In this document: one piece after another, positions 1 through 64,000 of the stretch | Layout of the letters: the number at the start of each line of letters is the position of its first letter | How positions within the stretch are numbered: the first letter of the stretch is position 1 | Source: Halanaerobium congolense | Lineage (GTDB): Bacteria; Bacillota; Halanaerobiia; Halanaerobiales; Halanaerobiaceae | Length of the DNA stretch: 64,000 bases | Reading direction: 5' to 3' | NCBI RefSeq assembly: GCF_004366375.1 | Contig: NZ_SOEF01000002.1 | Coordinates: 1 to 64,000, forward strand | The notes under the pieces: model-generated | What the model saw: the letters and a program-made list of their open reading frames with translations, nothing else | Told to the model about the DNA's origin: nothing | Database searches by the model: none | Translations under genes and position numbers: made by a program

Positions 1-17
1 TAATCTTTCTAATGCTA

Positions 18-23
18 TATAAT
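18..23 (+). promoter_or_regulatory. -10 element of the argGH leader promoter
   Basis: A perfect TATAAT lies 18-23. It would start transcription near position 29, just ahead of the T-box leader. The matching -35 box would fall outside the window, so only half the promoter is seen. Confidence 0.5.
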
Positions 24-28
24 ACTAA

Positions 29-268
29 AAAATAAACAAAACTAAACCTGTGAACAGAAAAGTAGGAATTTTAGTGGAGTTAGCGAATCGAGGATGGTGA
101 GAGCTCGAGCGAAACTTAATTCTGAAGCGCGTCTGGGAGGCTTTTTTCTGAAATTAATTAGGAAAAAACGTAGAACTGCGTTAAATTAACTGAAAGTGGA
201 TAAAATTTTATCAATCAGAGTGGTACCACGGATCTTAACCTGTCTCTATATTATAGAGGTGGGTTTTT
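29..268 (+). promoter_or_regulatory. T-box riboswitch (probably tRNA-Arg-responsive) upstream of argG
   Basis: The T-box core AGAGTGGTACCACGG lies at 217-231, followed by a terminator hairpin at 237-268 (AACC..TCTCTATA pairing with TATAGAG..GGGTT, then a T run). The upstream 45-160 stretch can hold the Stem I domain. T-boxes bind uncharged tRNA and switch this terminator to an antiterminator. The downstream genes are argG and argH, so arginine is the expected signal. A CGC (Arg) triplet at 128-130 lies in a plausible specifier-loop position, but the specifier call is an inference; GCG and CGT overlap it. The T-box itself is confident. Confidence 0.9.
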
Positions 269-297
269 GTTATTAGCTAGGAAATTATACCTGATGG

Positions 298-413
298 TTT
301 GTTGGGGATAACATTTATAGTTTCATAATTTCCGCTATCAACAAAATTTAACCTTACTATATTACAGATTGTCCGAAGGCCATTTTGTTCTTTTTAGCGG
401 TTTTTTGCTAAAA
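298..413 (+). other. Second part of argG leader with two small hairpins
   Basis: Between the T-box terminator and argG lie about 220 bases without a gene. Two inverted repeats are visible: TTTGTTG/CAACAAA (298-304 with 339-345) and TTTTTAGC/GCTAAAA (about 391-413). No known riboswitch signature was recognised. They could be transcript-stability hairpins or a second attenuation point. Confidence 0.3.
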
Positions 414-490
414 TATATATTTTCAAATTATTTAAATTATGTTAACTGATGTTAAAAAAGGGAGTAGAAATCTAAGGAGGAAATTTTAAA

Positions 491-1702
491 ATGGCAGAAA
501 AAGAAATTAAGAAGATTTTGTTGGCGTATTCAGGTGGTCTTGATACTTCGGTAGCAATTAAATGGCTGCAGGATAAGTATGATGCAGAAATAATTACTTA
601 TACAGCTCATTTAGGACAGCCTCAGGACTGGGATGCAGTAGAAGAAAAAGCTCTGGCAACCGGAGCAAGCAAAGCTTACATTGATGATATTAGAGAAGAG
701 TTTATTACAGAATATGTTTATCCTGCTCTAAAAGTTAATGCGATGTATCAGGAAAAATATCCTTTAGCAACAGCACTTGCTAGACCTTTAATTTCTAAAA
801 GAATGGTTGAAATTGCAAAAAAAGAAGGTGTAGATGCTTTAGCTCATGGCTGTACTGGAAAGGGTAATGATCAGGTTCGCTTTGAGGTGTCTTTTAAAGC
901 TCTGGCTCCAGAAATGGAAATTATTGCACCTTTAAGAGACTGGGAATTTGTTTCTAGAGATGCAGAAATTGAGTATGCAGAAGCAAATAATATTCCTGTT
1001 AAGGCAACAAAAGATAGTCCTTATAGTATTGATCAAAATCTCTGGGGAATCAGTATTGAATGCGGAATTTTAGAAGATCCTTGGGCTGAGCCACCTGCAG
1101 ATGCATATCAGTGGACAAAAGATGTGGATGATACTCCAGATCAGCCTAAATACCTTACAATAGATTTTGAAAAAGGAATCCCAACAGCTATTGATGGAAA
1201 AGAGATGGATCCAATTACAATGGTTGAAAAATTAAATGAAATAGGATCTGAATATGGAGTGGGCAGAATTGATATGTTAGAAGATAGATTAGTAGGGATT
1301 AAATCTAGGGAAATTTATGAGGCACCAGCCGGAGAAATTTTAATAACTGCTCATAAGGCTTTAGAAGATTTAACCCTTGATCGAGATACTAAAAATTATA
1401 AAGCAGCTATGTCAGCCAAATATGCAGAATTAACATATAATGGCCTCTGGTTCTCACCTTTAAGAGATGCCTTAGATGCATTTGTTGATAAATCACAGCA
1501 AACTGTAACTGGAACTGTAAAAGTTAAACTGTATAAGGCAAAATGTACTTTAGCAGGTAGAAAATCTGAGTACTCACTATATGATCATGGTCTTGCTACT
1601 TATGATGAAAGTGATAATTTTGACCATAAGGCAGCTCCTGGATTTATTAATCTCTGGGCTTTACCTGTGCAGGTAGCAAATCAGAAAAAGAGAGAAGAAT
1701 AA
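491..1702 (+). CDS. argG: Argininosuccinate synthase
   Basis: Joins citrulline and aspartate with ATP to give argininosuccinate, the penultimate step of arginine synthesis, in the cytosol. The 403-residue length is typical. The N-terminal ATP pyrophosphatase P-loop AYSGGLDTS is at residues 12-20, and the substrate-binding regions LARPLISK and GCTGKGNDQVRFE follow in the usual order. The start is fixed by AAGGAGG at 474-480. argH follows after three bases, so the two are one operon. Regulation is expected from the T-box leader at 29-268. No oddities were seen in the coding sequence. Confidence 0.97.
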   Translation: MAEKEIKKILLAYSGGLDTSVAIKWLQDKYDAEIITYTAHLGQPQDWDAVEEKALATGASKAYIDDIREEFITEYVYPALKVNAMYQEKYPLATALARPLISKRMVEIAKKEGVDALAHGCTGKGNDQVRFEVSFKALAPEMEIIAPLRDWEFVSRDAEIEYAEANNIPVKATKDSPYSIDQNLWGISIECGILEDPWAEPPADAYQWTKDVDDTPDQPKYLTIDFEKGIPTAIDGKEMDPITMVEKLNEIGSEYGVGRIDMLEDRLVGIKSREIYEAPAGEILITAHKALEDLTLDRDTKNYKAAMSAKYAELTYNGLWFSPLRDALDAFVDKSQQTVTGTVKVKLYKAKCTLAGRKSEYSLYDHGLATYDESDNFDHKAAPGFINLWALPVQVANQKKREE

Positions 1703-1705
1703 GTC

Positions 1706-3112
1706 ATGGCAAAGAGCAAATTATGGGGAGGAAGATTTGAAGCCAACACATCGAAATTAATGGATCAGTTTAATGCTTCACTCCCTTTTGATATTAATTT
1801 AATGCAGTATGATATAGAAGGCAGCTTAGCTCATGTTAAGATGCTGGGCAGACAGGATATTTTAACTGCCGCTGAAGTCAAAAAGATTATTGAGGGATTA
1901 AAATCTGTCAAAAAAGACCTCGAAGCTGAATTAGAAACCGACAGTTTTGACTTTAATGAAGCCGAAGATATTCACAGTCTGGTTGAAGCCAGATTAACTG
2001 CTAAAATTGGAGCTGTTGGTGGTAAGCTGCATACAGGCCGCAGTCGTAATGACCAGGTAGCTGTTGATTTGAGATTATATCTTAGAGATCAGACTGAGCA
2101 GATTATGGAGCTGATTCTCAGCTTTATGCAGGTTATTTTGGATCTGGCTGAAGAACATATAGAAACTGTGATGCCGGGTTATACTCATCTGCAGCGGGCT
2201 CAGGCGTTAACCTTTGGCCATCATCTGCTGGCTTATTACTTTAAATTAAAAAGAGATCATGAGCGTTTTGCAGATGCTCTAAAGCGGATCAATGTTTCAC
2301 CCTTAGGTTCGGGAGCTCTTGCCGGCAGTTCTTTTGCTTTAGATCGGGATTTTACTGCTAAAGAACTTGGTTTTAGTAGGGCCTGTGAAAATTCTATGGA
2401 TGGTGTCAGCGATCGAGATTTCGTTTTAGAATTCCTTGCTGTTGCTTCAAACTTAATGCTGCATTTAAGCCGTTTAAGTGAAGAAATAATTTTATGGAAC
2501 TCTAAAGAATATTCATTTATTGAATTAGCAGACCAGTATACAACAGGCAGTTCAATTATGCCCCAGAAGAAAAACCCTGATTTAGCAGAATTGGTTCGGG
2601 GAAAAACCGGCCGAGTTATTGGCAGTTTAAATCAGTTAATGATCACAATCAAGGGTCTACCTCTGGCCTATAATAAAGACCTGCAGGAGGATAAAGAAGG
2701 CCTTTTTGATAGTGTTAAGACTGTAAAAGTGATTTTAGAATTATACCCGGAGATGCTGAAAACTATGAAGGTAAAAAAAGCTAAGATGAAAGAGGCAGCT
2801 TCTAGCGGTTTCCTTAATGCAACAGAATTAGCTGATTATCTTGCAGCTAATAATATACCTTTCCGCCAAGCACATCAGATTGTTGGAGAAGCAGTTTTAT
2901 TTGCCTCTAAAAAAGAAAAAGAACTTGATCAACTGCAGCAGTCAGACTGGGATCAAATCTTAGGCGAATATTTAGATGTTGAGGCTGAAGAACTGAAAGC
3001 AAAACTATCAGTTGAAGCAGCCGTTAACTCCCATTCTACAAAAGGTGGCCCGGCATTTAAGGAAAGCAAAAATATTATTGAAAAAGAAAAAGAATTTTTA
3101 GCAGTTCAATAA
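1706..3112 (+). CDS. argH: Argininosuccinate lyase
   Basis: Cleaves argininosuccinate to arginine and fumarate. It is 468 residues, normal for the family. The fumarase/aspartase superfamily signature GSSIMPQKKNP sits near residue 282, and HTGRSRNDQVAVDLRLYLRD and GYTHLQRAQ mark the other two conserved regions of the active site. It begins three bases after the argG stop, with little separate ribosome binding site, so translation is probably coupled to argG. A terminator at 3159-3200 ends the operon. Confidence 0.97.
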   Translation: MAKSKLWGGRFEANTSKLMDQFNASLPFDINLMQYDIEGSLAHVKMLGRQDILTAAEVKKIIEGLKSVKKDLEAELETDSFDFNEAEDIHSLVEARLTAKIGAVGGKLHTGRSRNDQVAVDLRLYLRDQTEQIMELILSFMQVILDLAEEHIETVMPGYTHLQRAQALTFGHHLLAYYFKLKRDHERFADALKRINVSPLGSGALAGSSFALDRDFTAKELGFSRACENSMDGVSDRDFVLEFLAVASNLMLHLSRLSEEIILWNSKEYSFIELADQYTTGSSIMPQKKNPDLAELVRGKTGRVIGSLNQLMITIKGLPLAYNKDLQEDKEGLFDSVKTVKVILELYPEMLKTMKVKKAKMKEAASSGFLNATELADYLAANNIPFRQAHQIVGEAVLFASKKEKELDQLQQSDWDQILGEYLDVEAEELKAKLSVEAAVNSHSTKGGPAFKESKNIIEKEKEFLAVQ

Positions 3113-3158
3113 CTAAAAATAATAAATAATAAATAGAAAATAATAAATTAAATAGCAG

Positions 3159-3200
3159 CCCCTTTTTTAGTTGATAATAATTCTAAATTAGGGGTTTTAT
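3159..3200 (+). terminator. Rho-independent terminator after argGH
   Basis: CCCCTTTTTTAG pairs imperfectly with CTAAATTAGGGG across a short AT-rich loop, followed by a T-rich run. It lies 46 bases after the argH stop. Confidence 0.75.
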
Positions 3201-3261
3201 TTTTATCGAAAAAGTATTACAATAAATATATAGCAAAATACTAAAGATTGGAGGAATAAAT

Positions 3262-4527
3262 TTGGATAAAAATAATTTTGTTTCAAGAAACATATTTTCA
3301 ATAACTATTATCTTAATTTTGCTTTTAGTTATAAGTTCTGCTTCAGGTTTAGCTTTTTCTGATTATGAAAAAAATGTTGCAGAACAATTGTATAATGACT
3401 TAGATCAGAAATATGTAATTACAGAGTTTAAGCCCGAAACAACTGAATATCAAACCCTTAAGAGACTGGAAGCTAATATTATAAATAAAAAATTCAGAAA
3501 TGAAAAATTCAAACTTCATCATATTGATGATAAGCTGATTAATGCTTATTATATTGGCAATGGTAATATTATGATATTTGAGGGACTGCTGCAGCAATTA
3601 AAGACAGAGGATCAGTTAGCTGCGTTAATTGCTCATGAAATGGGACATGCAGTTAAAGAACATTTAACAGAAGATCTGCAGAGAAATATGAGTCTTTCAA
3701 TTTTAAACTTATTATTTAATCATTTTACAGAAAATGAATATCAGACGATGACTAATATTGCTCAAAATTTAATTGCAAATGGTTATTCCCGCGAGCAGGA
3801 GCAGGAGTCTGATATTTATGCAGTCGATTTAATGATGAGAAGCATCTATGATCCAGAAGGATTAATTGAATTAATGAAAATATTTAAGGAAAATAGTCAT
3901 AATCTTAAATTATTAGAATTTACCCAAACTCATCCGATACCAGAGAGCAGGATTAAATATCTGAATGAATATATAGCGAAAAAGAAAAGTCAAGAAACTG
4001 CCGAAAATGTAGAAGATTCAGGAGCTAATTCAAAAACTGAACTTAGTCAGAATAAGCCCGCTGAAAATGCTGGGACTGAAAGAAAAGCTGTTAATTTAAA
4101 CCAGAATTTTCAAGGAAAGAAAATTAAATTTTCTTATCCTAAAAGCTGGACCTTGAAAAAAGTTGATGCTGTTAAAAAAGAGGTTAAACTAAAATATCAA
4201 ATTGAAGCTGCAGAGCTGCAGGGAGGATTTGTGCTGGAGGATTTAAGCCAGAAATCTTTTATGGAGACAGCCAGGAAACAATTTATATATGCATCGATTG
4301 CAGCAGAAGAAGCAGGAGCTGAAGTTAAAAAGAATACTATCGAAGACAATAGACTTGATATCTATCAATTAGAAGTTATTGAAGATGATCAGCTCAGGCT
4401 TGAATATTTTATCAGCCAGAAAAATGAGCAGCAGCTGCTTCATTTTACTTTTGAACTAAATAATAAAAATCAAGCTGAGACTAGAAATTTAATTAGAAAG
4501 CTTCTTAAAACGATTAAATTTTTATAA
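3262..4527 (+). CDS. M48-family zinc metalloprotease, membrane anchored or secreted
   Basis: A 421-residue protein. A hydrophobic N-terminal segment (about residues 10-32) serves as signal or anchor. The zinc motif HEMGH is at 125-129 with the downstream glutamate region SREQEQESDIYA, typical of M48/BepA-like peptidases of cell-envelope quality control. After a Gln/Ser-rich linker (about 240-275) comes a C-terminal domain beginning KKIKFSYPKSWTL, which resembles the PsbP-like or lipoprotein domains seen in secreted Firmicute proteins. The start is TTG, chosen because GGAGG lies at 3250-3254 with seven bases of spacing. It is monocistronic or leads into the small ORF at 4576. The substrate cannot be told from sequence. 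Confidence 0.85.
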   Translation: MDKNNFVSRNIFSITIILILLLVISSASGLAFSDYEKNVAEQLYNDLDQKYVITEFKPETTEYQTLKRLEANIINKKFRNEKFKLHHIDDKLINAYYIGNGNIMIFEGLLQQLKTEDQLAALIAHEMGHAVKEHLTEDLQRNMSLSILNLLFNHFTENEYQTMTNIAQNLIANGYSREQEQESDIYAVDLMMRSIYDPEGLIELMKIFKENSHNLKLLEFTQTHPIPESRIKYLNEYIAKKKSQETAENVEDSGANSKTELSQNKPAENAGTERKAVNLNQNFQGKKIKFSYPKSWTLKKVDAVKKEVKLKYQIEAAELQGGFVLEDLSQKSFMETARKQFIYASIAAEEAGAEVKKNTIEDNRLDIYQLEVIEDDQLRLEYFISQKNEQQLLHFTFELNNKNQAETRNLIRKLLKTIKFL

Positions 4528-4575
4528 AAACAGATTCAAATAATAGTTAAATAATTGGAGTGAGCACTTTGAAAA

Positions 4576-4710
4576 ATGAAACCAGTTATGCAGGGAGCAT
4601 TGGTTATGGGAATTCCTGGAATGGTAATTCAATTATTAATAATTCCACCGATTATAAAGAAAATTAAACCTGTTAAAAAGTTTTCAGATTTAAATAGACA
4701 GTTAAATTAA
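4576..4710 (+). CDS. Possible small membrane protein (44 aa)
   Basis: An ATG frame of 44 codons lies in the 260-base gap between the M48 protease and the sugar kinase. It has a hydrophobic middle (GALVMGIPGMVIQLLIIPP, about residues 7-25) followed by a basic KKIKPVKK stretch, as in small single-span membrane proteins. GGAG at 4557-4560 is 15 bases away, a poor distance. The same GGAG is well placed for a TTG at 4569 in another frame, which would give only a 32-residue polar peptide. I do not recognise a family, so this stays tentative. Confidence 0.35.
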   Translation: MKPVMQGALVMGIPGMVIQLLIIPPIIKKIKPVKKFSDLNRQLN

Positions 4711-4786
4711 GCTTTTATAATTCTTAATTAAGGCTGCAAAAACTTTAACTTAAATTATAAAAAATAAGGTTTTAAGGAGGACTATT

Positions 4787-5629
4787 ATGAATTATGATAT
4801 ATTTGTTGTAGGAGATAATATAGCAGATTATTATCAGGAAGAAAAGAAGATTTATGCAGGGGGAGGAGCCTATAATACAGCCGTTATTGCGAAGAGGTTG
4901 GGAGCTAAATCTGCTTATTATGGTGTTTTTGGGACTGATGAAAATGCTAAATTTTTATACAATACCTTAAAAAAAGAAGGTGTTGCTTATCCAGTCAATG
5001 ATATTCGCAAAGGCAGAAACGCTGTCGCTATAATCAGCAGAGAAGGAGCAAAAGCATTGGTTGAGGCAGTAGATAAAGGTGTATATAAAAATCTGAGCAT
5101 CAACAAAAATGTGCTGGAAATAATTAAAAACTCTAAAATTGTGCACAGCAATATTTATGCCTATTTTGAAGATTACCTGCCTAAACTTCATTATAAAACA
5201 AGACTATCTTTTGATTTTTCATATCTGAGGAATAAAGAATACATCAAAGATATTATTCCAAAGGTAGACATTGCCTTTTTCTCTGAAAGCAAAGAAGAGG
5301 AAGATCCAAATGAATTTTTAAACTGGGTTTCTAAATTAGGGGTTGAAATTGCTGTTTTGACTCAGGGAGCAGATGGAGTTTTAATGAAAGTTGGAGATCA
5401 AATAATAGCAAAAGAAGCCCATCCTGCAGATGTCGTTGATACTTTAGGTGTTGGAGATGCATTTATTGCTGCATTTTTGAATAGTTTAATTAAAAATGAA
5501 CAAAATTACAGATTAGCTTTAGATGAAGGTTTGAAATCTTCAGCAAAATACTGTAAAGTTAAAGGAGGGCTTGGCATTTTTCAAAAAAGAGATAAAGCGC
5601 CTAAAATATATAATAATGTACACAGTTAA
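4787..5629 (+). CDS. PfkB-family sugar kinase, fructoselysine 6-kinase (FrlD)-like
   Basis: A ribokinase-family kinase of 280 residues that would phosphorylate a sugar or sugar-amine hydroxyl with ATP. The N-terminal substrate motif GGGAYNTA is at 25-32, and the C-terminal ATP/catalytic motif DTLGVGDAF begins at 218 with Asp224 as the likely base. The middle part (IVHSNIYAYFEDYLPKLH and the following FDFS) closely follows the layout I remember of E. coli FrlD, which acts on fructoselysine from Amadori products. No FrlB deglycase or transporter is adjacent, so the substrate is uncertain. AAGGAGG at 4774-4780 fixes the start. Confidence 0.75.
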   Translation: MNYDIFVVGDNIADYYQEEKKIYAGGGAYNTAVIAKRLGAKSAYYGVFGTDENAKFLYNTLKKEGVAYPVNDIRKGRNAVAIISREGAKALVEAVDKGVYKNLSINKNVLEIIKNSKIVHSNIYAYFEDYLPKLHYKTRLSFDFSYLRNKEYIKDIIPKVDIAFFSESKEEEDPNEFLNWVSKLGVEIAVLTQGADGVLMKVGDQIIAKEAHPADVVDTLGVGDAFIAAFLNSLIKNEQNYRLALDEGLKSSAKYCKVKGGLGIFQKRDKAPKIYNNVHS

Positions 5630-5662
5630 TTTTTAAAATTAGTTGAGGAAAGGGTAGAATAT

Positions 5663-6718
5663 ATGCGATTAATTTTAACAAAAAATATAAAAGAAGATAT
5701 GGAATTAGCTAGAGCAATCTATGAAAATGAAAATATATTATTAAATAAAGGTGTAAAAGATTTGTATAAATATAAAGATAAACTACTTGAATTGGGAATT
5801 AAGCATCTTTATGTTAAAGATAAATACTCATATGATATTGAAGTTAATGAAACTATAAAATCTAGTACAAGGCGTAAAGGAAAAAAGATTATCAAAAAAA
5901 CCTTTGATAAAATAAAAAGAGGGTTTTTAGATCTTGATACTAAAGAGTTAAAAGATGTTGTTCAAAATATAACAGATGATTTAATTTTTAATGAAGATGT
6001 GTTATTAAATTTAGTCAGTTTAAAAAGTACAAGTGATTACACTTATGAGCATTCTGTTAATGTTAGTGTAATTTGTATTGCTTTAGGAAAGATGCTTGGT
6101 TATAACAAAGATGAGCTATTTAAACTGGGTATGGGTGCAATGCTGCATGACATAGGTAAAACTTTAATCCCTGAAGAAATTATTAATAAACCGGGCAGCT
6201 TAACTGAATATGAATATGAGATAATTAAAAATCATCCCCAATTGGGTTTTAATTATTTACAGAAAATTAATTCTATTAGTTCACTCTCCAGGATTATTGT
6301 CTATTCTCACCATGAGCGGATTGATGGTTCAGGATATCCGCGTGGGCTTAAAGGAAGTAGAATTCACGAATTTGCCAGATTAGCAGCTATTGCTGATGTT
6401 TTTGATGCGTTGACCAGTGATAGGGTGTATAGAGATAAATGGCCGACATATAAAGCAGCAGAATATATTACAGCTAGTTCTGAAAAACTATTTGATTACC
6501 ATCTAGTTAAAAAAATTCTGCCCAAAGTTTCATTTTATCCTAATGGAACAGAGGTTATTTTAAGTATTGGTTATCGAGGAATCGTAAAAAAACAAAATAT
6601 TGGTTTTCCTACCAGGCCTGTAATTAAGTTGATTGAAGATGATGATGGCGAAGAGATCAATAGTACACTAGACCTTTTAAAGTATTTAAATATAACAATA
6701 ACTAAAGTAATAACTTAA
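5663..6718 (+). CDS. HD-GYP domain protein, probable cyclic-di-GMP phosphodiesterase
   Basis: A 351-residue cytosolic protein with no transmembrane segments. The first 110 residues form a small N-terminal domain as in many stand-alone HD-GYP proteins. The HD-GYP domain follows: metal-binding HDIGK at 162-166, HHERIDGSGYPRGL with GYP at 224-226, then AIADVFDALTSDRVYR. The family hydrolyses c-di-GMP or related cyclic dinucleotides. A short C-terminal domain of about 60 residues ends the protein. It starts 33 bases after the kinase, so the two may be cotranscribed. A terminator follows at 6773. Confidence 0.88.
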   Translation: MRLILTKNIKEDMELARAIYENENILLNKGVKDLYKYKDKLLELGIKHLYVKDKYSYDIEVNETIKSSTRRKGKKIIKKTFDKIKRGFLDLDTKELKDVVQNITDDLIFNEDVLLNLVSLKSTSDYTYEHSVNVSVICIALGKMLGYNKDELFKLGMGAMLHDIGKTLIPEEIINKPGSLTEYEYEIIKNHPQLGFNYLQKINSISSLSRIIVYSHHERIDGSGYPRGLKGSRIHEFARLAAIADVFDALTSDRVYRDKWPTYKAAEYITASSEKLFDYHLVKKILPKVSFYPNGTEVILSIGYRGIVKKQNIGFPTRPVIKLIEDDDGEEINSTLDLLKYLNITITKVIT

Positions 6719-6772
6719 TTAGGTGTTTAATGTCTTAAATGGTTAAAATTCACAAAATAATATTTGATTATT

Positions 6773-6809
6773 AAGCTGTTCTTACTTAATATAAGGAAGA
6801 ATAGCTTTT
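6773..6809 (+). terminator. Rho-independent terminator
   Basis: AAGCTGTTCTT pairs with AAGAATAGCTT (one G-T pair), with a further ACTT/AAGG pair in the loop and TTTTC after it. It ends the 4787-6718 unit. The remaining 6810-7078 holds a TATAAT at 6883-6888 without a good -35 box and nothing else recognisable. Confidence 0.75.
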
Positions 6810-7078
6810 CTAAGGTTTGTCTGGCATAAATATTTGCTAAAGGGAAATAACCAATTATTTTCTTCCTGCTCGATAACAACACTATAATTAAGATTTTTAA
6901 AGGGATATTATCTTTAATATAGAATATTAATAGCAGGTAGAAAAATAATAAAAATTTGTGAGTATAGACATTTATAGGGGCATTTATTATGCTCGAGAAG
7001 ATTACTTTTGCATTGAATATTGATATAGGAACAATTAGGTTTAACGTAAAAAAATACAGAGATTGCAGGAGGAAAATA

Positions 7079-8056
7079 ATGTTTTATCCATTAAAATTTG
7101 ATCATAAATATATAGAAAAAATTTGGGGAGGAAGAAAATTAGAAAATTATCGAGAAGAACTTCCTCAGGGAAAAATTGGTGAAAGTTGGGATATATCTGC
7201 TCAAGATTCTGAAATGAGTATTGCTGTAAATGGTAAACTGGCAGGCAAAAGTTTAAAAGAATTAACAGAGATGTATCCTCAACAAATTCTCGGAAAAGCT
7301 ATTGAAGCTGAAGAATTTCCATTATTACTTAAAATTATAGATGCTCGATCACAGCTTTCAATCCAGGTCCATCCAGATGATGAATATGCAAAAAAATATC
7401 CAGGTGAATCAGGCAAAACTGAAGCCTGGTATGTGATAGATGCAGATGCAGATTCTTATTTGATTATTGGAACTGAGGATTGTACAGAGAGTGAGTTTAA
7501 AAAAGCTGTTCAAAATGATCAAATTAATCAGTATGTCCACAAAGTAAAAGTAAAAAAGGGAGATATCTTTTTTATTAAGGCCGGATTGCTTCACGCTATT
7601 GGAGCAGGAATAATGCTGGCAGAAGTACAGCAGAGTAGTGATACAACTTATCGGGTCTATGATTATGGTCGGGACAGAGAGCTTCATTTATCTAAGGCTT
7701 TGGATGTTATTGACTTCCAGCTGCAGTCTGATAAAAGAAAGGGCCTTCAGGTTTGTGGTGAAGATTATGATTACAGCTATTACTGTTTGAATGATAAATT
7801 TGCTGTTGATATTATAAAGATTAAGAATAAGTTTGAAGCCGAGGGTGAAGAAGACCGCTTTTATATTTTAACTGCTGTTGCAGGTCAGGGCAAAATAAGC
7901 TGGGATAGTGAAGAATTAGAGTTAAAGGAAACAGAAAGTGTTTTAATTCCTGCTTATTGTGAGAGTTTTAAAATTGAAGGTGATTTAAAATTAATGAAAA
8001 GTTATGTTCCTAATTTAGAAAAGATCAGAAAAGATATTTTAGCAGTTGTTGAATAA
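7079..8056 (+). CDS. manA: Mannose-6-phosphate isomerase, class I
   Basis: Interconverts mannose 6-phosphate and fructose 6-phosphate, using zinc. The metal-binding motif QVHPDDEYA and the later QQSSDTTYRVYDYGR stretch identify the short (about 320-residue) Bacillus-type ManA. The protein is 325 residues from the ATG at 7079, which follows AGGAGG by six bases. An upstream in-frame ATG at 6989 would add 30 residues that do not look like ManA, so it was not used. It may supply fructose 6-phosphate for sucrose phosphate synthesis or GDP-mannose precursors. Confidence 0.92.
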   Translation: MFYPLKFDHKYIEKIWGGRKLENYREELPQGKIGESWDISAQDSEMSIAVNGKLAGKSLKELTEMYPQQILGKAIEAEEFPLLLKIIDARSQLSIQVHPDDEYAKKYPGESGKTEAWYVIDADADSYLIIGTEDCTESEFKKAVQNDQINQYVHKVKVKKGDIFFIKAGLLHAIGAGIMLAEVQQSSDTTYRVYDYGRDRELHLSKALDVIDFQLQSDKRKGLQVCGEDYDYSYYCLNDKFAVDIIKIKNKFEAEGEEDRFYILTAVAGQGKISWDSEELELKETESVLIPAYCESFKIEGDLKLMKSYVPNLEKIRKDILAVVE

Positions 8057-8123
8057 TATTAGCAGTTGAAATATATATTTGAATTTTAAGAAAAATAATG
8101 TATATAATGGGAAAGGATTTTTT

Positions 8124-8762
8124 ATGGATCAAGAAAAGATACAGCTTTATATAACAAGATTTTTTCTATTTTTACTGCTGGCTGCAGTTATCGGTAATTT
8201 TATAGCCCAAAATTGGCTTAACTTATTTACATCGATATTAGCAATAATTTTGATCTATTTACCAGCTTATTTAACAGATAAAAATTATCTCCACATTCCC
8301 AATGGACTGCAGTTTTTTATTATAGTCTTTATCTTTGGCTCAATGTATTTAGGTGAGCAGAGAGAGTTTTATTACCGTTTTTGGTGGTGGGACAGCATGC
8401 TGCATTTGATCTATGGAATGGGTATGGGTTTTATTGGTTTTGTAATGGTCTATGTGCTTAATAAAAATGAGAATATTGATGTGGGTTTAAGTCCAATATT
8501 TGTTGCGGTTTTTGCCTTTTCTTTTGCAGTAACAATCGGAGTCTTCTGGGAAATATTTGAGTTTTGGATGGATAATATTTTTGGACTTAATATGCAGAAG
8601 TCAGGTTTGATAGATACCATGTTTGATTTAATGGAAGACTGTGTTGGCGCTTTTATCACCTCAATAATCGGTTATTTTTATATAAAGAATAAAAAACCTT
8701 CACGCTTTCAAAGATACTTAAGTGAGGTATTAGAAAAAAATAGAAAGTTTTTAAAAAAATAA
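8124..8762 (+). CDS. Multispanning membrane protein, DUF2238/YjdF-like
   Basis: A 212-residue integral membrane protein with about five to six hydrophobic segments. The conserved stretches MLHLIYGMGMGF, WEIFEFWMDNIFG and DTMFDLMEDCVGA match the general pattern of the DUF2238 (YjdF) family, whose function is unknown. The start at 8124 follows AAGGA at 8113-8117; a TTG at 8079 would add 15 polar residues and is less likely. It lies between manA and an IclR regulator with short gaps, so it may be cotranscribed with either. Confidence 0.7.
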   Translation: MDQEKIQLYITRFFLFLLLAAVIGNFIAQNWLNLFTSILAIILIYLPAYLTDKNYLHIPNGLQFFIIVFIFGSMYLGEQREFYYRFWWWDSMLHLIYGMGMGFIGFVMVYVLNKNENIDVGLSPIFVAVFAFSFAVTIGVFWEIFEFWMDNIFGLNMQKSGLIDTMFDLMEDCVGAFITSIIGYFYIKNKKPSRFQRYLSEVLEKNRKFLKK

Positions 8763-8790
8763 AATTTATAATATGAGGTAGGAATTTATA

Positions 8791-9567
8791 ATGGACTCTA
8801 AAAAACCAAATCAGCTAATTAAATCTTTAGATAGAGCTTTAAATATACTTGAAGTAATTGTTGAAAGTGAAAATGGAATGGGTGTTACAGAAATAAGCAG
8901 AGAATTAGATGTTCATAAAAGTACTGTTTATCGTCTGCTTGATACACTAAAATACCGGGGTTATTTGGAAAAAAACAAAGATAACCATAAATATCTTGCC
9001 GGAATAAAGTTATTCGAACTCAGTTCAAAAGTAATAAATGAGATTGACAGCAGAATGCGGGTTCGACCATATTTAGAGGAGTTAATGGAAAAAACAAAAG
9101 AAACAGTTCATTTAGGTATCTTAGATGACGGCGAAATAATTTATCTTGATAAAGTTGAAAGTACAGCCACTATCCGGATGTATTCTCAGGTTGGTAAACG
9201 TGCTCCTGTTCATTCTACCAGTCTTGGTAAAACAATTTTAGCTCAACTTTCAGAGTCTGAGGTTTGCAAAATATTAGAAGAAAAAGGAATGGTAGCTAAA
9301 ACCAAAAATACAATTACTGATGTTGATAAGTTTTTAGAACATTTAAAAGAGGTAAAAAAACAGGGTTATGCAGTCGATAATGAAGAACAGGAAAAAGATA
9401 TTCGCTGTATTGCGGGGCCAATTTTTAATCATCGAGGTGAAGTGGTTGCCGCTTTTAGTATTTCTGCTCCAATCAGCAGGATGAATCAAAAAAGAATGGG
9501 AAAATTAGCTGAGTTGGTAGTTCAATATTCTGAAAAAATGTCAAGGTCACTTGGCTACAGCGGCTAA
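8791..9567 (+). CDS. IclR-family transcriptional regulator
   Basis: A 258-residue DNA-binding regulator. The N-terminal winged helix-turn-helix (about residues 10-70) includes GVTEISRELDVHKSTVYRLL. The C-terminal effector-binding GAF-like domain has the familiar ESTATIRMYSQVGKRAPVHS and DNEEQEKDIRCIAGPI segments. The family responds to small carboxylates or aromatics. The three-gene activase operon starts 80 bases downstream behind its own promoter, and is a possible target by proximity only. GAGGTAGG precedes the start. Confidence 0.9.
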   Translation: MDSKKPNQLIKSLDRALNILEVIVESENGMGVTEISRELDVHKSTVYRLLDTLKYRGYLEKNKDNHKYLAGIKLFELSSKVINEIDSRMRVRPYLEELMEKTKETVHLGILDDGEIIYLDKVESTATIRMYSQVGKRAPVHSTSLGKTILAQLSESEVCKILEEKGMVAKTKNTITDVDKFLEHLKEVKKQGYAVDNEEQEKDIRCIAGPIFNHRGEVVAAFSISAPISRMNQKRMGKLAELVVQYSEKMSRSLGYSG

Positions 9568-9571
9568 TTTT

Positions 9572-9600
9572 TTGCAATTTTATTAATTATACTATAAAAT
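9572..9600 (+). promoter_or_regulatory. Sigma-A promoter of the activase operon
   Basis: TTGCAA (9572-9577), a 17-base spacer and TAAAAT (9595-9600). Transcription would start near 9607, about 40 bases before the first gene. Confidence 0.6.
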
Positions 9601-9646
9601 ATTTATAAATTAGTAATAAATATAAAAGTTGTGGAGGCACTGATAT

Positions 9647-10693
9647 ATGAGAAAAAAGAGTATAGGCATTCCAAGGGCCCTGCTGTATTATTATTATTTT
9701 CCTTTTTGGCTTAAACTTTTCTCAGAACTTAATTTGAAAACAGTAATTTCTGATAATACCTCCCGTGATCTGCTTGATCAGGGAGTTAAAAAATCATTAT
9801 CCGAGATTTGTGTACCAATTAAAGTTATAATTGGTCATATCTTAAATTTAGATCAAAAAGATGTTGATTATATTTTTCTTCCACGTTTTCGTTCGCTGAG
9901 AAAAAATGTTGTTTTATGTCCTAAATTTTTAGGACTGCCGGATATGGTCAGCCATTCTCTACCTTCACTTAAGGCAGAAATAATTGCTGATCAGATAGAT
10001 GCCAAAAGTGATGATATTGCTCAGTATTTTAATCATCAAAAATTAGCAAAAACATTTAATATTCCTAAAAGAGAAATGAAAAAGGCTTTAAATAAAGCAT
10101 CTTCTTTTTGGCAGCGATACCGCAATTTGCTTTTTGAGGGGTATTTAATTGATGATTTTTCTAATATAGAAGAAATTGAAATATTGGAAAAATTGATTTC
10201 TAAATTTGAAAACAGCTCAAAGCCGCCTTCCAGTAAAAAGGAAGAATTAAAAATTGCTGAAAAAGGAGAGGTTTTAGATATTGCTTTAATCGGTTATGTT
10301 TATAATGTCTTTGATCAATACATAAATATGGATATTATTAACAAACTCAAAGAAATGGGAGTTAGGGTTCATACATTTTCAATGGCAGCTGAAGAAATAG
10401 TAGAGAAAGAGCTGTCAAAGTTGAGAAAACCTATGTTTTGGGAGTTTACAAATAAACTATACGGAGCAGCTGAGCATTACTTAAAAAATGATAAAATTGA
10501 TGGTCTAATTCATCTGACTGCCTTTGGCTGTGGTCCTGATTCTATGCTGGGTCAAATTTTAGAAGTTGATGCCAAAGAATATGAAAAAACATTTATGACA
10601 TTAAGGATTGATGAACAAACAGGTGAAAGCCATATTATGACTAGAATTGAAGCCTTTATAGATTTGCTCAGATTAAAAAAGGAGAAAAAATAA
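9647..10693 (+). CDS. DUF2229-type protein, acyl-CoA dehydratase activase related (first of pair)
   Basis: A 348-residue protein that opens KSIGIPRALLYYYYFPFW, a start I associate with DUF2229 proteins, which are normally fused or adjacent to HgdC-type activases and are distantly related to 2-hydroxyglutaryl-CoA dehydratase subunits. Cysteines in EICVPIKV and VLCPKFLG and the later HLTAFGCGPDSM and RIDEQTGESHIMTRIEAF could ligate an iron-sulfur cluster. The next gene has the same C-terminal pattern, so the two are distant paralogues. It begins a three-gene operon with two-base and zero-base gaps. The reaction is unknown. Confidence 0.75.
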   Translation: MRKKSIGIPRALLYYYYFPFWLKLFSELNLKTVISDNTSRDLLDQGVKKSLSEICVPIKVIIGHILNLDQKDVDYIFLPRFRSLRKNVVLCPKFLGLPDMVSHSLPSLKAEIIADQIDAKSDDIAQYFNHQKLAKTFNIPKREMKKALNKASSFWQRYRNLLFEGYLIDDFSNIEEIEILEKLISKFENSSKPPSSKKEELKIAEKGEVLDIALIGYVYNVFDQYINMDIINKLKEMGVRVHTFSMAAEEIVEKELSKLRKPMFWEFTNKLYGAAEHYLKNDKIDGLIHLTAFGCGPDSMLGQILEVDAKEYEKTFMTLRIDEQTGESHIMTRIEAFIDLLRLKKEKK

Positions 10694-10695
10694 AA

Positions 10696-11778
10696 ATGAG
10701 ACTATCCTTTCCTTATATGGGACCAACAATAGTATATAAAAAACTTTTTGAATTATTAGGTCATGATGTTGTTATGCCGCCAAGGCCCAACAAAGAAATT
10801 ATTGATTTAGGAGTTAAATATAGCCCAGAATTTGCCTGTTTTCCGTTTAAAGTGATAACAGGTATTTATTTAAAATTGATGGAAGAAAATGTTGAGACTC
10901 TAGTAACTAGTGGTGGTCACGGCCCCTGTCGAGCTGGCTATTATGGTGAAGTACATAAAAAAATACTGAAAGATTTAGGTTATGAGGTAGAGATAATAGT
11001 TATTGATTCACCTCATGATGATTATAAATATTTTTATGATGTTATAAAAAAACTAAAGGGTGATAGTTCCTGGCTTAAAGTGGCCCAGGTTATTAAGACT
11101 ATCTATGAAATGACAAAGGCTATGGATGAAATTGAAAAAAAGGTTGAAACTCTAAGAGCCTATAATGACAATGGGATTATTAATCAAATTTGGATGGAAG
11201 CTCAAACAGATTTTTATCAAATCAAGTCTATCAACGAAATAAAAAGAATTAAGAATAAATACTTAAATAAACTGCTTCAGTATAAGGAGTCAATACCTGA
11301 GGTAGACCAGCGGTATAAAATTGGAATCATTGGCGAGATTTATGTTGTTTTAGAGCAGTCGATAAATAATCAAATTGAAGAAAAAGTTAATTATTTTGGT
11401 TTTGAAGTTGAGCGCTCACAATATTTAGCAGATTGGATTAGAGAAAATGCTTTTCCCTTTATAGGCAGAGATTTAGAAGAAATTAAAGTTAAGGGAGAAG
11501 AATTTATAGAAATTGAAATAGGTGGTCATGCTCAAGCTAATATTGGACATGCGATAGATTTTAAAGAAAAAGGTTTTGATGGGATTATTCATCTTAAACC
11601 ATTTGGCTGTTTACCAGAATTGGTATCCCAGAGTGTTATGGATGATTTATCCGAAAAATATGAAATTCCTGTTTTAACTATTTCTATAGATGAGCAGACA
11701 GCTGACGCGAATGTCTTAACCAGAGTTGAAGCATTTTTGGATATGATCAAAGAGAAAGATTTAAGGGAGGTTATGTAG
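10696..11778 (+). CDS. DUF2229-type protein, acyl-CoA dehydratase activase related (second of pair)
   Basis: A 360-residue protein starting MRLSFPYMGPTIVYKKLFE. It has cysteines in EFACFPFKV and GGHGPCRAGYYG, and ends with HLKPFGCLPE and SIDEQTADANVLTRVEAFLDM. This matches the C-terminal pattern of its upstream neighbour and of HgdB-like proteins. The cysteine set suggests a [4Fe-4S] cluster, as in archerase-type dehydratase systems. It starts two bases after the previous gene and its TAG abuts the ATG of the activase at 11779, so the three are surely cotranscribed and probably form one complex. The substrate is unknown. Confidence 0.75.
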   Translation: MRLSFPYMGPTIVYKKLFELLGHDVVMPPRPNKEIIDLGVKYSPEFACFPFKVITGIYLKLMEENVETLVTSGGHGPCRAGYYGEVHKKILKDLGYEVEIIVIDSPHDDYKYFYDVIKKLKGDSSWLKVAQVIKTIYEMTKAMDEIEKKVETLRAYNDNGIINQIWMEAQTDFYQIKSINEIKRIKNKYLNKLLQYKESIPEVDQRYKIGIIGEIYVVLEQSINNQIEEKVNYFGFEVERSQYLADWIRENAFPFIGRDLEEIKVKGEEFIEIEIGGHAQANIGHAIDFKEKGFDGIIHLKPFGCLPELVSQSVMDDLSEKYEIPVLTISIDEQTADANVLTRVEAFLDMIKEKDLREVM

Positions 11779-12975
11779 ATGAAAAATCTATATTTGGGTG
11801 TAGATATTGGCTCAGTCAGTATCAATATTATTGCAATTGATGAAGAAAATAAACTGCAGTTTAAACTCTATACCCGTAACTCAGGTAATCCTATTGAACT
11901 AGTTAAAAAAGGATTGGTCAAATTTAAAAATGAGATGAATCCAAAAGATTATAAAATTAAAGGGGTTGGGGTGACCGGTAGTGGTAGACAGCTGATTGGC
12001 TATGTTTTGGGTGCAGATACTGTTAAGAACGAAATTACGGCTCACGCTAGAGCTTCTACTTACTATCATCCTGAAGCAGGCACTATTTTTGAAATTGGCG
12101 GCCAGGACTCTAAATTAATTATAGTAGAAGATGGGATTGCAGTTGATTTCGCAATGAATACTGTTTGTGCAGCCGGAACAGGCTCTTTTCTTGATCATCA
12201 GGCAGAAAGATTGGGAATTCCAATTGAAGATTTTGGTGGATTAGCTTTAGAAGCCGAAAGAGATGTCCGGATTGCCGGACGCTGTACTGTTTTTGCTGAA
12301 TCTGATATGATTTCTAAACAGCAGTATGGATTTACTAAAGCCGAGATTATTAAAGGTTTATCAGAGGCCCTGGTTAGAAATTATATGAACAACCTGGTCC
12401 GGAATCGTGTTTTAGAGGGTGAATACATTTTTCAGGGTGGTGTAGCTGCAAATATCGGCATTAAGGCTGCTTTTGAGGAAGAGATTGATTCTGAAGTTAT
12501 TGTGCCCAAACATCACGAGGTGATGGGAGCAATAGGAATTGCGATGCTGGCTAAGCGGGATATAAAAAGGAATAATCAGGAAAGTAGTTTTAGAGGTTTT
12601 GATCTGACAGAAGAAGAGTTTGAGACTAACAGCTTTGAATGCGGAGACTGTGCAAATAACTGTGAGGTTATTAAAGTAGTTGCAGATGGAAGAGTAATTG
12701 CAGTTACCGGGGACCGCTGTGGTAAATGGGCGGCTTCGTTGATTACTGACAGTTCGACAGCTGCAGCGCTAAGCTTTAATAAAAAAGCTGATCAAAAACC
12801 AGAATTAGCTGAGAGTGATATTAATAAGTCTGAAGATATAGAAGTTGAACTTTATAAGGTTGACCTTGAAAAAGAAAAAAAGGTAATGCAAGAATTAAAA
12901 GAATTAGAAGAACTTGAGGAAGAAAAGCTGGATGAATCAGATAAAGATGAAAAAGAAGATAATGTTTATGTTTAA
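11779..12975 (+). CDS. Acyl-CoA dehydratase activase (HgdC/BadF/BcrA ATPase family)
   Basis: An ASKHA-fold ATPase that, in its family, injects one electron at low potential into a partner enzyme at the cost of ATP. The phosphate-binding start LGVDIGSVSINI (about residues 4-15), VTGSGRQ, EIGGQDSKL and QGGVAANIG are present. Cys130 (NTVCAAGTGSF) and Cys169 (GRCTVF) have the 39-residue spacing of the two cysteines that hold the bridging [4Fe-4S] cluster of HgdC. An extra C-terminal region (about 280-398) carries four cysteines (ECGDCANNCEV..DRCGKWA) and a charged tail. The family member here is longer than the 260-residue HgdC. No dehydratase is adjacent, so the partners are probably the two preceding genes. 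Confidence 0.85.
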   Translation: MKNLYLGVDIGSVSINIIAIDEENKLQFKLYTRNSGNPIELVKKGLVKFKNEMNPKDYKIKGVGVTGSGRQLIGYVLGADTVKNEITAHARASTYYHPEAGTIFEIGGQDSKLIIVEDGIAVDFAMNTVCAAGTGSFLDHQAERLGIPIEDFGGLALEAERDVRIAGRCTVFAESDMISKQQYGFTKAEIIKGLSEALVRNYMNNLVRNRVLEGEYIFQGGVAANIGIKAAFEEEIDSEVIVPKHHEVMGAIGIAMLAKRDIKRNNQESSFRGFDLTEEEFETNSFECGDCANNCEVIKVVADGRVIAVTGDRCGKWAASLITDSSTAAALSFNKKADQKPELAESDINKSEDIEVELYKVDLEKEKKVMQELKELEELEEEKLDESDKDEKEDNVYV

Positions 12976-13030
12976 TAATATGATTAGATTAGATGATTTA
13001 AATAAATCAACTGCAGAAAAGAGGTTTTAG

Positions 13031-14425
13031 ATGAACTATCGTATTGAAAAAGATAGCTTAGGTGAGGTCAAGGTTCCGGCAGATATGTTGTATGGAGCTC
13101 AGACAGCTAGAGCAGTTGAAAATTTTCCTATTGGAGCAGAAAAAATGCCTTTAGAAATAATTAGGGCCTATGGTATTGTTAAAAAAGCAGCTGTACTGGC
13201 CAACTATGAGCAGGGCTTAATAAGTATTGAAAAAAAGGATTATATTTCTAAAGCTGCTGGAGAATTAATTTCAGGTGAACTTGACGAGCATTTTCCTATT
13301 TCTCTCTGGCAGACAGGTTCTGGAACTCAAACAAATATGAATGTTAATGAAGTTTTGGCTAATAGAATTTCCCAGTTAGCTGGTGTGGAGATGGGGAGTA
13401 AAAAACCAGTACATCCTAATGATGATGTTAATATGTCTCAGTCTTCTAATGACACTTTTCCAACGGTGATGGCCCTGGCAGCTGTAATTGAAGTTGAAGA
13501 CTTTTTGCTGCCGGTATTTGATGATTTAAAAAAAGAATTGGCTAAAAAAGCAGAAAAATATCAGGACCTCGTTAAAGTAGGAAGAACCCATTTAATGGAT
13601 GCTACACCAATTACTTTGGGCCAGGAATTTTCAGCTTTTAGAGCTCAAATAACTGATATTATTGAAATGCTAAAAGACAGCCTAAAGTATTTAAAAAAAT
13701 TACCCCTGGGAGGAACAGCTGTTGGCACCGGTTTAAATACAAAAGCGGGCTTTGCAGAAAAAGCGGTTAAATTTATAAATTTAGAAACAAACAGAGGATT
13801 TAAAGCAGCTAAAAATAAGTCTGCTGGTATAGCAGCACATGATAGTTTTGTCAACCTGAGTGGAGTCTTAAAAACAGCAGCTTCTTTTTTAATGAAACTG
13901 GCAAATGATACCAGATGGCTTGCCTCTGGACCAAGATGTGGAATTGGAGAAATTAGAATTCCTAAAAATGAGCCAGGCAGTTCAATTATGCCGGGCAAAG
14001 TTAATCCAACTCAAGCAGAGGCATTGTTCCAGGCGGCAGCACAGGTGATGGCCAATGATACAGCAGTTAACATTGGTGGTGGCAGTGGTAATTTTCAATT
14101 GAATGTTGCTAAACCGCTAATTATCTATAATATTCTGCAGTCAATCAGACTTCTTGGTGATTCTACAGCTTCTTATAATAAAAGATGTTTAAGCGGTATT
14201 GAGGCCGATCAGCAGCAGATAGCTAAGTATCTAGAAAACTCATTAATGCTGGTTACAGCGTTAAATCCTGTTATTGGTTATGATAAATCAGCTGAAATTG
14301 CTCAAAAAGCTTTTAAAGGAAAAATAAGTTTAAAAGAAGCAGCACTTGAACTTGGTTATTTAACTGAAGCAGAATTTGAAAAATATGTTGACCCTAAAAA
14401 AATGACTCAAGCAAATATTGATTAA
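13031..14425 (+). CDS. fumC: Fumarate hydratase, class II
   Basis: Interconverts fumarate and malate without an iron-sulfur cluster. The 464-residue length is standard. SGTQTNMNVNEVLANR, HPNDDVNMSQSSNDTFPT, GRTHLMDATPITLGQE and GSSIMPGKVNPTQ (near residue 316) are the FumC hallmarks, and they favour fumarase over aspartase. It may recycle the fumarate released by ArgH and other lyases. It starts 55 bases after the activase and has GAGG-type signal GAAAAGAGG just upstream. The following gene begins 31 bases after the stop with no terminator between. Confidence 0.95.
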   Translation: MNYRIEKDSLGEVKVPADMLYGAQTARAVENFPIGAEKMPLEIIRAYGIVKKAAVLANYEQGLISIEKKDYISKAAGELISGELDEHFPISLWQTGSGTQTNMNVNEVLANRISQLAGVEMGSKKPVHPNDDVNMSQSSNDTFPTVMALAAVIEVEDFLLPVFDDLKKELAKKAEKYQDLVKVGRTHLMDATPITLGQEFSAFRAQITDIIEMLKDSLKYLKKLPLGGTAVGTGLNTKAGFAEKAVKFINLETNRGFKAAKNKSAGIAAHDSFVNLSGVLKTAASFLMKLANDTRWLASGPRCGIGEIRIPKNEPGSSIMPGKVNPTQAEALFQAAAQVMANDTAVNIGGGSGNFQLNVAKPLIIYNILQSIRLLGDSTASYNKRCLSGIEADQQQIAKYLENSLMLVTALNPVIGYDKSAEIAQKAFKGKISLKEAALELGYLTEAEFEKYVDPKKMTQANID

Positions 14426-14456
14426 ATTTTATAAATTCCCCAAGGAGGAGTTTTAA

Positions 14457-15257
14457 ATGTTTAGAAAGATTAAAGATGATATCTATAGTGTTGGGGTTAT
14501 TGATTGGCACCGCAAATTATTTGATGAGCTAATTCCTCTACCTGATGGTACAAGTTATAACTCTTATTTTATTCAAGGTCAGGAAAAAAATGCGATAATT
14601 GATACTGTTGAGCCCGACTTTGACCAGGACTTTTTAGATAATTTAGAGCAGGCCGGGGTAGAAAAAGTGGATTATATTATCTCTAACCATGCAGAACAGG
14701 ATCATTCCGGAACAATTCCTGTTTTATTAGAGAAATATCCAGAGGCTGAAGTTTTATGTTCTGCTAAAGCAAAATCAATGCTTTTAGACTTATTAGAGCT
14801 TAAAGAAGAACAAATTAGAGTAGTCGAAGATGGTGAGACATTAGAGTTAGGTGGCAAAACCCTTGAATTTATAGATACACCTTGGGTCCACTGGCCGGAA
14901 ACCATGTCTACTTATCTGCAGGAAGAAAATATTTTATTTCCCTGTGATTTAGCAATTTCACTGGTTGATGCTTCCACTGTAGTCTTTGGTTCGCCAACCG
15001 TTTTAACAGGTCCACATCCAGCAGCAGTATATGCAGCCTATGTAGCAAATATCTTAAAACCTAAAACAAGATATGCTTCAATTATTGGTTCATATGGTTG
15101 GGCAGGTCGAATGACTGACAAACTGCTTGATTTGATGCCAAATCTTAAAGTAGAGCTTTATGATCCAGTTGTTGCTAAAGGTCATGGTTCTGATGAAGAT
15201 TATCAAGAAATTGATAGACTTGTAGATGAAATTAAAATAGATTTAGAAAATCTCTAA
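14457..15257 (+). CDS. Flavodiiron-like MBL protein with an internal deletion
   Basis: A 266-residue protein. Residues 1-164 match the N-terminal beta-lactamase-fold part of flavodiiron proteins (FprA), with diiron ligands His78, Glu80, Asp82 and His83 (HAEQDHSG), His145 (WVHWPE) and Asp164 (FPCD). From about residue 165 the sequence jumps to what is normally the end of the flavodoxin domain: VVFGSPTVLTGPHPAA, then SIIGSYGWAG. The stretch carrying the last iron ligand (an HGP-type histidine) and the FMN phosphate loop is absent, about 130-160 residues, yet the frame is open and AAGGAGG is perfect. Full FDPs reduce oxygen or NO; this one probably cannot bind FMN normally. It could be an oxygen sensor, a decayed gene, or an assembly deletion. 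Confidence 0.7.
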   Translation: MFRKIKDDIYSVGVIDWHRKLFDELIPLPDGTSYNSYFIQGQEKNAIIDTVEPDFDQDFLDNLEQAGVEKVDYIISNHAEQDHSGTIPVLLEKYPEAEVLCSAKAKSMLLDLLELKEEQIRVVEDGETLELGGKTLEFIDTPWVHWPETMSTYLQEENILFPCDLAISLVDASTVVFGSPTVLTGPHPAAVYAAYVANILKPKTRYASIIGSYGWAGRMTDKLLDLMPNLKVELYDPVVAKGHGSDEDYQEIDRLVDEIKIDLENL

Positions 15258-15288
15258 AGATAAAATATAATAAAATGATCTCCTTTAT

Positions 15289-15315
15289 GACTCCTGTTTA
15301 AAAGCAGGAGTTTTT
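15289..15315 (+). terminator. Rho-independent terminator
   Basis: ACTCCTG pairs with CAGGAGT around a TTTAAAAG loop, followed by TTTTT. It ends the fumC/flavodiiron-like unit. Confidence 0.85.
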
Positions 15316-15352
15316 CATTTATGTTCACCTACCGGGTAGGTAAACATAAATG
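15316..15352. repeat. Near-perfect 37-base palindrome (18-base arms)
   Basis: Arms 15316-15333 and 15335-15352 are reverse complements except at one position, around a single central G. The core is ACCTACC-G-GGTAGGT. It directly abuts the terminator tail and lies about 90 bases upstream of the cysteine desulfurase start. No T run follows, so a regulatory operator or an RNA hairpin at the 5' end of the next transcript is more likely than a terminator. Confidence 0.6.
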
Positions 15353-15440
15353 AACATTTTCCTTAAAAAAATAAAGGTTTTTAGTTTTCTAAAAAGAATT
15401 AATTATATAAGAAGAAATTTATTAGATGGGGGTTTAATTA

Positions 15441-16580
15441 ATGATATATTTTAATAATGCTGCTACCAGCTGGCCCAAACCAGATATAGTTTATCAGGCA
15501 GCCGATGAGTTTTTTCGAAGCTCTGGGATTAATCCTGGACGAAGTGGTACTAGTGGAGAACAAGATGCTGCCCAGATAATTTTTGAAACTAGAGAAAAGA
15601 TTGCTGATTTTTTTTCTATCAGTAATTCTGCTCAATTGGTATTTAATTCAGGTTCTACAGAATCTTTAAATACGGTCATCAAAGGCGTTTTAGAAAAGGG
15701 AGATCATGTAATAACTTCTAAACTGGAACATAATTCTGTGCTTAGACCGCTTGAGCGCTTAAAAACTGAGAAAGAGATAACAGTTGATTATATTGAATTT
15801 AATCCTAAAACAGCAGAAATCGAATATCAGAGTTTAAAGAATGCTGTTAAAAATAATACAAAATTAATTATTATTTCTCATGCTTCAAATGTTTTAGGAA
15901 CAGTCAATAATCTGCAGCGGATTGGAGAAATTGCGGCAGCAGAAGATATATTATTTTTGGTTGATGCAGCTCAAACAGCCGGCGTTATTCCAATAGATGT
16001 AGATAAAATGAAAATAGATTTTTTGGCAGTTCCTGGGCATAAATCTCTCTTTGGACCACCAGGTATTGGTGCTCTGTATGTCAGAGATCATGAGCTGATC
16101 AGACCTCTAAAAGAAGGGGGAACCGGCACAAATTCTTTAAGTGTTCAGCAGCCAAAAATAATGCCTGATTATCTAGAAGCCGGTACACTTAATACTCCGG
16201 GAATTATTGGGCTGGGAGCAGGGATAGAGTTTATTCAAACTGAGGGCTTAAAATTAATTCACCAGCAAGAAATGAGATTACTAAAAAAGTTAATCAATGG
16301 TTTGAAAATACTGCCTGAGATAAAGATTTACGGAAAAAAAGATATTGATAATAGAACTGCTGTAACAGCTTTTAATCTGGCAGCTTTAAGTTCTAATCAG
16401 CTTGCTTTTAAATTACAGCATGAGTATAATATTCAGCTTCGGGGTGGACTGCACTGTGCACCATTATTACATAAATTTTTAGGGACAGATAATCAGGGAA
16501 TGCTGCGCCTCAGCCCCGGTTATTTTAACACTGAAGCTGAAGTAGACGAATTTTTAAATATATTAGAGACAATTATTTGA
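15441..16580 (+). CDS. Cysteine desulfurase family protein (class V aminotransferase)
   Basis: A PLP enzyme of 379 residues resembling the TIGR01977-type NifS/CsdB group, which releases sulfur (or selenium) from cysteine (or selenocysteine). The PLP lysine is Lys201 in GHKSLFGPPG. The substrate-histidine loop appears as SHASNVLGT, and the catalytic cysteine is probably Cys339 in RGGLHCAPLLHK. It is followed by DUF3343, a proposed sulfur/selenium carrier, which suggests sulfur or selenium handling rather than general cluster assembly. No IscU or SufU scaffold is adjacent. The ribosome binding site (GATGGGGG) is fair. Confidence 0.85.
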   Translation: MIYFNNAATSWPKPDIVYQAADEFFRSSGINPGRSGTSGEQDAAQIIFETREKIADFFSISNSAQLVFNSGSTESLNTVIKGVLEKGDHVITSKLEHNSVLRPLERLKTEKEITVDYIEFNPKTAEIEYQSLKNAVKNNTKLIIISHASNVLGTVNNLQRIGEIAAAEDILFLVDAAQTAGVIPIDVDKMKIDFLAVPGHKSLFGPPGIGALYVRDHELIRPLKEGGTGTNSLSVQQPKIMPDYLEAGTLNTPGIIGLGAGIEFIQTEGLKLIHQQEMRLLKKLINGLKILPEIKIYGKKDIDNRTAVTAFNLAALSSNQLAFKLQHEYNIQLRGGLHCAPLLHKFLGTDNQGMLRLSPGYFNTEAEVDEFLNILETII

Positions 16581-16632
16581 TTGGCCATTTGCTCGATAAG
16601 GCAGTTAAAGGTGAAAAAGGAGTTAAAATAGA

Positions 16633-16926
16633 ATGGAAATAAACAATGAAGAAAAAGAAAAATTAATTTTGTTTCAGTCAACTCATCATTCAATTAAAGC
16701 AAAAAATATATTTTCCAAGCACAAAATTGAATTCAGAATGCAGGCTGTTCCTCCAGTGATTTCAAGTGATTGTGGCTCAGCAATTATGACTAAAATGGAG
16801 CTTGATGCTTTAAAAGCATTATTTGATAAAAACAATATTTTGGTTGAAGCTATCTATAGTTTGAGCAGCCAAAGTGAAAAAAAAGAATATAAAAAAATTT
16901 ATAGTTCAGATTGGGAGGTAGAATAA
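16633..16926 (+). CDS. DUF3343 domain protein, putative Se/S carrier
   Basis: A 97-residue protein with the DUF3343 layout: an N-terminal beta-alpha start (LILFQSTHHSIKAKNIF), then PPVISSDCGSAIMT containing the conserved cysteine (about residue 56). The family is annotated as a possible selenium or sulfur carrier and often lies beside NifS-like desulfurases, as here. AAGGAG at 16617-16622 sets the start. Its TAA is immediately followed by the ATG of the next gene, indicating an operon of desulfurase, carrier and FAD enzyme. Function in this organism is unproven. Confidence 0.8.
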   Translation: MEINNEEKEKLILFQSTHHSIKAKNIFSKHKIEFRMQAVPPVISSDCGSAIMTKMELDALKALFDKNNILVEAIYSLSSQSEKKEYKKIYSSDWEVE

Positions 16927-18375
16927 ATGTATGATGTCAGTATTATAGGGGCTGGAGTTGTTGGTTCAGCAATTGCTAGAGAGCTGTCTAAATATAATTT
17001 AGATATTGCTCTAATTGAAAAAGAATCTGATGTTTCTACAGGTGCCTCAAAGGCAAATACAGGAATTGTTCACGGAGGTTATGTTGGCAAGGCCGGGACC
17101 TTAAAAGGAGAACTATGCATTAAAGGAAATGAGCTTTATCAGGATTTGAACGACAAATTACATTTTGGTTATAAAAAAACTGGTGGAGTTGTACTCGCTT
17201 TTGATGATGAAGATGAAAAAACCTTAGAAAAATTATATGAAAATGCTTTAAAAGTTGGTCAGTCAGAAGATGACATTGAAATAATCTATGGTGATCAAAT
17301 TAAAGAAATTGAACCACATGTTAGTGACGAAGCACAGGCAGCTTTTTATTGTAAAAGTATTGGTGTAACTTCACCATTTGAATTTACTATTGCTCTGGCA
17401 GAAAATGCTGTTGATAATGGAGTAGATTTAAAGTTAGAATCAGAGGTTATAAATATTGAAAAGTACAGTGATTATTTTGAAATAGAAACAGTAAAAGAGA
17501 AAGTTAAAAGCCGCTATGTAGTAAATGCAGCTGGAATTTATGCTGATAAAATAGCTTCTATGCTTGATGCTGATGATTTTGAAATCTATCCAATGCGGGG
17601 AGAATATGTGGTATTTAGTAAAAGTCAGGGTCATTTAGTTAATACCGTAATCTTTCAGGCACCAAATCCTAAAACTAAGGGTGTTGTCACAACTACAACC
17701 ACCCACGGTAATTTTATGATTGGCCCGAATGCAGAAGAAATAGATAAGAAAAATGATGTCAGCACAACTTTTAAAGAAATCAAATATATTATCGACCAAT
17801 CTCGAAAATCAATTCCGGATTTTGATACAAATCGAATGCTGAGAACTTTTGCCGGTTTGAGACCTAAAAGTACCAGAGGAGATTTTATTATTGAAGAAAG
17901 CAGTGTTAAAGGCTTTATCCAAGCAGCAGGTATCGACTCTCCTGGAATTACATCATCACCTGCTGTCGCCAAAAAAGTAGTGAACATATTGAATGAATCC
18001 GGACTTGAGCTGAATCAAAACAAGGATTTTAATCCTTATCGCCTAGGAATAACTGTAAAAAAAGATGAAAATTTTGCTGGTGAGATAGACCATCAAGATC
18101 CAGAAAAAAATATTATCTGCCGCTGTGAAACTGTGACTGAAGCTGAAATTTTAGATGCATTAAGCCGTTCAATTCCAATTAAAACAACTGATGCAGTTAA
18201 AAGAAGAACAAGAGCTAAAACTGGGGAATGTCAGGCTAATTTCTGCGGCAGCCGCATTAAAAATCTTTTGAGTCGTGAGTTAGATATACCTGTGGAGCAG
18301 ATAAAAGATAGAGATGAGGATTATGTGCCCGAAAGGCTGGATGTTTTTGAGCTTAAAAAGAAGTTGAATTCATAA
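16927..18375 (+). CDS. FAD-dependent oxidoreductase with BFD-like [2Fe-2S] domain (GlpA/LhgO-like)
   Basis: A 482-residue flavoenzyme. The Rossmann dinucleotide motif GAGVVGSAIARELSKY begins at residue 8, followed by the DAO fold with GIVHGGYVGKAGTLKGELC. The C-terminal region (about 395-450) holds CRC..C..C cysteines (IICRCETVTEAEI and TGECQANFCG), as in the bacterioferritin-associated-ferredoxin-like domain of GlpA-type dehydrogenases. It likely oxidises a 2-hydroxyacid or glycerol 3-phosphate. GlpB/GlpC partners are absent, so the substrate is open. It is cotranscribed with the desulfurase and DUF3343 genes. Confidence 0.82.
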   Translation: MYDVSIIGAGVVGSAIARELSKYNLDIALIEKESDVSTGASKANTGIVHGGYVGKAGTLKGELCIKGNELYQDLNDKLHFGYKKTGGVVLAFDDEDEKTLEKLYENALKVGQSEDDIEIIYGDQIKEIEPHVSDEAQAAFYCKSIGVTSPFEFTIALAENAVDNGVDLKLESEVINIEKYSDYFEIETVKEKVKSRYVVNAAGIYADKIASMLDADDFEIYPMRGEYVVFSKSQGHLVNTVIFQAPNPKTKGVVTTTTTHGNFMIGPNAEEIDKKNDVSTTFKEIKYIIDQSRKSIPDFDTNRMLRTFAGLRPKSTRGDFIIEESSVKGFIQAAGIDSPGITSSPAVAKKVVNILNESGLELNQNKDFNPYRLGITVKKDENFAGEIDHQDPEKNIICRCETVTEAEILDALSRSIPIKTTDAVKRRTRAKTGECQANFCGSRIKNLLSRELDIPVEQIKDRDEDYVPERLDVFELKKKLNS

Positions 18376-18386
18376 ATACTCATTTA

Positions 18387-18512
18387 ATGGCTGTCTATTT
18401 TTTTGGTTCGATGCAGGGAATTATTGAATATGCTTTAACTGAACCGGAAATGGAGCTTTTAGAGTCTGCACCAGATTTTATTTTAGCCAGAATTAATAAT
18501 ATTTTTATGTAA
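18387..18512 (+). pseudogene. Remnant resembling a TetR-family C-terminus
   Basis: A 41-codon open frame from ATG 18387 reads MAVYFFGSMQGIIEYALTEP and ends LARINNIFM. This looks like the last helices of a TetR/AcrR regulator (a helix with FxGxxxGIIEYAL followed by a final ARINNIF helix). No ribosome binding site or DNA-binding domain is present. A TetR-type operator lies just downstream at 18627-18644. The identification is from pattern memory and is tentative. Confidence 0.35.
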
Positions 18513-18568
18513 TTTACTCAAACTTCCACTTGCGAAAGGGTTATTTATGTGCGAAGTTTGAGTAAATT
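18511..18568. repeat. Inverted repeat with 16-base perfect arms
   Basis: AATTTACTCAAACTTC (18511-18526) is exactly complementary to GAAGTTTGAGTAAATT (18553-18568), with a 26-base loop that has a further CAC/GTG pair. It lies between the TetR-like remnant and the cupin promoter. It may be a terminator for the remnant, or one of the long inverted repeats common in the gaps of this window. Confidence 0.65.
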
Positions 18569-18626
18569 AAATTTGTGTGAGCTGTATCACGGCAGTAAGC
18601 AAAGTAAAGTGCTATACTGCAACTAG

Positions 18627-18644
18627 TGAATGAGTAATCATTCA
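18627..18644. promoter_or_regulatory. TetR-type operator palindrome at the cupin promoter
   Basis: TGAATGA-GTAA-TCATTCA is a perfect dyad with four central bases, the general form of TetR/AcrR operators. A TATAAT lies at 18656-18661, so the dyad covers the -35 region of the cupin gene promoter and would block polymerase when bound. No regulator gene is intact nearby; only the TetR-like remnant at 18387 is. Confidence 0.55.
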
Positions 18645-18704
18645 TATTAGCTATTTATAATATAGTAATTAAAAATATTTATTAAAATGAAAGGAATGAT
18701 TTTT

Positions 18705-19022
18705 GTGGAAATTATTAAATTAAGTGAGTTAGAAGGAAATAAGAATAAGAGAGGTGTTATTGCTAAGGCAGTACTAAAACATGATAATGCTCAGGTTATG
18801 AACCTTATTTTATCTGAAGGTGATGTTGTTCCAGCTCATCAGGTACCTGTAGATGTATTTTTCTACATTAAAGAAGGGAAAGGAACTTTAAGAATTGGTG
18901 ACGAATCAAGTGTAGTTGAAGCAGGAACAATTGTAACCTGTCCTCCAAATACTGAAATGGAATTAAAAGCTGACCAGGGAGAAAAATTTGAAGTCTTAAA
19001 TGTTAAAACTCCATCGTTATAA
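18705..19022 (+). CDS. Small cupin-domain protein
   Basis: A 105-residue single-domain cupin (beta barrel). The two cupin motifs are degenerate: GDVVPAHQVPVDVFFYIKEGKG and later PPNTEMELKADQGEKFEVLNV, with only one clear metal-type histidine (AHQ). The ligand is unknown. The GTG at 18705 is preferred because AAAGGA (18690-18695) lies nine bases upstream; the ATG at 18687 has no ribosome binding site and would include that signal within the gene. It is probably monocistronic and repressible through the dyad at 18627-18644. Confidence 0.8.
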   Translation: MEIIKLSELEGNKNKRGVIAKAVLKHDNAQVMNLILSEGDVVPAHQVPVDVFFYIKEGKGTLRIGDESSVVEAGTIVTCPPNTEMELKADQGEKFEVLNVKTPSL

Positions 19023-19126
19023 ATAAAATTGTACTTAAGCACCAGAATTTTTAAAGAGAAGTTGATTTATAAAAATATAACAAGATATTTTGAAAAGAAA
19101 AATTCACCCCTAAAAATAGGAAACAC

Positions 19127-19160
19127 AAAAAACCCGGCCCGATTAAAGGCTGGGTTTAAT
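19127..19160. terminator. Bidirectional terminator between cupin and aldo/keto reductase
   Basis: AAACCCGGCC pairs with GGCTGGGTTT with one mismatch across a short loop, flanked by A-rich and T-rich runs on opposite sides. It sits between convergent genes and can serve both. Confidence 0.75.
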
Positions 19161-19164
19161 AATT

Positions 19165-19980
19165 TTAATCAAAATTTGGGTAACCGGGATCAATTAAGCG
19201 GTTATTTTGATCCAATAGCTCCATTTCTCGAGCTGCATCAATTGGGAAGTCCCAGTCGAAGATCTCTAAGTTATTTTTAAGATGAGCTTTAGAACTTGCT
19301 TTAGGAATAACTGCAATATTTTTCTCAACCAGCCACCTTAAAGCCAGCTGTGCAGGAGATTTATCGTATTTTTCTCCCAGTGATTTTAAGACGCTATTTT
19401 CAAATACTTCTCCCTGGGCCAGCGGAGCATAAGCAGTTAGAATAATATCATTTTTGAAAGCAAAGTCTAAAAGTTCTTTTTGATAAAGAGTCGGGTGAAA
19501 TTCTACCTGATTAACAGTTATTAAATCAGGATAAGCAGCTAAGGCTTTTTTGAGAAGTGGAATAGTAAAATTGCTGACTCCGATATTTTTAGCTTTACCA
19601 GCTTCTTTTAATTCTTTCATTGCTTTTAAAGATTCTTCAACCGGAACTTCTGGACTGGGCCAGTGAATTAAAAGCAGGTCAAAATATTTTAGATCAAGTT
19701 CATTTAAGAGGCGAGAGGCAGTCTTTTTTAGCTGTCTATATTCTAAATCTTCACTCTGGATTTTAGAAGTAATAAACAAATCTTCACGCCTTACATCAGA
19801 TTCATTTAATGCTTCAGCAATCGCTCTGTGATTTCCATACATGTCAGCAGTGTCTACCTGTCGGTAGCCCAGCTCGAGAGCTTCTTTTACTACTTGAGTA
19901 CATTCTTTACCTCGTAAACCTGAGGTCCCTAATCCCAGTGCAGGCATTTTATTTCCATTTTTCAGTTCAAATTTTTTCAT
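19165..19980 (-). CDS. Aldo/keto reductase
   Basis: A 271-residue NADPH-dependent carbonyl reductase of the AKR family (AKR5-like, 2,5-diketo-gluconate reductase type). Seen in order: the start NGNKMPALGLGTSGLRG, catalytic Asp/Tyr in YRQVDTADMYGNH (about 40-52), Lys in FITSKIQ, and His in LLIHWPSP. IGVSNF and the C-terminal VIPKASS cofactor motif complete the barrel. AAGGGTG precedes the start on the minus strand. It stands alone and convergent to the cupin gene. The substrate cannot be inferred. Confidence 0.9.
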   Translation of the reverse strand: MKKFELKNGNKMPALGLGTSGLRGKECTQVVKEALELGYRQVDTADMYGNHRAIAEALNESDVRREDLFITSKIQSEDLEYRQLKKTASRLLNELDLKYFDLLLIHWPSPEVPVEESLKAMKELKEAGKAKNIGVSNFTIPLLKKALAAYPDLITVNQVEFHPTLYQKELLDFAFKNDIILTAYAPLAQGEVFENSVLKSLGEKYDKSPAQLALRWLVEKNIAVIPKASSKAHLKNNLEIFDWDFPIDAAREMELLDQNNRLIDPGYPNFD

Positions 19981-20097
19981 TTAAATCACCCTTTCTAATT
20001 AATATTTCTCATCAACATTATATAGGATCCAATAAGATGCAGCCATTAATTATTTAACATCAAAAGGCAAATTAATTTTTTTAATCAGTTAAATAGC

Positions 20098-20126
20098 TTG
20101 ATTCAAATACTTTAATGCGATAAAAT
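20098..20126 (+). promoter_or_regulatory. Sigma-A promoter of argCBD
   Basis: TTGATT (20098-20103), a 17-base spacer and TAAAAT (20121-20126), about 110 bases upstream of argC. No T-box core or clear ArgR box was found between it and the gene. Confidence 0.55.
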
Positions 20127-20154
20127 AAGCCAAAGATATCATTTGTTTATAACT

Positions 20155-20192
20155 TTTATTTTAGTTTAAAAAATTTATTTTAGTTTAAAAAA
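20155..20192. repeat. Perfect 19-base tandem duplication in the argC leader
   Basis: TTTATTTTAGTTTAAAAAA occurs twice without a gap (20155-20173 and 20174-20192). It may be simple slippage in AT-rich sequence. Confidence 0.8.
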
Positions 20193-20239
20193 ATAGGAGT
20201 TTGAAATAAGACAATTTTGTGAAGTAGAGGAGTGAGCAG

Positions 20240-21337
20240 ATGAAAAAAGTTAGTATAATTGGAGCTACCGGTTATGTTGGGATAGAGCTAATGCGGCTTC
20301 TGCATCAGCACTCAGAAGTTAAAATTAAGGATTTGATCTCTAAGAGCAGTGCCGGTCAGAGATTAACTGATTTATACCCACAGTTTAGAGGTTCAGAACT
20401 AAATAATTATCAATTAAAGGCGATGGAAGATTTTCAAGCTGAAGCAAGTGATTTAATTTTTACAGCTCTGCCCCATGGAGTTTCGCAGAATATTGTAGGC
20501 GAGCTTTCTGGTAAAGGTGCAAAAATAATTGATTTGAGTGGAGATTTTCGCTACCATGATTTAGATATTTATGAAGAATGGTATGGAGTTAAGCATAAAC
20601 ACCCTGAGCTGGCAGCAGAAGCTGCTTATGGGCTGGTGGAATTAAACCGTGAACAGATAAAAAAAGCAGATTTAGTGGCCAATCCTGGCTGTTATGTAAC
20701 TGCATCACTGCTGGGGATTTTACCAATGCTGAGTTTTTCTAAAGCAGATTTAAGCTCGATAATTATTGATGCTAAATCAGGTGTTAGCGGAGCCGGACGC
20801 AGTTTAAAAGAAAATCTGCTGTTTACAGAAACTCATAACAGCATGAAGGCCTACAGCCCTGCTGTTCATAGACATAGCTCGGAGATCGAATATATTGCAA
20901 ATCAGTTTTTAAAGGGAGAGTATGATTCTGATTTAAAGACTTTTAATCCAGCAGATATTTCAACTGGTGCAGACAGAGCTCAAATTTTATTTACACCTCA
21001 CTTGGTTCCGATTAAAAGAGGAATTTTAGCAACTATTTATTTTAATTTGAAGGAGTCAAGTTCAGAAGCAGAGATCATAGAACTGTTTCAGCAGGCTTAT
21101 AATGAAGAAGAATTTGTCCAGGTGCTGGCAGATCAGCTGCCGGAAATTAAAAATGTTGCCGGTTCAAACTTTGCCCAAATTGGTTTTAAATATGATCAGC
21201 GTACAGCAAGATTAATTATTGTTTCTGTTATTGATAACATGCTCAAGGGAGCAGCAGGTCAGGCAGTACAGAATATGAATTTGATTTTTGGTTATCCAGA
21301 AAACACAGGACTTAAAGCAACAGCTTTATTTCCCTAA
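20240..21337 (+). CDS. argC: N-acetyl-gamma-glutamyl-phosphate reductase
   Basis: Reduces N-acetylglutamyl phosphate to the semialdehyde with NADPH, the third step of arginine synthesis. The NADP motif GATGYVG is at residues 8-14, and the catalytic cysteine is Cys151 in ANPGCYVTA. The protein is 365 residues, a little longer than the common 345. First gene of an argC-argB-argD run in pathway order; argJ or argA is not in the window. GAGGAGTGAG lies just before the start. Confidence 0.96.
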   Translation: MKKVSIIGATGYVGIELMRLLHQHSEVKIKDLISKSSAGQRLTDLYPQFRGSELNNYQLKAMEDFQAEASDLIFTALPHGVSQNIVGELSGKGAKIIDLSGDFRYHDLDIYEEWYGVKHKHPELAAEAAYGLVELNREQIKKADLVANPGCYVTASLLGILPMLSFSKADLSSIIIDAKSGVSGAGRSLKENLLFTETHNSMKAYSPAVHRHSSEIEYIANQFLKGEYDSDLKTFNPADISTGADRAQILFTPHLVPIKRGILATIYFNLKESSSEAEIIELFQQAYNEEEFVQVLADQLPEIKNVAGSNFAQIGFKYDQRTARLIIVSVIDNMLKGAAGQAVQNMNLIFGYPENTGLKATALFP

Positions 21338-21376
21338 ATTTAACATTATTTTCTAAGTAGTGAGGAGGAGAGTAAA

Positions 21377-22246
21377 ATAGAGAAATTAATCGAAAAAGCA
21401 AATGTTTTAATTGAAGCTTTACCTTATTTTAAAGACTTTTTTGGTAAGACTTTTGTGATCAAATATGGCGGCAGTATTATGGCTGATGCGGAATTGAAAG
21501 AAAAATTAATTGAAGATATTACCCTGCTTAAATATGTGGGAATCAATCCTGTGGTTGTCCACGGTGGTGGCCAGGCAATTAATAAAACTCTGGACCGTTT
21601 AAATATTGAATCTAATTTTATTGATGGACTCAGAGTTACAGATAAAGATACTATGGAAATTGTCGAAATGGTGCTTTCAGCCCAAATTAATAAAGAAATT
21701 GTCGCTTTGATGAATAAAATGCAGGCTAAGGCAGTAGGTATTTCAGGTAAAGATGGCAGTTTAATTAGAGCCAAAAAGAAAGAATTTAGTGACCCGGCAA
21801 AAGATTTAGGTTTTGTAGGAGAAGTTGATCAGATCAATCCTGAATTAGTAGAAAAATTGATTGAAGACGGTTATATTCCTGTAATTGCTCCGGTGGGAGT
21901 TAATGAAAAAGGGGAAACTTTAAACATTAATGCAGATAGTGTTGCCGGCGAATTAGCAGCAGCTTTAAAAGCAGAAAAGTTAATTTATCTGACAGATGTT
22001 GATGGAATCCGTTATGATGCAGCAGATGAGAGCACCAGAGTTTCTCAGCTGACATTCAGTGAAATCAAAGAATGGATTGCAGATGGAAAAATTAAAGGTG
22101 GTATGCTGCCCAAGGTTGAAGGCTGTATGCAGGCGGTAGAGAGTGGTGTTATTAGAACTCACATTTTAAATGGACTTGTAGCTCATCCGCTTTTATTAGA
22201 GATTTTTACTGATCAGGGAGTAGGAACAATGATTTTAAAAGATTAG
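21377..22246 (+). CDS. argB: Acetylglutamate kinase, apparently starting at AUA
   Basis: Phosphorylates N-acetylglutamate with ATP, the usual control point of the pathway. The glycine-rich motifs VIKYGGSIM and VVHGGGQAIN, the NADSVAGELAAAL segment and the C-terminal KGGMLPKVEGC are typical. The first canonical ATG (21455) would cut off 26 residues that clearly belong to ArgB (KLIEKANVLIEALPYF, then FGKTFVIKYGG). In frame, an ATA at 21377 lies six bases after a very strong GAGGAGGAG (21362-21370). It gives 289 residues, the normal ArgB length. No ATG, GTG or TTG is available in that position. AUA initiation is therefore inferred. Confidence 0.92.
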   Translation: MEKLIEKANVLIEALPYFKDFFGKTFVIKYGGSIMADAELKEKLIEDITLLKYVGINPVVVHGGGQAINKTLDRLNIESNFIDGLRVTDKDTMEIVEMVLSAQINKEIVALMNKMQAKAVGISGKDGSLIRAKKKEFSDPAKDLGFVGEVDQINPELVEKLIEDGYIPVIAPVGVNEKGETLNINADSVAGELAAALKAEKLIYLTDVDGIRYDAADESTRVSQLTFSEIKEWIADGKIKGGMLPKVEGCMQAVESGVIRTHILNGLVAHPLLLEIFTDQGVGTMILKD

Positions 22247-22322
22247 TTCAGTTCAGATTGAATTTAGGTTGAAATAATATTCTTAATTAAATATTTTAAG
22301 AAAAGAAGGGAGCAGATAAAAG

Positions 22323-23519
22323 ATGGAAATAAATGAAATTGTAGAAATGGATCAAAAACATTTTATGAATGTTTACAGCGGCAGATACCCGCTTTATGTG
22401 GAAAAAGCTGAGGGAATAAAAATATACAGTAAAGATGGTAAAGTCTATCGGGATTTTTTAGCTGGGATTGGTGTTAATGCATTAGGTTACAGCAACCAGC
22501 GTTTTAAAGATGCTTTAAAAGATCAGATTGATAAAATTATTCACTGTTCAAACCTCTATTACATAGAACCTCAGGCTGAATTGGAGAAAAAGCTCTGTCA
22601 AAATTCATGTTTTGACCGTATATTTTTTGCTAACAGCGGTTCAGAGGCAAATGAAGGTGCTTTAAAGCTGGCCCGTAAATATTTTAAGAAAAAAGGGAGT
22701 AATAAGTTTGAAACAATAACAGCTGATAATTCTTTTCATGGTAGAACAATGACAACAGTTACCGCAACTGGACAGGATAAGTATAAAGAACCATTTACCC
22801 CACTGCCGGAGGGTTTTTATACTGTTCCTTTTAATGATCTGGAAGCATTAAAAGAGGCAGTAACTGACAAAACAGCAGCTATTATGCTGGAGCCAATCCA
22901 GGGAGAAGGTGGAATTTACCCAGCAGAACAGAAATATTTAGAAGGAGTGCGCAAGCTCTGTGATCAAAAAGATATTCTTTTAATTTTTGACGAGGTTCAG
23001 TGCGGGATGGGCAGAACTGGTGAACTTTTTGCCTATCAAAACTACGGTGTTGAGGCAGATATTATTTCTCTGGCCAAAGCCTTAGGTGGTGGAGTTCCGA
23101 TTGGTGCTTTTATGGCTAAAGAAGAGGTGGCTTCTGCTTTTGAGCCCGGTGATCATGGTACAACTTTTGGCGGTAATCCGCTGGCCACCAGAGCTGCTTC
23201 CGAAGTTATTGATATTATGCTGGAAGCCGGGTTTTTAGAGGCTGTCAGAGAAAAGGGATCCTATCTGAAATCAGAATTAGATAAATTGGTTGCTGAAAAT
23301 GATAATTTAATCGAGACAAGAGGTAAAGGTTTAATGCTGGCTATAGAGCTCAGTGATGATTTATCAGCAAAGGAAATAACTGATGAGCTTTTCGAAAGAG
23401 GTTTTTTAGTTAATGCCGTTAAAGAGCATACCTTACGTTTTTTGCCACCTTTAGTAGTAGAAAAAGAAGATATGGATTTGCTGGTTAAAAATATTAGAGA
23501 AATAATTACAGAAAATTAG
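22323..23519 (+). CDS. argD: Acetylornithine aminotransferase
   Basis: PLP-dependent transamination of N-acetylglutamate semialdehyde to N-acetylornithine. The 398-residue length is standard. FANSGSEANEGALKLARKY is the cofactor phosphate region, FDEVQCGMGRTG carries the PLP aspartate, and Lys252 in SLAKALGGG is the Schiff-base lysine. It follows argB by 76 bases with AAGGGAGC upstream. Closely related transaminases (GABA, ornithine) look similar, but the context with argC and argB decides the call. Confidence 0.94.
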   Translation: MEINEIVEMDQKHFMNVYSGRYPLYVEKAEGIKIYSKDGKVYRDFLAGIGVNALGYSNQRFKDALKDQIDKIIHCSNLYYIEPQAELEKKLCQNSCFDRIFFANSGSEANEGALKLARKYFKKKGSNKFETITADNSFHGRTMTTVTATGQDKYKEPFTPLPEGFYTVPFNDLEALKEAVTDKTAAIMLEPIQGEGGIYPAEQKYLEGVRKLCDQKDILLIFDEVQCGMGRTGELFAYQNYGVEADIISLAKALGGGVPIGAFMAKEEVASAFEPGDHGTTFGGNPLATRAASEVIDIMLEAGFLEAVREKGSYLKSELDKLVAENDNLIETRGKGLMLAIELSDDLSAKEITDELFERGFLVNAVKEHTLRFLPPLVVEKEDMDLLVKNIREIITEN

Positions 23520-23590
23520 AGTTAAATTAACTTTAAATAAATTGTTTATTCTGCTATAATTAAAAAGATGAAAATAAATTTAAATAGAAA

Positions 23591-23635
23591 ATGATTGAGC
23601 TCCGGAAGCTTTTTAGCTTGATGGAGCTTTATCAT
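23591..23635 (+). terminator. Hairpin terminator after argCBD
   Basis: GAGCTCC pairs with GGAGCTTT with an inner AAGC/GCTT stem, extended by ATGAT/ATCAT at the base. A TATAAT at 23555-23560 with a weak TTTAAA 17 bases upstream could also start the next transcript, in which case this hairpin would sit in the leader of the SEC-C gene. Confidence 0.6.
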
Positions 23636-23675
23636 TTCATATTTCTAGTTTGATAAAGAAAGGTTGGTTAAAAAG

Positions 23676-25577
23676 ATGAATAAGAGATTGAAAGGTTTAA
23701 AAGATATTGTAGCCAAAAGAAGAGATAAAGATACGGTTCGTTCTTACAGTATCGGCAGGAACGAAGCCTGTCCCTGCGGCAGCGGCAAAAAATTTAAAAA
23801 ATGCTGTGCCCGCAATAATCCGGATAAAAGTATTGAAGAATATTTTGAAGCAGTGCAAGCCGCTGAAGAGGAAAAAGAAGTTTTAAAACTTTTAAAAGAG
23901 GCGGTGAAAAACTATCCATTAGAACACAGATTTTTACTGCCGCTAATAGTTTATACACTGCAGAACAATAATTATCAGCAGGCGGGAAAATATCTTAAAC
24001 ATGCCTGGCAGCTGATGGGAACAGAACTAGATGAGGCCTTTATTTCTCCTCTAGTCAATATTATGCTGGAACAGGAGGAAATTGATGAAGCTGAGGCACT
24101 TGTCCGGAAAGCATTAGAAGCTAAAGGAGAAAACATTCCGCTTTTAATTGCCTTAGCCGAAGTCTATAAAAAGGGGCAGAACTTTCAGCGTGTTAATGAT
24201 ATTATTGATCGGGCAATGCAGATTGATTCTGATAATTTACAGCTGATTATTTTCCGCCTGGAAACATTAATGGATTTAGATGATGTGGTAAGTGCGCTCA
24301 GCCTCTTTAAAAAACATTATGAGCAGTTAAAAGAGTATAAGCAGATGCGGGTAATTTCATTCTTAGATGATTTTATAACAAAAAGATTTAATCTAGCTGA
24401 AAATAAAGAACTTGAACAAAAAGAAGCTTTAGCTCAGGCAGCAGAAATTTTCAATGTTTTTCAGCAGCTCGATAACCTCAAAATGAGTTCTGCTGAATCT
24501 GAGGGGAGAGAGTTATTAAATGAGATTAAAGATCTACCACCTAAAAATTCTCAGATTGCTCTTGATATCCTGGCCCGCTATTTAGCAGCTGAATTATATG
24601 ATGATTTCAGGAATTTTGCAGAAGAACTGGAAGCTGATCATTTAAGAAATCCAGACTTTTTAAGACTCTTATTTTTAGCAGATTATCAGCAGGGTAATTT
24701 AAATGAAGCTGAAGAAAAAATAAAAACTGCCTTCACCATTGAAAAAAATAGAAAAGATGGACATTTTCATAACTGGCAGGTGGCTTCTGATTATCTAAGA
24801 TTTTTGGTAGAGTATGGGGAGAAGCAGAAGTTAGCTAAATTTGTTAAAGACTTCGCTGATCTGCTGGGAGAAGATGATAATCTCTTAGCAAGTTTAATGA
24901 TGTTAGTTGAAAGCGAAGAGGCCAGAAATCACCAAAAGAATCTTTTAGAAAGTCTGCTGGAACTAATCGAGACTGATTTAATAGATCAGATTCAGACAAA
25001 AGATATTTACAATAATCGTCTCTTTATTAGTTTATCTGCCCTTGATGGAGAAGAAACAATTTATGATAAGGGAAGAGATATTACAACTCAGGAATTAAGG
25101 GATGTTATCGCTGAAGTAGAAGCAGAAGATATTGATAGTCCGGTTTTAAGTTATGCAAAGTTAAGACTTTTGAAATATCAGTCCAATCTTGAAGCTGATC
25201 AAAAAGAAAAATTACTGCAGGAAGTTAAAAAAGCAGCTGTAGAAAGTTATTTTGATACTGTTGCTTATTACGAAACAATACTGAGATTTGACGATCCAGC
25301 ACCTATTTTAACAGAAATTCCTTATGGTAAGTTTTTAGATGATGAGTATTTAGATTTTTATAGGCTGGTAGCAGCTTTAAAATTAAATTATTACGAAATG
25401 GGAACTGAGCTTTTTCACCGTCAGCTTTTAAAAGAAAGCAAGCGTAACAAGGTTATGAGTTATCTTGTTAGGCTGCTGCGTTACTTTAAGCAGGATAGCT
25501 TAATTGAACACTTCAGAGCAATGGAAGTAGATGAAGTAATAATTAACTATTTAAAGAAGCTTTCTGAAAGAAGATAA
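23676..25577 (+). CDS. SEC-C motif and TPR-repeat protein
   Basis: A 633-residue protein. Near the N-terminus is a SEC-C zinc motif (NEACPCGSGKKFKKCC, Cys32, Cys34 and the final CC), the same motif that ends SecA. The remainder is almost entirely alpha-helical with repeated pairs of helices of TPR type (for example KNYPLEHRFLLPLIVYTL and YQQAGKYLKHAWQLMG), suited to protein binding. I know no defined function for this combination. The ATG at 23676 is preferred to a TTG 12 bases earlier that abuts the AAAGG signal. Monocistronic. Confidence 0.75.
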   Translation: MNKRLKGLKDIVAKRRDKDTVRSYSIGRNEACPCGSGKKFKKCCARNNPDKSIEEYFEAVQAAEEEKEVLKLLKEAVKNYPLEHRFLLPLIVYTLQNNNYQQAGKYLKHAWQLMGTELDEAFISPLVNIMLEQEEIDEAEALVRKALEAKGENIPLLIALAEVYKKGQNFQRVNDIIDRAMQIDSDNLQLIIFRLETLMDLDDVVSALSLFKKHYEQLKEYKQMRVISFLDDFITKRFNLAENKELEQKEALAQAAEIFNVFQQLDNLKMSSAESEGRELLNEIKDLPPKNSQIALDILARYLAAELYDDFRNFAEELEADHLRNPDFLRLLFLADYQQGNLNEAEEKIKTAFTIEKNRKDGHFHNWQVASDYLRFLVEYGEKQKLAKFVKDFADLLGEDDNLLASLMMLVESEEARNHQKNLLESLLELIETDLIDQIQTKDIYNNRLFISLSALDGEETIYDKGRDITTQELRDVIAEVEAEDIDSPVLSYAKLRLLKYQSNLEADQKEKLLQEVKKAAVESYFDTVAYYETILRFDDPAPILTEIPYGKFLDDEYLDFYRLVAALKLNYYEMGTELFHRQLLKESKRNKVMSYLVRLLRYFKQDSLIEHFRAMEVDEVIINYLKKLSERR

Positions 25578-25628
25578 TTATGATTTTGGAGATTTAGAAA
25601 ATAATTTAAGAAAATTTTCCTAAAATCC

Positions 25629-25657
25629 TTGTTATTTAAGTTGATAATTATTATAAT
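25629..25657 (+). promoter_or_regulatory. Promoter of the ECF S-component transcript
   Basis: TTGTTA (25629-25634), a 17-base spacer and TATAAT (25652-25657). The start site would be near 25664, exactly where the structured leader begins. Confidence 0.65.
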
Positions 25658-25663
25658 ATAGCT

Positions 25664-25760
25664 ATAACAGTTGGGACAGAAACTTTTTTAGAGATCTGTA
25701 CCCGTTATTAAAACTGTTAAATACAATAAGTTTAGTCCACCTGGATCAATGGACTGGGAT
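25664..25760 (+). promoter_or_regulatory. Structured leader, candidate riboswitch for the ECF transporter gene
   Basis: The leader folds into AACAGTT (25666-25672) with AACTGTT (25712-25718) enclosing GGG-ACAGA with TCTGT-A-CCC (one bulged A), then a second hairpin AGTCCA/TGGACT ending just before the GGGAGG ribosome binding site. S components for vitamins are often riboswitch-controlled. The pattern does not match TPP, THF, preQ1 or FMN consensus as I know them. A bulged-A stem is reminiscent of the pan motif, but this is only a suggestion. Confidence 0.4.
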
Positions 25761-25774
25761 GGGAGGAAAAGAAA

Positions 25775-26296
25775 ATAAAACTCAAAACAAGACAGATCGT
25801 AATTGCTGGTATGCTGGGGGCTATTTCTATCATTTTAGGTGCTACAGGATTAGGATTAATACCCTGGCCGAGTGCAGCTGGACATGCAACAATAATGCAT
25901 CTGCCTGCTATTTTAGGGGGAATTATCGAAGGACCTATAGTTGGTTTGTTAATTGGATTAATATTTGGAGTCTTTAGTTTTCTCAGAGCAACAAATCCAA
26001 TTTTTGCTGATCCAATTATAGCCATCCTGCCGAGACTCTTTATTGGGATAGCTGCTTATTATGCTTACCGCTCAACTAAAAATATTAGTCAGAGCACTTC
26101 TCTGATTTTAGCAGGAGCAGTAGGAACTATAGTCAATACTGCAGGAGTTCTAACTTTAGCTGTTGTAAGAGGGTATCTACCCTTAAGTGCAGCTCTAGCA
26201 GTAGCAGCAACAAATGGTATTCCAGAAATAATTGTAGCTGCTGTATTTTCTTTAATTATCGGTAAGGCGTTAATTAATTTTCAACAAAATAATTAG
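25775..26296 (+). CDS. ECF transporter S component (vitamin uptake), apparently starting at AUA
   Basis: A small integral membrane protein with about six hydrophobic segments. GLGLIPWPSAAGHATIMHLP and FSFLRATNPIFADPIIAILPR are typical of energy-coupling-factor substrate-binding subunits, perhaps of the pantothenate/HMP-like branch; the vitamin is not assigned. The AT module is not adjacent, as usual for group II ECF transporters. The first ATG (25811) has no ribosome binding site. The codons before it read KLKTRQIVIAG, a normal S-component N-terminus, preceded by ATA at 25775, eight bases after GGGAGG (25761-25766). If AUA is not used, the gene is 25811-26296 (161 aa). Confidence 0.8.
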   Translation: MKLKTRQIVIAGMLGAISIILGATGLGLIPWPSAAGHATIMHLPAILGGIIEGPIVGLLIGLIFGVFSFLRATNPIFADPIIAILPRLFIGIAAYYAYRSTKNISQSTSLILAGAVGTIVNTAGVLTLAVVRGYLPLSAALAVAATNGIPEIIVAAVFSLIIGKALINFQQNN

Positions 26297-26300
26297 AATA

Positions 26301-26342
26301 AAAAACACTGAGGTTAAATAAATTTAGCTTCAGTGTTTTTTA
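26301..26342 (+). terminator. Rho-independent terminator
   Basis: AAAACACTGA pairs with TCAGTGTTTT, with GG/GC and AT pairs extending it, followed by a T run. It ends the S-component transcript. Confidence 0.85.
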
Positions 26343-26400
26343 GATTTTTGGCCAGTTATAGGCAGGATTTATAACTAAATTAAAGGATTCTCATAGACTT

Positions 26401-26430
26401 TTGACTTAGACTCTCTTTTTAATGTATAAT
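26401..26430 (+). promoter_or_regulatory. Sigma-A promoter
   Basis: TTGACT (26401-26406), an 18-base spacer and TATAAT (26425-26430), about 50 bases before the gene at 26487. Confidence 0.65.
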
Positions 26431-26486
26431 ATAATATATAGATAAGATTAATATACTCCATTTGGGCTTGAGAGGAGGAGTTAAAA

Positions 26487-27233
26487 ATGAAAGATAAGCA
26501 GAGAATTAAAGAAGTACTGGAAAACACAGAGATTTTGCTTGAACCAGATGATTTAATTTCTACTGATCATGATACAACTCTCCACTATTATGTGCTCAGC
26601 AAGCCATATTATTTAGATGAATTTCCGGATGAGGGTCCAGAAACTAAGGTTAGAGAAGGAAAAATAACCTGGGAGAAGCCCAAGCTTTTAACTCCGGATT
26701 ATATGATAAATATGAGCGGCTTTAGTGGTGAAGCAAAGGACGCAATGCAGATGATTGCACGTGATAATCCTGATCTGGCTGGACTGCTTTATAAAATGAA
26801 TTATCGCAAAGAATCAATCAGCACTTTTACTATCAGCAGAGAATTCGAAAAGGCTGAAGCTGAAATAAGAGACAAAATTGATCAAAATGATGATAAAGAT
26901 AATAATTTAACTGTAATTATTAAGGGAGTAGATGAACTTTGGGATGTTTCATTAATGAAGTTTATTCAGAACCTGGTGCTGAAAAGTGCTTATAAATCAC
27001 AGCTTCCTGATTATGAGGAAAAAGGATTTTTAAGTACTGATGATCAGGGATATTCCGTAGTTACCAGAAATCTTGAAGGACTGCCAATTGCAGCCAGTGA
27101 AGAGATCGAAAAAATGTTTGAGATGGTTAAAAATGGTGATGAAGCTCCTTCAAGATTAAAAAAGGAGCTTGATCGCTGGGGAGTTTTTAATGCATATCAA
27201 GATAGATTTTTTGATCTGTTTAAGGAGGACTGA
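26487..27233 (+). CDS. Conserved-looking hypothetical protein
   Basis: A 248-residue soluble, acidic protein with no signal peptide or membrane segment. I do not recognise a domain. A predicted mixed alpha/beta N-terminal part (LHYYVLSKPYYLDEFPDEG) leads into a helical middle and a charged C-terminus ending FFDLFKED. GAGGAGG sets the start. It forms an operon with the next gene (5-base gap), so the two products probably act together. Confidence 0.75.
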   Translation: MKDKQRIKEVLENTEILLEPDDLISTDHDTTLHYYVLSKPYYLDEFPDEGPETKVREGKITWEKPKLLTPDYMINMSGFSGEAKDAMQMIARDNPDLAGLLYKMNYRKESISTFTISREFEKAEAEIRDKIDQNDDKDNNLTVIIKGVDELWDVSLMKFIQNLVLKSAYKSQLPDYEEKGFLSTDDQGYSVVTRNLEGLPIAASEEIEKMFEMVKNGDEAPSRLKKELDRWGVFNAYQDRFFDLFKED

Positions 27234-27238
27234 TAATT

Positions 27239-27823
27239 ATGAAAAGCGCTTATGAAAAAGCTATGGAAAGAGCAGATGAAGTTTATGGAGCTAAGGCTGA
27301 TGATGTTAATTCTTTAGAGATTAGAGAAAATTTAAAGGAAATTATGGCACCATTTTTTAAAGAAGAGATGGATGCTGAGGCTTTGTGGCATGAATTAAAA
27401 GATAAAGATGAAGCTTATTTAAAAGAAGCTCAGCTGATGTTAATTGAATCAATTGGACTTCGCAATTCTTCGGAACAAATTAAAAGACGAAAAGAAGCAG
27501 TTGTTGCTGTTGAATCACTTAAAGAAAGTGGAAACAGTACCTTTTTTGAAAAACAGTTTACCCAGGCTCAGAGTCTGCAGCAGCAGTATCAAACTCAGAA
27601 GAAACAGCTTGATGAACAGGTAAAACAGCATTTAGAACAAGCACAGTCTCAGGGCCAGGGTCAGAACCCTTTAGCTGCTGCTCAAAATAGAAATGCTGAT
27701 AGCCAAAATGGAATGAATGCTCAAATGAGACAGCAGCTGGCCCAGAAAGTATCAGAGTTTCAGGAAGGCTATAATAAGCGATTCAATCAACTAATTGAAA
27801 AAATGAAAGCGGAAATTGAATAA
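27239..27823 (+). CDS. Helical, glutamine-rich hypothetical protein (DUF6657-like?)
   Basis: A 194-residue, almost all-helical protein starting KSAYEKAMERADEVYG. From about residue 110 it becomes very rich in Gln with coiled-coil character (TQAQSLQQQYQTQKKQL, then EQAQSQGQGQNPLAAAQ). The N-terminal block resembles, from memory, DUF6657-type proteins of unknown function. AAGGAGG lies just before the start, inside the end of the preceding gene. Without a known function, only the operon link with its neighbour can be stated. Confidence 0.72.
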   Translation: MKSAYEKAMERADEVYGAKADDVNSLEIRENLKEIMAPFFKEEMDAEALWHELKDKDEAYLKEAQLMLIESIGLRNSSEQIKRRKEAVVAVESLKESGNSTFFEKQFTQAQSLQQQYQTQKKQLDEQVKQHLEQAQSQGQGQNPLAAAQNRNADSQNGMNAQMRQQLAQKVSEFQEGYNKRFNQLIEKMKAEIE

Positions 27824-27904
27824 GAAAAAATATTAAATATTATATTTAACAGTTGATGCAGTTGATGCAGTAAACTGAACTTAATATTGTTATACTTGAT
27901 ATCT

Positions 27905-27933
27905 AAATCCGACCACTTTGTGTCGGATTTTTT
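27905..27933 (+). terminator. Rho-independent terminator
   Basis: AAATCCGAC pairs perfectly with GTCGGATTT around CACTTTGT, then TTT. A short tandem repeat (GTTGATGCA twice, about 27852-27869) lies just upstream. Confidence 0.88.
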
Positions 27934-28017
27934 GCTTTAAAAGTCAAAATAAAAAGGGAAAATTTGATTAAGCGAGAATAGTATATATAAGTAATAGGAG
28001 CAGAGGAGTGTGGAATT

Positions 28018-28620
28018 TTGATTAAAAATATTATTTTTGATCTGGGAAATGTGCTTTTAGATTTTGATCCTGAGCAATATTTAATAGATTTGAATTATCA
28101 GGGAAAAATAAAAGAAAAATTAAAATCAGAAATTTTTCAAACTGAAGAATGGTTAATGTTAGATCGGGGAACTATTAATCAAAAAGAAGCAGTTAAAATC
28201 TGGCAGCAGAGAAATCCTAATTTAAAAGCTGAAATTGCAGATGTAATGGCTGAATGGGAAAAAATATTGACAGTAAAAAAAGACAGCCTTAAAATTTTAA
28301 AATCGCTTGCTGCTAAAAATTATAATTTATATATTTTATCAAATTTTCATAAAAAAGCCTTTGATTATGTAAGTAATAAATATGATTTTTTTAATTATTT
28401 TGATGGTCGAGTGATTTCGGCTGCTGTGAAAATGATCAAACCGGAAGCTGAAATATATGATTATTTACTTAAAAAATTTGATTTAGAGGCTGAAGAAACA
28501 GTATTTATTGATGATTCCAGAAAAAACATTGAGGCAGCTTCAGCAAAGGGAATAAGAGTTATTCATTTTAAAGATGCTTCCTCTTTAGCGGAGGAGTTAA
28601 AACTATATTTAAAGGAGTGA
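28018..28620 (+). CDS. HAD-superfamily hydrolase (YihX-like sugar-phosphate phosphatase)
   Basis: A 200-residue HAD-IA phosphatase. The nucleophile motif is FDLGNVLLDFD with Asp8; the LGN form in place of DxD is shared with YihX-type glucose-1-phosphate phosphatases. YILSNFHKKA is motif II, Lys in MIKPEAEIYDYLL motif III, and FIDDSRKNIEAA motif IV. The start is TTG 28018, nine bases after GAGGAG. It overlaps the ribosome binding site of the DUF47 gene. A role as sucrose-phosphate phosphatase is possible but not supported by position. Confidence 0.82.
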   Translation: MIKNIIFDLGNVLLDFDPEQYLIDLNYQGKIKEKLKSEIFQTEEWLMLDRGTINQKEAVKIWQQRNPNLKAEIADVMAEWEKILTVKKDSLKILKSLAAKNYNLYILSNFHKKAFDYVSNKYDFFNYFDGRVISAAVKMIKPEAEIYDYLLKKFDLEAEETVFIDDSRKNIEAASAKGIRVIHFKDASSLAEELKLYLKE

Positions 28621-28625
28621 CAGTG

Positions 28626-29282
28626 ATGCCCCACATATTATTTGGTCGTTCAAAAGAATTGGAAATAGAGATTAAGGAGTATCTAGATCTTGTTAACCAG
28701 GGGTCTTTAACTTTTAAACGAGATTTAAGCAGATATATTAAAAAGAATTTTGAACTTTTTGAAGAGTCTTTGACAGATATTAAAGAAATAGAGAACAATG
28801 CTGATGAACACCAAAAAGATATAAAATATAAGCTTTATAAATATATGCTGATACCTGAATCTAGAGCTGATGTTCTGGGTATTATCGAAGAAATTGACAC
28901 CATTACTGATTTAGCTAAAGAAGTAATATATGAAATTTCTATCGAAAAGCCATTTATTCCAGAAGAATTAGAAAATGAGTTTTTAGAATTAGTAGAAAAC
29001 AGCACAGAAGCTGTGGATATGCTGGTCAAAGTCGTCAGGGCATTTTTCGAAGAGATTTCGCAGGTCAATGATTATGTAAATAAAGTTCATTTTTTTGAAC
29101 ATCAGGCAGATAAAAATGAAGAGAGGCTCAAAAGAAAGATATTTTCTGAGCAGTTTGAAAAAATTGATATAGCTCATAAATTACAGCTGAGATATTTTAT
29201 CGAAGAGATTGCAGCTTTATCTGATCAGGCAGAAAGTGTTAGTGAAGATGTTTCGGTAGCAGCAATTAAAAGAAGAATTTAA
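28626..29282 (+). CDS. DUF47 (PhoU-like) phosphate transport regulator
   Basis: A 218-residue all-helical protein of the TIGR00153/DUF47 family, which pairs with PiT phosphate permeases. The features are the conserved start FGRSKELEIEIKEYLDLV and the three-helix-bundle metal-binding segments (EIENNADEHQKD, then FFEHQADKNEERLK), which form the two E/D-rich PhoU-like repeats. The ATG at 28626 lies nine bases after AAGGAG; a GTG at 28617 is less likely. The PiT gene starts 27 bases after it, and the pair is a standard phosphate uptake unit. Confidence 0.9.
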   Translation: MPHILFGRSKELEIEIKEYLDLVNQGSLTFKRDLSRYIKKNFELFEESLTDIKEIENNADEHQKDIKYKLYKYMLIPESRADVLGIIEEIDTITDLAKEVIYEISIEKPFIPEELENEFLELVENSTEAVDMLVKVVRAFFEEISQVNDYVNKVHFFEHQADKNEERLKRKIFSEQFEKIDIAHKLQLRYFIEEIAALSDQAESVSEDVSVAAIKRRI

Positions 29283-29308
29283 AAATAAGATTGGATGGTG
29301 TGTGAGAA

Positions 29309-30352
29309 ATGATTGAAATAATGATTTATCTCTCCAGCGGTTTATTTTTGGGTTGGTCATTGGGAGCAAATGATGCAGCTAATATCTTTGGTACTGCTGT
29401 TGGAAGTAGGATGGTTAAGTTTTCTACGGCAGCTTTGATTATGACGATTTTTGTGATTTTAGGAGCTGTAGTCAGTGGAGCTGGAGCCTCACATACACTG
29501 GGAGCTTTAGGGCAGGTAGGAACTCTACCAGCAGCCTTTGTTGTTGCTTTTTCAGCAGCAGTTGCTGTTTCCTGGATGACTAAATTAAGTCTTCCTGTTT
29601 CCACATCACATTCAATTGTTGGGGGAATTATTGGTTGGAATCTTTATTCCGGTTTTGCGACAGATTTAGATGTTTTAAGAGAAATTGTTGGTGCCTGGAT
29701 ATTTTCACCTATTTTGTCAGGCTTTTTTGCAGTAATCTTATATTTTATTTTTAAGAAACGCCTAAATAAAGCTAAAATACACTTGCTGCATCTTGATTTT
29801 TATACACGCTGGGGGCTTTTAATTGTTGGTGCTTTTGGTGCTTACTCACTGGGGGCGAATAATATTGCAAATGTAATGGGAGTTTTTACCGGGATCATGG
29901 AGATTCCAAATTATGATTTAGGCTTCCTAACCTTTACAGGAGCACAGCAGTTATTTCTTTTAGGAGGAATTGCTATTTCAGTGGGAGTTGTTACTTACTC
30001 AAAAAGAGTTATGCTTACAGTTGGATCCAACATCATGGACATTTCACCAATTGGAGCTTTTATTGTTGTTTTAGCAAGCTCTACAACACTTTTTGTCTTT
30101 GCTTCTTCAACTTTGAAAGATTTTTTAATAATGTTAAATCTGCCTTCTTTACCGCTGGTACCAGTTTCCAGTTCACAAGCAGTAGTGGGAGCAGTTTTAG
30201 GTTTGGGTCTTGCCAAAGGTGGGCGGAATATTAATTTTAAATTACTGGGTAAAATTGGAGTTGGCTGGATATTAACACCAATCACAGCAGCTTTGATTTC
30301 ATTTATACTGCTTTTTTTCATGCAGAATGTTTTTATTCGTTCAGTTATTTAA
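29309..30352 (+). CDS. PiT-family inorganic phosphate transporter
   Basis: A 347-residue integral membrane protein with ten or so hydrophobic segments, a low-affinity cation-phosphate symporter. The two inverted halves carry the signatures GANDAANIFGTAVGSR (about residue 17) and GANNIANVMGVF. LPVSTSHSIVGGI and LVPVSSSQAVVGA repeat the substrate region. It follows the DUF47 gene, its usual partner. Sodium coupling would fit a halophile but is not visible in the sequence. Confidence 0.92.
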   Translation: MIEIMIYLSSGLFLGWSLGANDAANIFGTAVGSRMVKFSTAALIMTIFVILGAVVSGAGASHTLGALGQVGTLPAAFVVAFSAAVAVSWMTKLSLPVSTSHSIVGGIIGWNLYSGFATDLDVLREIVGAWIFSPILSGFFAVILYFIFKKRLNKAKIHLLHLDFYTRWGLLIVGAFGAYSLGANNIANVMGVFTGIMEIPNYDLGFLTFTGAQQLFLLGGIAISVGVVTYSKRVMLTVGSNIMDISPIGAFIVVLASSTTLFVFASSTLKDFLIMLNLPSLPLVPVSSSQAVVGAVLGLGLAKGGRNINFKLLGKIGVGWILTPITAALISFILLFFMQNVFIRSVI

Positions 30353-30435
30353 AAACTAAAGAGTCACAGCTGGTGTTAAAAATATTAAAAAGCAAATAAT
30401 TAAGATATGATATGAGATAATAGTGAGGTGCTATA

Positions 30436-31806
30436 ATGCTTGAAGATATAAAAATAGAAGAATATGGACAGCTTATTATAGATAAGGTTGAAAATTATCT
30501 GTTTGTATGGAGTAATTTAATTGAATTAGTAATTTTTATTTTTATGATAGCTGCTGCTTATTTTTTATCTAAAATTTTATATAAACATGTTGATGAATTA
30601 TTAGATAAAATTAAAGTTTTAAAAGAACGAAAAAAGATTAGAATAATTGATCAATTATTATTTCCTTTGATTTTAATGATTTTAATTGGGGTTTATTATG
30701 TAACTGCTGTCGCCTTTAATTTACCAGTTGTAATTATAAGTATTTTTGGGAACTTAGTATCAGCCTGGTTGGTAGTAAAAACTATTACTCTATTTTTTCC
30801 GAGAAATAAAATGTTTAGATTTTTATCAGCATTAATCTGGATAATAGCAGCATTAAGAATCTTAAATATATACCAGGAGACTGTAAATTTTTTAGAAAGT
30901 TTAGCGTTTAACAGCGGTAACTTAAGAATTTCATTATTATTAATAATGAAGGCAGTAATCATATTTAGTATTTTATTTTGGCTTGCTGGGAAGCTGAGTC
31001 GATTGGTAACAGGTCGAATAGATAAAAGTAATGATTTAACTCCTTCAGTTAAAGTATTATTAAACAAAATAGCTAAATTTTTAATTTTTACTTCAGCAAT
31101 TTTATTTACACTCAGTGCTGTTGGAATTAACCTTAGTGCTTTTGCATTTCTTGGTGGTGCTATTGGTGTTGGTTTAGGTTTTGGTTTACAGAAGATAGTA
31201 TCTAATTTTATTAGTGGGATTATTATTCTAGCTGATAAATCAATTAAACCTGGGGATGTAGTTGAAATTGGAGATGTTTATGGTTGGGTTAGAAAATTAG
31301 ATACTCGCTTTGTTTCGGTTGTAACTCGTTCAGGTAAAGAATTTTTAATTCCAAATGAAGATTTTATTACAAAAGAAGTAATTAACTGGTCTTATAGTGA
31401 TGAACTAGTTAGAGTAGATGCAGAAGTTGGGGTTTCCTATGATAGTGATTTAAGGCTGGTCCAGGAATTAATGATGAAAGCTATTGAGGAAAAGGATAGA
31501 ATTTTAAATGAACCTGAATCAAATGTGCTTTTAATGGGATTTGGTGACAGCTCAGTTAATTTTGAAATCCGTTTTTGGATTAGTGATCCCAGGAATGGAA
31601 TCCAGAATATTCGTAGTCAGGTTTTATTATCTATCTGGGATTATTTTAAAGAACATGAGATTGAAATTCCATTTCCACAAAGAGATTATCATTTAAAATC
31701 ATTACCAGATGATTTAACAAAATATTTAAATAAAACTAAGACGATGGAAAAGAAAGAAGTTAAAGGTGAAGATAAAAAAGAGAGAGAAGACTCAAAAGAG
31801 AATTAA
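30436..31806 (+). CDS. MscS-family mechanosensitive ion channel
   Basis: A 456-residue membrane protein. Five or so hydrophobic segments precede the pore helix LGGAIGVGLGFGLQKIVSNF (about residues 235-255). The beta domain DKSIKPGDVVEIGDVYGWV and the NEDFITKEVINWSYSD region follow, then the cytoplasmic alpha/beta domain. The C-terminus is Lys/Glu-rich. Such channels release solutes after osmotic downshock, useful in a cell that holds high solute. It lies 83 bases after PiT and just before DJ-1. Confidence 0.92.
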   Translation: MLEDIKIEEYGQLIIDKVENYLFVWSNLIELVIFIFMIAAAYFLSKILYKHVDELLDKIKVLKERKKIRIIDQLLFPLILMILIGVYYVTAVAFNLPVVIISIFGNLVSAWLVVKTITLFFPRNKMFRFLSALIWIIAALRILNIYQETVNFLESLAFNSGNLRISLLLIMKAVIIFSILFWLAGKLSRLVTGRIDKSNDLTPSVKVLLNKIAKFLIFTSAILFTLSAVGINLSAFAFLGGAIGVGLGFGLQKIVSNFISGIIILADKSIKPGDVVEIGDVYGWVRKLDTRFVSVVTRSGKEFLIPNEDFITKEVINWSYSDELVRVDAEVGVSYDSDLRLVQELMMKAIEEKDRILNEPESNVLLMGFGDSSVNFEIRFWISDPRNGIQNIRSQVLLSIWDYFKEHEIEIPFPQRDYHLKSLPDDLTKYLNKTKTMEKKEVKGEDKKEREDSKEN

Positions 31807-31819
31807 AGGAGGCTAATTT

Positions 31820-32371
31820 ATGGCAAAGATTTTAATTCCGTTGGCTGAAGGATTTGAAGAAATTGAAGCAGTTACCAATATTGATGTTTTAAGACGAGCA
31901 GGACTTGATGTTATAACTGCAGGTATTGGAAGCAAAAAGATAGAAGGTGATCACGGAATAAAGGTTGAAGCTGATACTGTGATTTCTGAGATTGATGCTG
32001 CTGATTTAGGGGCTGTAGTTTTACCTGGTGGAATGCCTGGTGCTGCTAATTTACGTGACAGTAATAAACTGCGTAACATTATAAAAAAATTGAATGAAGA
32101 AAATAAATTATGTGCAGCAATTTGTGCGGCCCCAATTGTTTTTGAAGCAGCAGGAATCTTAGATGGAAGAAAAGCAACCAGTTATCCTGGTTATGATAAG
32201 GATATGACATCCTGTAACTACCAGGAGGATAGAGTTGTAATTGATGGTAATTTGATTACTGGTAGAGGAGCAGGTGTTGCCGTGGAATTTGCAATGACAT
32301 TAGTTGAATATTTATTGGACAAGGAAACAAAAGAGGAGTTACAAAAATCAATGCTGGTTAAAAGTAATTAG
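31820..32371 (+). CDS. DJ-1/PfpI family protein
   Basis: A 183-residue protein of the DJ-1 (ThiJ/YajL) group. The redox-active cysteine is Cys102 in LCAAICAAPIVF, with the partner glutamate in LAEGFEEIEAV near the N-terminus. The family includes protein deglycases, chaperones and glyoxalase III-like enzymes; the exact activity here is not settled. AAGGAGG precedes the start, and it is 13 bases after MscS, so the two are cotranscribed. Confidence 0.92.
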   Translation: MAKILIPLAEGFEEIEAVTNIDVLRRAGLDVITAGIGSKKIEGDHGIKVEADTVISEIDAADLGAVVLPGGMPGAANLRDSNKLRNIIKKLNEENKLCAAICAAPIVFEAAGILDGRKATSYPGYDKDMTSCNYQEDRVVIDGNLITGRGAGVAVEFAMTLVEYLLDKETKEELQKSMLVKSN

Positions 32372-32401
32372 CAATTTAGTCGAAATAGCCTAAAAGCAGA
32401 T

Positions 32402-32518
32402 AAAATTAAGAAAAGCCTACCCGTTGTTTGGCTCACTGAGCTTTCATTTTATAACGAATAGTCAGCTCAGCATTAGGACATCGAGTCCGTCAGACAAGTT
32501 CGGGTAGGCCTTAATTTT
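32402..32518. repeat. Compound hairpin element with internal branches
   Basis: The outer arms AAAATTAAG/CTTAATTTT (32402-32410 with 32510-32518) and GCCTACCCG/CGGGTAGGC (32415-32423 with 32501-32509) enclose TTGTTTG/CAGACAA, then two side hairpins: CTGAGCT/AGCTCAG (32436-32470) and GGAC-ATCGA-GTCC (32476-32488). It lies between convergent genes, so it could be a bidirectional terminator, a mobile palindromic repeat or a structured RNA. The pairing is seen directly; the role is not. Confidence 0.6.
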
Positions 32519-32543
32519 AATGTTTCTAAATAAATATAAATAA

Positions 32544-32688
32544 AAAAAGAATTGGCATTTTAACCTAAATAGACTTAAATCTAAATAATAAGCGATGGTA
32601 GTTCCCATGTTTGAGCGAAGCGAGTTAGGAACTACAGCTTATTATTTATTAATGAAAGTCGTTATGAAGGTTATAGCCAATTCTTTTT
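32544..32688. repeat. Second long compound hairpin in the DJ-1/glgP gap
   Basis: Nested complementary blocks: 32544-32556 with 32676-32688 (13 bases, AAAAAGAATTGGC type), TAACC/GGTTA, GACTT/AAGTC, 32582-32593 with 32637-32648 (12 bases) and GTAGTTCC/GGAACTAC (32598-32605 with 32628-32635). The left arm ends in an A run and the right arm in a T run, so it can terminate glgP on the minus strand and the DJ-1 unit on the plus strand. Confidence 0.65.
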
Positions 32689-32693
32689 ATTAT

Positions 32694-34304
32694 TTATTTA
32701 TTATACATTTCAGCATAATATCTTTCTAACATTCTTTTAGCAGAGAATCTTTCATAAGTTGTAGCAATACTTTCCATCATCATATCTTTCCAGCGATCTT
32801 TATTGCCGTAGAAAGTAGGAACAACTTCATTTAATAAGACTCTGTAGAGTGCGTAAAGATCACTTTCATCCTGACCTTCACCTACATAACCGTCTCCAAA
32901 CTGCCAACCATTAATTCCGTGCTCACAGCCTTCAACCCACCAGCCATCAAGAATACTCAGGTTCAGACCGCCGTTCATAGCAGCTTTCATACCGGAAGTA
33001 CCGCTTGCTTCAAGTGGTTTGCGGGGATTGTTTAACCAAATATCAACACCGCGGGTCATGTAGCGGGCAATTTCCATGTTATAATCTTCTAAGAAAACTA
33101 CACTATTTGGGAATTCTTTCGCTTTTTTAACCAGCTTAGCTACGATTTCTTTACCATTATCATCTGTTGGATGAGCTTTACCAGAAAAGACTATCTGAAC
33201 ATCACCTGATTCTAAATAAGGGTCAATCAGATCTGATTTCTTAAAGATTAAATTAGGACGCTTATAGGCTGTTGCCCTTCTGGCAAAACCGATAATTAAC
33301 TTATCTGGATCAAGCTTAGCCCCATTTCTTTTCTTGATAAAATCAACCAACTCTTTTTTCATAGTCTGATGTGTTTTATAAATAGCTTCAGTGTCTCCCA
33401 TATTTTCTACAATTCTATCATCAACCCAGGTGCCTCTATGAACACCATTGGTAATTGAGATGATTGGAGATTTACCAGCAACATTTTTCCACATTTCTCG
33501 TGAAGTTTGACCATGTAATTTAGCAACACCATTAGACACTCTAGAGAGGCGTAAACCTGCTACTGTCATGCTGAAAGGACTGTCGCCAATTTCTTTCATT
33601 TGTTTTCTAGTTAAAGTATTAAAAGCACTCATTTTTTTAAGACTATCTAAACTATGAGACTCATTTCCTTCTTTAACAGGTGTATGAGTTGTAAAGACAA
33701 TTTCATCTTTAACATCATTCCAGGCTGTATGGAAGTCCATGCCAGTTTCAATTTTTTCTCTAATTAATTCAGTTCCTGCTAGAGCGGCATGTCCTTCATT
33801 GAAATGATAAATATCGATATTAAGGCCAAGCTTGCGGATAGCCCTAACTCCACCAATACCTAATGCAATTTCCTGGGCAATTCTTTTTTCATTAAATCCA
33901 TCATAAAGGCCATCGGTAATTGTCTGATACTTTCTGTTTTCCGGCAGATTGGCATCCAAGAGATATAAAGTGGCATTGTTAAACTTGTCTAGCTTCCATA
34001 TTTTAAGCTTAACTTCTTGCTCTCTAATTGTGACAGATACTGTTTCACCAGTGTCTACTGCATGTTTATAAATTTCTTTATTTACAGGATGCTGGTCTTC
34101 TGGTCTGCCTTCTGCATTGATTACCTGTTTTGAGTAACCTTTGCGCCATAAAAGTCCAATTCCTGTTACAGGATAAGAAAATTCTTTTGCCGCTTTGAGA
34201 ATATCTCCTGCTAAAATACCTAGTCCACCTGCATAGATACGCATATTTTCATCTAATCCGTATTCCATACAGAAATAAGCTGTATGTGGCTTATTGTTGT
34301 TCAT
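32694..34304 (-). CDS. glgP: Glycogen (alpha-glucan) phosphorylase
   Basis: Releases glucose 1-phosphate from alpha-1,4-glucans with inorganic phosphate and PLP. This is the short, about 540-residue alpha-glucan phosphorylase type rather than the 800-residue enzyme. It has YFCMEYGLDENMRIYAGGLG at the N-terminus, FTTHTPVKEGNE in the middle and the PLP-lysine segment ASGTSGMKAAMNGGLN with DGWW after it. The ATG at 34304 lies ten bases after AGGGAG; a TTG two codons earlier is less likely. It is downstream of the sucrose-phosphate synthase gene on the same strand. Confidence 0.92.
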   Translation of the reverse strand: MNNNKPHTAYFCMEYGLDENMRIYAGGLGILAGDILKAAKEFSYPVTGIGLLWRKGYSKQVINAEGRPEDQHPVNKEIYKHAVDTGETVSVTIREQEVKLKIWKLDKFNNATLYLLDANLPENRKYQTITDGLYDGFNEKRIAQEIALGIGGVRAIRKLGLNIDIYHFNEGHAALAGTELIREKIETGMDFHTAWNDVKDEIVFTTHTPVKEGNESHSLDSLKKMSAFNTLTRKQMKEIGDSPFSMTVAGLRLSRVSNGVAKLHGQTSREMWKNVAGKSPIISITNGVHRGTWVDDRIVENMGDTEAIYKTHQTMKKELVDFIKKRNGAKLDPDKLIIGFARRATAYKRPNLIFKKSDLIDPYLESGDVQIVFSGKAHPTDDNGKEIVAKLVKKAKEFPNSVVFLEDYNMEIARYMTRGVDIWLNNPRKPLEASGTSGMKAAMNGGLNLSILDGWWVEGCEHGINGWQFGDGYVGEGQDESDLYALYRVLLNEVVPTFYGNKDRWKDMMMESIATTYERFSAKRMLERYYAEMYNK

Positions 34305-34400
34305 TAACAAATCACTCCCTAATATTAACTAAAATTTTTCTGTTTTTTTCTAATAATAGTTATTCCTATCTATTCATTATATCAAATTATTAGCAAATGT

Positions 34401-35885
34401 CTATTTTTTGAAAACATTTTCTTTAAATTTTTCTAATAATTTATGCTCATTATCACTATCAGGCAGAAAATAGTAGGCTGGAATTTTGTTATGAACTACT
34501 GGTACTTTAATGCTTAAACCCTTTTCCATTGCTTTAAGATAGCGTTTTGCAGTCTGCTCCCAGGTATATTTACTTTCTACTCGTTTTTTAGCTTTTAATT
34601 GATATTCTCTCCAAATTGAACTTTCACCTACAATTTTTTTGAGCCCTCTTGCTATATCAGCAGGATCTTCGGGATCAATTAAAATTCCAAATTCATCATC
34701 AGCCATAATCTCACTTTGACCACCATTTTTAGTCACAACTGCAGGTAAACCAGCTGCCATTGCTTCTACCGGTGCTAAACCAAAAGGCTCATAGAAAGAA
34801 GTGAGTGAAAAAACTGATTCTCTTTCTGCAAGATAACCATAACATTCTGCCAGTTCTTTTTGACTGCTCAAAGGGAACATAGAAACTTTGCCTTCTAAAT
34901 CATATTCTTCAATAACTTTCATTATTTGATCTAAGATTTCTTTTTCTTCTCCTGCTGCAGAGCTGTAATCTTCAAATGGATTTTCAATACCACGGAGGGT
35001 AATCACTAAATTTGCTTTTTGCTGCAGTTCTTGATCTTCAGCAAAGGCTTTAACCAGTGCTAAATGGTTTTTCTTTTGATCAAGACGGCTGGCACAAATT
35101 ACTGCCGGTTTTTCAAGTCCTGCAGGGTCTAAATCTCTATTTAAATACTTTTCAATCATTTCAGCAGCTGCTTTAGAATAATTTCCGTCAAAAACATCAG
35201 TATTAACTCCAGGTGGGATGACAGAAAATTTATTATCATTATCTACATCCACAGCTCCTTTATAATATGGATGAGAATATTGTTCCATTCTTTCCTGAGT
35301 AGTACTGACTATAATTTGGTTAGAAAATTTCATTGTTAATCTTTCTGCTATAATGCGGCTGTGAAATTTGAATCTATCTATTAACTGATTAAAATTAGCT
35401 TTAGAAAAATTTAATTTGTCCATTTTTTGGGCTCCAAGTGAATGGCCTGTAAATGAAAATGGAGTCTCCATTTTTTCTTTCAATAAAACTCCTGCCAGCC
35501 CACCATCACCATAATGGGTGGTAAAAAAGTCTGGGAAAGCAGCTTCCTCATCATAAAATTCGGCGATTGCATCAATATATTCCTTTAAGTGAGGCCATAA
35601 CTTTTCTTTAGGCAGAAATTGATCTCCACCAAAGGGTAAGCGAATTATTCGTAAATTATCACAATTTGGATAGCTGTCATAAAGGCTGCTGAACTCAGGC
35701 CAGTCAGGATCATTTATTTGCCGGGTTATTATATCGACTTTAATTCCCATGTTAGCTAAAGCTTTACTAACTTCTTTAACATAAACCAGCTGGCCTCCAA
35801 AATCTGGATGCTCAGTCCAATAGCTGTCGTTAGGATCAAAGTTTCCCTGTGGATTTAAAAATGCTGCATGTTTAATTTCACGCAT
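34401..35885 (-). CDS. Sucrose-phosphate synthase (GT4 family)
   Basis: Transfers glucose from a nucleotide sugar to fructose 6-phosphate. The 494-residue protein has the N-terminus KHAAFLNPQGNFDPNDSYWT with HPDFGGQLVYVKEVS, then TGHSLGAQKMDKLNF and SFYEPFGLAPVEAMAAGLPA. These follow the H. orenii sucrose-phosphate synthase sequence I remember almost throughout. GGGAGG eight bases before the ATG at 35885 decides the start over an earlier one. It overlaps the fructokinase gene by eight bases, so the two are translationally coupled. No dedicated phosphatase domain is fused. Sucrose is a likely osmolyte or a carbon store. Confidence 0.9.
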   Translation of the reverse strand: MREIKHAAFLNPQGNFDPNDSYWTEHPDFGGQLVYVKEVSKALANMGIKVDIITRQINDPDWPEFSSLYDSYPNCDNLRIIRLPFGGDQFLPKEKLWPHLKEYIDAIAEFYDEEAAFPDFFTTHYGDGGLAGVLLKEKMETPFSFTGHSLGAQKMDKLNFSKANFNQLIDRFKFHSRIIAERLTMKFSNQIIVSTTQERMEQYSHPYYKGAVDVDNDNKFSVIPPGVNTDVFDGNYSKAAAEMIEKYLNRDLDPAGLEKPAVICASRLDQKKNHLALVKAFAEDQELQQKANLVITLRGIENPFEDYSSAAGEEKEILDQIMKVIEEYDLEGKVSMFPLSSQKELAECYGYLAERESVFSLTSFYEPFGLAPVEAMAAGLPAVVTKNGGQSEIMADDEFGILIDPEDPADIARGLKKIVGESSIWREYQLKAKKRVESKYTWEQTAKRYLKAMEKGLSIKVPVVHNKIPAYYFLPDSDNEHKLLEKFKENVFKK

Positions 35886-36879
35886 TAAAATTACCTCCCT
35901 CAATTGGCTGAATATCATAGTAAGATATAATTTCCATTAATGGTGGAACAGAAGATAGGGCACCAACACCTTGAATTTTAAAAGCTGCAACTGCATTTCC
36001 TAATTTGGCAGCTTCAACAATTGGAAGTCCTTTAAGAATTCCAGTTAAAAATCCGGACCAAAAAGAGTCACCGGCACCAGTAACATCAACAACTTTTTCT
36101 GAAAAAACCGGGATGTGTACCGGTTCATTTTTCCCATCAGAAAGTAGAACTCCATCTTTGCCTAAGGTTAAAATAACAATTTTAGCTCCATCATTATGAT
36201 ATTTTTTTAGATAATTTTCAGGATGATCCTGGCCATAGAGATGATAGGCATCATCTAAAGAGGGTTTAATAAAATCCGCTTGAGCTAAGAGTTCCCGGAT
36301 TATTTCACTACCCTTATTACCTTCCGGCCACAGAATAGCTCTAAAACTTGGATCAAAAGCAAAAACTTTATTTTTTTCAACTGCATGTTCTACAGCTTTA
36401 ACAGCATTTGTCCTCGCAGGATTTTTGGAGAGTATGAAACTTCCAGTAAAAAAGATTGAAGAATTATCTATTTTATTGTATATCTTTTCAGTTATCTTTA
36501 TGTTAATATCTGCTCCCCTGTAAGCAAGCCAGGAAGGTGTTTTTTTACTTTTATTGACAAAAATAATTGGTGTTCCTTCTTCCTGATCATGCTGCAGACA
36601 GTCGAGATTAACACCCTCTTTTTTCAAAATTTCTGTCAAATATTCGCCAAATTCATCTTTACCGACTCGACTAATAAAGGCTGTTTTATTTTCTAAGCGC
36701 TGCATATTGACTAAGACATTGGCTGGAGAACCACCAAAATAGCGGGTAAAATTAGCACATTCTTTAAGTGGTGCTTCTTCTCTAGAAATCATATCTAGTA
36801 AAACTTCTCCATAAGCAGTTATATCGAAATCATTTTTTTCGAAAGTTAAACTGTCATGAATTGTTAACAATACTCTCAC
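35878..36879 (-). CDS. PfkB-family carbohydrate kinase, probable fructokinase
   Basis: A 333-residue ribokinase-family kinase with FGGSPANVLVNMQRL (about 48-62) and the catalytic DVTGAGDSFWSGF near residue 265. The overall form is that of fructokinases, though IolC-type kinases look similar. Fructokinase supplies fructose 6-phosphate to the overlapping sucrose-phosphate synthase. The start is uncertain: GTG 36879 abuts the TGAGG signal, and a TTG two codons further in (36873) is also possible. It is the first gene of the minus-strand kinase-SPS-glgP unit. Confidence 0.8.
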   Translation of the reverse strand: MRVLLTIHDSLTFEKNDFDITAYGEVLLDMISREEAPLKECANFTRYFGGSPANVLVNMQRLENKTAFISRVGKDEFGEYLTEILKKEGVNLDCLQHDQEEGTPIIFVNKSKKTPSWLAYRGADINIKITEKIYNKIDNSSIFFTGSFILSKNPARTNAVKAVEHAVEKNKVFAFDPSFRAILWPEGNKGSEIIRELLAQADFIKPSLDDAYHLYGQDHPENYLKKYHNDGAKIVILTLGKDGVLLSDGKNEPVHIPVFSEKVVDVTGAGDSFWSGFLTGILKGLPIVEAAKLGNAVAAFKIQGVGALSSVPPLMEIISYYDIQPIEGGNFNA

Positions 36880-37089
36880 CTCACATTTTAATTTTTAAGC
36901 TGTTCTTAAATATATTATTTCTACATAAATTTTAAATAACCTGTTTTTTAAAAGAATTAATCCAAAAAACTGGCAGGAATAGCTAATAAGATAAAGAATA
37001 AATAATAGTATAGACAATAAATTACAATTAATTTCTTTAAAAATAATGCTAATTTTAAATAAAATTACATTAGTAGTGGAGATGATTTT

Positions 37090-39009
37090 ATGTTTGAAAA
37101 AAAGCTGAATACAAAGCCGGCAAAATTATACTATGCAGGCGATGACTTAGGTTTAACGTTTTCTGAAGATAAGATACAGTATAAAATTTGGTCACCTCCT
37201 GCCCAGGCAGCAGCTATTGAAATTTATGCTGATGATCAGGGGTGTAAGAAGTCAGCTGAATTTGAGTTAGAAGCTTCAATTAGTGATACCTGGCAGATTG
37301 AATTTTCAAAAGAATATTACGGAAAATATTATCAGTTGAGATTAAAACTACCCCGTAAAGAATATACATTTGTTGATCCCTGGACCAAGGCAGTTGGAAC
37401 AAATAGTAACTATGGTTTAATTGTTGATCCAGATAAAATTCATCCTCCGACTTGGACTCATGACCAGAAAGTGAAACTTGAAGATCCGGTTGATGCTGTA
37501 ATTTATGAACTGCATGTTAAAGATTTTTCTGCATCAAAAGAAAGTGGGATTCGACATAAGGGTAAATATAGTGCCTTTACGGAAAGACATAGTGTAAATA
37601 AAGAGGGTATGTTGACCGGAATTGCCCATCTAAAAGAATTAGGAGTAACCCATGTCCATTTACTTCCTGTTTATGACTTTGCCTCAGTTGATGACACTGA
37701 TCCTGATGATTATAATTGGGGCTATGACCCCTTATATTATATGGTTCCAGAAGGATCCTATGCTTCCAACCCGTCTAATGAGAGCAGAATTTATGAGTTT
37801 AAGAAAATGGTAAAAACGCTTCATGCTTATGGAATTGGTGTGATTATGGATGTAGTCTATAACCACACTTATCACACTCAGAATTCACCTTTTCAGAAGC
37901 TCTTTCCCAATTATTTTTACCGCTTTACTGAAGATGGAAAGTTTGCTAATGCATCTGGCTGTGGAAACGAAATCGCAACTGAACGAGAGATGATGCGTAA
38001 ATATATTGTTGATTCCCTGCTGTATTGGAGTCGAGAATATCATATAGATGGTTTTAGGTTTGATTTAATGGCCGCTGTTGATCGTGAAACTATGCTTTTA
38101 GCTGAACATAAGCTGCGCAAAGAAAATTCTTCAGTTTTAGTTTATGGTGAACCGTGGACAGCGATTGAGCCGCAGCTGCACCGCTATCAGCAGATTAGAA
38201 AAAGTGATCAAAAAGGGACGGGAATTTCAGTTTTTAATGATAATTATCGAAATGCGCTTAAAGGAAATAGTGATGGCACGGAAAAAGGTTTTATTCAGGG
38301 AACGATTGGTTTAGAAAGAGAAATTAATGAAGGAATAATTGGCTCAATTGGATTAGAAGAAAGACGTTTATATGGTTTTACCCTTCATCCGGGAGAGAGT
38401 ATTAATTATTTAGAAGCTCATGATAATCTGACACTTTGGGATAAGCTGGCCCGCTCCTGTCCTGGAGCTGATGAGGAGCAGCGAAAGAAGATGCACAAGC
38501 TGGGCCAGACAATTTTATTAACTTCTCAGGGAGTTCCTTTTATGCTGGCTGGAACTGAATTTTTGAGAACTAAATTTGGTGATAAAAACAGTTTTGCCTC
38601 TGATATTTCAGTAAATGAATTGAAATGGGAAAGAAAGACCACTTATAGAGATCATTTCAGCTATATCAAAGGTTTAATCAACCTCCGCAGCCATCATCCT
38701 GCTTTTAGGATGAGAAAAAGATCAGATATTAAAGAACATTTACATTTTATAAATTCTCCATTTGGAACTGTAGGTTATGGTATTTTCAATAATGCCAATG
38801 AGGATTCCTGGAGTACAATTTTAGTTTTGTTAAACCCTTCTAAAGAATGGAATCAGTTTCATCTTCCGGAAAATAGGACCTGGGCTATTGTTGTTGATGA
38901 CAAAGAAGCAGGAACTGAACCAATTAGATTTTTTCATTCAGATGAAGTTTTAGTGCCCCCAATAACAGGTATGGTAATTTATGCTGCAGATCTAGTTACA
39001 GGCTATTAA
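37090..39009 (+). CDS. pulA: Type I pullulanase (debranching enzyme)
   Basis: Hydrolyses alpha-1,6 branches of pullulan or glycogen. The 639-residue protein has no signal peptide, so it acts inside the cell, consistent with glycogen breakdown with GlgP. An N-terminal CBM48-like domain precedes the GH13_14 barrel: the pullulanase signature YNWGYDP, DVVYNHT, nucleophile Asp325 (GFRFD), acid/base Glu354 (YGEPW) and Asp445 (LEAHDN). GTGGAG lies just before the start. Divergent from the fructokinase gene. Confidence 0.94.
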   Translation: MFEKKLNTKPAKLYYAGDDLGLTFSEDKIQYKIWSPPAQAAAIEIYADDQGCKKSAEFELEASISDTWQIEFSKEYYGKYYQLRLKLPRKEYTFVDPWTKAVGTNSNYGLIVDPDKIHPPTWTHDQKVKLEDPVDAVIYELHVKDFSASKESGIRHKGKYSAFTERHSVNKEGMLTGIAHLKELGVTHVHLLPVYDFASVDDTDPDDYNWGYDPLYYMVPEGSYASNPSNESRIYEFKKMVKTLHAYGIGVIMDVVYNHTYHTQNSPFQKLFPNYFYRFTEDGKFANASGCGNEIATEREMMRKYIVDSLLYWSREYHIDGFRFDLMAAVDRETMLLAEHKLRKENSSVLVYGEPWTAIEPQLHRYQQIRKSDQKGTGISVFNDNYRNALKGNSDGTEKGFIQGTIGLEREINEGIIGSIGLEERRLYGFTLHPGESINYLEAHDNLTLWDKLARSCPGADEEQRKKMHKLGQTILLTSQGVPFMLAGTEFLRTKFGDKNSFASDISVNELKWERKTTYRDHFSYIKGLINLRSHHPAFRMRKRSDIKEHLHFINSPFGTVGYGIFNNANEDSWSTILVLLNPSKEWNQFHLPENRTWAIVVDDKEAGTEPIRFFHSDEVLVPPITGMVIYAADLVTGY

Positions 39010-39024
39010 AAGCTTGTAGCTTTT
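39008..39024 (+). terminator. Short hairpin at the end of pulA
   Basis: AAAAGCT-TGT-AGCTTTT overlaps the TAA and is followed by CTGCTC rather than a T run. A weak terminator at best. Confidence 0.45.
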
Positions 39025-39143
39025 CTGCTCTTATGATAAAATAAATAACAAGTAACTGAGCAGTGAGTATTTTAATTTATTTTAAATTGTGGAAATCTTA
39101 ATTTGTTTTAAGATAAGATTAAGAAGGGAGAAGATAGCAGCTT

Positions 39144-41063
39144 ATGGTTAAAGTTAAGAGTTTAGAAAGAGATAAGGATTTAGAAAATGTTGAACTACCG
39201 GAAGAGGTTGAAGAATTGCTTGCAGCCTGTCCTAAATATATTGTTGCTCATAATGAACAGCAATTGGAAGATCTTTCTGTAAGAGACGCAAAAAATGGAT
39301 GTCAGGAAGTGAAATATGATATTCCTGGACGAGGAGAAGTTGTAGAAGCAGTCGTCTGTAAAGTGAGGAATGGTATTTCTGCAAATTATCCTGAACCATA
39401 TATGAGGCGGCGTGATCCTAACTGTATGCTGATTGCAGATGAAAAGGCTACAGATAAGGAAAAATATGAAAATCGTTTTGGTGAAAAGTTTGAAGATGGA
39501 ATGCGTGCAGAAACCTTTGCTTGGTTAAAAAAGCAAGAACTTGCACTTTTCTTTTTTGAAACTGGGCCAAAAGGCTTAGGTGTTAAAGCACTAGCTGTTG
39601 TACCAGCAAATGCTGCCTTTTTTGCTTTTGGTCTTTCATTACTGCAGGGGATTGTTGATACTCGCAAGCTGGAAGAAGTATTTAAACCTACCTCTCATAT
39701 TTATATTGCACCTCCTTTTAGACACACTCATTTTAATGGTGAGCAGGTTGTGGTTCACCGCAGGCTGAATACTAAATATGAAATGTTTGCTTATAATTTA
39801 TATCCAGGTCCCAGTGCTAAAAAGGGAGTTTATGGAATGCTGATTAATCAAGGTGAAAAAGAGGAATGGGTAACTTTACACTGCTCAGCTGTTCAGGTAG
39901 TAACACCTTATGGTAATACAGTTAACATTTCACATGAAGGTGCCAGCGGTGGTGGTAAAAGTGAAATGTTAGAGGACATGCATCGTGAAAGAAGTGGGCG
40001 ATTACTTTTTGGAAAAAATTTAATGACAGAGGAAAAATTTCATATAACTTTACCACAGGGTTGTGGTTTGCGGCCGATGACTGATGATATGGCAATCTGT
40101 CATAATTCACTTCAAAAAGATAATGGAAAATTAACTTTAATGGATGCTGAGAATTCTTGGTTTGTAAGGGTAGATCATATTGATAAGTATGGTACAGAAC
40201 CAAACCTGGAGGCAATTACAGCTGATCCAGATAAACCTTTATTGTTTCTAAATATTGATGCTGCACCAAATAGTACAGCTTTAATCTGGGAGCATATAGA
40301 AGATGAGCCGGATAAACCATGTCCTAACCCTCGAGTTACTATTCCTAGAGATATTATACCTGATGTTCTAAAAGAACCGTTATCAATTGATGTCCGCAGT
40401 TTTGGGGTGAGAGTTCCTCCCTGTACTAAGGAAAATCCTACTTATGGAATTTTAGGATTATTTCATGTTTTACCACCAGCTCTAGCCTGGCTCTGGCGTT
40501 TAGTTGCTCCGAGAGGGTATGGAAATCCAAGTATTATTACTGGAGATGGAATGAGCTCTGAAGGAGTTGGCTCTTACTGGCCTTTTGCAACGGGGAAGAA
40601 AGTTGATCAGGCTAATTTATTATTAGAACAGATCATGGACACTCCAAAAGTAAAATATATTTTAATTCCAAACCAGCACATCGGTGCCTGGAAAGTTGGA
40701 TTTATGCCCGAATGGATAACTAGAGAATATTTAGCTCGTCGGGGTGGAGCTTGGTTTACAGAAGATCAGCTGAGGCCGGCTCGAATGCCGCTGCTTGGAT
40801 ATTCACTGCAGGAACTGCTGGTTGAAGGCCAAAATATTGAAAGAGAATTTCTGCAGGTTCACCGTCAGGCAGAAGTAGGCGAAAAGGCCTATGATATTGG
40901 AGGTAAGATTCTCTCTGATTTCTTTAAAAAATGTTTAAGAGATTTTTTAGAACCTGGTTTACATCCTGTGGGCCGTAAAATAATCGAAACAGCTCTTAAT
41001 GATGGGACTGTAGATGATTACGGTGACCTGATTGAAGGTGAACCAATAATTAGGGAAATTTAA
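39144..41063 (+). CDS. DUF4914 family protein with a P-loop-like motif
   Basis: A 639-residue protein of the DUF4914 type, of unknown function. Near residue 267 is EGASGGGKSEML, which resembles a nucleotide-binding P-loop of the kind found in PEP carboxykinase-like proteins; RHTHFNGEQVVVHRR and RRGGAWFTEDQL are further conserved-looking blocks. AAGGGAGAAG precedes the start. It sits inside the glycogen gene block between pulA and glgDCB, suggesting a carbohydrate or phosphate-transfer link. Coding-like sequence continues in another frame after the stop (41066 onward), so the C-terminus may be frameshift-truncated. Confidence 0.78.
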   Translation: MVKVKSLERDKDLENVELPEEVEELLAACPKYIVAHNEQQLEDLSVRDAKNGCQEVKYDIPGRGEVVEAVVCKVRNGISANYPEPYMRRRDPNCMLIADEKATDKEKYENRFGEKFEDGMRAETFAWLKKQELALFFFETGPKGLGVKALAVVPANAAFFAFGLSLLQGIVDTRKLEEVFKPTSHIYIAPPFRHTHFNGEQVVVHRRLNTKYEMFAYNLYPGPSAKKGVYGMLINQGEKEEWVTLHCSAVQVVTPYGNTVNISHEGASGGGKSEMLEDMHRERSGRLLFGKNLMTEEKFHITLPQGCGLRPMTDDMAICHNSLQKDNGKLTLMDAENSWFVRVDHIDKYGTEPNLEAITADPDKPLLFLNIDAAPNSTALIWEHIEDEPDKPCPNPRVTIPRDIIPDVLKEPLSIDVRSFGVRVPPCTKENPTYGILGLFHVLPPALAWLWRLVAPRGYGNPSIITGDGMSSEGVGSYWPFATGKKVDQANLLLEQIMDTPKVKYILIPNQHIGAWKVGFMPEWITREYLARRGGAWFTEDQLRPARMPLLGYSLQELLVEGQNIEREFLQVHRQAEVGEKAYDIGGKILSDFFKKCLRDFLEPGLHPVGRKIIETALNDGTVDDYGDLIEGEPIIREI

Positions 41064-41065
41064 TA

Positions 41066-41167
41066 AAATTTGCCGAAGCAGAGCTGGGAGTTAAGTTTAA
41101 AGAAAAAGCTGGAGCGGTTCTGGCAGCTGATCAATTTATAGAATTTATTAAGGCATGTAGAAAAAAT
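41066..41167 (+). pseudogene. Out-of-frame coding-like tail after DUF4914
   Basis: In the frame one base back from DUF4914, the 34 codons after its stop read KFAEAELGVKFKEKAGAVLA and continue to IEFIKACRKN. This is amphipathic, protein-like sequence with no start codon or ribosome binding site of its own. The simplest reading is that DUF4914 once continued through REI-KFAEAEL and a small insertion (about five bases near 41061-41065) broke the frame. Alternatively it is chance. Confidence 0.35.
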
Positions 41168-41182
41168 CTACATGCCTTTTTA
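41151..41182. terminator. Bidirectional terminator between DUF4914 and glgD
   Basis: AGGCATGTAG pairs perfectly with CTACATGCCT around AAAAAAT, with a T run on the plus side and an A-rich stretch on the minus side. It serves the convergent DUF4914 and glgD genes. Confidence 0.88.
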
Positions 41183-41189
41183 CACGTTA

Positions 41190-42305
41190 TTAGACTATTG
41201 TATTTTTGGAAATAATCATTGGGAGGTTCGTATCTCCTTTTAATGATTTATCAGCAGTAATTTGAACTCCCTTATCTAAAATAACATTTTCTAGATAGGC
41301 ATTGGCTCCAATCACTGATTTCTGCATAATAATAGAATTTTTGATTGTTGCTCCTGGATGAATTTTTACTCCTCGAAAGAGCACACTATTTTTTACCTCA
41401 CCTTTAATCAAACATCCATTAGCAGTCAGAATGTTTTTAGCATTAACTCCATTTTTATAAGCAGTAGGTGCCTCGTCTTTTGGTTTAGTATAGATCGGGC
41501 CATTTTTTAAAAACAAATCCTGCCAGACAGTTGGTTTTAATAGTTCCAGGTTGCTTTTGTAATAGCCGTTAATTGAGTTGATAACTGCAGCATAAGAATG
41601 GAAAGGGTAACCGTAGATTTTTAAATTATCCAGGTTACCAATAATTGCATTTTTAATAAAATCCCATTCGCCTTTTGAAATACAGTCATCAATAATATCT
41701 AAAAGCAGATCTTTTTTCATTATATATTTCTGCATAGAAATTTTTTTATAATAATTCTTTTTTGGGTTAACTTTCATATCAATAATTCGGTCATTATCAT
41801 CAGTGTTAATTACCGTATAAGTTGTGTCTCGACGAAAAACATTCAGCTCCCGATAAATTATTGTAATGTCATTTTCATTTTCTAAATGGTATTTAAAAGC
41901 ATCTCTGTAATCAATATTTGCTACCACATTGGGGCTGTCGATGATTACATATTCCTGAGTGCTTCTTTTAATATAATCTATATTACTGGCAAAGTTCTGG
42001 AGATCCCCCTTATAGGCTCTATTTGCCTGATAAATATGGGCAGGCGGTAAAATAAAAAGTCCATTTCGTTTTCGATCTAAATCCCAGGCCTTACCAAATC
42101 CAATATGATCCATTAATGATCTGTACTTGGTCTGAAGTAAAAGTCCTACATTGGTGATACCAGAATTAACCAGATTAGATAGAGGAAAGTCAATCAAGCG
42201 ATAGCGGGCTCCAAAAGGAACAGAAGCTAAAGAGCGGTGGCCCGTTAGTTTATCTAAAAATGATTCATCCAGAGCATTATTTATGATAGCCATTACATTA
42301 TTCAT
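41190..42305 (-). CDS. glgD: GlgD subunit of glucose-1-phosphate adenylyltransferase
   Basis: A 371-residue paralogue of GlgC. It keeps the fold ([21 protein letters not shown] and the left-handed helix repeats at the C-terminus, VKNSVLFRGVKIHPGATIKNS) but lacks the GGxGTRL nucleotide loop, reading NNALDESFLDKLTG there. In Firmicutes GlgD is the regulatory partner of GlgC. The ATG at 42305 follows GGCGGAG; an ATG at 42341, two bases after the glgC stop region, is possible through coupling but adds 12 untypical residues. It lies in the glgB-glgC-glgD operon. Confidence 0.93.
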   Translation of the reverse strand: MNNVMAIINNALDESFLDKLTGHRSLASVPFGARYRLIDFPLSNLVNSGITNVGLLLQTKYRSLMDHIGFGKAWDLDRKRNGLFILPPAHIYQANRAYKGDLQNFASNIDYIKRSTQEYVIIDSPNVVANIDYRDAFKYHLENENDITIIYRELNVFRRDTTYTVINTDDNDRIIDMKVNPKKNYYKKISMQKYIMKKDLLLDIIDDCISKGEWDFIKNAIIGNLDNLKIYGYPFHSYAAVINSINGYYKSNLELLKPTVWQDLFLKNGPIYTKPKDEAPTAYKNGVNAKNILTANGCLIKGEVKNSVLFRGVKIHPGATIKNSIIMQKSVIGANAYLENVILDKGVQITADKSLKGDTNLPMIISKNTIV

Positions 42306-42342
42306 ACTTGCTCCGCCTTTTTTATAGATAGGTGTCATCATT

Positions 42343-43524
42343 TTATCCCACCACCATTCCTGCTTTAATATTTGAAGCCTCTGGGATTACTTCATCATCA
42401 CCGATTACTGTGATTTTTAAATCCTGATCTTCATTTTCTATACCTATTTGAGAATCTTTTTCTATAATTACATTTCTGCCAACAATAGAATTTTTAATTT
42501 TTGCACCACTGCTGATTCGAGTATTTGGCAGAATAACTGAATTTTCAACTACAGCATTACGGGCAACTTTAACCCCAAAGAAAAGAACCGAGTTTTTGAC
42601 AGTTCCCATGATTTGAGTTCCCTTATTGATCATGGAATTATCTACTACTGCATCTTCCGAAAGGTATTGAGGTGGACGATTTGGATTTACACTGTAAATA
42701 ATCCAATTTCTATCCTGTAGATCTAATTCAGGATTTTCACCTAAAAGATCCATATGGGCCTGCCAGTAACTTTCAACAGTACCAACATCCTTCCAATAAT
42801 CTTTGAAAGTAAAGGCATAGAAATTAAGTTGATCGGCCATCATTTGTGGAATAATATCATGACCAAAATCACCTGCTGAATCATCATTTGCTTCAGCTTC
42901 AGCTTTTAAATATTTTTTTAGATATTCCCAGTTGAAAATGTAAATTCCCATTGAAGCCAGATTGTTTTTGGCATTTTTTGGTTTTTCCTGGAATTCAATA
43001 ATTTTTTGATCTTGATTGGTGTTCATAATACCAAAACGATGTGTCTCTTCCCAGGGTACTTCTAAAACTCCAATTGTAACATCTGCATTTTTATTTTTAT
43101 GATAATTTAGCATTTCTGAGTAATCCATTTTGTAGATATGATCACCTGATAAAACCAGCACATATTCCGGATCATGAATATCTATAAACTCTATATTTTG
43201 ATAAATTGCATCAGCAGTCCCCTTATACCAGGAACCCCCACCTTCTTTGACATAAGGAGGAAGTACAGTGACACCTCCGTTGTGTCGATCAAGATCCCAG
43301 GAGCTGCCGCTGCCTATATAGCTGTTTAAAATCAGGGGTTTATATTGGGTTAAAACTCCTACAGTAGTGATGCCTGAGTTTGAACAGTTGCTTAAGGGAA
43401 AATCAATTAAACGGTATTCAGCGCCAAAAGGAACTGCAGGTTTAGCAATATTCCTTGTTAATACTCCAAGTCTGGTACCTTTACCACCAGCCAGCAGCAT
43501 AGCTATCATTTCTTCCTTAGGCAT
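42343..43524 (-). CDS. glgC: Glucose-1-phosphate adenylyltransferase, catalytic subunit
   Basis: Makes ADP-glucose from glucose 1-phosphate and ATP, the committed step of glycogen synthesis. The pyrophosphorylase motif [13 protein letters not shown] is near residue 12, with [16 protein letters not shown] after it, and [10 protein letters not shown] and FQEKP mark the sugar-phosphate site. The 393 residues are standard. AAAGGAGG lies just before the start. It follows glgB on the minus strand and precedes glgD. Confidence 0.95.
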
Positions 43525-43565
43525 TTTAATACCTCCTTTAAAGCAGATAGAATCAGTTTAAAAAT

Positions 43566-45548
43566 TTAATTATTATTGGTTACTTTTTTATTTGTATTTT
43601 CATTTATTTTTTTGTTTTTAACTTCAGCTTTAGTTTTTTCTTTTTTATCTATTTTTGCCGGCTTATATTTTAGGTAAATTCCGGCCAGTGGCGGTAGATT
43701 GATACTAATCGAATAGTCAAAACCATGGAAAGGCTTTGCTTCTGCTTTGACTCGAGCAGCAGTTTCGTAGTTTGAACCACCAAATACTTTTTGATCACTA
43801 TTTAAAATCAGTTCATAACTTCCAGGTCCGGGAACCCCAATTCGATAATTATCTCTTGGATTTGGGGTGAAGTTTAGGAGAATAATTAATTTTTGAGATC
43901 CATTTTCAGAACTTCTTATAAAGCTGATTACACTTTGTTCATTATCATCTGCTTCAATCCAGCGGAAACCCTCTGCTTCATGGTCTAATTCCCAAAGCGC
44001 CTTTTCTTTCAGATAAACCTGATTTAGTTCCTGCATGAAATCCTGAGTTAATTGATGCTGATCATAATCAAGCAGAAGCCAGTCTAAACTCTGTTTGTAA
44101 TTCCATTCGATAAATTGGCCAAATTCTCCCCCCATAAAAAGCAGTTTTTTGCCGGGATGAGCATACATGTAGCTGAAAAGAAGTCGTAAATTTGCAAATT
44201 TACGCCAGTAATCTCCCGGCATTTTATTTACAAGAGATTTTTTACCGTGAACTACCTCATCATGAGAAAGCGGCAGCACATAATTTTCGCTTTGACTGTA
44301 CATGCTGGAAAATGTCAACTTGTTATGTTCCCATTTTCTATAAACAGGATCTTTTTCCATGTAGTCAAGAGTATCATTCATCCAACCCATATTCCATTTG
44401 AAATTAAAGCCCAAACCACCTTCATGGGCAGGGGTAGTTACTAGCGGCCAGGCACTTGATTCCTCAGCTATCATAAGAATTCCAGGATAGCGTTCAAACA
44501 TCTCGGTATTTAATTCTTTGATAAATTCAATTGCTTCTAAATTCTCAAAACCTCCATATTCATTAGCAGCCCACTGACCATCTTCTTTCTCATAATTTAA
44601 ATAAAGCATATTACTGACAGCATCAACTCTCAAACCATCAATGTGGAACTTTGCTGCCCAATAATTAGCACTAGAAATCAAAAAACTCCAAATTTCATTT
44701 TGAGCAAAATCAAAATTCAAAGTATCCCACTGAATATTTTCTGCCCTTCTGGGGTCAGAACTTTCATAAAGCTGTGAACCATCAAATAATCTTAAACCAT
44801 GGTCATCTTTGCAGAAATGACTTGGCACCCAGTCCATAATTACTCCAATATCATTCTGGTGGAGCTGATCAACAAAATACATAAAATCCTCAGGGGTGCC
44901 GTAACGAGAAGTTAGGGCAAAATAACCTGTAGTTTGATAACCCCAGGAACCCGGAAACGGATATTCTGTTAAAGGCATTAGCTCAACATGAGTAAAACCC
45001 ATCTTATTTATATAAGGTACAAGTTCATCTGCAATATCTCTATAGTTCATTAATTCCCCATCATCTTGTTTCCACGAGCCAAGATGCATCTCATAAATAC
45101 TTATAGGCTCTCTAAGATGATTAGATTTTTTTCTTTTCTTAAGCCATTTTTTATCATTCCAGCTGTAATCTTTTGCTTCATAAATTTGTGAGGCAGTTTT
45201 TGGAGCTTTTTCCTGTCTGCGGGCATAGGGATCTGTTTTAATTCTAATTACACCTCTATAACCTCGAATCCAATATTTATAATACATTTTATTTTCTGCA
45301 CCTTCGACAAAGGTAGTCCAAATTCCGGAGTCTTTAATTTTTTGCATCGGATTTTTACGTTTATTCCAATCATTGAAGTCACCAATTACACTAATTTCTT
45401 CAGCATTTGGAGCCCAGACGGTAAAGCGCACCCCTTTTTTTTCATTTTCTTCAGTAAGATGTGCTCCTAGAAAATTATAGCTTTCATAATGTCTTCCTTG
45501 ATGAAAAAGATAACGATCATAGTCACCAGGATAATTTTTATTTGGCAT
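43566..45548 (-). CDS. glgB: 1,4-alpha-glucan branching enzyme
   Basis: Introduces alpha-1,6 branches into glycogen. The 660-residue GH13 protein has an N-terminal CBM48 domain (GVRFTVWAPNAEEISVIGDF), MDWVPSHFC, nucleophile Asp in GLRVDAVSNM, catalytic Glu in MIAEESSAWP and LSHDEVVHGK. The C-terminus carries an unusual basic, low-complexity tail of about 35 residues rich in Lys, Asn and Glu. AGGGGGGAG sets the start. It is first in the minus-strand glgB-glgC-glgD operon, divergent from glgA. Confidence 0.95.
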   Translation of the reverse strand: MPNKNYPGDYDRYLFHQGRHYESYNFLGAHLTEENEKKGVRFTVWAPNAEEISVIGDFNDWNKRKNPMQKIKDSGIWTTFVEGAENKMYYKYWIRGYRGVIRIKTDPYARRQEKAPKTASQIYEAKDYSWNDKKWLKKRKKSNHLREPISIYEMHLGSWKQDDGELMNYRDIADELVPYINKMGFTHVELMPLTEYPFPGSWGYQTTGYFALTSRYGTPEDFMYFVDQLHQNDIGVIMDWVPSHFCKDDHGLRLFDGSQLYESSDPRRAENIQWDTLNFDFAQNEIWSFLISSANYWAAKFHIDGLRVDAVSNMLYLNYEKEDGQWAANEYGGFENLEAIEFIKELNTEMFERYPGILMIAEESSAWPLVTTPAHEGGLGFNFKWNMGWMNDTLDYMEKDPVYRKWEHNKLTFSSMYSQSENYVLPLSHDEVVHGKKSLVNKMPGDYWRKFANLRLLFSYMYAHPGKKLLFMGGEFGQFIEWNYKQSLDWLLLDYDQHQLTQDFMQELNQVYLKEKALWELDHEAEGFRWIEADDNEQSVISFIRSSENGSQKLIILLNFTPNPRDNYRIGVPGPGSYELILNSDQKVFGGSNYETAARVKAEAKPFHGFDYSISINLPPLAGIYLKYKPAKIDKKEKTKAEVKNKKINENTNKKVTNNN

Positions 45549-45721
45549 TAAACTCCCCCCTAAAACTTGATTCGAAATTTATTTTAATAAACCTAATGAA
45601 GTAAATAAAGATAAATCTGCTGTTGTATTATATTTATTCTCTATTTAATTTAATTTCCCTTTAATTAATCATTATAGTTGAACTGTTTTTCTGCAGGCAG
45701 CCATCCAGAAAATATAATTAG

Positions 45722-45750
45722 TTGACATTGAACTGCAATTTTAATAAACT
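45722..45750 (+). promoter_or_regulatory. Probable glgA promoter
   Basis: TTGACA (45722-45727), a 17-base spacer and TAAACT (45745-45750), about 90 bases before glgA. A TATAAT at 45817-45822 without a good -35 box is an alternative. The rest of the 290-base glgB/glgA gap holds nothing else I recognise. Confidence 0.5.
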
Positions 45751-45838
45751 AAATGTATAGATCATAAAAATTTAGTTGATTTTGTAAATTATTAGGCAGT
45801 AGATAGAGATTGAGTGTATAATTATAGGAGGTGGCTCC

Positions 45839-47587
45839 ATGAAAAAAGAAAAAAAGAAAATTTTATTTGTAGCTTCAGAGGCGGACCCATTTATTAAAAC
45901 AGGGGGATTAGCTGATGTAGCTGGTTCATTACCACAGGCATTAATAGAAGAGGGTCATGATGTAAGATTGGTGATTCCACAGTACCGACAGATTCCAAAA
46001 AAATATAAGGATAGAATGGAATCAGTTTGTCATTTCAGAACAAAATTAGCTTGGCGGGATACATATTTAGGTGTAAATAAATTAGTAGAAGACGGAGTTC
46101 CAGTTTATTTCATAGACAATCAATATTACTTTGATCGTGATTCAATTTATGAGAATGAAGATAAGCATGAACAATTTGCTTTCTTTTCCCAAGCTGTATT
46201 AGATATGCTGCCTGTAATTGGATTTAAACCAGATGTTATTCATGCAAATGATTGGCAGACAGGTCCTTTACCACTGCTTTTTGCAGATCGTTACCGTCAG
46301 CAGAGTTATTACCAGGATATTAAAACAGTATTTACAATCCATAATCTTCGCTATCAGGGACAGTTCGATGGTCATGCTGCTGGAGATGTTTTAGGAGTAG
46401 CTCCACATCACTGGGCAAGTGGTAATATTAGACATAACGGCTTACTTAATTATATGAAAGCAGGGATTATGTATGCTGATCATATAACTACAGTGAGTGA
46501 AAGTTATGCAAATGAGATCCAGACTTCATATTTTGGTGAAGGTCTGGATTATGCTCTTAGATTAAGGGCTGATGACTTAAGCGGTATTTTAAATGGTATT
46601 AGCTATGACAAATTTGATCCAGAAACAAACAAAAACCTTGCAGTTCGTTTTTCAAAAGGGGAAGTTGATAAAAAAATTGCAAATAAGGTTCATATTCAGC
46701 AAAAAATGGGTCTGGAAGTAAATGGTGATAAACCACTGATTGGCTTTATTTCTCGATTGGTCGAGCAGAAAGGCTTAGATCTGGTACAAGCTGTTTTTGA
46801 TGAAATAATGGCAACCGGAGCTCAGTTTTTAATTTTGGGTACCGGCCAAAGAGAATATGAAGAATTCTTTAAGGCAAAACAGCTTGAATATCCAGATGAC
46901 CTATCAGTTAATATTAAATATGATGCCCAGCTTGCTGATCAGATTTATGCAGGAAGCGATATGTTTTTAATGCCTTCCCGCTTTGAGCCCTGTGGCTTAA
47001 GTCAGCTGATTAGTTTCCGCTATGGAACTATTCCGGTAGTTAGAGAAACTGGTGGTTTAAATGATACTGTGGTTGCTTATAATGAAGAAACCGGTGAGGG
47101 TACTGGTTTTAGTTTTGCAAATTATAATGCCCACGACATGCTGCATACAATTGAAAGAGCAGTTTCCTTTTATGATCAGAAAGGAATCTGGAATAAGCTG
47201 GTCACTCGAGTAATGAATCTTGATTACAGCTGGCATAATTCAGCTCAAAAATATTCCGAACTCTACCGTCAGTTAAACGGAGATGAGGGACAGAAACTTC
47301 TACAAAAAGGTGATGAATCAGAAGTTCAAATTAAGGTTTATGAGCCTGATGTGAAGCCAAAGCCTGAGGTGAAGCCAAAGAAAACTAAGGCATCTAAAAA
47401 AATAAGCATTAATCAGGCTGCAGCTTCTGAATTAGCTGAATTACCTGGTATTGGTGATGCATATGCAGAACGAATAGTAAATTATAGAGAGCAAAATGGT
47501 AACTTTACTAAAAAATCTGATTTAATTAAGGTTAAAGGTATAGGTAAGAAAAAGTATCAAAAAATTTCAAAATTACTTACATTATAA
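45839..47587 (+). CDS. glgA: Glycogen synthase with a C-terminal helix-hairpin-helix domain
   Basis: Residues 1-480 are a GT5 bacterial glycogen synthase that uses ADP-glucose: KTGGLADV at 20-27, HANDWQTGPLPL, and the C-terminal domain with PSRFEPCGLSQL. Typical GlgA ends near residue 480. Here a linker rich in Pro and Lys (about 495-518) leads to a ComEA-like helix-hairpin-helix domain (about 522-582, ISINQAAASELAELPGIG, later VKGIGKKKYQKISKL) of the kind that binds DNA. AGGAGGTGG lies just before the start. The fusion is unusual. Confidence 0.93.
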   Translation: MKKEKKKILFVASEADPFIKTGGLADVAGSLPQALIEEGHDVRLVIPQYRQIPKKYKDRMESVCHFRTKLAWRDTYLGVNKLVEDGVPVYFIDNQYYFDRDSIYENEDKHEQFAFFSQAVLDMLPVIGFKPDVIHANDWQTGPLPLLFADRYRQQSYYQDIKTVFTIHNLRYQGQFDGHAAGDVLGVAPHHWASGNIRHNGLLNYMKAGIMYADHITTVSESYANEIQTSYFGEGLDYALRLRADDLSGILNGISYDKFDPETNKNLAVRFSKGEVDKKIANKVHIQQKMGLEVNGDKPLIGFISRLVEQKGLDLVQAVFDEIMATGAQFLILGTGQREYEEFFKAKQLEYPDDLSVNIKYDAQLADQIYAGSDMFLMPSRFEPCGLSQLISFRYGTIPVVRETGGLNDTVVAYNEETGEGTGFSFANYNAHDMLHTIERAVSFYDQKGIWNKLVTRVMNLDYSWHNSAQKYSELYRQLNGDEGQKLLQKGDESEVQIKVYEPDVKPKPEVKPKKTKASKKISINQAAASELAELPGIGDAYAERIVNYREQNGNFTKKSDLIKVKGIGKKKYQKISKLLTL

Positions 47588-47616
47588 CAGTTAAGTCTAT
47601 TTTATAACTGAGTTTT

Positions 47617-47642
47617 AGACCGTCTTAATCGGCGGTCTTTTA
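47617..47642 (+). terminator. Rho-independent terminator after glgA
   Basis: AGACCG pairs with CGGTCT around TCTTAATCGG-type loop sequence, then TTT. Confidence 0.8.
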
Positions 47643-47652
47643 CTTGTTAATA

Positions 47653-47681
47653 TTGATAAAAATGTCACAATTAAATAAAAT
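47653..47681 (+). promoter_or_regulatory. Sigma-A promoter
   Basis: TTGATA (47653-47658), a 17-base spacer and TAAAAT (47676-47681). It would drive the 47833 gene with a leader of about 145 bases. Confidence 0.6.
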
Positions 47682-47832
47682 ACACTTTTGTTTGCTAATA
47701 TGCAGGAGATTAAATATAATAGAAATAGAGAAAACTAAGTTTGAAGTTTTAATATAGTTTGCTGTTTAGATTAGTAAATTAATTTAGGTAATTAAAATAT
47801 AAAACTGATTGTGATAATCTGGAGGTTAGATA

Positions 47833-49056
47833 ATGAAAATAGCATTAGTTTCATTTGTATCTGAAGTACATGATGAAAAAAAGGTAGATCAAAGTTTGGA
47901 TTCTCAAATTACAATTTTAGAGGATAATTTTGAAATTGAAGAAGTTCCGGCAGATGAAATTCCTTTTACCAATTTTAATGAATATGATTTGACAATTAAT
48001 TTTATTAAAACAGGTGGTTCGGAAGCTGCTTTTGCTGAAAATGTGGAGTATCTGCCGCAGCCAGCATATCTTCTGGCAGCAGAGCTTAATAATTCTTTAC
48101 CAGCAGCTTTAGAAATCTTAAGTTTTTTAAATGCTGAAGGTCTTGCTGGAAAAATACTGCATGGAGATATGAAAGAAGTTACAGCAGAAATAGAAGAGCT
48201 GGCAGTCTATAAAAAAGTAAGAAATAAGATAGCTGCTGCTAAGTTTGGAATTATTGGTCAGCCATCTGATTGGTTAATTGGAAGTAAGGTGGATTATGAA
48301 CATGCAGCTCATCACTGGGGCAGTGAATTTGTAGATATCGAGCTTGATCAGATTTATCAGGCATTAAAGCAGGTTGATTCTGCAAAAGCTAAAAGAATTG
48401 CAGCTGATTTTTTAGAAAATGCCGCTGATATTGTTGAAAGCAGTAAGGCTGATCTGGTTGAGGCAGCAAAAATTTATCTGGCACTAAGAGATGTTATTGC
48501 CAAAAATGATTTAGATGTAATTACCATTCGCTGTTTTGATATTGTTAAGAAATTAAATACTACAGGCTGTCTGGCACTTTCACTTTTAAATAATGAAGGC
48601 CTGATTGCAGGTTGTGAGGGTGATGTTCCAGCTGCTTTTACAATGTTTTTAGCTTATCAACTTACAGGTGTTATGCCTTTTATGGCAAATCCAGCTGCCA
48701 TAGATAAAAAGAATGATGAAATTTTATTTGCCCACTGTACTGTAGCAACCGAAATCAGTGATGATTATATTATTCGTTCACATTTTGAAACAGGTATTGG
48801 AGTTGGAATTCAGGGAATATTGGAAGCAGGACCGGTAACTGTCTTTAAAATTGGTGGTGCTGGTTTAGAGCAGTATTTTGTGGCTGAGGGGGAGATTATA
48901 GAGAATTTAAATTCTCCTAATGCCTGCAGAACGCAGCTTAAAATTTCCTTACCCCAGAGTTCAGATTATTTTTTAAATGATAGTATTGGAAATCACCATA
49001 TAATTATTCCCGGCTATCATGCAGATATAATAAATGAATTTCTTGGTATGGAATAG
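47833..49056 (+). CDS. L-fucose/L-arabinose isomerase-like protein
   Basis: A 407-residue cytosolic protein. The C-terminal half (for example ITIRCFDIVKKLNTTGCLALSLLN, EGLIAGCEGDVPAAFTMF and HCTVATEISDDY) resembles the C-terminal fold of fucose and arabinose isomerases, including the GCEGD metal-type segment. The N-terminus does not clearly follow a classical isomerase. It is likely a sugar isomerase-family member of unassigned substrate. It precedes the SufC-like gene by 28 bases, but the functional link is unclear. Confidence 0.65.
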   Translation: MKIALVSFVSEVHDEKKVDQSLDSQITILEDNFEIEEVPADEIPFTNFNEYDLTINFIKTGGSEAAFAENVEYLPQPAYLLAAELNNSLPAALEILSFLNAEGLAGKILHGDMKEVTAEIEELAVYKKVRNKIAAAKFGIIGQPSDWLIGSKVDYEHAAHHWGSEFVDIELDQIYQALKQVDSAKAKRIAADFLENAADIVESSKADLVEAAKIYLALRDVIAKNDLDVITIRCFDIVKKLNTTGCLALSLLNNEGLIAGCEGDVPAAFTMFLAYQLTGVMPFMANPAAIDKKNDEILFAHCTVATEISDDYIIRSHFETGIGVGIQGILEAGPVTVFKIGGAGLEQYFVAEGEIIENLNSPNACRTQLKISLPQSSDYFLNDSIGNHHIIIPGYHADIINEFLGME

Positions 49057-49083
49057 ATTAAATAAATTTACAGGAGGAATATA

Positions 49084-49833
49084 ATGTCAAAATTATTAGA
49101 AGTAAAAAATCTGCATCTTAAAATTGAAGATACAGAAATCTTAAAGGGAATTGAATTTTCCTTAGAAAAAGGTGAAGTTTTTGCACTTATTGGGCCAAAC
49201 GGCTGTGGGAAATCAACTTTAGCCTATACTTTGATGGGAATTAACAAATATCATCCTCAAAAAGGTGAAATGTATTTTAAAGGTGAAAAAATTAATGATT
49301 TAAAAATTACCGAAAGGGCCAAAAAAGGTATCACTTTAGCCTGGCAGGAGCCGGCTCGTTATCAGGGGGTAACTGTTCGAGAATTTTTGGCCTTAGGTCT
49401 TAAGAGCAAAGGCGAAGAAGTTACAGAAGAAAAGTTGAGAGATGCTTTAAATAAAGTAGCTATTAATCCCTACCAATATCTTAATCGTTTTGTTGATAAA
49501 AGTTTAAGTGGTGGTGAAAGAAAAAGGATTGAATTAGCATCTTTAATTTTGATGCATCCAGAATTAATAATCTTAGATGAACCTGATTCTGGTGTAGATG
49601 TTGTTGCCTTAAATAATATTGCTGAGATGATAAATTATTTTAAAGAATCAGGCAGTGGTATTTTATTGATTACTCACTCAGAGGAAATGCTTAAATATGC
49701 TGATCAGGCCGCCTTAGTTTGTGAAGGAGAAATTATACGCCAGGGTAACCCAGCAGATATTAGTGAATACTTTAAATCTTTCTGCTATCCATGTGCTAAG
49801 GAAGAAGAATGTGAGACGGAGGTGGCCAGTTAA
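49084..49833 (+). CDS. SufC-like ATPase of a minimal Fe-S assembly system (SmsC)
   Basis: A 249-residue ABC-type ATPase. Walker A is GPNGCGKST at 37-45, the signature LSGGERKR, and Walker B LIILDEPDSGVD, in the SufC form. The C-terminus carries a CYPCAKEEECE cysteine cluster. With the SufB-like protein in the next gene it matches the two-gene SUF-like minimal system that assembles iron-sulfur clusters in many anaerobes. The next gene's ATG overlaps its stop by one base, so the two are tightly coupled. AGGAGG precedes it. Confidence 0.88.
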   Translation: MSKLLEVKNLHLKIEDTEILKGIEFSLEKGEVFALIGPNGCGKSTLAYTLMGINKYHPQKGEMYFKGEKINDLKITERAKKGITLAWQEPARYQGVTVREFLALGLKSKGEEVTEEKLRDALNKVAINPYQYLNRFVDKSLSGGERKRIELASLILMHPELIILDEPDSGVDVVALNNIAEMINYFKESGSGILLITHSEEMLKYADQAALVCEGEIIRQGNPADISEYFKSFCYPCAKEEECETEVAS

Positions 49834-50771
49834 TGAATGATTATGAAATGATGATTAATGCCTATAAAGATGCTGGTGGAGATGATATTTTTGCCGATAG
49901 TGAAGTAGCTCATCTAGTTTTAGAAAGAGATAAAATTTTAGGAATGCATGCTGTTGAAGGCTTAGAAGTTGAAGCTGATAAAATCAGTGAAGATACTGTT
50001 AAAGTTAAAGTGCTTGTTAAAGCGGGTTATCAAATCAAAAACCCTGTTCATATGTGTTTTGGAGTTTTACCAAAAGAAGGCCGCCAAAAAATAGATATGA
50101 ATGTTGAAGTACAAAAAAATGCTAAGGTTGAAGTAGTAGCGGACTGTGTTTTTCCTAATGCAGTTAAGGTAGAGCATATTATGGATGCTGTAATAAATAT
50201 TGATGACGGGGGCAATTACATATATAAAGAACATCATTTTCATGGGGATAATGGTGGAGTAGAAGTAATTGCTAAGTCAGATATTAATGTAGAAGCAAAC
50301 GGTAAATTGGTGACTAAATTTGACCTTTTAGAGGGTCGGGTTGGTAAAATTGATTTTGATTATAAAGCAAATATTGCTGAACATGGAACAGTAGAAATGC
50401 TGGCCCGGATTAGTGGTCAAAAAAATGATTTAATTAAAATCAGGGAAGCTGCACATTTAAATGGTGAATCTGCTCGAGGAATATTAGATTCCAAAATTGC
50501 TTTGAAAGATCAAGCAGAGGCAGAAATTTATAATGAATTAACTGCAGATGCTGCTGAAGCGATGGGTCATGTTGATTGTACTGAAATTATTAAAGATCAG
50601 GCGATAGCACGAGCTATTCCGATTGTAGATGTTCGTCATCCAGAAGCTAAGGTAACTCACGAGGCTGCAATTGGTAGTGTTGACAGCACCCAACTGCAGA
50701 CATTAATGTCCCGTGGACTTGATGAAGAAGAGGCTTCAGATGTAATTATCCAGGGTCTGCTTAATGATTAA
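49833..50771 (+). CDS. SufB-like Fe-S scaffold, short form (SmsB)
   Basis: A 312-residue beta-helix protein of the SufBD family, shorter than the 470-residue SufB of the classical system. The C-terminal hallmarks are present: the DVRHPEAKVTHEAAIG histidine/glutamate region and TLMSRGLDEEEASDVIIQGLL. GHVDCTEII carries a conserved-looking cysteine. Together with SmsC it would form the whole cluster-building machine. No SufS/SufU is attached; the desulfurase at 15441 is a distant candidate. Confidence 0.85.
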   Translation: MNDYEMMINAYKDAGGDDIFADSEVAHLVLERDKILGMHAVEGLEVEADKISEDTVKVKVLVKAGYQIKNPVHMCFGVLPKEGRQKIDMNVEVQKNAKVEVVADCVFPNAVKVEHIMDAVINIDDGGNYIYKEHHFHGDNGGVEVIAKSDINVEANGKLVTKFDLLEGRVGKIDFDYKANIAEHGTVEMLARISGQKNDLIKIREAAHLNGESARGILDSKIALKDQAEAEIYNELTADAAEAMGHVDCTEIIKDQAIARAIPIVDVRHPEAKVTHEAAIGSVDSTQLQTLMSRGLDEEEASDVIIQGLLND

Positions 50772-50781
50772 CCTATAAAAT

Positions 50782-50898
50782 TACAGCTTACAGCTACCGT
50801 TTACTGGACCAATATTTACCAAATGATAAATGTTAAAAATCCATATAATATATTTTATGGATATAATTGGGTCGGTAAACGGTTGCTGTATTGCTGTA
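50782..50898. repeat. Long imperfect palindrome in the ABC operon leader
   Basis: TACAGC twice plus ACCGTTTAC on the left (50782-50804) pair with GTAAACGGT and two GCTGTA copies on the right (50875-50898). Inside are GACCAAT/ATTGGGTC and ATCCAT/ATGGAT (50839-50844 with 50857-50862). It ends 25 bases before the next start. It is either a leader structure of the ABC operon, a terminator of the Sms unit, or a mobile palindrome. Confidence 0.6.
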
Positions 50899-50923
50899 CA
50901 CCCGTACAAAAAGGAGGGATTTT

Positions 50924-51874
50924 ATGTTTAAGAAAAATAACTTATTTACAGTAATTTTCCTATTTATTTTTCTTTTAGCTGCAGCAGTTCCTGTTTCTGC
51001 ACTTGAAGTTAATGTTCAGGCACCAACTGTACCGGGAGCCTTACCATTTTTGTGGATGCAGGAAAAAATTGAACTGCCAGCAGCATTAGAGATTAAGCTT
51101 AATTTATCATCAGATCATCAGCGCGGAATGTCATTGCTTGCTCAAAATGATATTGATCTTTTAATTACTGGTTCTAATGTTGGAGCTAATGCTTATAACC
51201 GCGGTATAAATCTTAAAATGATGAATGTTAATACTTGGGGAATTGATTATTTGCTGACAAATGGTTTTAAAACAGAATCTTGGGCTGACCTTAGAGGAAA
51301 AAATTTAGCTTTACCTCTGCAGGGAGGACCACTAGACTTTTTGGCAAGGTACTTAGCTCAGAAAAATGGTCTTGATCCAGAAAAAGACTTAAATTTAATC
51401 TATAGAGCCCTGCCGGGTGGGGCCCAATTATTTATGGCAGGAGAATTAGAAGCCATTATTTTGCCAGAGCCATTAGTGACAATTAGTCTTGCAAATCGAG
51501 AAGAAGCTGTATTATCGATGGACTTACAGGAGGAATGGGCTAAGCTAAATGGGGATAATAGAATTCCTTTTGTAGCTCTTTTTGTTAACGGAGAATTTAG
51601 CAGCAAATATCCTCAGTTTACAGATATAATAAATGCCTATTATGCTAAAGGTGTTGAATGGATAAATAATAATCCTGAAGCAGCAGCTGAACTTGCTGCA
51701 GAACATTTTGAAATACCAGCACCTATTTTTAAAAAATCTCTAAATAGAGTTAATTTAAATATTTATTCTGAGATGGAGAGCAGAAAATTAACAGAATTAT
51801 ATTTTGGTGAAATGTTAAAAATATATCCAGAACTTTTAGGTGGATCTTTACCCGATGAAGAATTCTATTATTAA
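50924..51874 (+). CDS. ABC transporter substrate-binding protein (NMT1/SsuA-like)
   Basis: A 316-residue secreted binding protein with a signal peptide (hydrophobic residues about 6-22, cleavage near PVSALEV). It belongs to the periplasmic-binding type II family of nitrate/sulfonate/thiamine-precursor transporters: ALPFLWMQEKIEL at the N-terminus, GGPLDFLARYLAQKNGLDP later, and a C-terminal FGEMLKIYPELLGG. No lipobox cysteine was seen. AAGGAGGG sets the ATG at 50924; an upstream in-frame TTG is unlikely. First gene of a three-gene importer; the substrate is unassigned. Confidence 0.85.
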   Translation: MFKKNNLFTVIFLFIFLLAAAVPVSALEVNVQAPTVPGALPFLWMQEKIELPAALEIKLNLSSDHQRGMSLLAQNDIDLLITGSNVGANAYNRGINLKMMNVNTWGIDYLLTNGFKTESWADLRGKNLALPLQGGPLDFLARYLAQKNGLDPEKDLNLIYRALPGGAQLFMAGELEAIILPEPLVTISLANREEAVLSMDLQEEWAKLNGDNRIPFVALFVNGEFSSKYPQFTDIINAYYAKGVEWINNNPEAAAELAAEHFEIPAPIFKKSLNRVNLNIYSEMESRKLTELYFGEMLKIYPELLGGSLPDEEFYY

Positions 51875-52607
51875 ACCGTTTTGGATTTTGTTATTTTTTA
51901 TTTTTCTAATCTGGGAAAGGAGTGCGGCTGGTCTAAACAGCCTTATTCTGCCCTCGATTGGAGAAAGTTATCAGGCTTTAAAAGAAATTGCTCTATCCGG
52001 AATATTACTTGAAAGTTTTATAATCACTTTAAGAAGAACTCTAATTGCTTATGGGCTGGCTGTTATTTTAGGTATTATTACAGCACTTTTGCTCTATCGT
52101 TTTAAGTTTTTGCAGAGAACATTTAGACCTTTAATTACTGTGATTCAGGCAACTCCACCAGTAGTCTGGGTTTCTCTGGCAGTGGTTTGGTTTGGAGTTG
52201 CAGATGATTTGACACCGATATTCTTGATATTTATAGTCTCATTACCAGTGATTTTTGTTAATATTTTTCAGGGCTTAGAAGATATGAATGTAGAATTAGT
52301 TGAGATGGCCCAGGCCTATTCCACACCAAGATATAGAATTTTAAAAGAAATTTATCTTCCATCATTATTACCAGCCTTAGTTTCTGCTTTAAGTATAGCT
52401 TTTGCCTTTGCCTGGAAATCATCAGTTTTTGCAGAATTTATAGCTTCTTCGAGCGGTATTGGTTATCAGTTGAGCCGAGCTAATTCAATGATGGCAACCG
52501 ATAGGCTTTTTGCCTGGACCATAGTTTTAATACTATTTATGCTGTTTGTTGAATATTATTTATTAGAGAAATTAAAAAAACATGTCAGCAGGTGGAAAAA
52601 TGACTAA
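51855..52607 (+). CDS. ABC transporter permease (SsuC/TauC type)
   Basis: A 250-residue membrane protein with about six hydrophobic segments. The conserved EAA-type loop appears as MAQAYSTPRYRILKEIYLPS before LLPALVSALSIAFAFAWKSSV. It overlaps the binding-protein gene by 20 bases. The ATG at 51855 was chosen over a GTG at 51840 because GGTGG lies ahead of it. Its permease family matches the binding protein upstream. Confidence 0.88.
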   Translation: MKNSIIKPFWILLFFIFLIWERSAAGLNSLILPSIGESYQALKEIALSGILLESFIITLRRTLIAYGLAVILGIITALLLYRFKFLQRTFRPLITVIQATPPVVWVSLAVVWFGVADDLTPIFLIFIVSLPVIFVNIFQGLEDMNVELVEMAQAYSTPRYRILKEIYLPSLLPALVSALSIAFAFAWKSSVFAEFIASSSGIGYQLSRANSMMATDRLFAWTIVLILFMLFVEYYLLEKLKKHVSRWKND

Positions 52608-53370
52608 AGAGCAAATAATGTTGAAGCTTAAGAATATAAATAAGTCATTTCAAGATTTAACAGTACTTAAAAATTTAGATTTAGAAATTAATCAGGGGGA
52701 AATATGCTGTTTGCTTGGACCTTCAGGTAGTGGTAAAACAACACTATTTAGAATTGCAGCCGGGCTGGAAAAAGCTGATTCCGGTGAAATAACTAAAAAT
52801 AGTGATCCTCGTTTTGCTTATGTATTTCAATCTCCAAGACTTCTGCCCTGGAAAAATGCTGAAGAAAATTTGATTTTTGTCCAGAAAAATTACGGTTTAG
52901 AATCTGAAAAATCTTTAAGAGATTTACTTTTTCGATTGGCAAAGCTAGAAAATTTTAAAACAGCATATCCAGATGAACTATCAGGAGGTATGCAGCAGAG
53001 ATTGGAGTTAATAAGAGCTTTTGCAGTTAAACCTGATTTAGTATTTTTGGATGAGCCTTTTAAATCACTGGATATGAAGACCAGGATGAATTTAAGAAAA
53101 TTAATTACTGTCATTCAGGCGGAAACTGGTATCACATTGTTTTTAATAACTCATGATCCTGAGGAGGCACTTTTGCTGGCTGATAGAATCTACATTATGG
53201 CAGCTGAAAAGCAGGGAATAATTAAAGAAATTAAGATTGAAAAGGCAAGAGAAAAAAGAAAAATTTCTGATCCAGAACTTTATCAGCATTTGGAGAATAT
53301 AATGGATATTTTTAGTGATTTAGTTTCAGATTTAGAAGATGCAGGAGACGAAATAAAGAGACTATTTTAA
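52600..53370 (+). CDS. ABC transporter ATP-binding protein (SsuB/TauB type)
   Basis: A 256-residue ATPase: Walker A GPSGSGKTT, signature LSGGMQQRLELIRAF, Walker B LVFLDEPFKSLD and the switch histidine in FLITHDPEEAL. It overlaps the permease by eight bases, completing the importer operon. The ATG at 52600 follows AGGTGG; an in-frame ATG at 52582 is less well placed. The C-terminus extends with a charged helix (EIKIEKAREKRKI). Confidence 0.92.
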   Translation: MTKEQIMLKLKNINKSFQDLTVLKNLDLEINQGEICCLLGPSGSGKTTLFRIAAGLEKADSGEITKNSDPRFAYVFQSPRLLPWKNAEENLIFVQKNYGLESEKSLRDLLFRLAKLENFKTAYPDELSGGMQQRLELIRAFAVKPDLVFLDEPFKSLDMKTRMNLRKLITVIQAETGITLFLITHDPEEALLLADRIYIMAAEKQGIIKEIKIEKAREKRKISDPELYQHLENIMDIFSDLVSDLEDAGDEIKRLF

Positions 53371-53434
53371 ATTTTAGATTAAATTTTTATTTGTTAATTG
53401 TAATTTGAGCTGAAAATAGAGAAAGGATGATTGT

Positions 53435-54184
53435 ATGACTCCAAAAATAGGTATTGCACTTTCCGGGGGAGGAGTTAAAGGTTTTGCTCATTTAGGAGTA
53501 CTGAAGGCCTTGGAAGAGAAGGGAATAGAAGCAGATGTATTGGCTGGTGTCAGTGCTGGGGCAATTGTTGGCTCCTTCATTGCAGCTGGAAAGAAACCAT
53601 CAGAGGTAATGAAATTAATTAATGAAAGTGATTTTTTCGATTTTGCAAAACTTAGTTTGCCTAATCGAGGTATTTTTACATTGGATAATATGACTGAAAA
53701 CTTAAAAAAATCACTCGGAATTAAAAGTTTTGAGGAATTAAAAATCCCTTTTTATGTTGGGGCAGCTAATATAGAGAGAGCAAGGATGGAATATTTTGAT
53801 AAAGGAGATTTGATTAAAATTATTCAAGCTTCAGCATCTATTCCAGTTTTATTTTCACCAGTTGAAATTAATGGGGAATTATATGTAGATGGGGGTCTTT
53901 TTGAAAACTTACCTGTAAACCCACTTTTAGATAAATGTGATATTTTAATTGCTGTTAATGTAATGCCGGTAAACTTAAATGGAAAGTTAGATAGTATAAC
54001 AGATATTGCGGTCAGAACTTTTCAGCTAAAAACAATTGTGAATGCTGAGGAATTAAAGGCAAAGGCTGATATCTTTATTGAGCCAACTGGAATTGAAAAA
54101 TATAATATTTTGAACACCAAATATAGCCAGGAACTTTATGATCTCGGTTATAATTATTGTAAAAATTTAGAGATAGAAATCTAA
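53435..54184 (+). CDS. Patatin-like phospholipase
   Basis: A 249-residue serine hydrolase of the patatin/RssA group. The oxyanion loop GGGVKGFAHLGVLKALE is at the N-terminus. The catalytic serine lies in GVSAGAIVGS (about residue 40) and the dyad aspartate in DGGLFENLP. There is no signal peptide, so it acts in the cytosol or at the membrane. Lipid substrate unknown. AAAGGATG precedes the start. A weak hairpin (TGCCT..AGGCA, 54233-54265) follows it. Confidence 0.9.
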   Translation: MTPKIGIALSGGGVKGFAHLGVLKALEEKGIEADVLAGVSAGAIVGSFIAAGKKPSEVMKLINESDFFDFAKLSLPNRGIFTLDNMTENLKKSLGIKSFEELKIPFYVGAANIERARMEYFDKGDLIKIIQASASIPVLFSPVEINGELYVDGGLFENLPVNPLLDKCDILIAVNVMPVNLNGKLDSITDIAVRTFQLKTIVNAEELKAKADIFIEPTGIEKYNILNTKYSQELYDLGYNYCKNLEIEI

Positions 54185-54335
54185 AAAAAGTTAACTGGAG
54201 TTGATTTTGAAATAGCTTCAGAATTAAATCATTGCCTAATTTTATCTTTAAAATTCATAGAGGCAGCCGTTTAACAATAATTTAAAATCCCTATTTTGAC
54301 AGGCATTATAGGCTTTTTTATTTAAGAGTAAAAAT

Positions 54336-54364
54336 TTGACTTAATAAAAAAACAATTATATAAT
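54336..54364 (+). promoter_or_regulatory. Sigma-A promoter of the encapsulin operon
   Basis: TTGACT (54336-54341), exactly 17 bases, then TATAAT (54359-54364). A near-consensus promoter about 70 bases before the ferritin gene. Confidence 0.7.
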
Positions 54365-54433
54365 TAAATCAGAGTGAATAAAGATTTTCTATTAAAATAT
54401 AAGCAATTCAAAATTTAAAGGGAGGTCAGATTT

Positions 54434-54805
54434 ATGAGCGAATATCATGAACCAGAAGAAAAATTAACGGAAGAAGCGATTGATTATCATCGTATTATCA
54501 AGAGTGTGATTGAAGAATTAGAGGCAGTTGATTGGTACAATCAAAGAGCAGCTGCTACAAATGACCCTGATATTAAGGCAATTGTAGAACATAACCGTGA
54601 CGAAGAAATTGAGCACGCCTGTATGGGGCTGGAATGGCTGCGCCGTAATAATCCTGTCTGGGATGAAATGTTAAGAACTTTCCTTTTTACAACAGCAAAA
54701 ATTACTGAAGTTGAAGAAGAGGGTGAAGGTGGAGAAGGCGCGGAAGAAGACGCCTCAGCTTCCACAGGATCTCTTGGTTTGGGTAGTATGAGAGGAGGAG
54801 AATAA
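54434..54805 (+). CDS. Encapsulated ferritin-like protein (EncFtn)
   Basis: A 123-residue helical protein. The EncFtn iron site is visible as the Glu of EELEAVDWYNQRA and the EEIEH segment (DEEIEHACMGLEWLRRN). After an acidic Gly/Glu linker (about 96-110), the C-terminus ends STGSLGLGSMRG, the cargo-loading peptide that docks ferritins inside encapsulins. AGGGAGG sets the start. The shell gene follows with its ATG directly after this TAA. Inside the shell the protein oxidises and stores iron. Confidence 0.92.
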   Translation: MSEYHEPEEKLTEEAIDYHRIIKSVIEELEAVDWYNQRAAATNDPDIKAIVEHNRDEEIEHACMGLEWLRRNNPVWDEMLRTFLFTTAKITEVEEEGEGGEGAEEDASASTGSLGLGSMRGGE

Positions 54806-55606
54806 ATGGATATTTTAAAACGATCATTAGCACCATTTGCAGCAGAGGCTTGGGATTTCTTAGATGACGAGGCAACTGATGTATTAAGTCAAAAATTAAA
54901 AGCACGTAAAGAGGTGGATTTTCTAGGCCCTAAAGGTTTAGAATTATCCTCAATTAATACCGGTCGTTTCAGTCCTGTAGGAATTGAAGATGTTGAAGGG
55001 GTAACTTATTCTACAAGAGAAGTACTTCCCCTGGTAGAGCTTAAAGTTCCTTTTACAATGAAATTAAGTGAAATTGAAGCTTTAGCTCGGGGAGCAGAAG
55101 ATGTTGATACTGATGAATTAATTGAAGCTGCTTCTAAAATAGCAAAAGCGGAAAATAAAGCTGTATTTTATGGTCTTGATGAAGTAAATATTGAAGGTGT
55201 CGTTGAAGCTTCGGAATACGAAGAAGTTAGTGTCTCTGGTGGAGAAAAAGAATTAATTGCTGGGCTTTTAAAAGCACTTAATTTATTCGAAGAAAACAGT
55301 GTAGGTGGCCCTAAGCGCTTACTTTTAGGACCTGAGCTTTATTCTCTACTCTATGAATTAGATGATAAAGGTTATCCACTTAAACGTAAAGTTGAAGAAA
55401 TGGTGGATAGTGGTACCGTATTAGTTCCTGATCTCGGAAACAGAGGACTTTTAATTTCTGAGCGTGGTGGAGACTTTGAATTAACTATTGGTCAGGATAT
55501 TTCTCTTGGTTTTGAAGATAGGAATGGTGATGAGGTAGAATTATTTTTCCTCGAAACATTTACATTTAGAGTAAATGGACCAGAAGCTGCTGTTGTCCTG
55601 AAATAA
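54806..55606 (+). CDS. Encapsulin shell protein
   Basis: A 266-residue HK97-fold protein of family 1 (linocin-M18 type). Typical features are the start MDILKRSLAPFAAEAWDFLDD, KARKEVDFLGPKGLE and the C-terminal FFLETFTFRVNGPEAA. Many copies assemble into a nanocompartment that takes up the EncFtn cargo encoded just upstream, with no bases between stop and start. It is expected to protect against iron- and oxygen-derived damage. Confidence 0.95.
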   Translation: MDILKRSLAPFAAEAWDFLDDEATDVLSQKLKARKEVDFLGPKGLELSSINTGRFSPVGIEDVEGVTYSTREVLPLVELKVPFTMKLSEIEALARGAEDVDTDELIEAASKIAKAENKAVFYGLDEVNIEGVVEASEYEEVSVSGGEKELIAGLLKALNLFEENSVGGPKRLLLGPELYSLLYELDDKGYPLKRKVEEMVDSGTVLVPDLGNRGLLISERGGDFELTIGQDISLGFEDRNGDEVELFFLETFTFRVNGPEAAVVLK

Positions 55607-55629
55607 GAATAAAATGAATTAAATTATAA

Positions 55630-55669
55630 AACCGTCTGCTGGATTGATTTTAGTGGGCGGTATTTTTTG
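55630..55669 (+). terminator. Terminator after encapsulin
   Basis: ACCGTCTGCT pairs with AGTGGGCGGT (two G-T pairs, one mismatch), then TATTTTTT. Confidence 0.75.
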
Positions 55670-55720
55670 CATTTTTAACAAACATCTGTTTGAAATAGCT
55701 GGTTTATTGTAGTATAATAT

Positions 55721-55880
55721 AATTAAAGATATCAATAGTAATACAATCTTCATTTAACATATATTTTGTTATTTTTAGGAGCTTCTCAAACTCCTTTCAG
55801 TCAAACATCGAGAAGCTAATTCCCTAAAAATAACAAAATATACTATTCCGATTGAATCATTACTATTGATACCTTTAATT
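55721..55880. repeat. 160-base compound inverted repeat
   Basis: Nested perfect arms: 55721-55728 with 55873-55880 (8), 55730-55742 with 55859-55871 (13), CAATC/GATTG (55744-55748 with 55850-55854), 55760-55779 with 55823-55842 (20) and AGCTTCTC/GAGAAGCT (55780-55787 with 55810-55817), leaving a 22-base loop. No ORF lies in it. Either a mobile palindromic element or a stable transcript hairpin. Confidence 0.75.
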
Positions 55881-55911
55881 ATTGGGTTAAGATATTAAAA
55901 ACAGCAAAAAA

Positions 55912-55989
55912 CTAATTCCCCACTATTGATTAATTAGAACTATTCCGATTGAATCGTTTCTATCGAAGCGATTAATTATTGGGTTAAGA
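55912..55989. repeat. Partial direct duplicate of the right half of the palindrome
   Basis: CTAATTCCC recurs at 55816 and 55912. ACTATTCCGATTGAATC recurs at 55842-55858 and 55939-55955. TAATTATTGGGTTAAGA recurs at 55876-55892 and 55973-55989. All copies are 96-97 bases apart, so the right half of the element occurs twice in tandem with divergence between blocks. Confidence 0.7.
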
Positions 55990-56084
55990 GATCTAAAACA
56001 GAAATAAAGATGCTGATAATTTATGTATTTTCTTTTGACAGGATTTTAAATTGAGAAATGAATCAGGATTAGAAGGGAAAAAAG

Positions 56085-57356
56085 ATGGAACTTCAGAAAA
56101 AACTTGAAATTTTAAGTGATGCAGCTAAATATGATGTTTCCTGTTCTTCGAGCGGCAGCGGCAGTCGTGGTAACAGCAGCAGTTTAGGGAACACTAAAAA
56201 TAGTGGAATTTGTCACAGCTGGACGGATGATGGCCGCTGTGTTTCCCTGCTTAAAATTCTTTTTACAAATTACTGTATTTATGACTGTCAATATTGTGTC
56301 AATAGGGTCAGCAGTGATCGCCCCCGAGCTGCTTTTACGCCGGAAGAAGTTGCTCAGCTGACTGTTGACTTTTATAAAAGAAATTACATAGAAGGATTAT
56401 TTTTAAGCTCTGCAGTTAATAGAGATCCTGACTGGACAATGGAGCAGCTGCTGAGAACTGCCCAACTGCTGAGAAATAAGCATAATTATCAGGGATATAT
56501 TCATTTAAAAGCAATTCCAGGAGCAGATTTCAAATTAATTTATCAGGCGGGCTTATTAGTAGATAGAATGAGCATCAATATTGAACTTCCCAGTGAAAGC
56601 AGCTTAGAGAAATTAGCTCCCCAGAAGAAAAAAGCAGGTATTTTAGCTCCTATGAAAGGAATAGGAAAAGGGATAGAAAATAATCTAATTGAGAGAAAAA
56701 AATATAAGCAGAAAGAAAAATTTGTACCTGCTGGTCAGTCAACTCAATTGATTGTTGGGGCCAGTCCCGAGTCAGATCGTCAGATACTATCACTTTCAGA
56801 AGGATTATATGATCATTTTAATTTAAAAAGAGTATATTATTCTGCTTATTTACCGGTGGGTAATTCTTCTCTTCTGCCTGCACTACCCGGCCCACCATTA
56901 AAGCGCGAACATCGTCTTTATCAAGCCGACTGGTTACTTCGCTATTACGGATTTAAAGCGGGAGAATTGTTGACTCCCAGCAGAGAAAACTTTGATTTAA
57001 AAATTGATCCTAAAGCAGATTGGGCACTTAATAATTTAGATCAATTTCCGGTAGAAATTAATACTGCAGATTATGAGATGCTGCTGCGGGTACCTGGAAT
57101 TGGCCCAGTATCTGCAGCTAAAATAATTAAAGCAAGAAAAGAAACAAGACTAAGCCATTACAATCTAAAGAAAATGAAGATTAGTTTAAAAAGGGCTAAT
57201 TTTTTTATTACCTGTAATGGTAAATATGCAGCTGCAGTCCCTTTTGAGAGTGAAATAATTTACAGCAGATTGGCAGAAAAAGAAAGCCAGCAGCTTTCCT
57301 TATTTACAGAAAATGCGGGCACTGAGCAGGAATGGGAATTAGATAAAGTAAATTAG
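56085..57356 (+). CDS. Radical SAM protein linked to a UDG-like partner (putative DNA modification/repair)
   Basis: A 423-residue radical SAM enzyme with CxxxCxxC in TNYCIYDCQYCVNRVSSDRP (about residue 64) and the following segment EEVAQLTVDFYKRNYIEGLFLSS. It matches the layout of the TIGR03916-type family, which is encoded beside a DUF4130/TIGR03915 protein. The C-terminal region has a helix-hairpin-helix (LLRVPGIGPVSAAKIIKAR), so it may act on DNA. GAAGGG precedes the start. Its partner gene immediately downstream is interrupted by an insertion. Confidence 0.88.
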   Translation: MELQKKLEILSDAAKYDVSCSSSGSGSRGNSSSLGNTKNSGICHSWTDDGRCVSLLKILFTNYCIYDCQYCVNRVSSDRPRAAFTPEEVAQLTVDFYKRNYIEGLFLSSAVNRDPDWTMEQLLRTAQLLRNKHNYQGYIHLKAIPGADFKLIYQAGLLVDRMSINIELPSESSLEKLAPQKKKAGILAPMKGIGKGIENNLIERKKYKQKEKFVPAGQSTQLIVGASPESDRQILSLSEGLYDHFNLKRVYYSAYLPVGNSSLLPALPGPPLKREHRLYQADWLLRYYGFKAGELLTPSRENFDLKIDPKADWALNNLDQFPVEINTADYEMLLRVPGIGPVSAAKIIKARKETRLSHYNLKKMKISLKRANFFITCNGKYAAAVPFESEIIYSRLAEKESQQLSLFTENAGTEQEWELDKVN

Positions 57357-57379
57357 AAAAGACAAAGAGGTAAATAATT

Positions 57380-57670
57380 ATGAAATCAAAGTTAAATCAA
57401 GGAGCAAAAAAAGTATATGTCTATGATGGAAGTTATCAGGGCCTTTTAACTGCCTTATACTGGAGTTTTAAATTAAAGGAGATTCCAATTAAAATAATTC
57501 CGGAGTCAAAATTTAAAGATGATCTGTTTTATCAAAAAAGAAAAATAAAAACCGATAATGAGAAGGCAGAATTTTTAAGTGAACAGATTAAAAAGTATAT
57601 TTCAAAAAAAGCTCTGCATAATGTTTTTCGGGCCTATCTTTCTGAAACTAAAAAAATAGAACTTACATTT
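57380..57670 (+). pseudogene. 5' part of interrupted DUF4130 (TIGR03915) gene
   Basis: Codons 1-97 of a DUF4130 protein, the UDG-superfamily partner of the upstream radical SAM gene: VYVYDGSYQGLLTALYWSFK, then TDNEKAEFLSEQIKKYISKK. The frame then runs into the mobile element and stops at 57700 after 10 foreign codons. The 3' part resumes at 59395. Excising the element and one ATTT copy gives a continuous 267-codon frame through ELTF-YIFRYLF, a normal length. It is probably inactive, so the repair pair is likely lost in this strain. Confidence 0.85.
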
Positions 57671-57693
57671 AGGACATTTGTCCGGTCCTATTC
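57671..57693 (+). repeat. Left terminal inverted repeat of the element
   Basis: Begins AGGACATTTGTCCG then GTCCTATTC. It contains the dyad GGACA-TT-TGTCC. Confidence 0.8.
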
Positions 57694-57724
57694 TTCCTGA
57701 TTCTTAGTATTTCAAATTGATCTA

Positions 57725-58498
57725 TTATTTATCGTTATCAGAATCAAAATATTCAGGATGATATTTTTCTATCAGCTTCCTGTATTGTTTGATAACAGAA
57801 GCTCCTCTTCCTGTCATATGTTTGATCTGGATTGTGCTCACACCGCGTCTGATAAGGAATTTAACGCGTTCATAGTCCTTGATATATCTATCTACAGCAT
57901 TTAATGAATGATCTGTTTTTCTGGCTATATCAGGTGGCTGCACCTTTTGCTCATAAAGCTCTATTATTGCTTTTTTGTGAGTGGTTCCACGACCCATATC
58001 CAGTATATAACCTTTAAGAGGTAACACATCATCATGAGTTTCATGATATTCACCAATACGCTTTGAAATAGTTGCTGCAGAACGGTTCATTATTGCTGCC
58101 AGTTCCTCAACAGTTAGCATAGCACCCTGTTTTTTGGCTGCTTTGGTCAGCCTGGCAATACGTATCATATCATGTTCTGTTTTGGATACATTCTGCCTTT
58201 TTAATTCTATATCTTCCTCTATAACATAGGGAAGTTCAATAACTTCCTGCTTATATTCTTCACGTTTTTGACCCAGTTTTGGCTTGTTATTCTGGTCGGA
58301 AGTAGCAACCCAGCTTAAACCACCAAACTGATTGGTCTTTTTACGGGGGTGATATTTATACTCTAATTCAACTATATCGTCAGCTATTAGCTCCAATATT
58401 TTATGGCTGCCAAGTAGTTTGTATTCACTCTCTAAAAGTTCAATGATAGCCTGTCTGAAGGTCTTTTTATCCAGGTTAGCAAAAGGGTCCTGTCTCAT
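57725..58498 (-). CDS. DUF1670-like multi-HTH protein, second gene of the element
   Basis: A 257-residue basic protein. Its C-terminal half holds three HTH-like helices in series: LTVEELAAIMNRSAATISKR, PPDIARKTDHSLNAVDRYIK and STIQIKHMTGRGASVIKQYR. It is paralogous to the upstream gene of the element. The N-terminal part (FRQAIIELLESEYKLLGSHK) is of unknown role. It overlaps the first gene by four bases (ATGA), so they are coupled. The family name is from memory. Function unknown: transposition protein, regulator or passenger. Confidence 0.75.
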   Translation of the reverse strand: MRQDPFANLDKKTFRQAIIELLESEYKLLGSHKILELIADDIVELEYKYHPRKKTNQFGGLSWVATSDQNNKPKLGQKREEYKQEVIELPYVIEEDIELKRQNVSKTEHDMIRIARLTKAAKKQGAMLTVEELAAIMNRSAATISKRIGEYHETHDDVLPLKGYILDMGRGTTHKKAIIELYEQKVQPPDIARKTDHSLNAVDRYIKDYERVKFLIRRGVSTIQIKHMTGRGASVIKQYRKLIEKYHPEYFDSDNDK

Positions 58499-59316
58499 TT
58501 TATGACCCCCTTTTTTGCCTCAGTTTTTACTGAAGCTTTTTCTTCGGCTATGTTAACTATGTCAGCAAGTCGCTCTTTATACTCAGAGCTATTATATTTA
58601 AAATACAGTTCGGTATATTCTTTAACCAGTCTTTCTGAAATACCGACTATATGAGCTGTTTCTTTAATTGAAAGCTTATTTTTTATTGCTAGCAATACAC
58701 GTCCAAAATCATTGATATATCGCTTAATTGCTCCAGGAGAATGCCTGGTTTTCCTCTGTATTTCAGAGTAGGTATTATATTCAAGGTACAGTTTGATTAT
58801 CTTAGTTTTATGAGATACTCCGGGTCCTATATCCTGATATGTACCTCGGGTTGGGACATTAAGATCCTGATCTTTAAGTTTTTTGATATCACGTCTGATA
58901 GTTCTTGTAGAAACCTGCAGAATATCAGCCAGATCTTCCTGGGTTAGAAGACCACCCTGATCGAGTGATTCTTCTGTCATTCTCAGTATTTTAACTCTTC
59001 TGAGAGCAGATTTATTCTCTATTCTAAAGAGTGTTTTATCCTCTTTGGTTATTGATTTAGTCAGGGTTACCTGAACCTTTGGTAAATCTTCTAGAACTGG
59101 ACCGTGTTTTGCTTTCTTAGAGATTACAGTCTTAACTATTTTATCTTTTCTTTCTTGATAGGATGGATCATAATGTTTAAGTTGGTAGACTTCATTGGCA
59201 GCTTCTACAATTGCTTTTGCTTCACGTGGTGAATATTCAAATAGTTCTTTAAGAATGTATTCAAATTGACTATCTAAAGTTTTAACTTTTACACGATCAA
59301 GTTCAGTTTTAGACAT
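58495..59316 (-). CDS. DUF1670-like multi-HTH protein, first gene of the element
   Basis: A 273-residue protein with the same plan as its neighbour: an N-terminal helical domain (FEYILKELFEYSPREAKAIV) and three HTH units, LTQEDLADILQVSTRTIRRD, TYSEIQRKTRHSPGAIKRYI and SIKETAHIVGISERLVKEYT. AAGGGGG eight bases before the ATG sets the start. Its promoter region lies between the gene and the right terminal repeat. It looks like a DNA-binding protein; no catalytic residues are recognisable. Confidence 0.75.
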   Translation of the reverse strand: MSKTELDRVKVKTLDSQFEYILKELFEYSPREAKAIVEAANEVYQLKHYDPSYQERKDKIVKTVISKKAKHGPVLEDLPKVQVTLTKSITKEDKTLFRIENKSALRRVKILRMTEESLDQGGLLTQEDLADILQVSTRTIRRDIKKLKDQDLNVPTRGTYQDIGPGVSHKTKIIKLYLEYNTYSEIQRKTRHSPGAIKRYINDFGRVLLAIKNKLSIKETAHIVGISERLVKEYTELYFKYNSSEYKERLADIVNIAEEKASVKTEAKKGVIK

Positions 59317-59371
59317 TTGTTGTTCCCCCTTAACTATATCTTATATCAAACTCTTTTGTTAGTCGAACTTG

Positions 59372-59394
59372 ATTAGGGGCGGACAAATGTCCTT
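59372..59394 (-). repeat. Right terminal inverted repeat of the element
   Basis: The complement of the left end, ending CGGACAAATGTCCTT on the plus strand; the inner part (GATTAGGGG) matches the left repeat with three mismatches. Confidence 0.8.
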
Positions 59395-59911
59395 ATTTTA
59401 TATTTTTAGATATTTATTTACTGGTTTTAAAGTTGGTAAAAGTATAGACGAATTTTTAACCAAAGATTATGTTTTGAAAGTTCAGGAAATGTGTCAAAAA
59501 GTTGCTCGAGAAAGTCATCGACTTAAAGGGTTGATCCGCCTTCAGGAAACAGCTGAGGGTAAATACTATGCTGCTGTAGAACCTGATTATAGGGTATTAA
59601 TATTGCTTGCTTCTCATTTTAAAAATAGATTTTCAACTATGGATTGGATAATTCATGATCTTAAAAGGGAAGAAGCAATTATTTTCTCAGCTGCAGATCA
59701 GGAGTGGCTTTTAATTAATTTAGAAAAAGATTTTATGCCAAAGTTTTCTAAAAAAGAACAGGAAATTCAGAATCTCTGGTGCTCATTTTTCACAGCAGTA
59801 AGCATTCAAAACAGAAAAAATCCTAAAATTCAGCAGCAATTTATGCCAAAAAAATATTGGAAGCATTTGATAGAAACACCAGGAAGCAGCAGGCAATTTA
59901 AATCAAATTAG
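59395..59911 (+). pseudogene. 3' part of interrupted DUF4130 (TIGR03915) gene
   Basis: Carries the C-terminal 170 residues: YIFRYLFTGFKVGKSIDEFL, then GLIRLQETAEGKYYAAVEPD and SHFKNRFSTMDWIIHDLKRE, the conserved DUF4130 blocks. Translation could start at an ATG (59387) inside the terminal repeat, preceded by AGGGGCGG, giving a protein without the N-terminal UDG-like half. More likely it is a dead fragment. It is continuous with the fragment at 57380-57670 when the element is removed. Confidence 0.85.
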
Positions 59912-59988
59912 CATTTACATTAATAAGATAAAATTATATTATAATAATTGAGAAAATAGAAATTAATAAATTAACTAGGATGATTGTG

Positions 59989-61140
59989 ATGCAGAAAAAA
60001 ATAATGGCTGTTTTTGGGACCAGACCAGAAGCAATAAAAATGGCTCCACTTTTAAAAGTATTTAGGCAAAATGATAATTATAAATTAATAATTACTGTAA
60101 CAGCTCAGCATCGAGAAATGCTTGATCAGGTTATGGAACTATTTCAACTTGAAGCCGATTATGATTTAGATATTATGCAGGCAAGGCAGACTTTAAGTGG
60201 ACTTTCAGCTAGAATAATTAAAAAATTGGATGGAATAATAGCTGCAGAAAAACCAGATCTTTTGCTGGTTCATGGTGATACCGCATCTACTTTTATTGGT
60301 GCTCTGACTGCATTTTATAATCAAATTGATATTGCTCATGTGGAAGCAGGTTTAAGAACACACGATAAATATTCTCCCTTTCCGGAGGAGATGAACAGAC
60401 AGCTGACAGGAGTACTGGCTGATCTTAATTTTGCCCCAACTAAAAAGGCAAAAGAAAATCTAATCCTAGAAAATATTCCAGAAAATAAAATATTTGTAAC
60501 AGGAAATACTGTTATTGATGCCCTACTTTCTGTTGTAGATGCTGATTATCAATTTAAAAATAAGCTGCTTCAGAATTTAGATTTTCAAAATAAAAAAGTA
60601 ATTTTATTGACAGCTCACCGCAGAGAAAATTTGGGAGAACCTATGGAAAATATATTTAAGGCAGTCGATCGCTTAACTGCTGAGTTAAGTGATTTAGAGG
60701 TGGTTTTTCCGGTTCATTTAAATCCGGTTATTAGAGAACTGAGCCAAAAAATGTTGGCAGATAATAAGCAGGTCCACCTAATTGATCCCTTAGATTATTT
60801 GCCATTTGCCAATTTAATGGCTGGAGTTGATTTAGTTTTAACAGATTCTGGTGGAATTCAGGAAGAAGCACCTTCACTTGGGAAACCGGTTCTAGTTTTA
60901 AGAGACACCACTGAACGACCAGAGGCAGTTGAGGCGGGAACAGTGATTAAAGTCGGGACTGAATCTGATAGGATTTATCAGCAGGCATTTAAACTATTAA
61001 CTGATAAAAAAGAGTACAGCAAATATGCGGCAGCTGTAAATCCATATGGTGATGGAAAGGCTGTCCAAAGAATTATAGAAGCAGTCGATTTTTACTTTGG
61101 ATTTACAAAAAACCAGCCTGAAGATTTTAAAATTCGATAA
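59989..61140 (+). CDS. wecB: UDP-N-acetylglucosamine 2-epimerase (non-hydrolysing)
   Basis: Interconverts UDP-GlcNAc and UDP-ManNAc for cell-surface polysaccharide synthesis. The 383-residue protein has GTRPEAIKMAPL at the N-terminus, HGDTASTFIGALTAFY and AHVEAGLRTHDKYSPFPEE in the middle, and LTDSGGIQEEAPSLGKPVLV at the C-terminus. The ATG at 59989 was chosen because TAGGA lies eight bases upstream; an ATG at 59980 overlaps that signal. Monocistronic, ending at the terminator 61150. Confidence 0.95.
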   Translation: MQKKIMAVFGTRPEAIKMAPLLKVFRQNDNYKLIITVTAQHREMLDQVMELFQLEADYDLDIMQARQTLSGLSARIIKKLDGIIAAEKPDLLLVHGDTASTFIGALTAFYNQIDIAHVEAGLRTHDKYSPFPEEMNRQLTGVLADLNFAPTKKAKENLILENIPENKIFVTGNTVIDALLSVVDADYQFKNKLLQNLDFQNKKVILLTAHRRENLGEPMENIFKAVDRLTAELSDLEVVFPVHLNPVIRELSQKMLADNKQVHLIDPLDYLPFANLMAGVDLVLTDSGGIQEEAPSLGKPVLVLRDTTERPEAVEAGTVIKVGTESDRIYQQAFKLLTDKKEYSKYAAAVNPYGDGKAVQRIIEAVDFYFGFTKNQPEDFKIR

Positions 61141-61149
61141 ATTTAACTG

Positions 61150-61184
61150 CTCTCAGTTTAACAATAGTTGCTGAGAGTTTTCTT
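61150..61184 (+). terminator. Rho-independent terminator after wecB
   Basis: CTCTCAG pairs with CTGAGAG across TTTAACAATAGTTG, then TTTTCTTT. Confidence 0.85.
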
Positions 61185-61367
61185 TATTTAAAACAATAAT
61201 TATTCTTAGTATTAGATAAATCAAAATATTTTAATAATCACGCCAAAATATTTCCAATCTGAAGCAGGATTTACCAGCTGTATATTGAATAATATAAAGT
61301 AGAGTAAAATAATTACTTAAAGTTAAGAGACAAAGGGATTTTCATTTTTGAAAAGGAGGTAATAAGA

Positions 61368-63044
61368 TTGGATTTTAATATTGTAATTGCTGGAGAAGCA
61401 GGTCAGGGTTTAAAAACAGTAGAAGCAATGCTGACCAAAACATTTTCTCGTCACGGCTATTACTTATTCAGCACTAAAGATTATATGTCAAGAGTTAGAG
61501 GTGGACATAACTTTATGCAGATTCGAATAAGTGATCAAAAGCTTGAAGGACCAGATGAGGGGATAGATTTATTACTAGCATTAAATGAAGAAAGTGTAGA
61601 AATACACCGCTCAGAAATGAATGAAGATGGTACAATGATATCTGAGATAGAATCAGATGAAAATGATATAGTATATATTGATGCTAAGGGATTAGCTAAG
61701 GATGTCAATCCTCGAGCAGTTAACACTGTCTTTGTTGGAGCTGCCTTTAAAATTATGGGCTTACCAACTGAAGAAGCTGAAGAGGCAGTTAAAGAACATT
61801 TTGCAGATAAAGAATCAATAATAGAAGATAATTTAACCTTATTAAAAGCAGGATATGAAGCTGTTGAACAGCTTTATAATCTTAAAGGTCTTGGAAAAAA
61901 AGATGATAGAATGGTGATTGATGGTAATAGTGCTGTTGGTTTAGGCGCATTATTAGCAGGTTTAAGTTATTATGCCGCTTATCCAATGTCACCTTCTACA
62001 GGTATTTTACATTATGTGGCTTCCAAACAAGAAGAGTTAGGTATTGTAGTTGAACAGGCAGAAGACGAAATAGCTGCTATTAACATGGTACTTGGAGGTA
62101 CTTACAGTGGTCTGCGTTCAATGACAGGTACCTCGGGTGGTGGTCTAGCATTAATGGCAGAAGGAATCGGTCTGGCGGGAGTTACGGAAACTCCAATCGT
62201 TATTGCAGATGTACAGCGTCCTGGTCCGGCTACAGGTTTACCCACCAGAACAGGACAGGGAGATTTATTATTTGCAGTTAATATTGCTCAAGATGAATTT
62301 CCATTAATGGTTTTGGCTCCCAAAGATCAGGAAGATGCGGTTTATCAAACATTTAGAGCATTTAATTTGGCTGATAAATATCAGCTGCCGGTTATTATTT
62401 TATCTGATCAATTTATTGGTGATGGTTCTAAGACTATAAAAGAAATAGATACAAGTGACATGAAAATTGAAAGACATTTAGTTGATCCGGCTGAAGTAGA
62501 AGGGGAATATAAGCGCTACAAATACACTGAAGATGGGATTTCTCCCCGTGCTTATCCAGGTCAGCTGGAGGATAATGTTGTCTTGTCAGATAGTGATGAA
62601 CATGATGAATTTGCCCATATTGTTGAAGATGCAGAAACTAGAAATAAAATGGTTGCTAAAAGAAGCAAGAAAATGGCAAAATTAAAGAAAGAAGATTTAC
62701 TTGAGCCAGATTACTATGGCCCAGAAGATCCAGACTATATTTTAGTTGGCTGGGGTTCAACTGCAGGTCCATTAACAGAAGCTAGAAAAATGCTAGCTGA
62801 TGAATATAAAGTTGGTCATTTAGCTTTTAATGATGTCTGGCCTCTGCCGACCAAAGAAATTGAAGCAAAGGCAGCATCTGGAGCAAAATTAGTTTATGTA
62901 GAAAATAATGCTGGAGCACAATTTGATAGATTAGTTAGAAGTGAAACTGGAATTAAAGCAGATTATAATATCTTAAAAGATGATGGCCGTCCTTTCTCTG
63001 GCCGGGAAATTTATAGAAGATTTAAAGAAGAGGTGAGCAAATAA
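61368..63044 (+). CDS. korA: 2-oxoacid:ferredoxin oxidoreductase, fused gamma-alpha subunit
   Basis: A 558-residue protein. Residues 1-180 form the gamma domain (GEAGQGLKTVEAMLTK, DYMSRVRGGHNFMQIR) and the remainder the alpha subunit (PMSPSTGILHYV, TSGGGLALMAEGIG). With the beta subunit it oxidatively decarboxylates a 2-oxoacid, probably 2-oxoglutarate, to acyl-CoA and reduces ferredoxin. Branched-chain 2-oxoacids are the alternative. The start is TTG 61368 with AAGGAGG at 61353-61359. The stop overlaps the beta start (TAATG). Confidence 0.92.
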   Translation: MDFNIVIAGEAGQGLKTVEAMLTKTFSRHGYYLFSTKDYMSRVRGGHNFMQIRISDQKLEGPDEGIDLLLALNEESVEIHRSEMNEDGTMISEIESDENDIVYIDAKGLAKDVNPRAVNTVFVGAAFKIMGLPTEEAEEAVKEHFADKESIIEDNLTLLKAGYEAVEQLYNLKGLGKKDDRMVIDGNSAVGLGALLAGLSYYAAYPMSPSTGILHYVASKQEELGIVVEQAEDEIAAINMVLGGTYSGLRSMTGTSGGGLALMAEGIGLAGVTETPIVIADVQRPGPATGLPTRTGQGDLLFAVNIAQDEFPLMVLAPKDQEDAVYQTFRAFNLADKYQLPVIILSDQFIGDGSKTIKEIDTSDMKIERHLVDPAEVEGEYKRYKYTEDGISPRAYPGQLEDNVVLSDSDEHDEFAHIVEDAETRNKMVAKRSKKMAKLKKEDLLEPDYYGPEDPDYILVGWGSTAGPLTEARKMLADEYKVGHLAFNDVWPLPTKEIEAKAASGAKLVYVENNAGAQFDRLVRSETGIKADYNILKDDGRPFSGREIYRRFKEEVSK

Positions 63045-63895
63045 TGGTAGATAAAAATATTTATCAGGCTGATCGTGAAACTGCCTGGTGTCCGGGATGT
63101 GGCAACTTTCCCTTAAGAACTGCTCTTTCTGAAGCTTTATCTGAAATGGATTTAAAACCAGAAGAAGTAACTATGTTTACTGGAATTGGACAGGCAGCAA
63201 AAATGCCTCATTATATTAAAGTTAATGGATTTAATGGTTTACATGGACGTTCAATCCCACCTGCAGTAGCTATGAGAGTTGCTAACCCTAAAATGACAGT
63301 AATTGTAGAGTCAGGTGATGGCTGTACTTATGGTGAAGGTGGTAATCATATACTGCACAATATAAGACGTAATCTAGATATTATTCACCTTGTTCATGAC
63401 AACCAAATATATGGTTTAACTAAGGGCCAGGCTTCTCCAACAAGTATGGCAGAATTAATAACTCCTGTTCAAACTCATGGAGTTAATGCTGAACCATTTA
63501 ATCCAGTTCGTTTTGCCGTTGGTATGAAGGCCAGCTTTGTTGCCAGAAGTACTGTTGGTGATCGTGAACATCTAAAAGAAATGGTTAAAGAGGCTAAAAA
63601 GCACAAAGGTTATGCTTTGATTGATATTTTTCAGCCCTGTGTTTCCTTCAATAAAATTAATACTTATCAGTGGTACAATAAGAGAGTATATAAATTAGAA
63701 GATCATGATCCGACTGATCATGCTGCTGCAATGAAAGTTGCAGATAAATTTGGAGATGAAATTCCTATTGGAGTCATTTATAGAGAAGAAAAACCAACCT
63801 TTAGGGAACGAATTCCTTATTTAAAGGACAAGGCACTGGTTGATCGTGATGTAAAAGTAGAAGATATGGAATATTTAATTAAAGAATTTAAATAA
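63044..63895 (+). CDS. korB: 2-oxoacid:ferredoxin oxidoreductase, beta subunit (TPP binding)
   Basis: A 283-residue TPP-binding subunit. WCPGCGNFPLRTAL at the N-terminus contributes cluster cysteines, ESGDGCTYGEGGNHILHNIRRN is the TPP/metal motif (GDG followed by N), and HDNQIYGLTKGQASPT continues the family pattern. It starts within the stop of the alpha gene, so the two are coupled. It completes the anaerobic acyl-CoA-forming enzyme. 2-oxoglutarate is the likeliest substrate. Confidence 0.94.
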   Translation: MVDKNIYQADRETAWCPGCGNFPLRTALSEALSEMDLKPEEVTMFTGIGQAAKMPHYIKVNGFNGLHGRSIPPAVAMRVANPKMTVIVESGDGCTYGEGGNHILHNIRRNLDIIHLVHDNQIYGLTKGQASPTSMAELITPVQTHGVNAEPFNPVRFAVGMKASFVARSTVGDREHLKEMVKEAKKHKGYALIDIFQPCVSFNKINTYQWYNKRVYKLEDHDPTDHAAAMKVADKFGDEIPIGVIYREEKPTFRERIPYLKDKALVDRDVKVEDMEYLIKEFK

Positions 63896-63961
63896 AAAGT
63901 AACTTCTAGTTAATATTTTAATCTAAGATTTTATTGAATAAATTTAAGGAGGCTTATAATA

Positions 63962-64000
63962 ATGAATATTTATGATTTTGCAATTGACTTTGAAATTGAA
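63962..64000 (+). CDS. Start of a rubrerythrin/ferritin-like gene, cut by the window end
   Basis: ATG 63962 follows AAGGAGG by about seven bases and reads MNIYDFAIDFEIE to the window end. This resembles the first helix of rubrerythrin/ferritin-like proteins (AIDFEIENExYY). Only 13 codons are visible. Confidence 0.5.
   Translation, partial: MNIYDFAIDFEIE

Follow-up and report, generated by a model that had tools for sequence, protein, structure and literature searches.

What moves a DNA segment whose only genes encode two helix-turn-helix (HTH) proteins of the DUF1670 family? The question is raised by an interrupted DUF4130 gene in the window, the whole stretch of 64,000 nucleotides of Halanaerobium congolense DNA analysed here. 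A first-pass annotation had described the interrupting segment as a mobile element with perfect 14-bp terminal inverted repeats and a 4-bp ATTT target duplication, and had offered a choice between a chemistry not yet described in its two proteins and dependence on another element in trans. The features on which the following argument is built are these:

57380 to 57664, plus strand: 5' part of the DUF4130 gene, which together with 59399-59911 gives a 265-aa protein collinear with that of relatives.
57663 to 57664, no strand assigned: target dinucleotide TT, found at 14 of 14 independent left ends and in the empty sites of the three tested copies.
57665 to 59398, no strand assigned: mobile element, a net insertion of 1734 bp, identical from the empty sites of three independent copies; should insertion duplicate a target TT, positions 57665-59396 would be the element itself and the TT that follows the duplicate.
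57665 to 57670, no strand assigned: left (gene-3') outer end ACATTT, invariant across full copies.
57671 to 57684, plus strand: left subterminal inverted repeat AGGACATTTGTCCG, containing the imperfect palindrome GGACA-TT-TGTCC.
57725 to 58498, minus strand: ORF B, DUF1670 protein of 257 aa (PF07900, E 5e-53; dN/dS 0.05-0.12 between copies).
58495 to 59316, minus strand: ORF A, DUF1670 protein of 273 aa (PF07900, E 3e-53; dN/dS 0.03-0.12; model pLDDT 80.6).
59380 to 59393, minus strand: right subterminal inverted repeat CGGACAAATGTCCT, placed by sequence and by comparison of ends.
59394 to 59398, no strand assigned: outer end TATTT on the right (gene-5') side, the same at all 7 independent right ends; the TT with which it closes may be a duplicated target.
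59399 to 59911, plus strand: 3' part of the DUF4130 gene (PF13566, E 2e-49 on this fragment).

The inverted repeats at 57671-57684 and 59380-59393 are perfect over 14 bp, as first read. In this AT-rich window, one perfect 14-bp inverted pair with a spacing of 1-3 kb was observed against 1.65 expected from shuffles, and the repeat pair alone is thus not above chance and proves nothing. The Halanaerobium congolense genome, however, contains three full copies, on contigs C2 (the window), C6 and C10, which share the same 1724-bp core with 94-96% identity; in addition, C26 carries a left part that is truncated and C50 an end relic of 32 bp. The flanks of the full copies are unrelated, except for the constant outer sequences TTACATTT/AGGACA on the left and TGTCCT/TATTT on the right. 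Relatives show empty sites for all three: the DUF4130 gene reads GAACTTTATATT or a close variant at seven loci, an ECF-transporter-like gene (locus 88-91% identical) reads AATTGCTTT, and a third gene reads AATTTAAATAAA. In each of the three comparisons of occupied with empty site the net insertion is 1734 bp, in the form TT/ACATTTAGG...CCTTATTT/. An insertion sequence is generally recognised by its presence at several unconnected positions, by defined ends and by relatives in which the site is empty, all of which are seen here. Given the three full copies and the empty sites, and not the repeat pair by itself, mobility of the element is practically certain. The conditions under which the first-pass annotation would have withdrawn the idea were put to the test and did not overturn it, as further copies share these ends and DUF4130 loci of relatives are unoccupied.

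The empty sites bear on the host gene as well. The interruption of the DUF4130 gene is borne out, and the gene is not naturally split in relatives. In silico removal of the element gives an ORF of 265 aa, not the 267 codons first proposed, which reads KKIELYIFRYLF (ELYIFRYLF) across the junction, as in relatives. Directly upstream, window positions 56085-57356 resemble, from the sequence, a radical-SAM protein with a helix-hairpin-helix end. DUF4130 proteins are the usual partners of such radical-SAM proteins, and the partner of this upstream protein is therefore disrupted in the strain.

The element boundaries have to be redrawn from those derived from an ATTT duplication, which would give an insertion of 1728 bp. 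Because the empty sites yield the same net 1734-bp insertion (57665-59398) at each locus, ATTT is element sequence, and both ACATTT and TATTT belong to the element. Insertion takes place directly after TT, with a target duplication of at most 2 bp (TT). At 14 independent left ends from several species, TTACATTTA or TTACACTTA stands ahead of the palindrome while the base preceding TT varies, and 7 independent right ends read TTATTT. The frequency of TT in the window is only 0.127 per strand, so its presence at all ends is not due to chance. In other families of the order the left outer end is ACACTT or ACATTT; in one such genome (G023) the same two genes have like ends, TTACACTTA and GCATTT. 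A 2-bp duplication and no duplication at all leave the same sequence, given that the target is TT and the element has TT as the last two letters of its right end.

Apart from ORF A and ORF B, which are paralogous and overlap by 4 bp, the element has no genes. Both proteins score 180-181 bits against PF07900, where the curated cut-off is 25; this is a family annotated in Pfam only as one of unknown function. Between copies, both genes are under purifying selection (dN/dS 0.03-0.12), which indicates that both matter for propagation. DUF1670 is present in 8 of 38 genomes of the order and in 41 of 398 sampled genomes of the phylum. Named records come from Halanaerobium, Moorella and Desulfofundulus, and others from bins or assemblies named Hakubella, Spirochaetaceae, Actinomycetota, Deltaproteobacteria and Cloacimonadota, names that are not vetted for contamination. 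Outside Halanaerobiales the two genes overlap again and are mostly longer, with an ORF1 of about 510-570 aa that holds a degenerate and an intact DUF1670 domain and an ORF2 of about 430-450 aa that holds one. The degenerate N-terminal copy (L060:286-1101, L089:4595-5419, L088:4724-5596) has kept fold residues and lost the D/H/H/Y set described below. Several of these distant pairs are framed by subterminal inverted repeats of their own (GATATGATGGATTAAA, ACCGGTTTAACCCGTAAGG, TATATAATGGTTTAAA), between which two DUF1670 genes and an untranslated leader were seen and no further content. ORF A had no match in viral, plasmid and phage collections, searches of PHROGs and PADLOC gave HTH-level matches only, and an Rfam search of the element for a bridge-RNA-like ncRNA gave none. 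A literature search found no paper naming DUF1670; as far as that literature goes, a DUF1670 pair inside a mobile element is new information.

For either protein, Pfam and NCBIfam gave no match above cut-off to a DDE, serine, tyrosine or HUH catalytic domain and recognised HTH units only; an NCBIfam IS630 match, an HTH resemblance, lies far below cut-off (E 0.014). The AlphaFold2 model of ORF A (mean pLDDT 80.6, pTM 0.43) has an N-terminal domain of two helices, two strands and one helix, followed by three HTH units. At E<=0.001 Foldseek found nothing similar to ORF A or to the N-terminal domain alone. The structure matches of ORF A include no DDE/DEDD (RNase H-like) fold, although such a fold might escape this kind of comparison. 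In VIA-align the top rows belong to HTH or HU/IHF proteins, the HTH parts resembling winged-helix and MarR-type regulators, and sequence matches in the PDB were weak, short or due to chance. Hence the first reading of the cargo, two overlapping paralogous multi-HTH proteins with no recognisable nuclease or recombinase, agrees with domain and fold searches, including the search for a hidden nuclease by HMM and by the structure of ORF A. When the N-terminal domain was folded alone, the ten top Foldseek rows were all of HU/IHF type (E 0.07-0.7, low TM-scores), and comparison with IHF gave Z 6.1 over 41 residues. Profile similarity to HU/IHF is weak and confined to the first two helices, with approximate HU/IHF query sequences. 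These matches are suggestive of a DNA-bending domain. The N-terminal approximately 95 residues may share the helix-helix-strand-arm-strand-helix topology of HU/IHF, but in DUF1670 the domain is fused to three HTH units.

Across 97 DUF1670 domains, D162, G164, H169, H192 and Y200 are 98-100% conserved (ORF A numbering), with R112 and G158 in the same range. Degenerate tandem copies, 44 in number, have kept R112, P155 and G158 but mostly lost D162, H169, H192 and Y200. An active site would be expected to behave in this way, and the D-G-H...H...Y constellation is a candidate for one. The conserved residues lie in or beside the HTH units, with Y200 and H192 placed where many HTH recognition helices have conserved residues, and their conservation could reflect DNA binding. 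In chemical terms the D/H/H/Y set recalls phosphotyrosine chemistry. Its spacing, H169-x22-H192-x7-Y200, resembles the RII-H-Y spacing in the R-K-HxxR-H-Y set of tyrosine recombinases; profile comparison of DUF1670 with an approximate XerD sequence gave no match (E 0.25, N-terminal region only).

Taken together, the DUF1670 pair is probably the transposase of an autonomous insertion-sequence-like element that would represent a new IS family. A transposase role is made likely by the joint inheritance of genes and ends, by the selection acting on the genes and by the conserved constellation. As to the choice between a new chemistry in the pair and dependence in trans, the evidence leans to the pair itself: in different families the ends are found with these genes, purifying selection acts on both of them and D-H-H-Y is conserved. 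In the mechanism that we propose, proteins A and B, each with three HTH units and an N-terminal domain of possibly HU/IHF-like topology, would act as a pair. They would attach to the subterminal inverted repeats and bend them, draw the two element ends into contact, and cut the DNA at the TT dinucleotide and rejoin it there. D162, H169, H192 and Y200 would form the candidate active site, in which Y200 is a possible nucleophile as in tyrosine- and HUH-type enzymes, in a different protein context. More tentatively, DUF1670 may even constitute a new mechanistic class of transposase, distinct from DDE/DEDD, serine, HUH and classical tyrosine enzymes, with a D-G-H...H...Y active site between and within HTH units, an A/B heteromer and recombination at TT, distributed over several phyla and in some lineages inserting against IS4/IS1634 ends. 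Newness refers here to the candidate transposase class and was judged from Pfam and NCBIfam, fold matches and the literature rather than against the listings of ISfinder, whose ISNCY groups include ISA1214; this element came up in a single paper, as one entry in an enumeration.

Known systems resemble the element in part. For IS607, insertion takes place where dinucleotides match, in its case GG, and the overlap is only 2 nt (PMC4058570). The present element likewise points to recombination at a matching dinucleotide with a footprint of at most 2 bp, TT being in the empty site and at the junction with no long duplication; in contrast to IS607, the dinucleotide is TT, no serine recombinase or TnpB domain was found with Pfam and NCBIfam, and there are two paralogous multi-HTH proteins. 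With IS630/Tc1-mariner elements it shares a 2-bp target and HTH resemblance, but the target is TT in three empty sites, not TA, no DDE domain was found, and two proteins are encoded. IS200/IS605 elements and PATEs have comparable subterminal imperfect palindromes and a sequence-specific 5' flank, and the Tyr and two His of DUF1670 are chemically reminiscent of their enzymes; they differ in that no Y1 HUH match was found here (Pfam, NCBIfam), TTAC is missing from the empty sites and the hairpins are weak.

The main alternative is that DUF1670 is an essential accessory that binds and bends the ends, as an IHF-like, targeting or regulatory protein, while cleavage is supplied in trans at the palindromic ends by the DDE transposase of another element or by a host nuclease or recombinase. 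We consider this the less likely reading, although it would fit the lack of a nuclease fold in Pfam/NCBIfam and ORF A fold searches and the HU/IHF type of all ten proteins that match the N-terminal fold best. Outside Halanaerobiales, at least eight loci place the DUF1670 element tail-to-tail with an IS4/IS1634-type DDE element (L120:311-5343, L118:2867-7942, L115, L113, L092/L066, L068, L130 and L141), apparently far more often than by chance, and at L120 and L118 only 3-4 bp separate it from the terminal repeat of its neighbour. Host recombination could, moreover, be the source of the solo palindromes described below. On the other hand, DUF1670 elements and the adjoining DDE elements do not have the same inverted repeats, for which reason a target preference for IS ends, itself a possibility, is favoured over mobilisation. 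In addition, this genome has seven DDE_Tnp_1 matches, all of them away from AGGACAWWTGTCC sites, and the same two genes recur across distant hosts, so that a partner would need to be everywhere. A footprint of at most 2 bp at TT is also ill-suited to IS4 and IS1634, which make longer target duplications.

It is far less probable that an IS200/IS605-type (Y1 HUH) transposase moves the element in trans as single-stranded DNA, in the manner of a PATE, with the palindromes as hairpins and TTAC as target. Both ends do carry subterminal imperfect palindromes, TTAC is invariant at the left flank, and IS200/IS605 copies are common in Halanaerobium hydrogeniformans, where action in trans has been proposed (PMC7290912). 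Yet the empty sites CTTTAT, AATTGC and AATTTAAAT hold TT without AC, and it is this lack of TTAC that makes such an enzyme unlikely. The hairpins are weak and do not exceed those of shuffles (z -0.5 to -1.1), and the DUF1670 genes would be left as unexplained cargo despite the purifying selection on them. A staggered-cut transposon with a 4-bp duplication, suggested by ATTT on both sides of the element in the window, is rejected, given that the same ATTT (within TTACATTT and TATTT) occurs at every locus and is absent from the empty sites, which show that it belongs to the element.

If the DUF1670 pair is a transposase, it would bring an added chemistry and a role for a DUF family present in about one in ten of the sampled genomes of the phylum, and a small, nearly scarless, TT-specific insertion system would be on offer. 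IS finders such as digIS look for known catalytic domains, and elements of this type therefore stay invisible, annotated as hypothetical proteins. The classification of insertion sequences has been built on few transposase chemistries, namely DDE, DEDD, HUH, Tyr and Ser (PMC8147514).

Related genomes also contain about six solo sites, in which a single palindrome stands between the left and right outer ends of the element (TTACATTTAGGACAAATGTCCTTATTT) and genes are absent: G000:C1:37030 (L157:1488-1522), L158, L161, L170, L183 and L186. The centre of the palindrome is AA, the right-end type, in all six, and the site at C1:37030, in the present genome, is an insertion absent from seven relatives. 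These sites are excision scars or minimal derivatives. Left-end relics of about 30-45 bp lie beside the same host gene at the orthologous loci G000:C50:11352-11383 (L005) and G016:C55:5812 (L160), with different outer sequences (TATATAATACC vs TTTATATTT). In a relative, a DDE-transposase IS contains, some 70-80 bp inward from its right end, a CCGGACAAWTGTCCTAA palindrome that resembles the left end of the DUF1670 element (L175 and L181, that is G017:C10 and C11, about position 1500). The flank of the clade-2 element L092 is nested inside another IS and gave no information on an empty site. A stretch of the 5' flank of the DUF1670 element of G308 (L092:1651-2045; G308:C1:660138-683295) recurs more than 250 times with a spacing of about 66 bp, in the manner of a large CRISPR array near the element.
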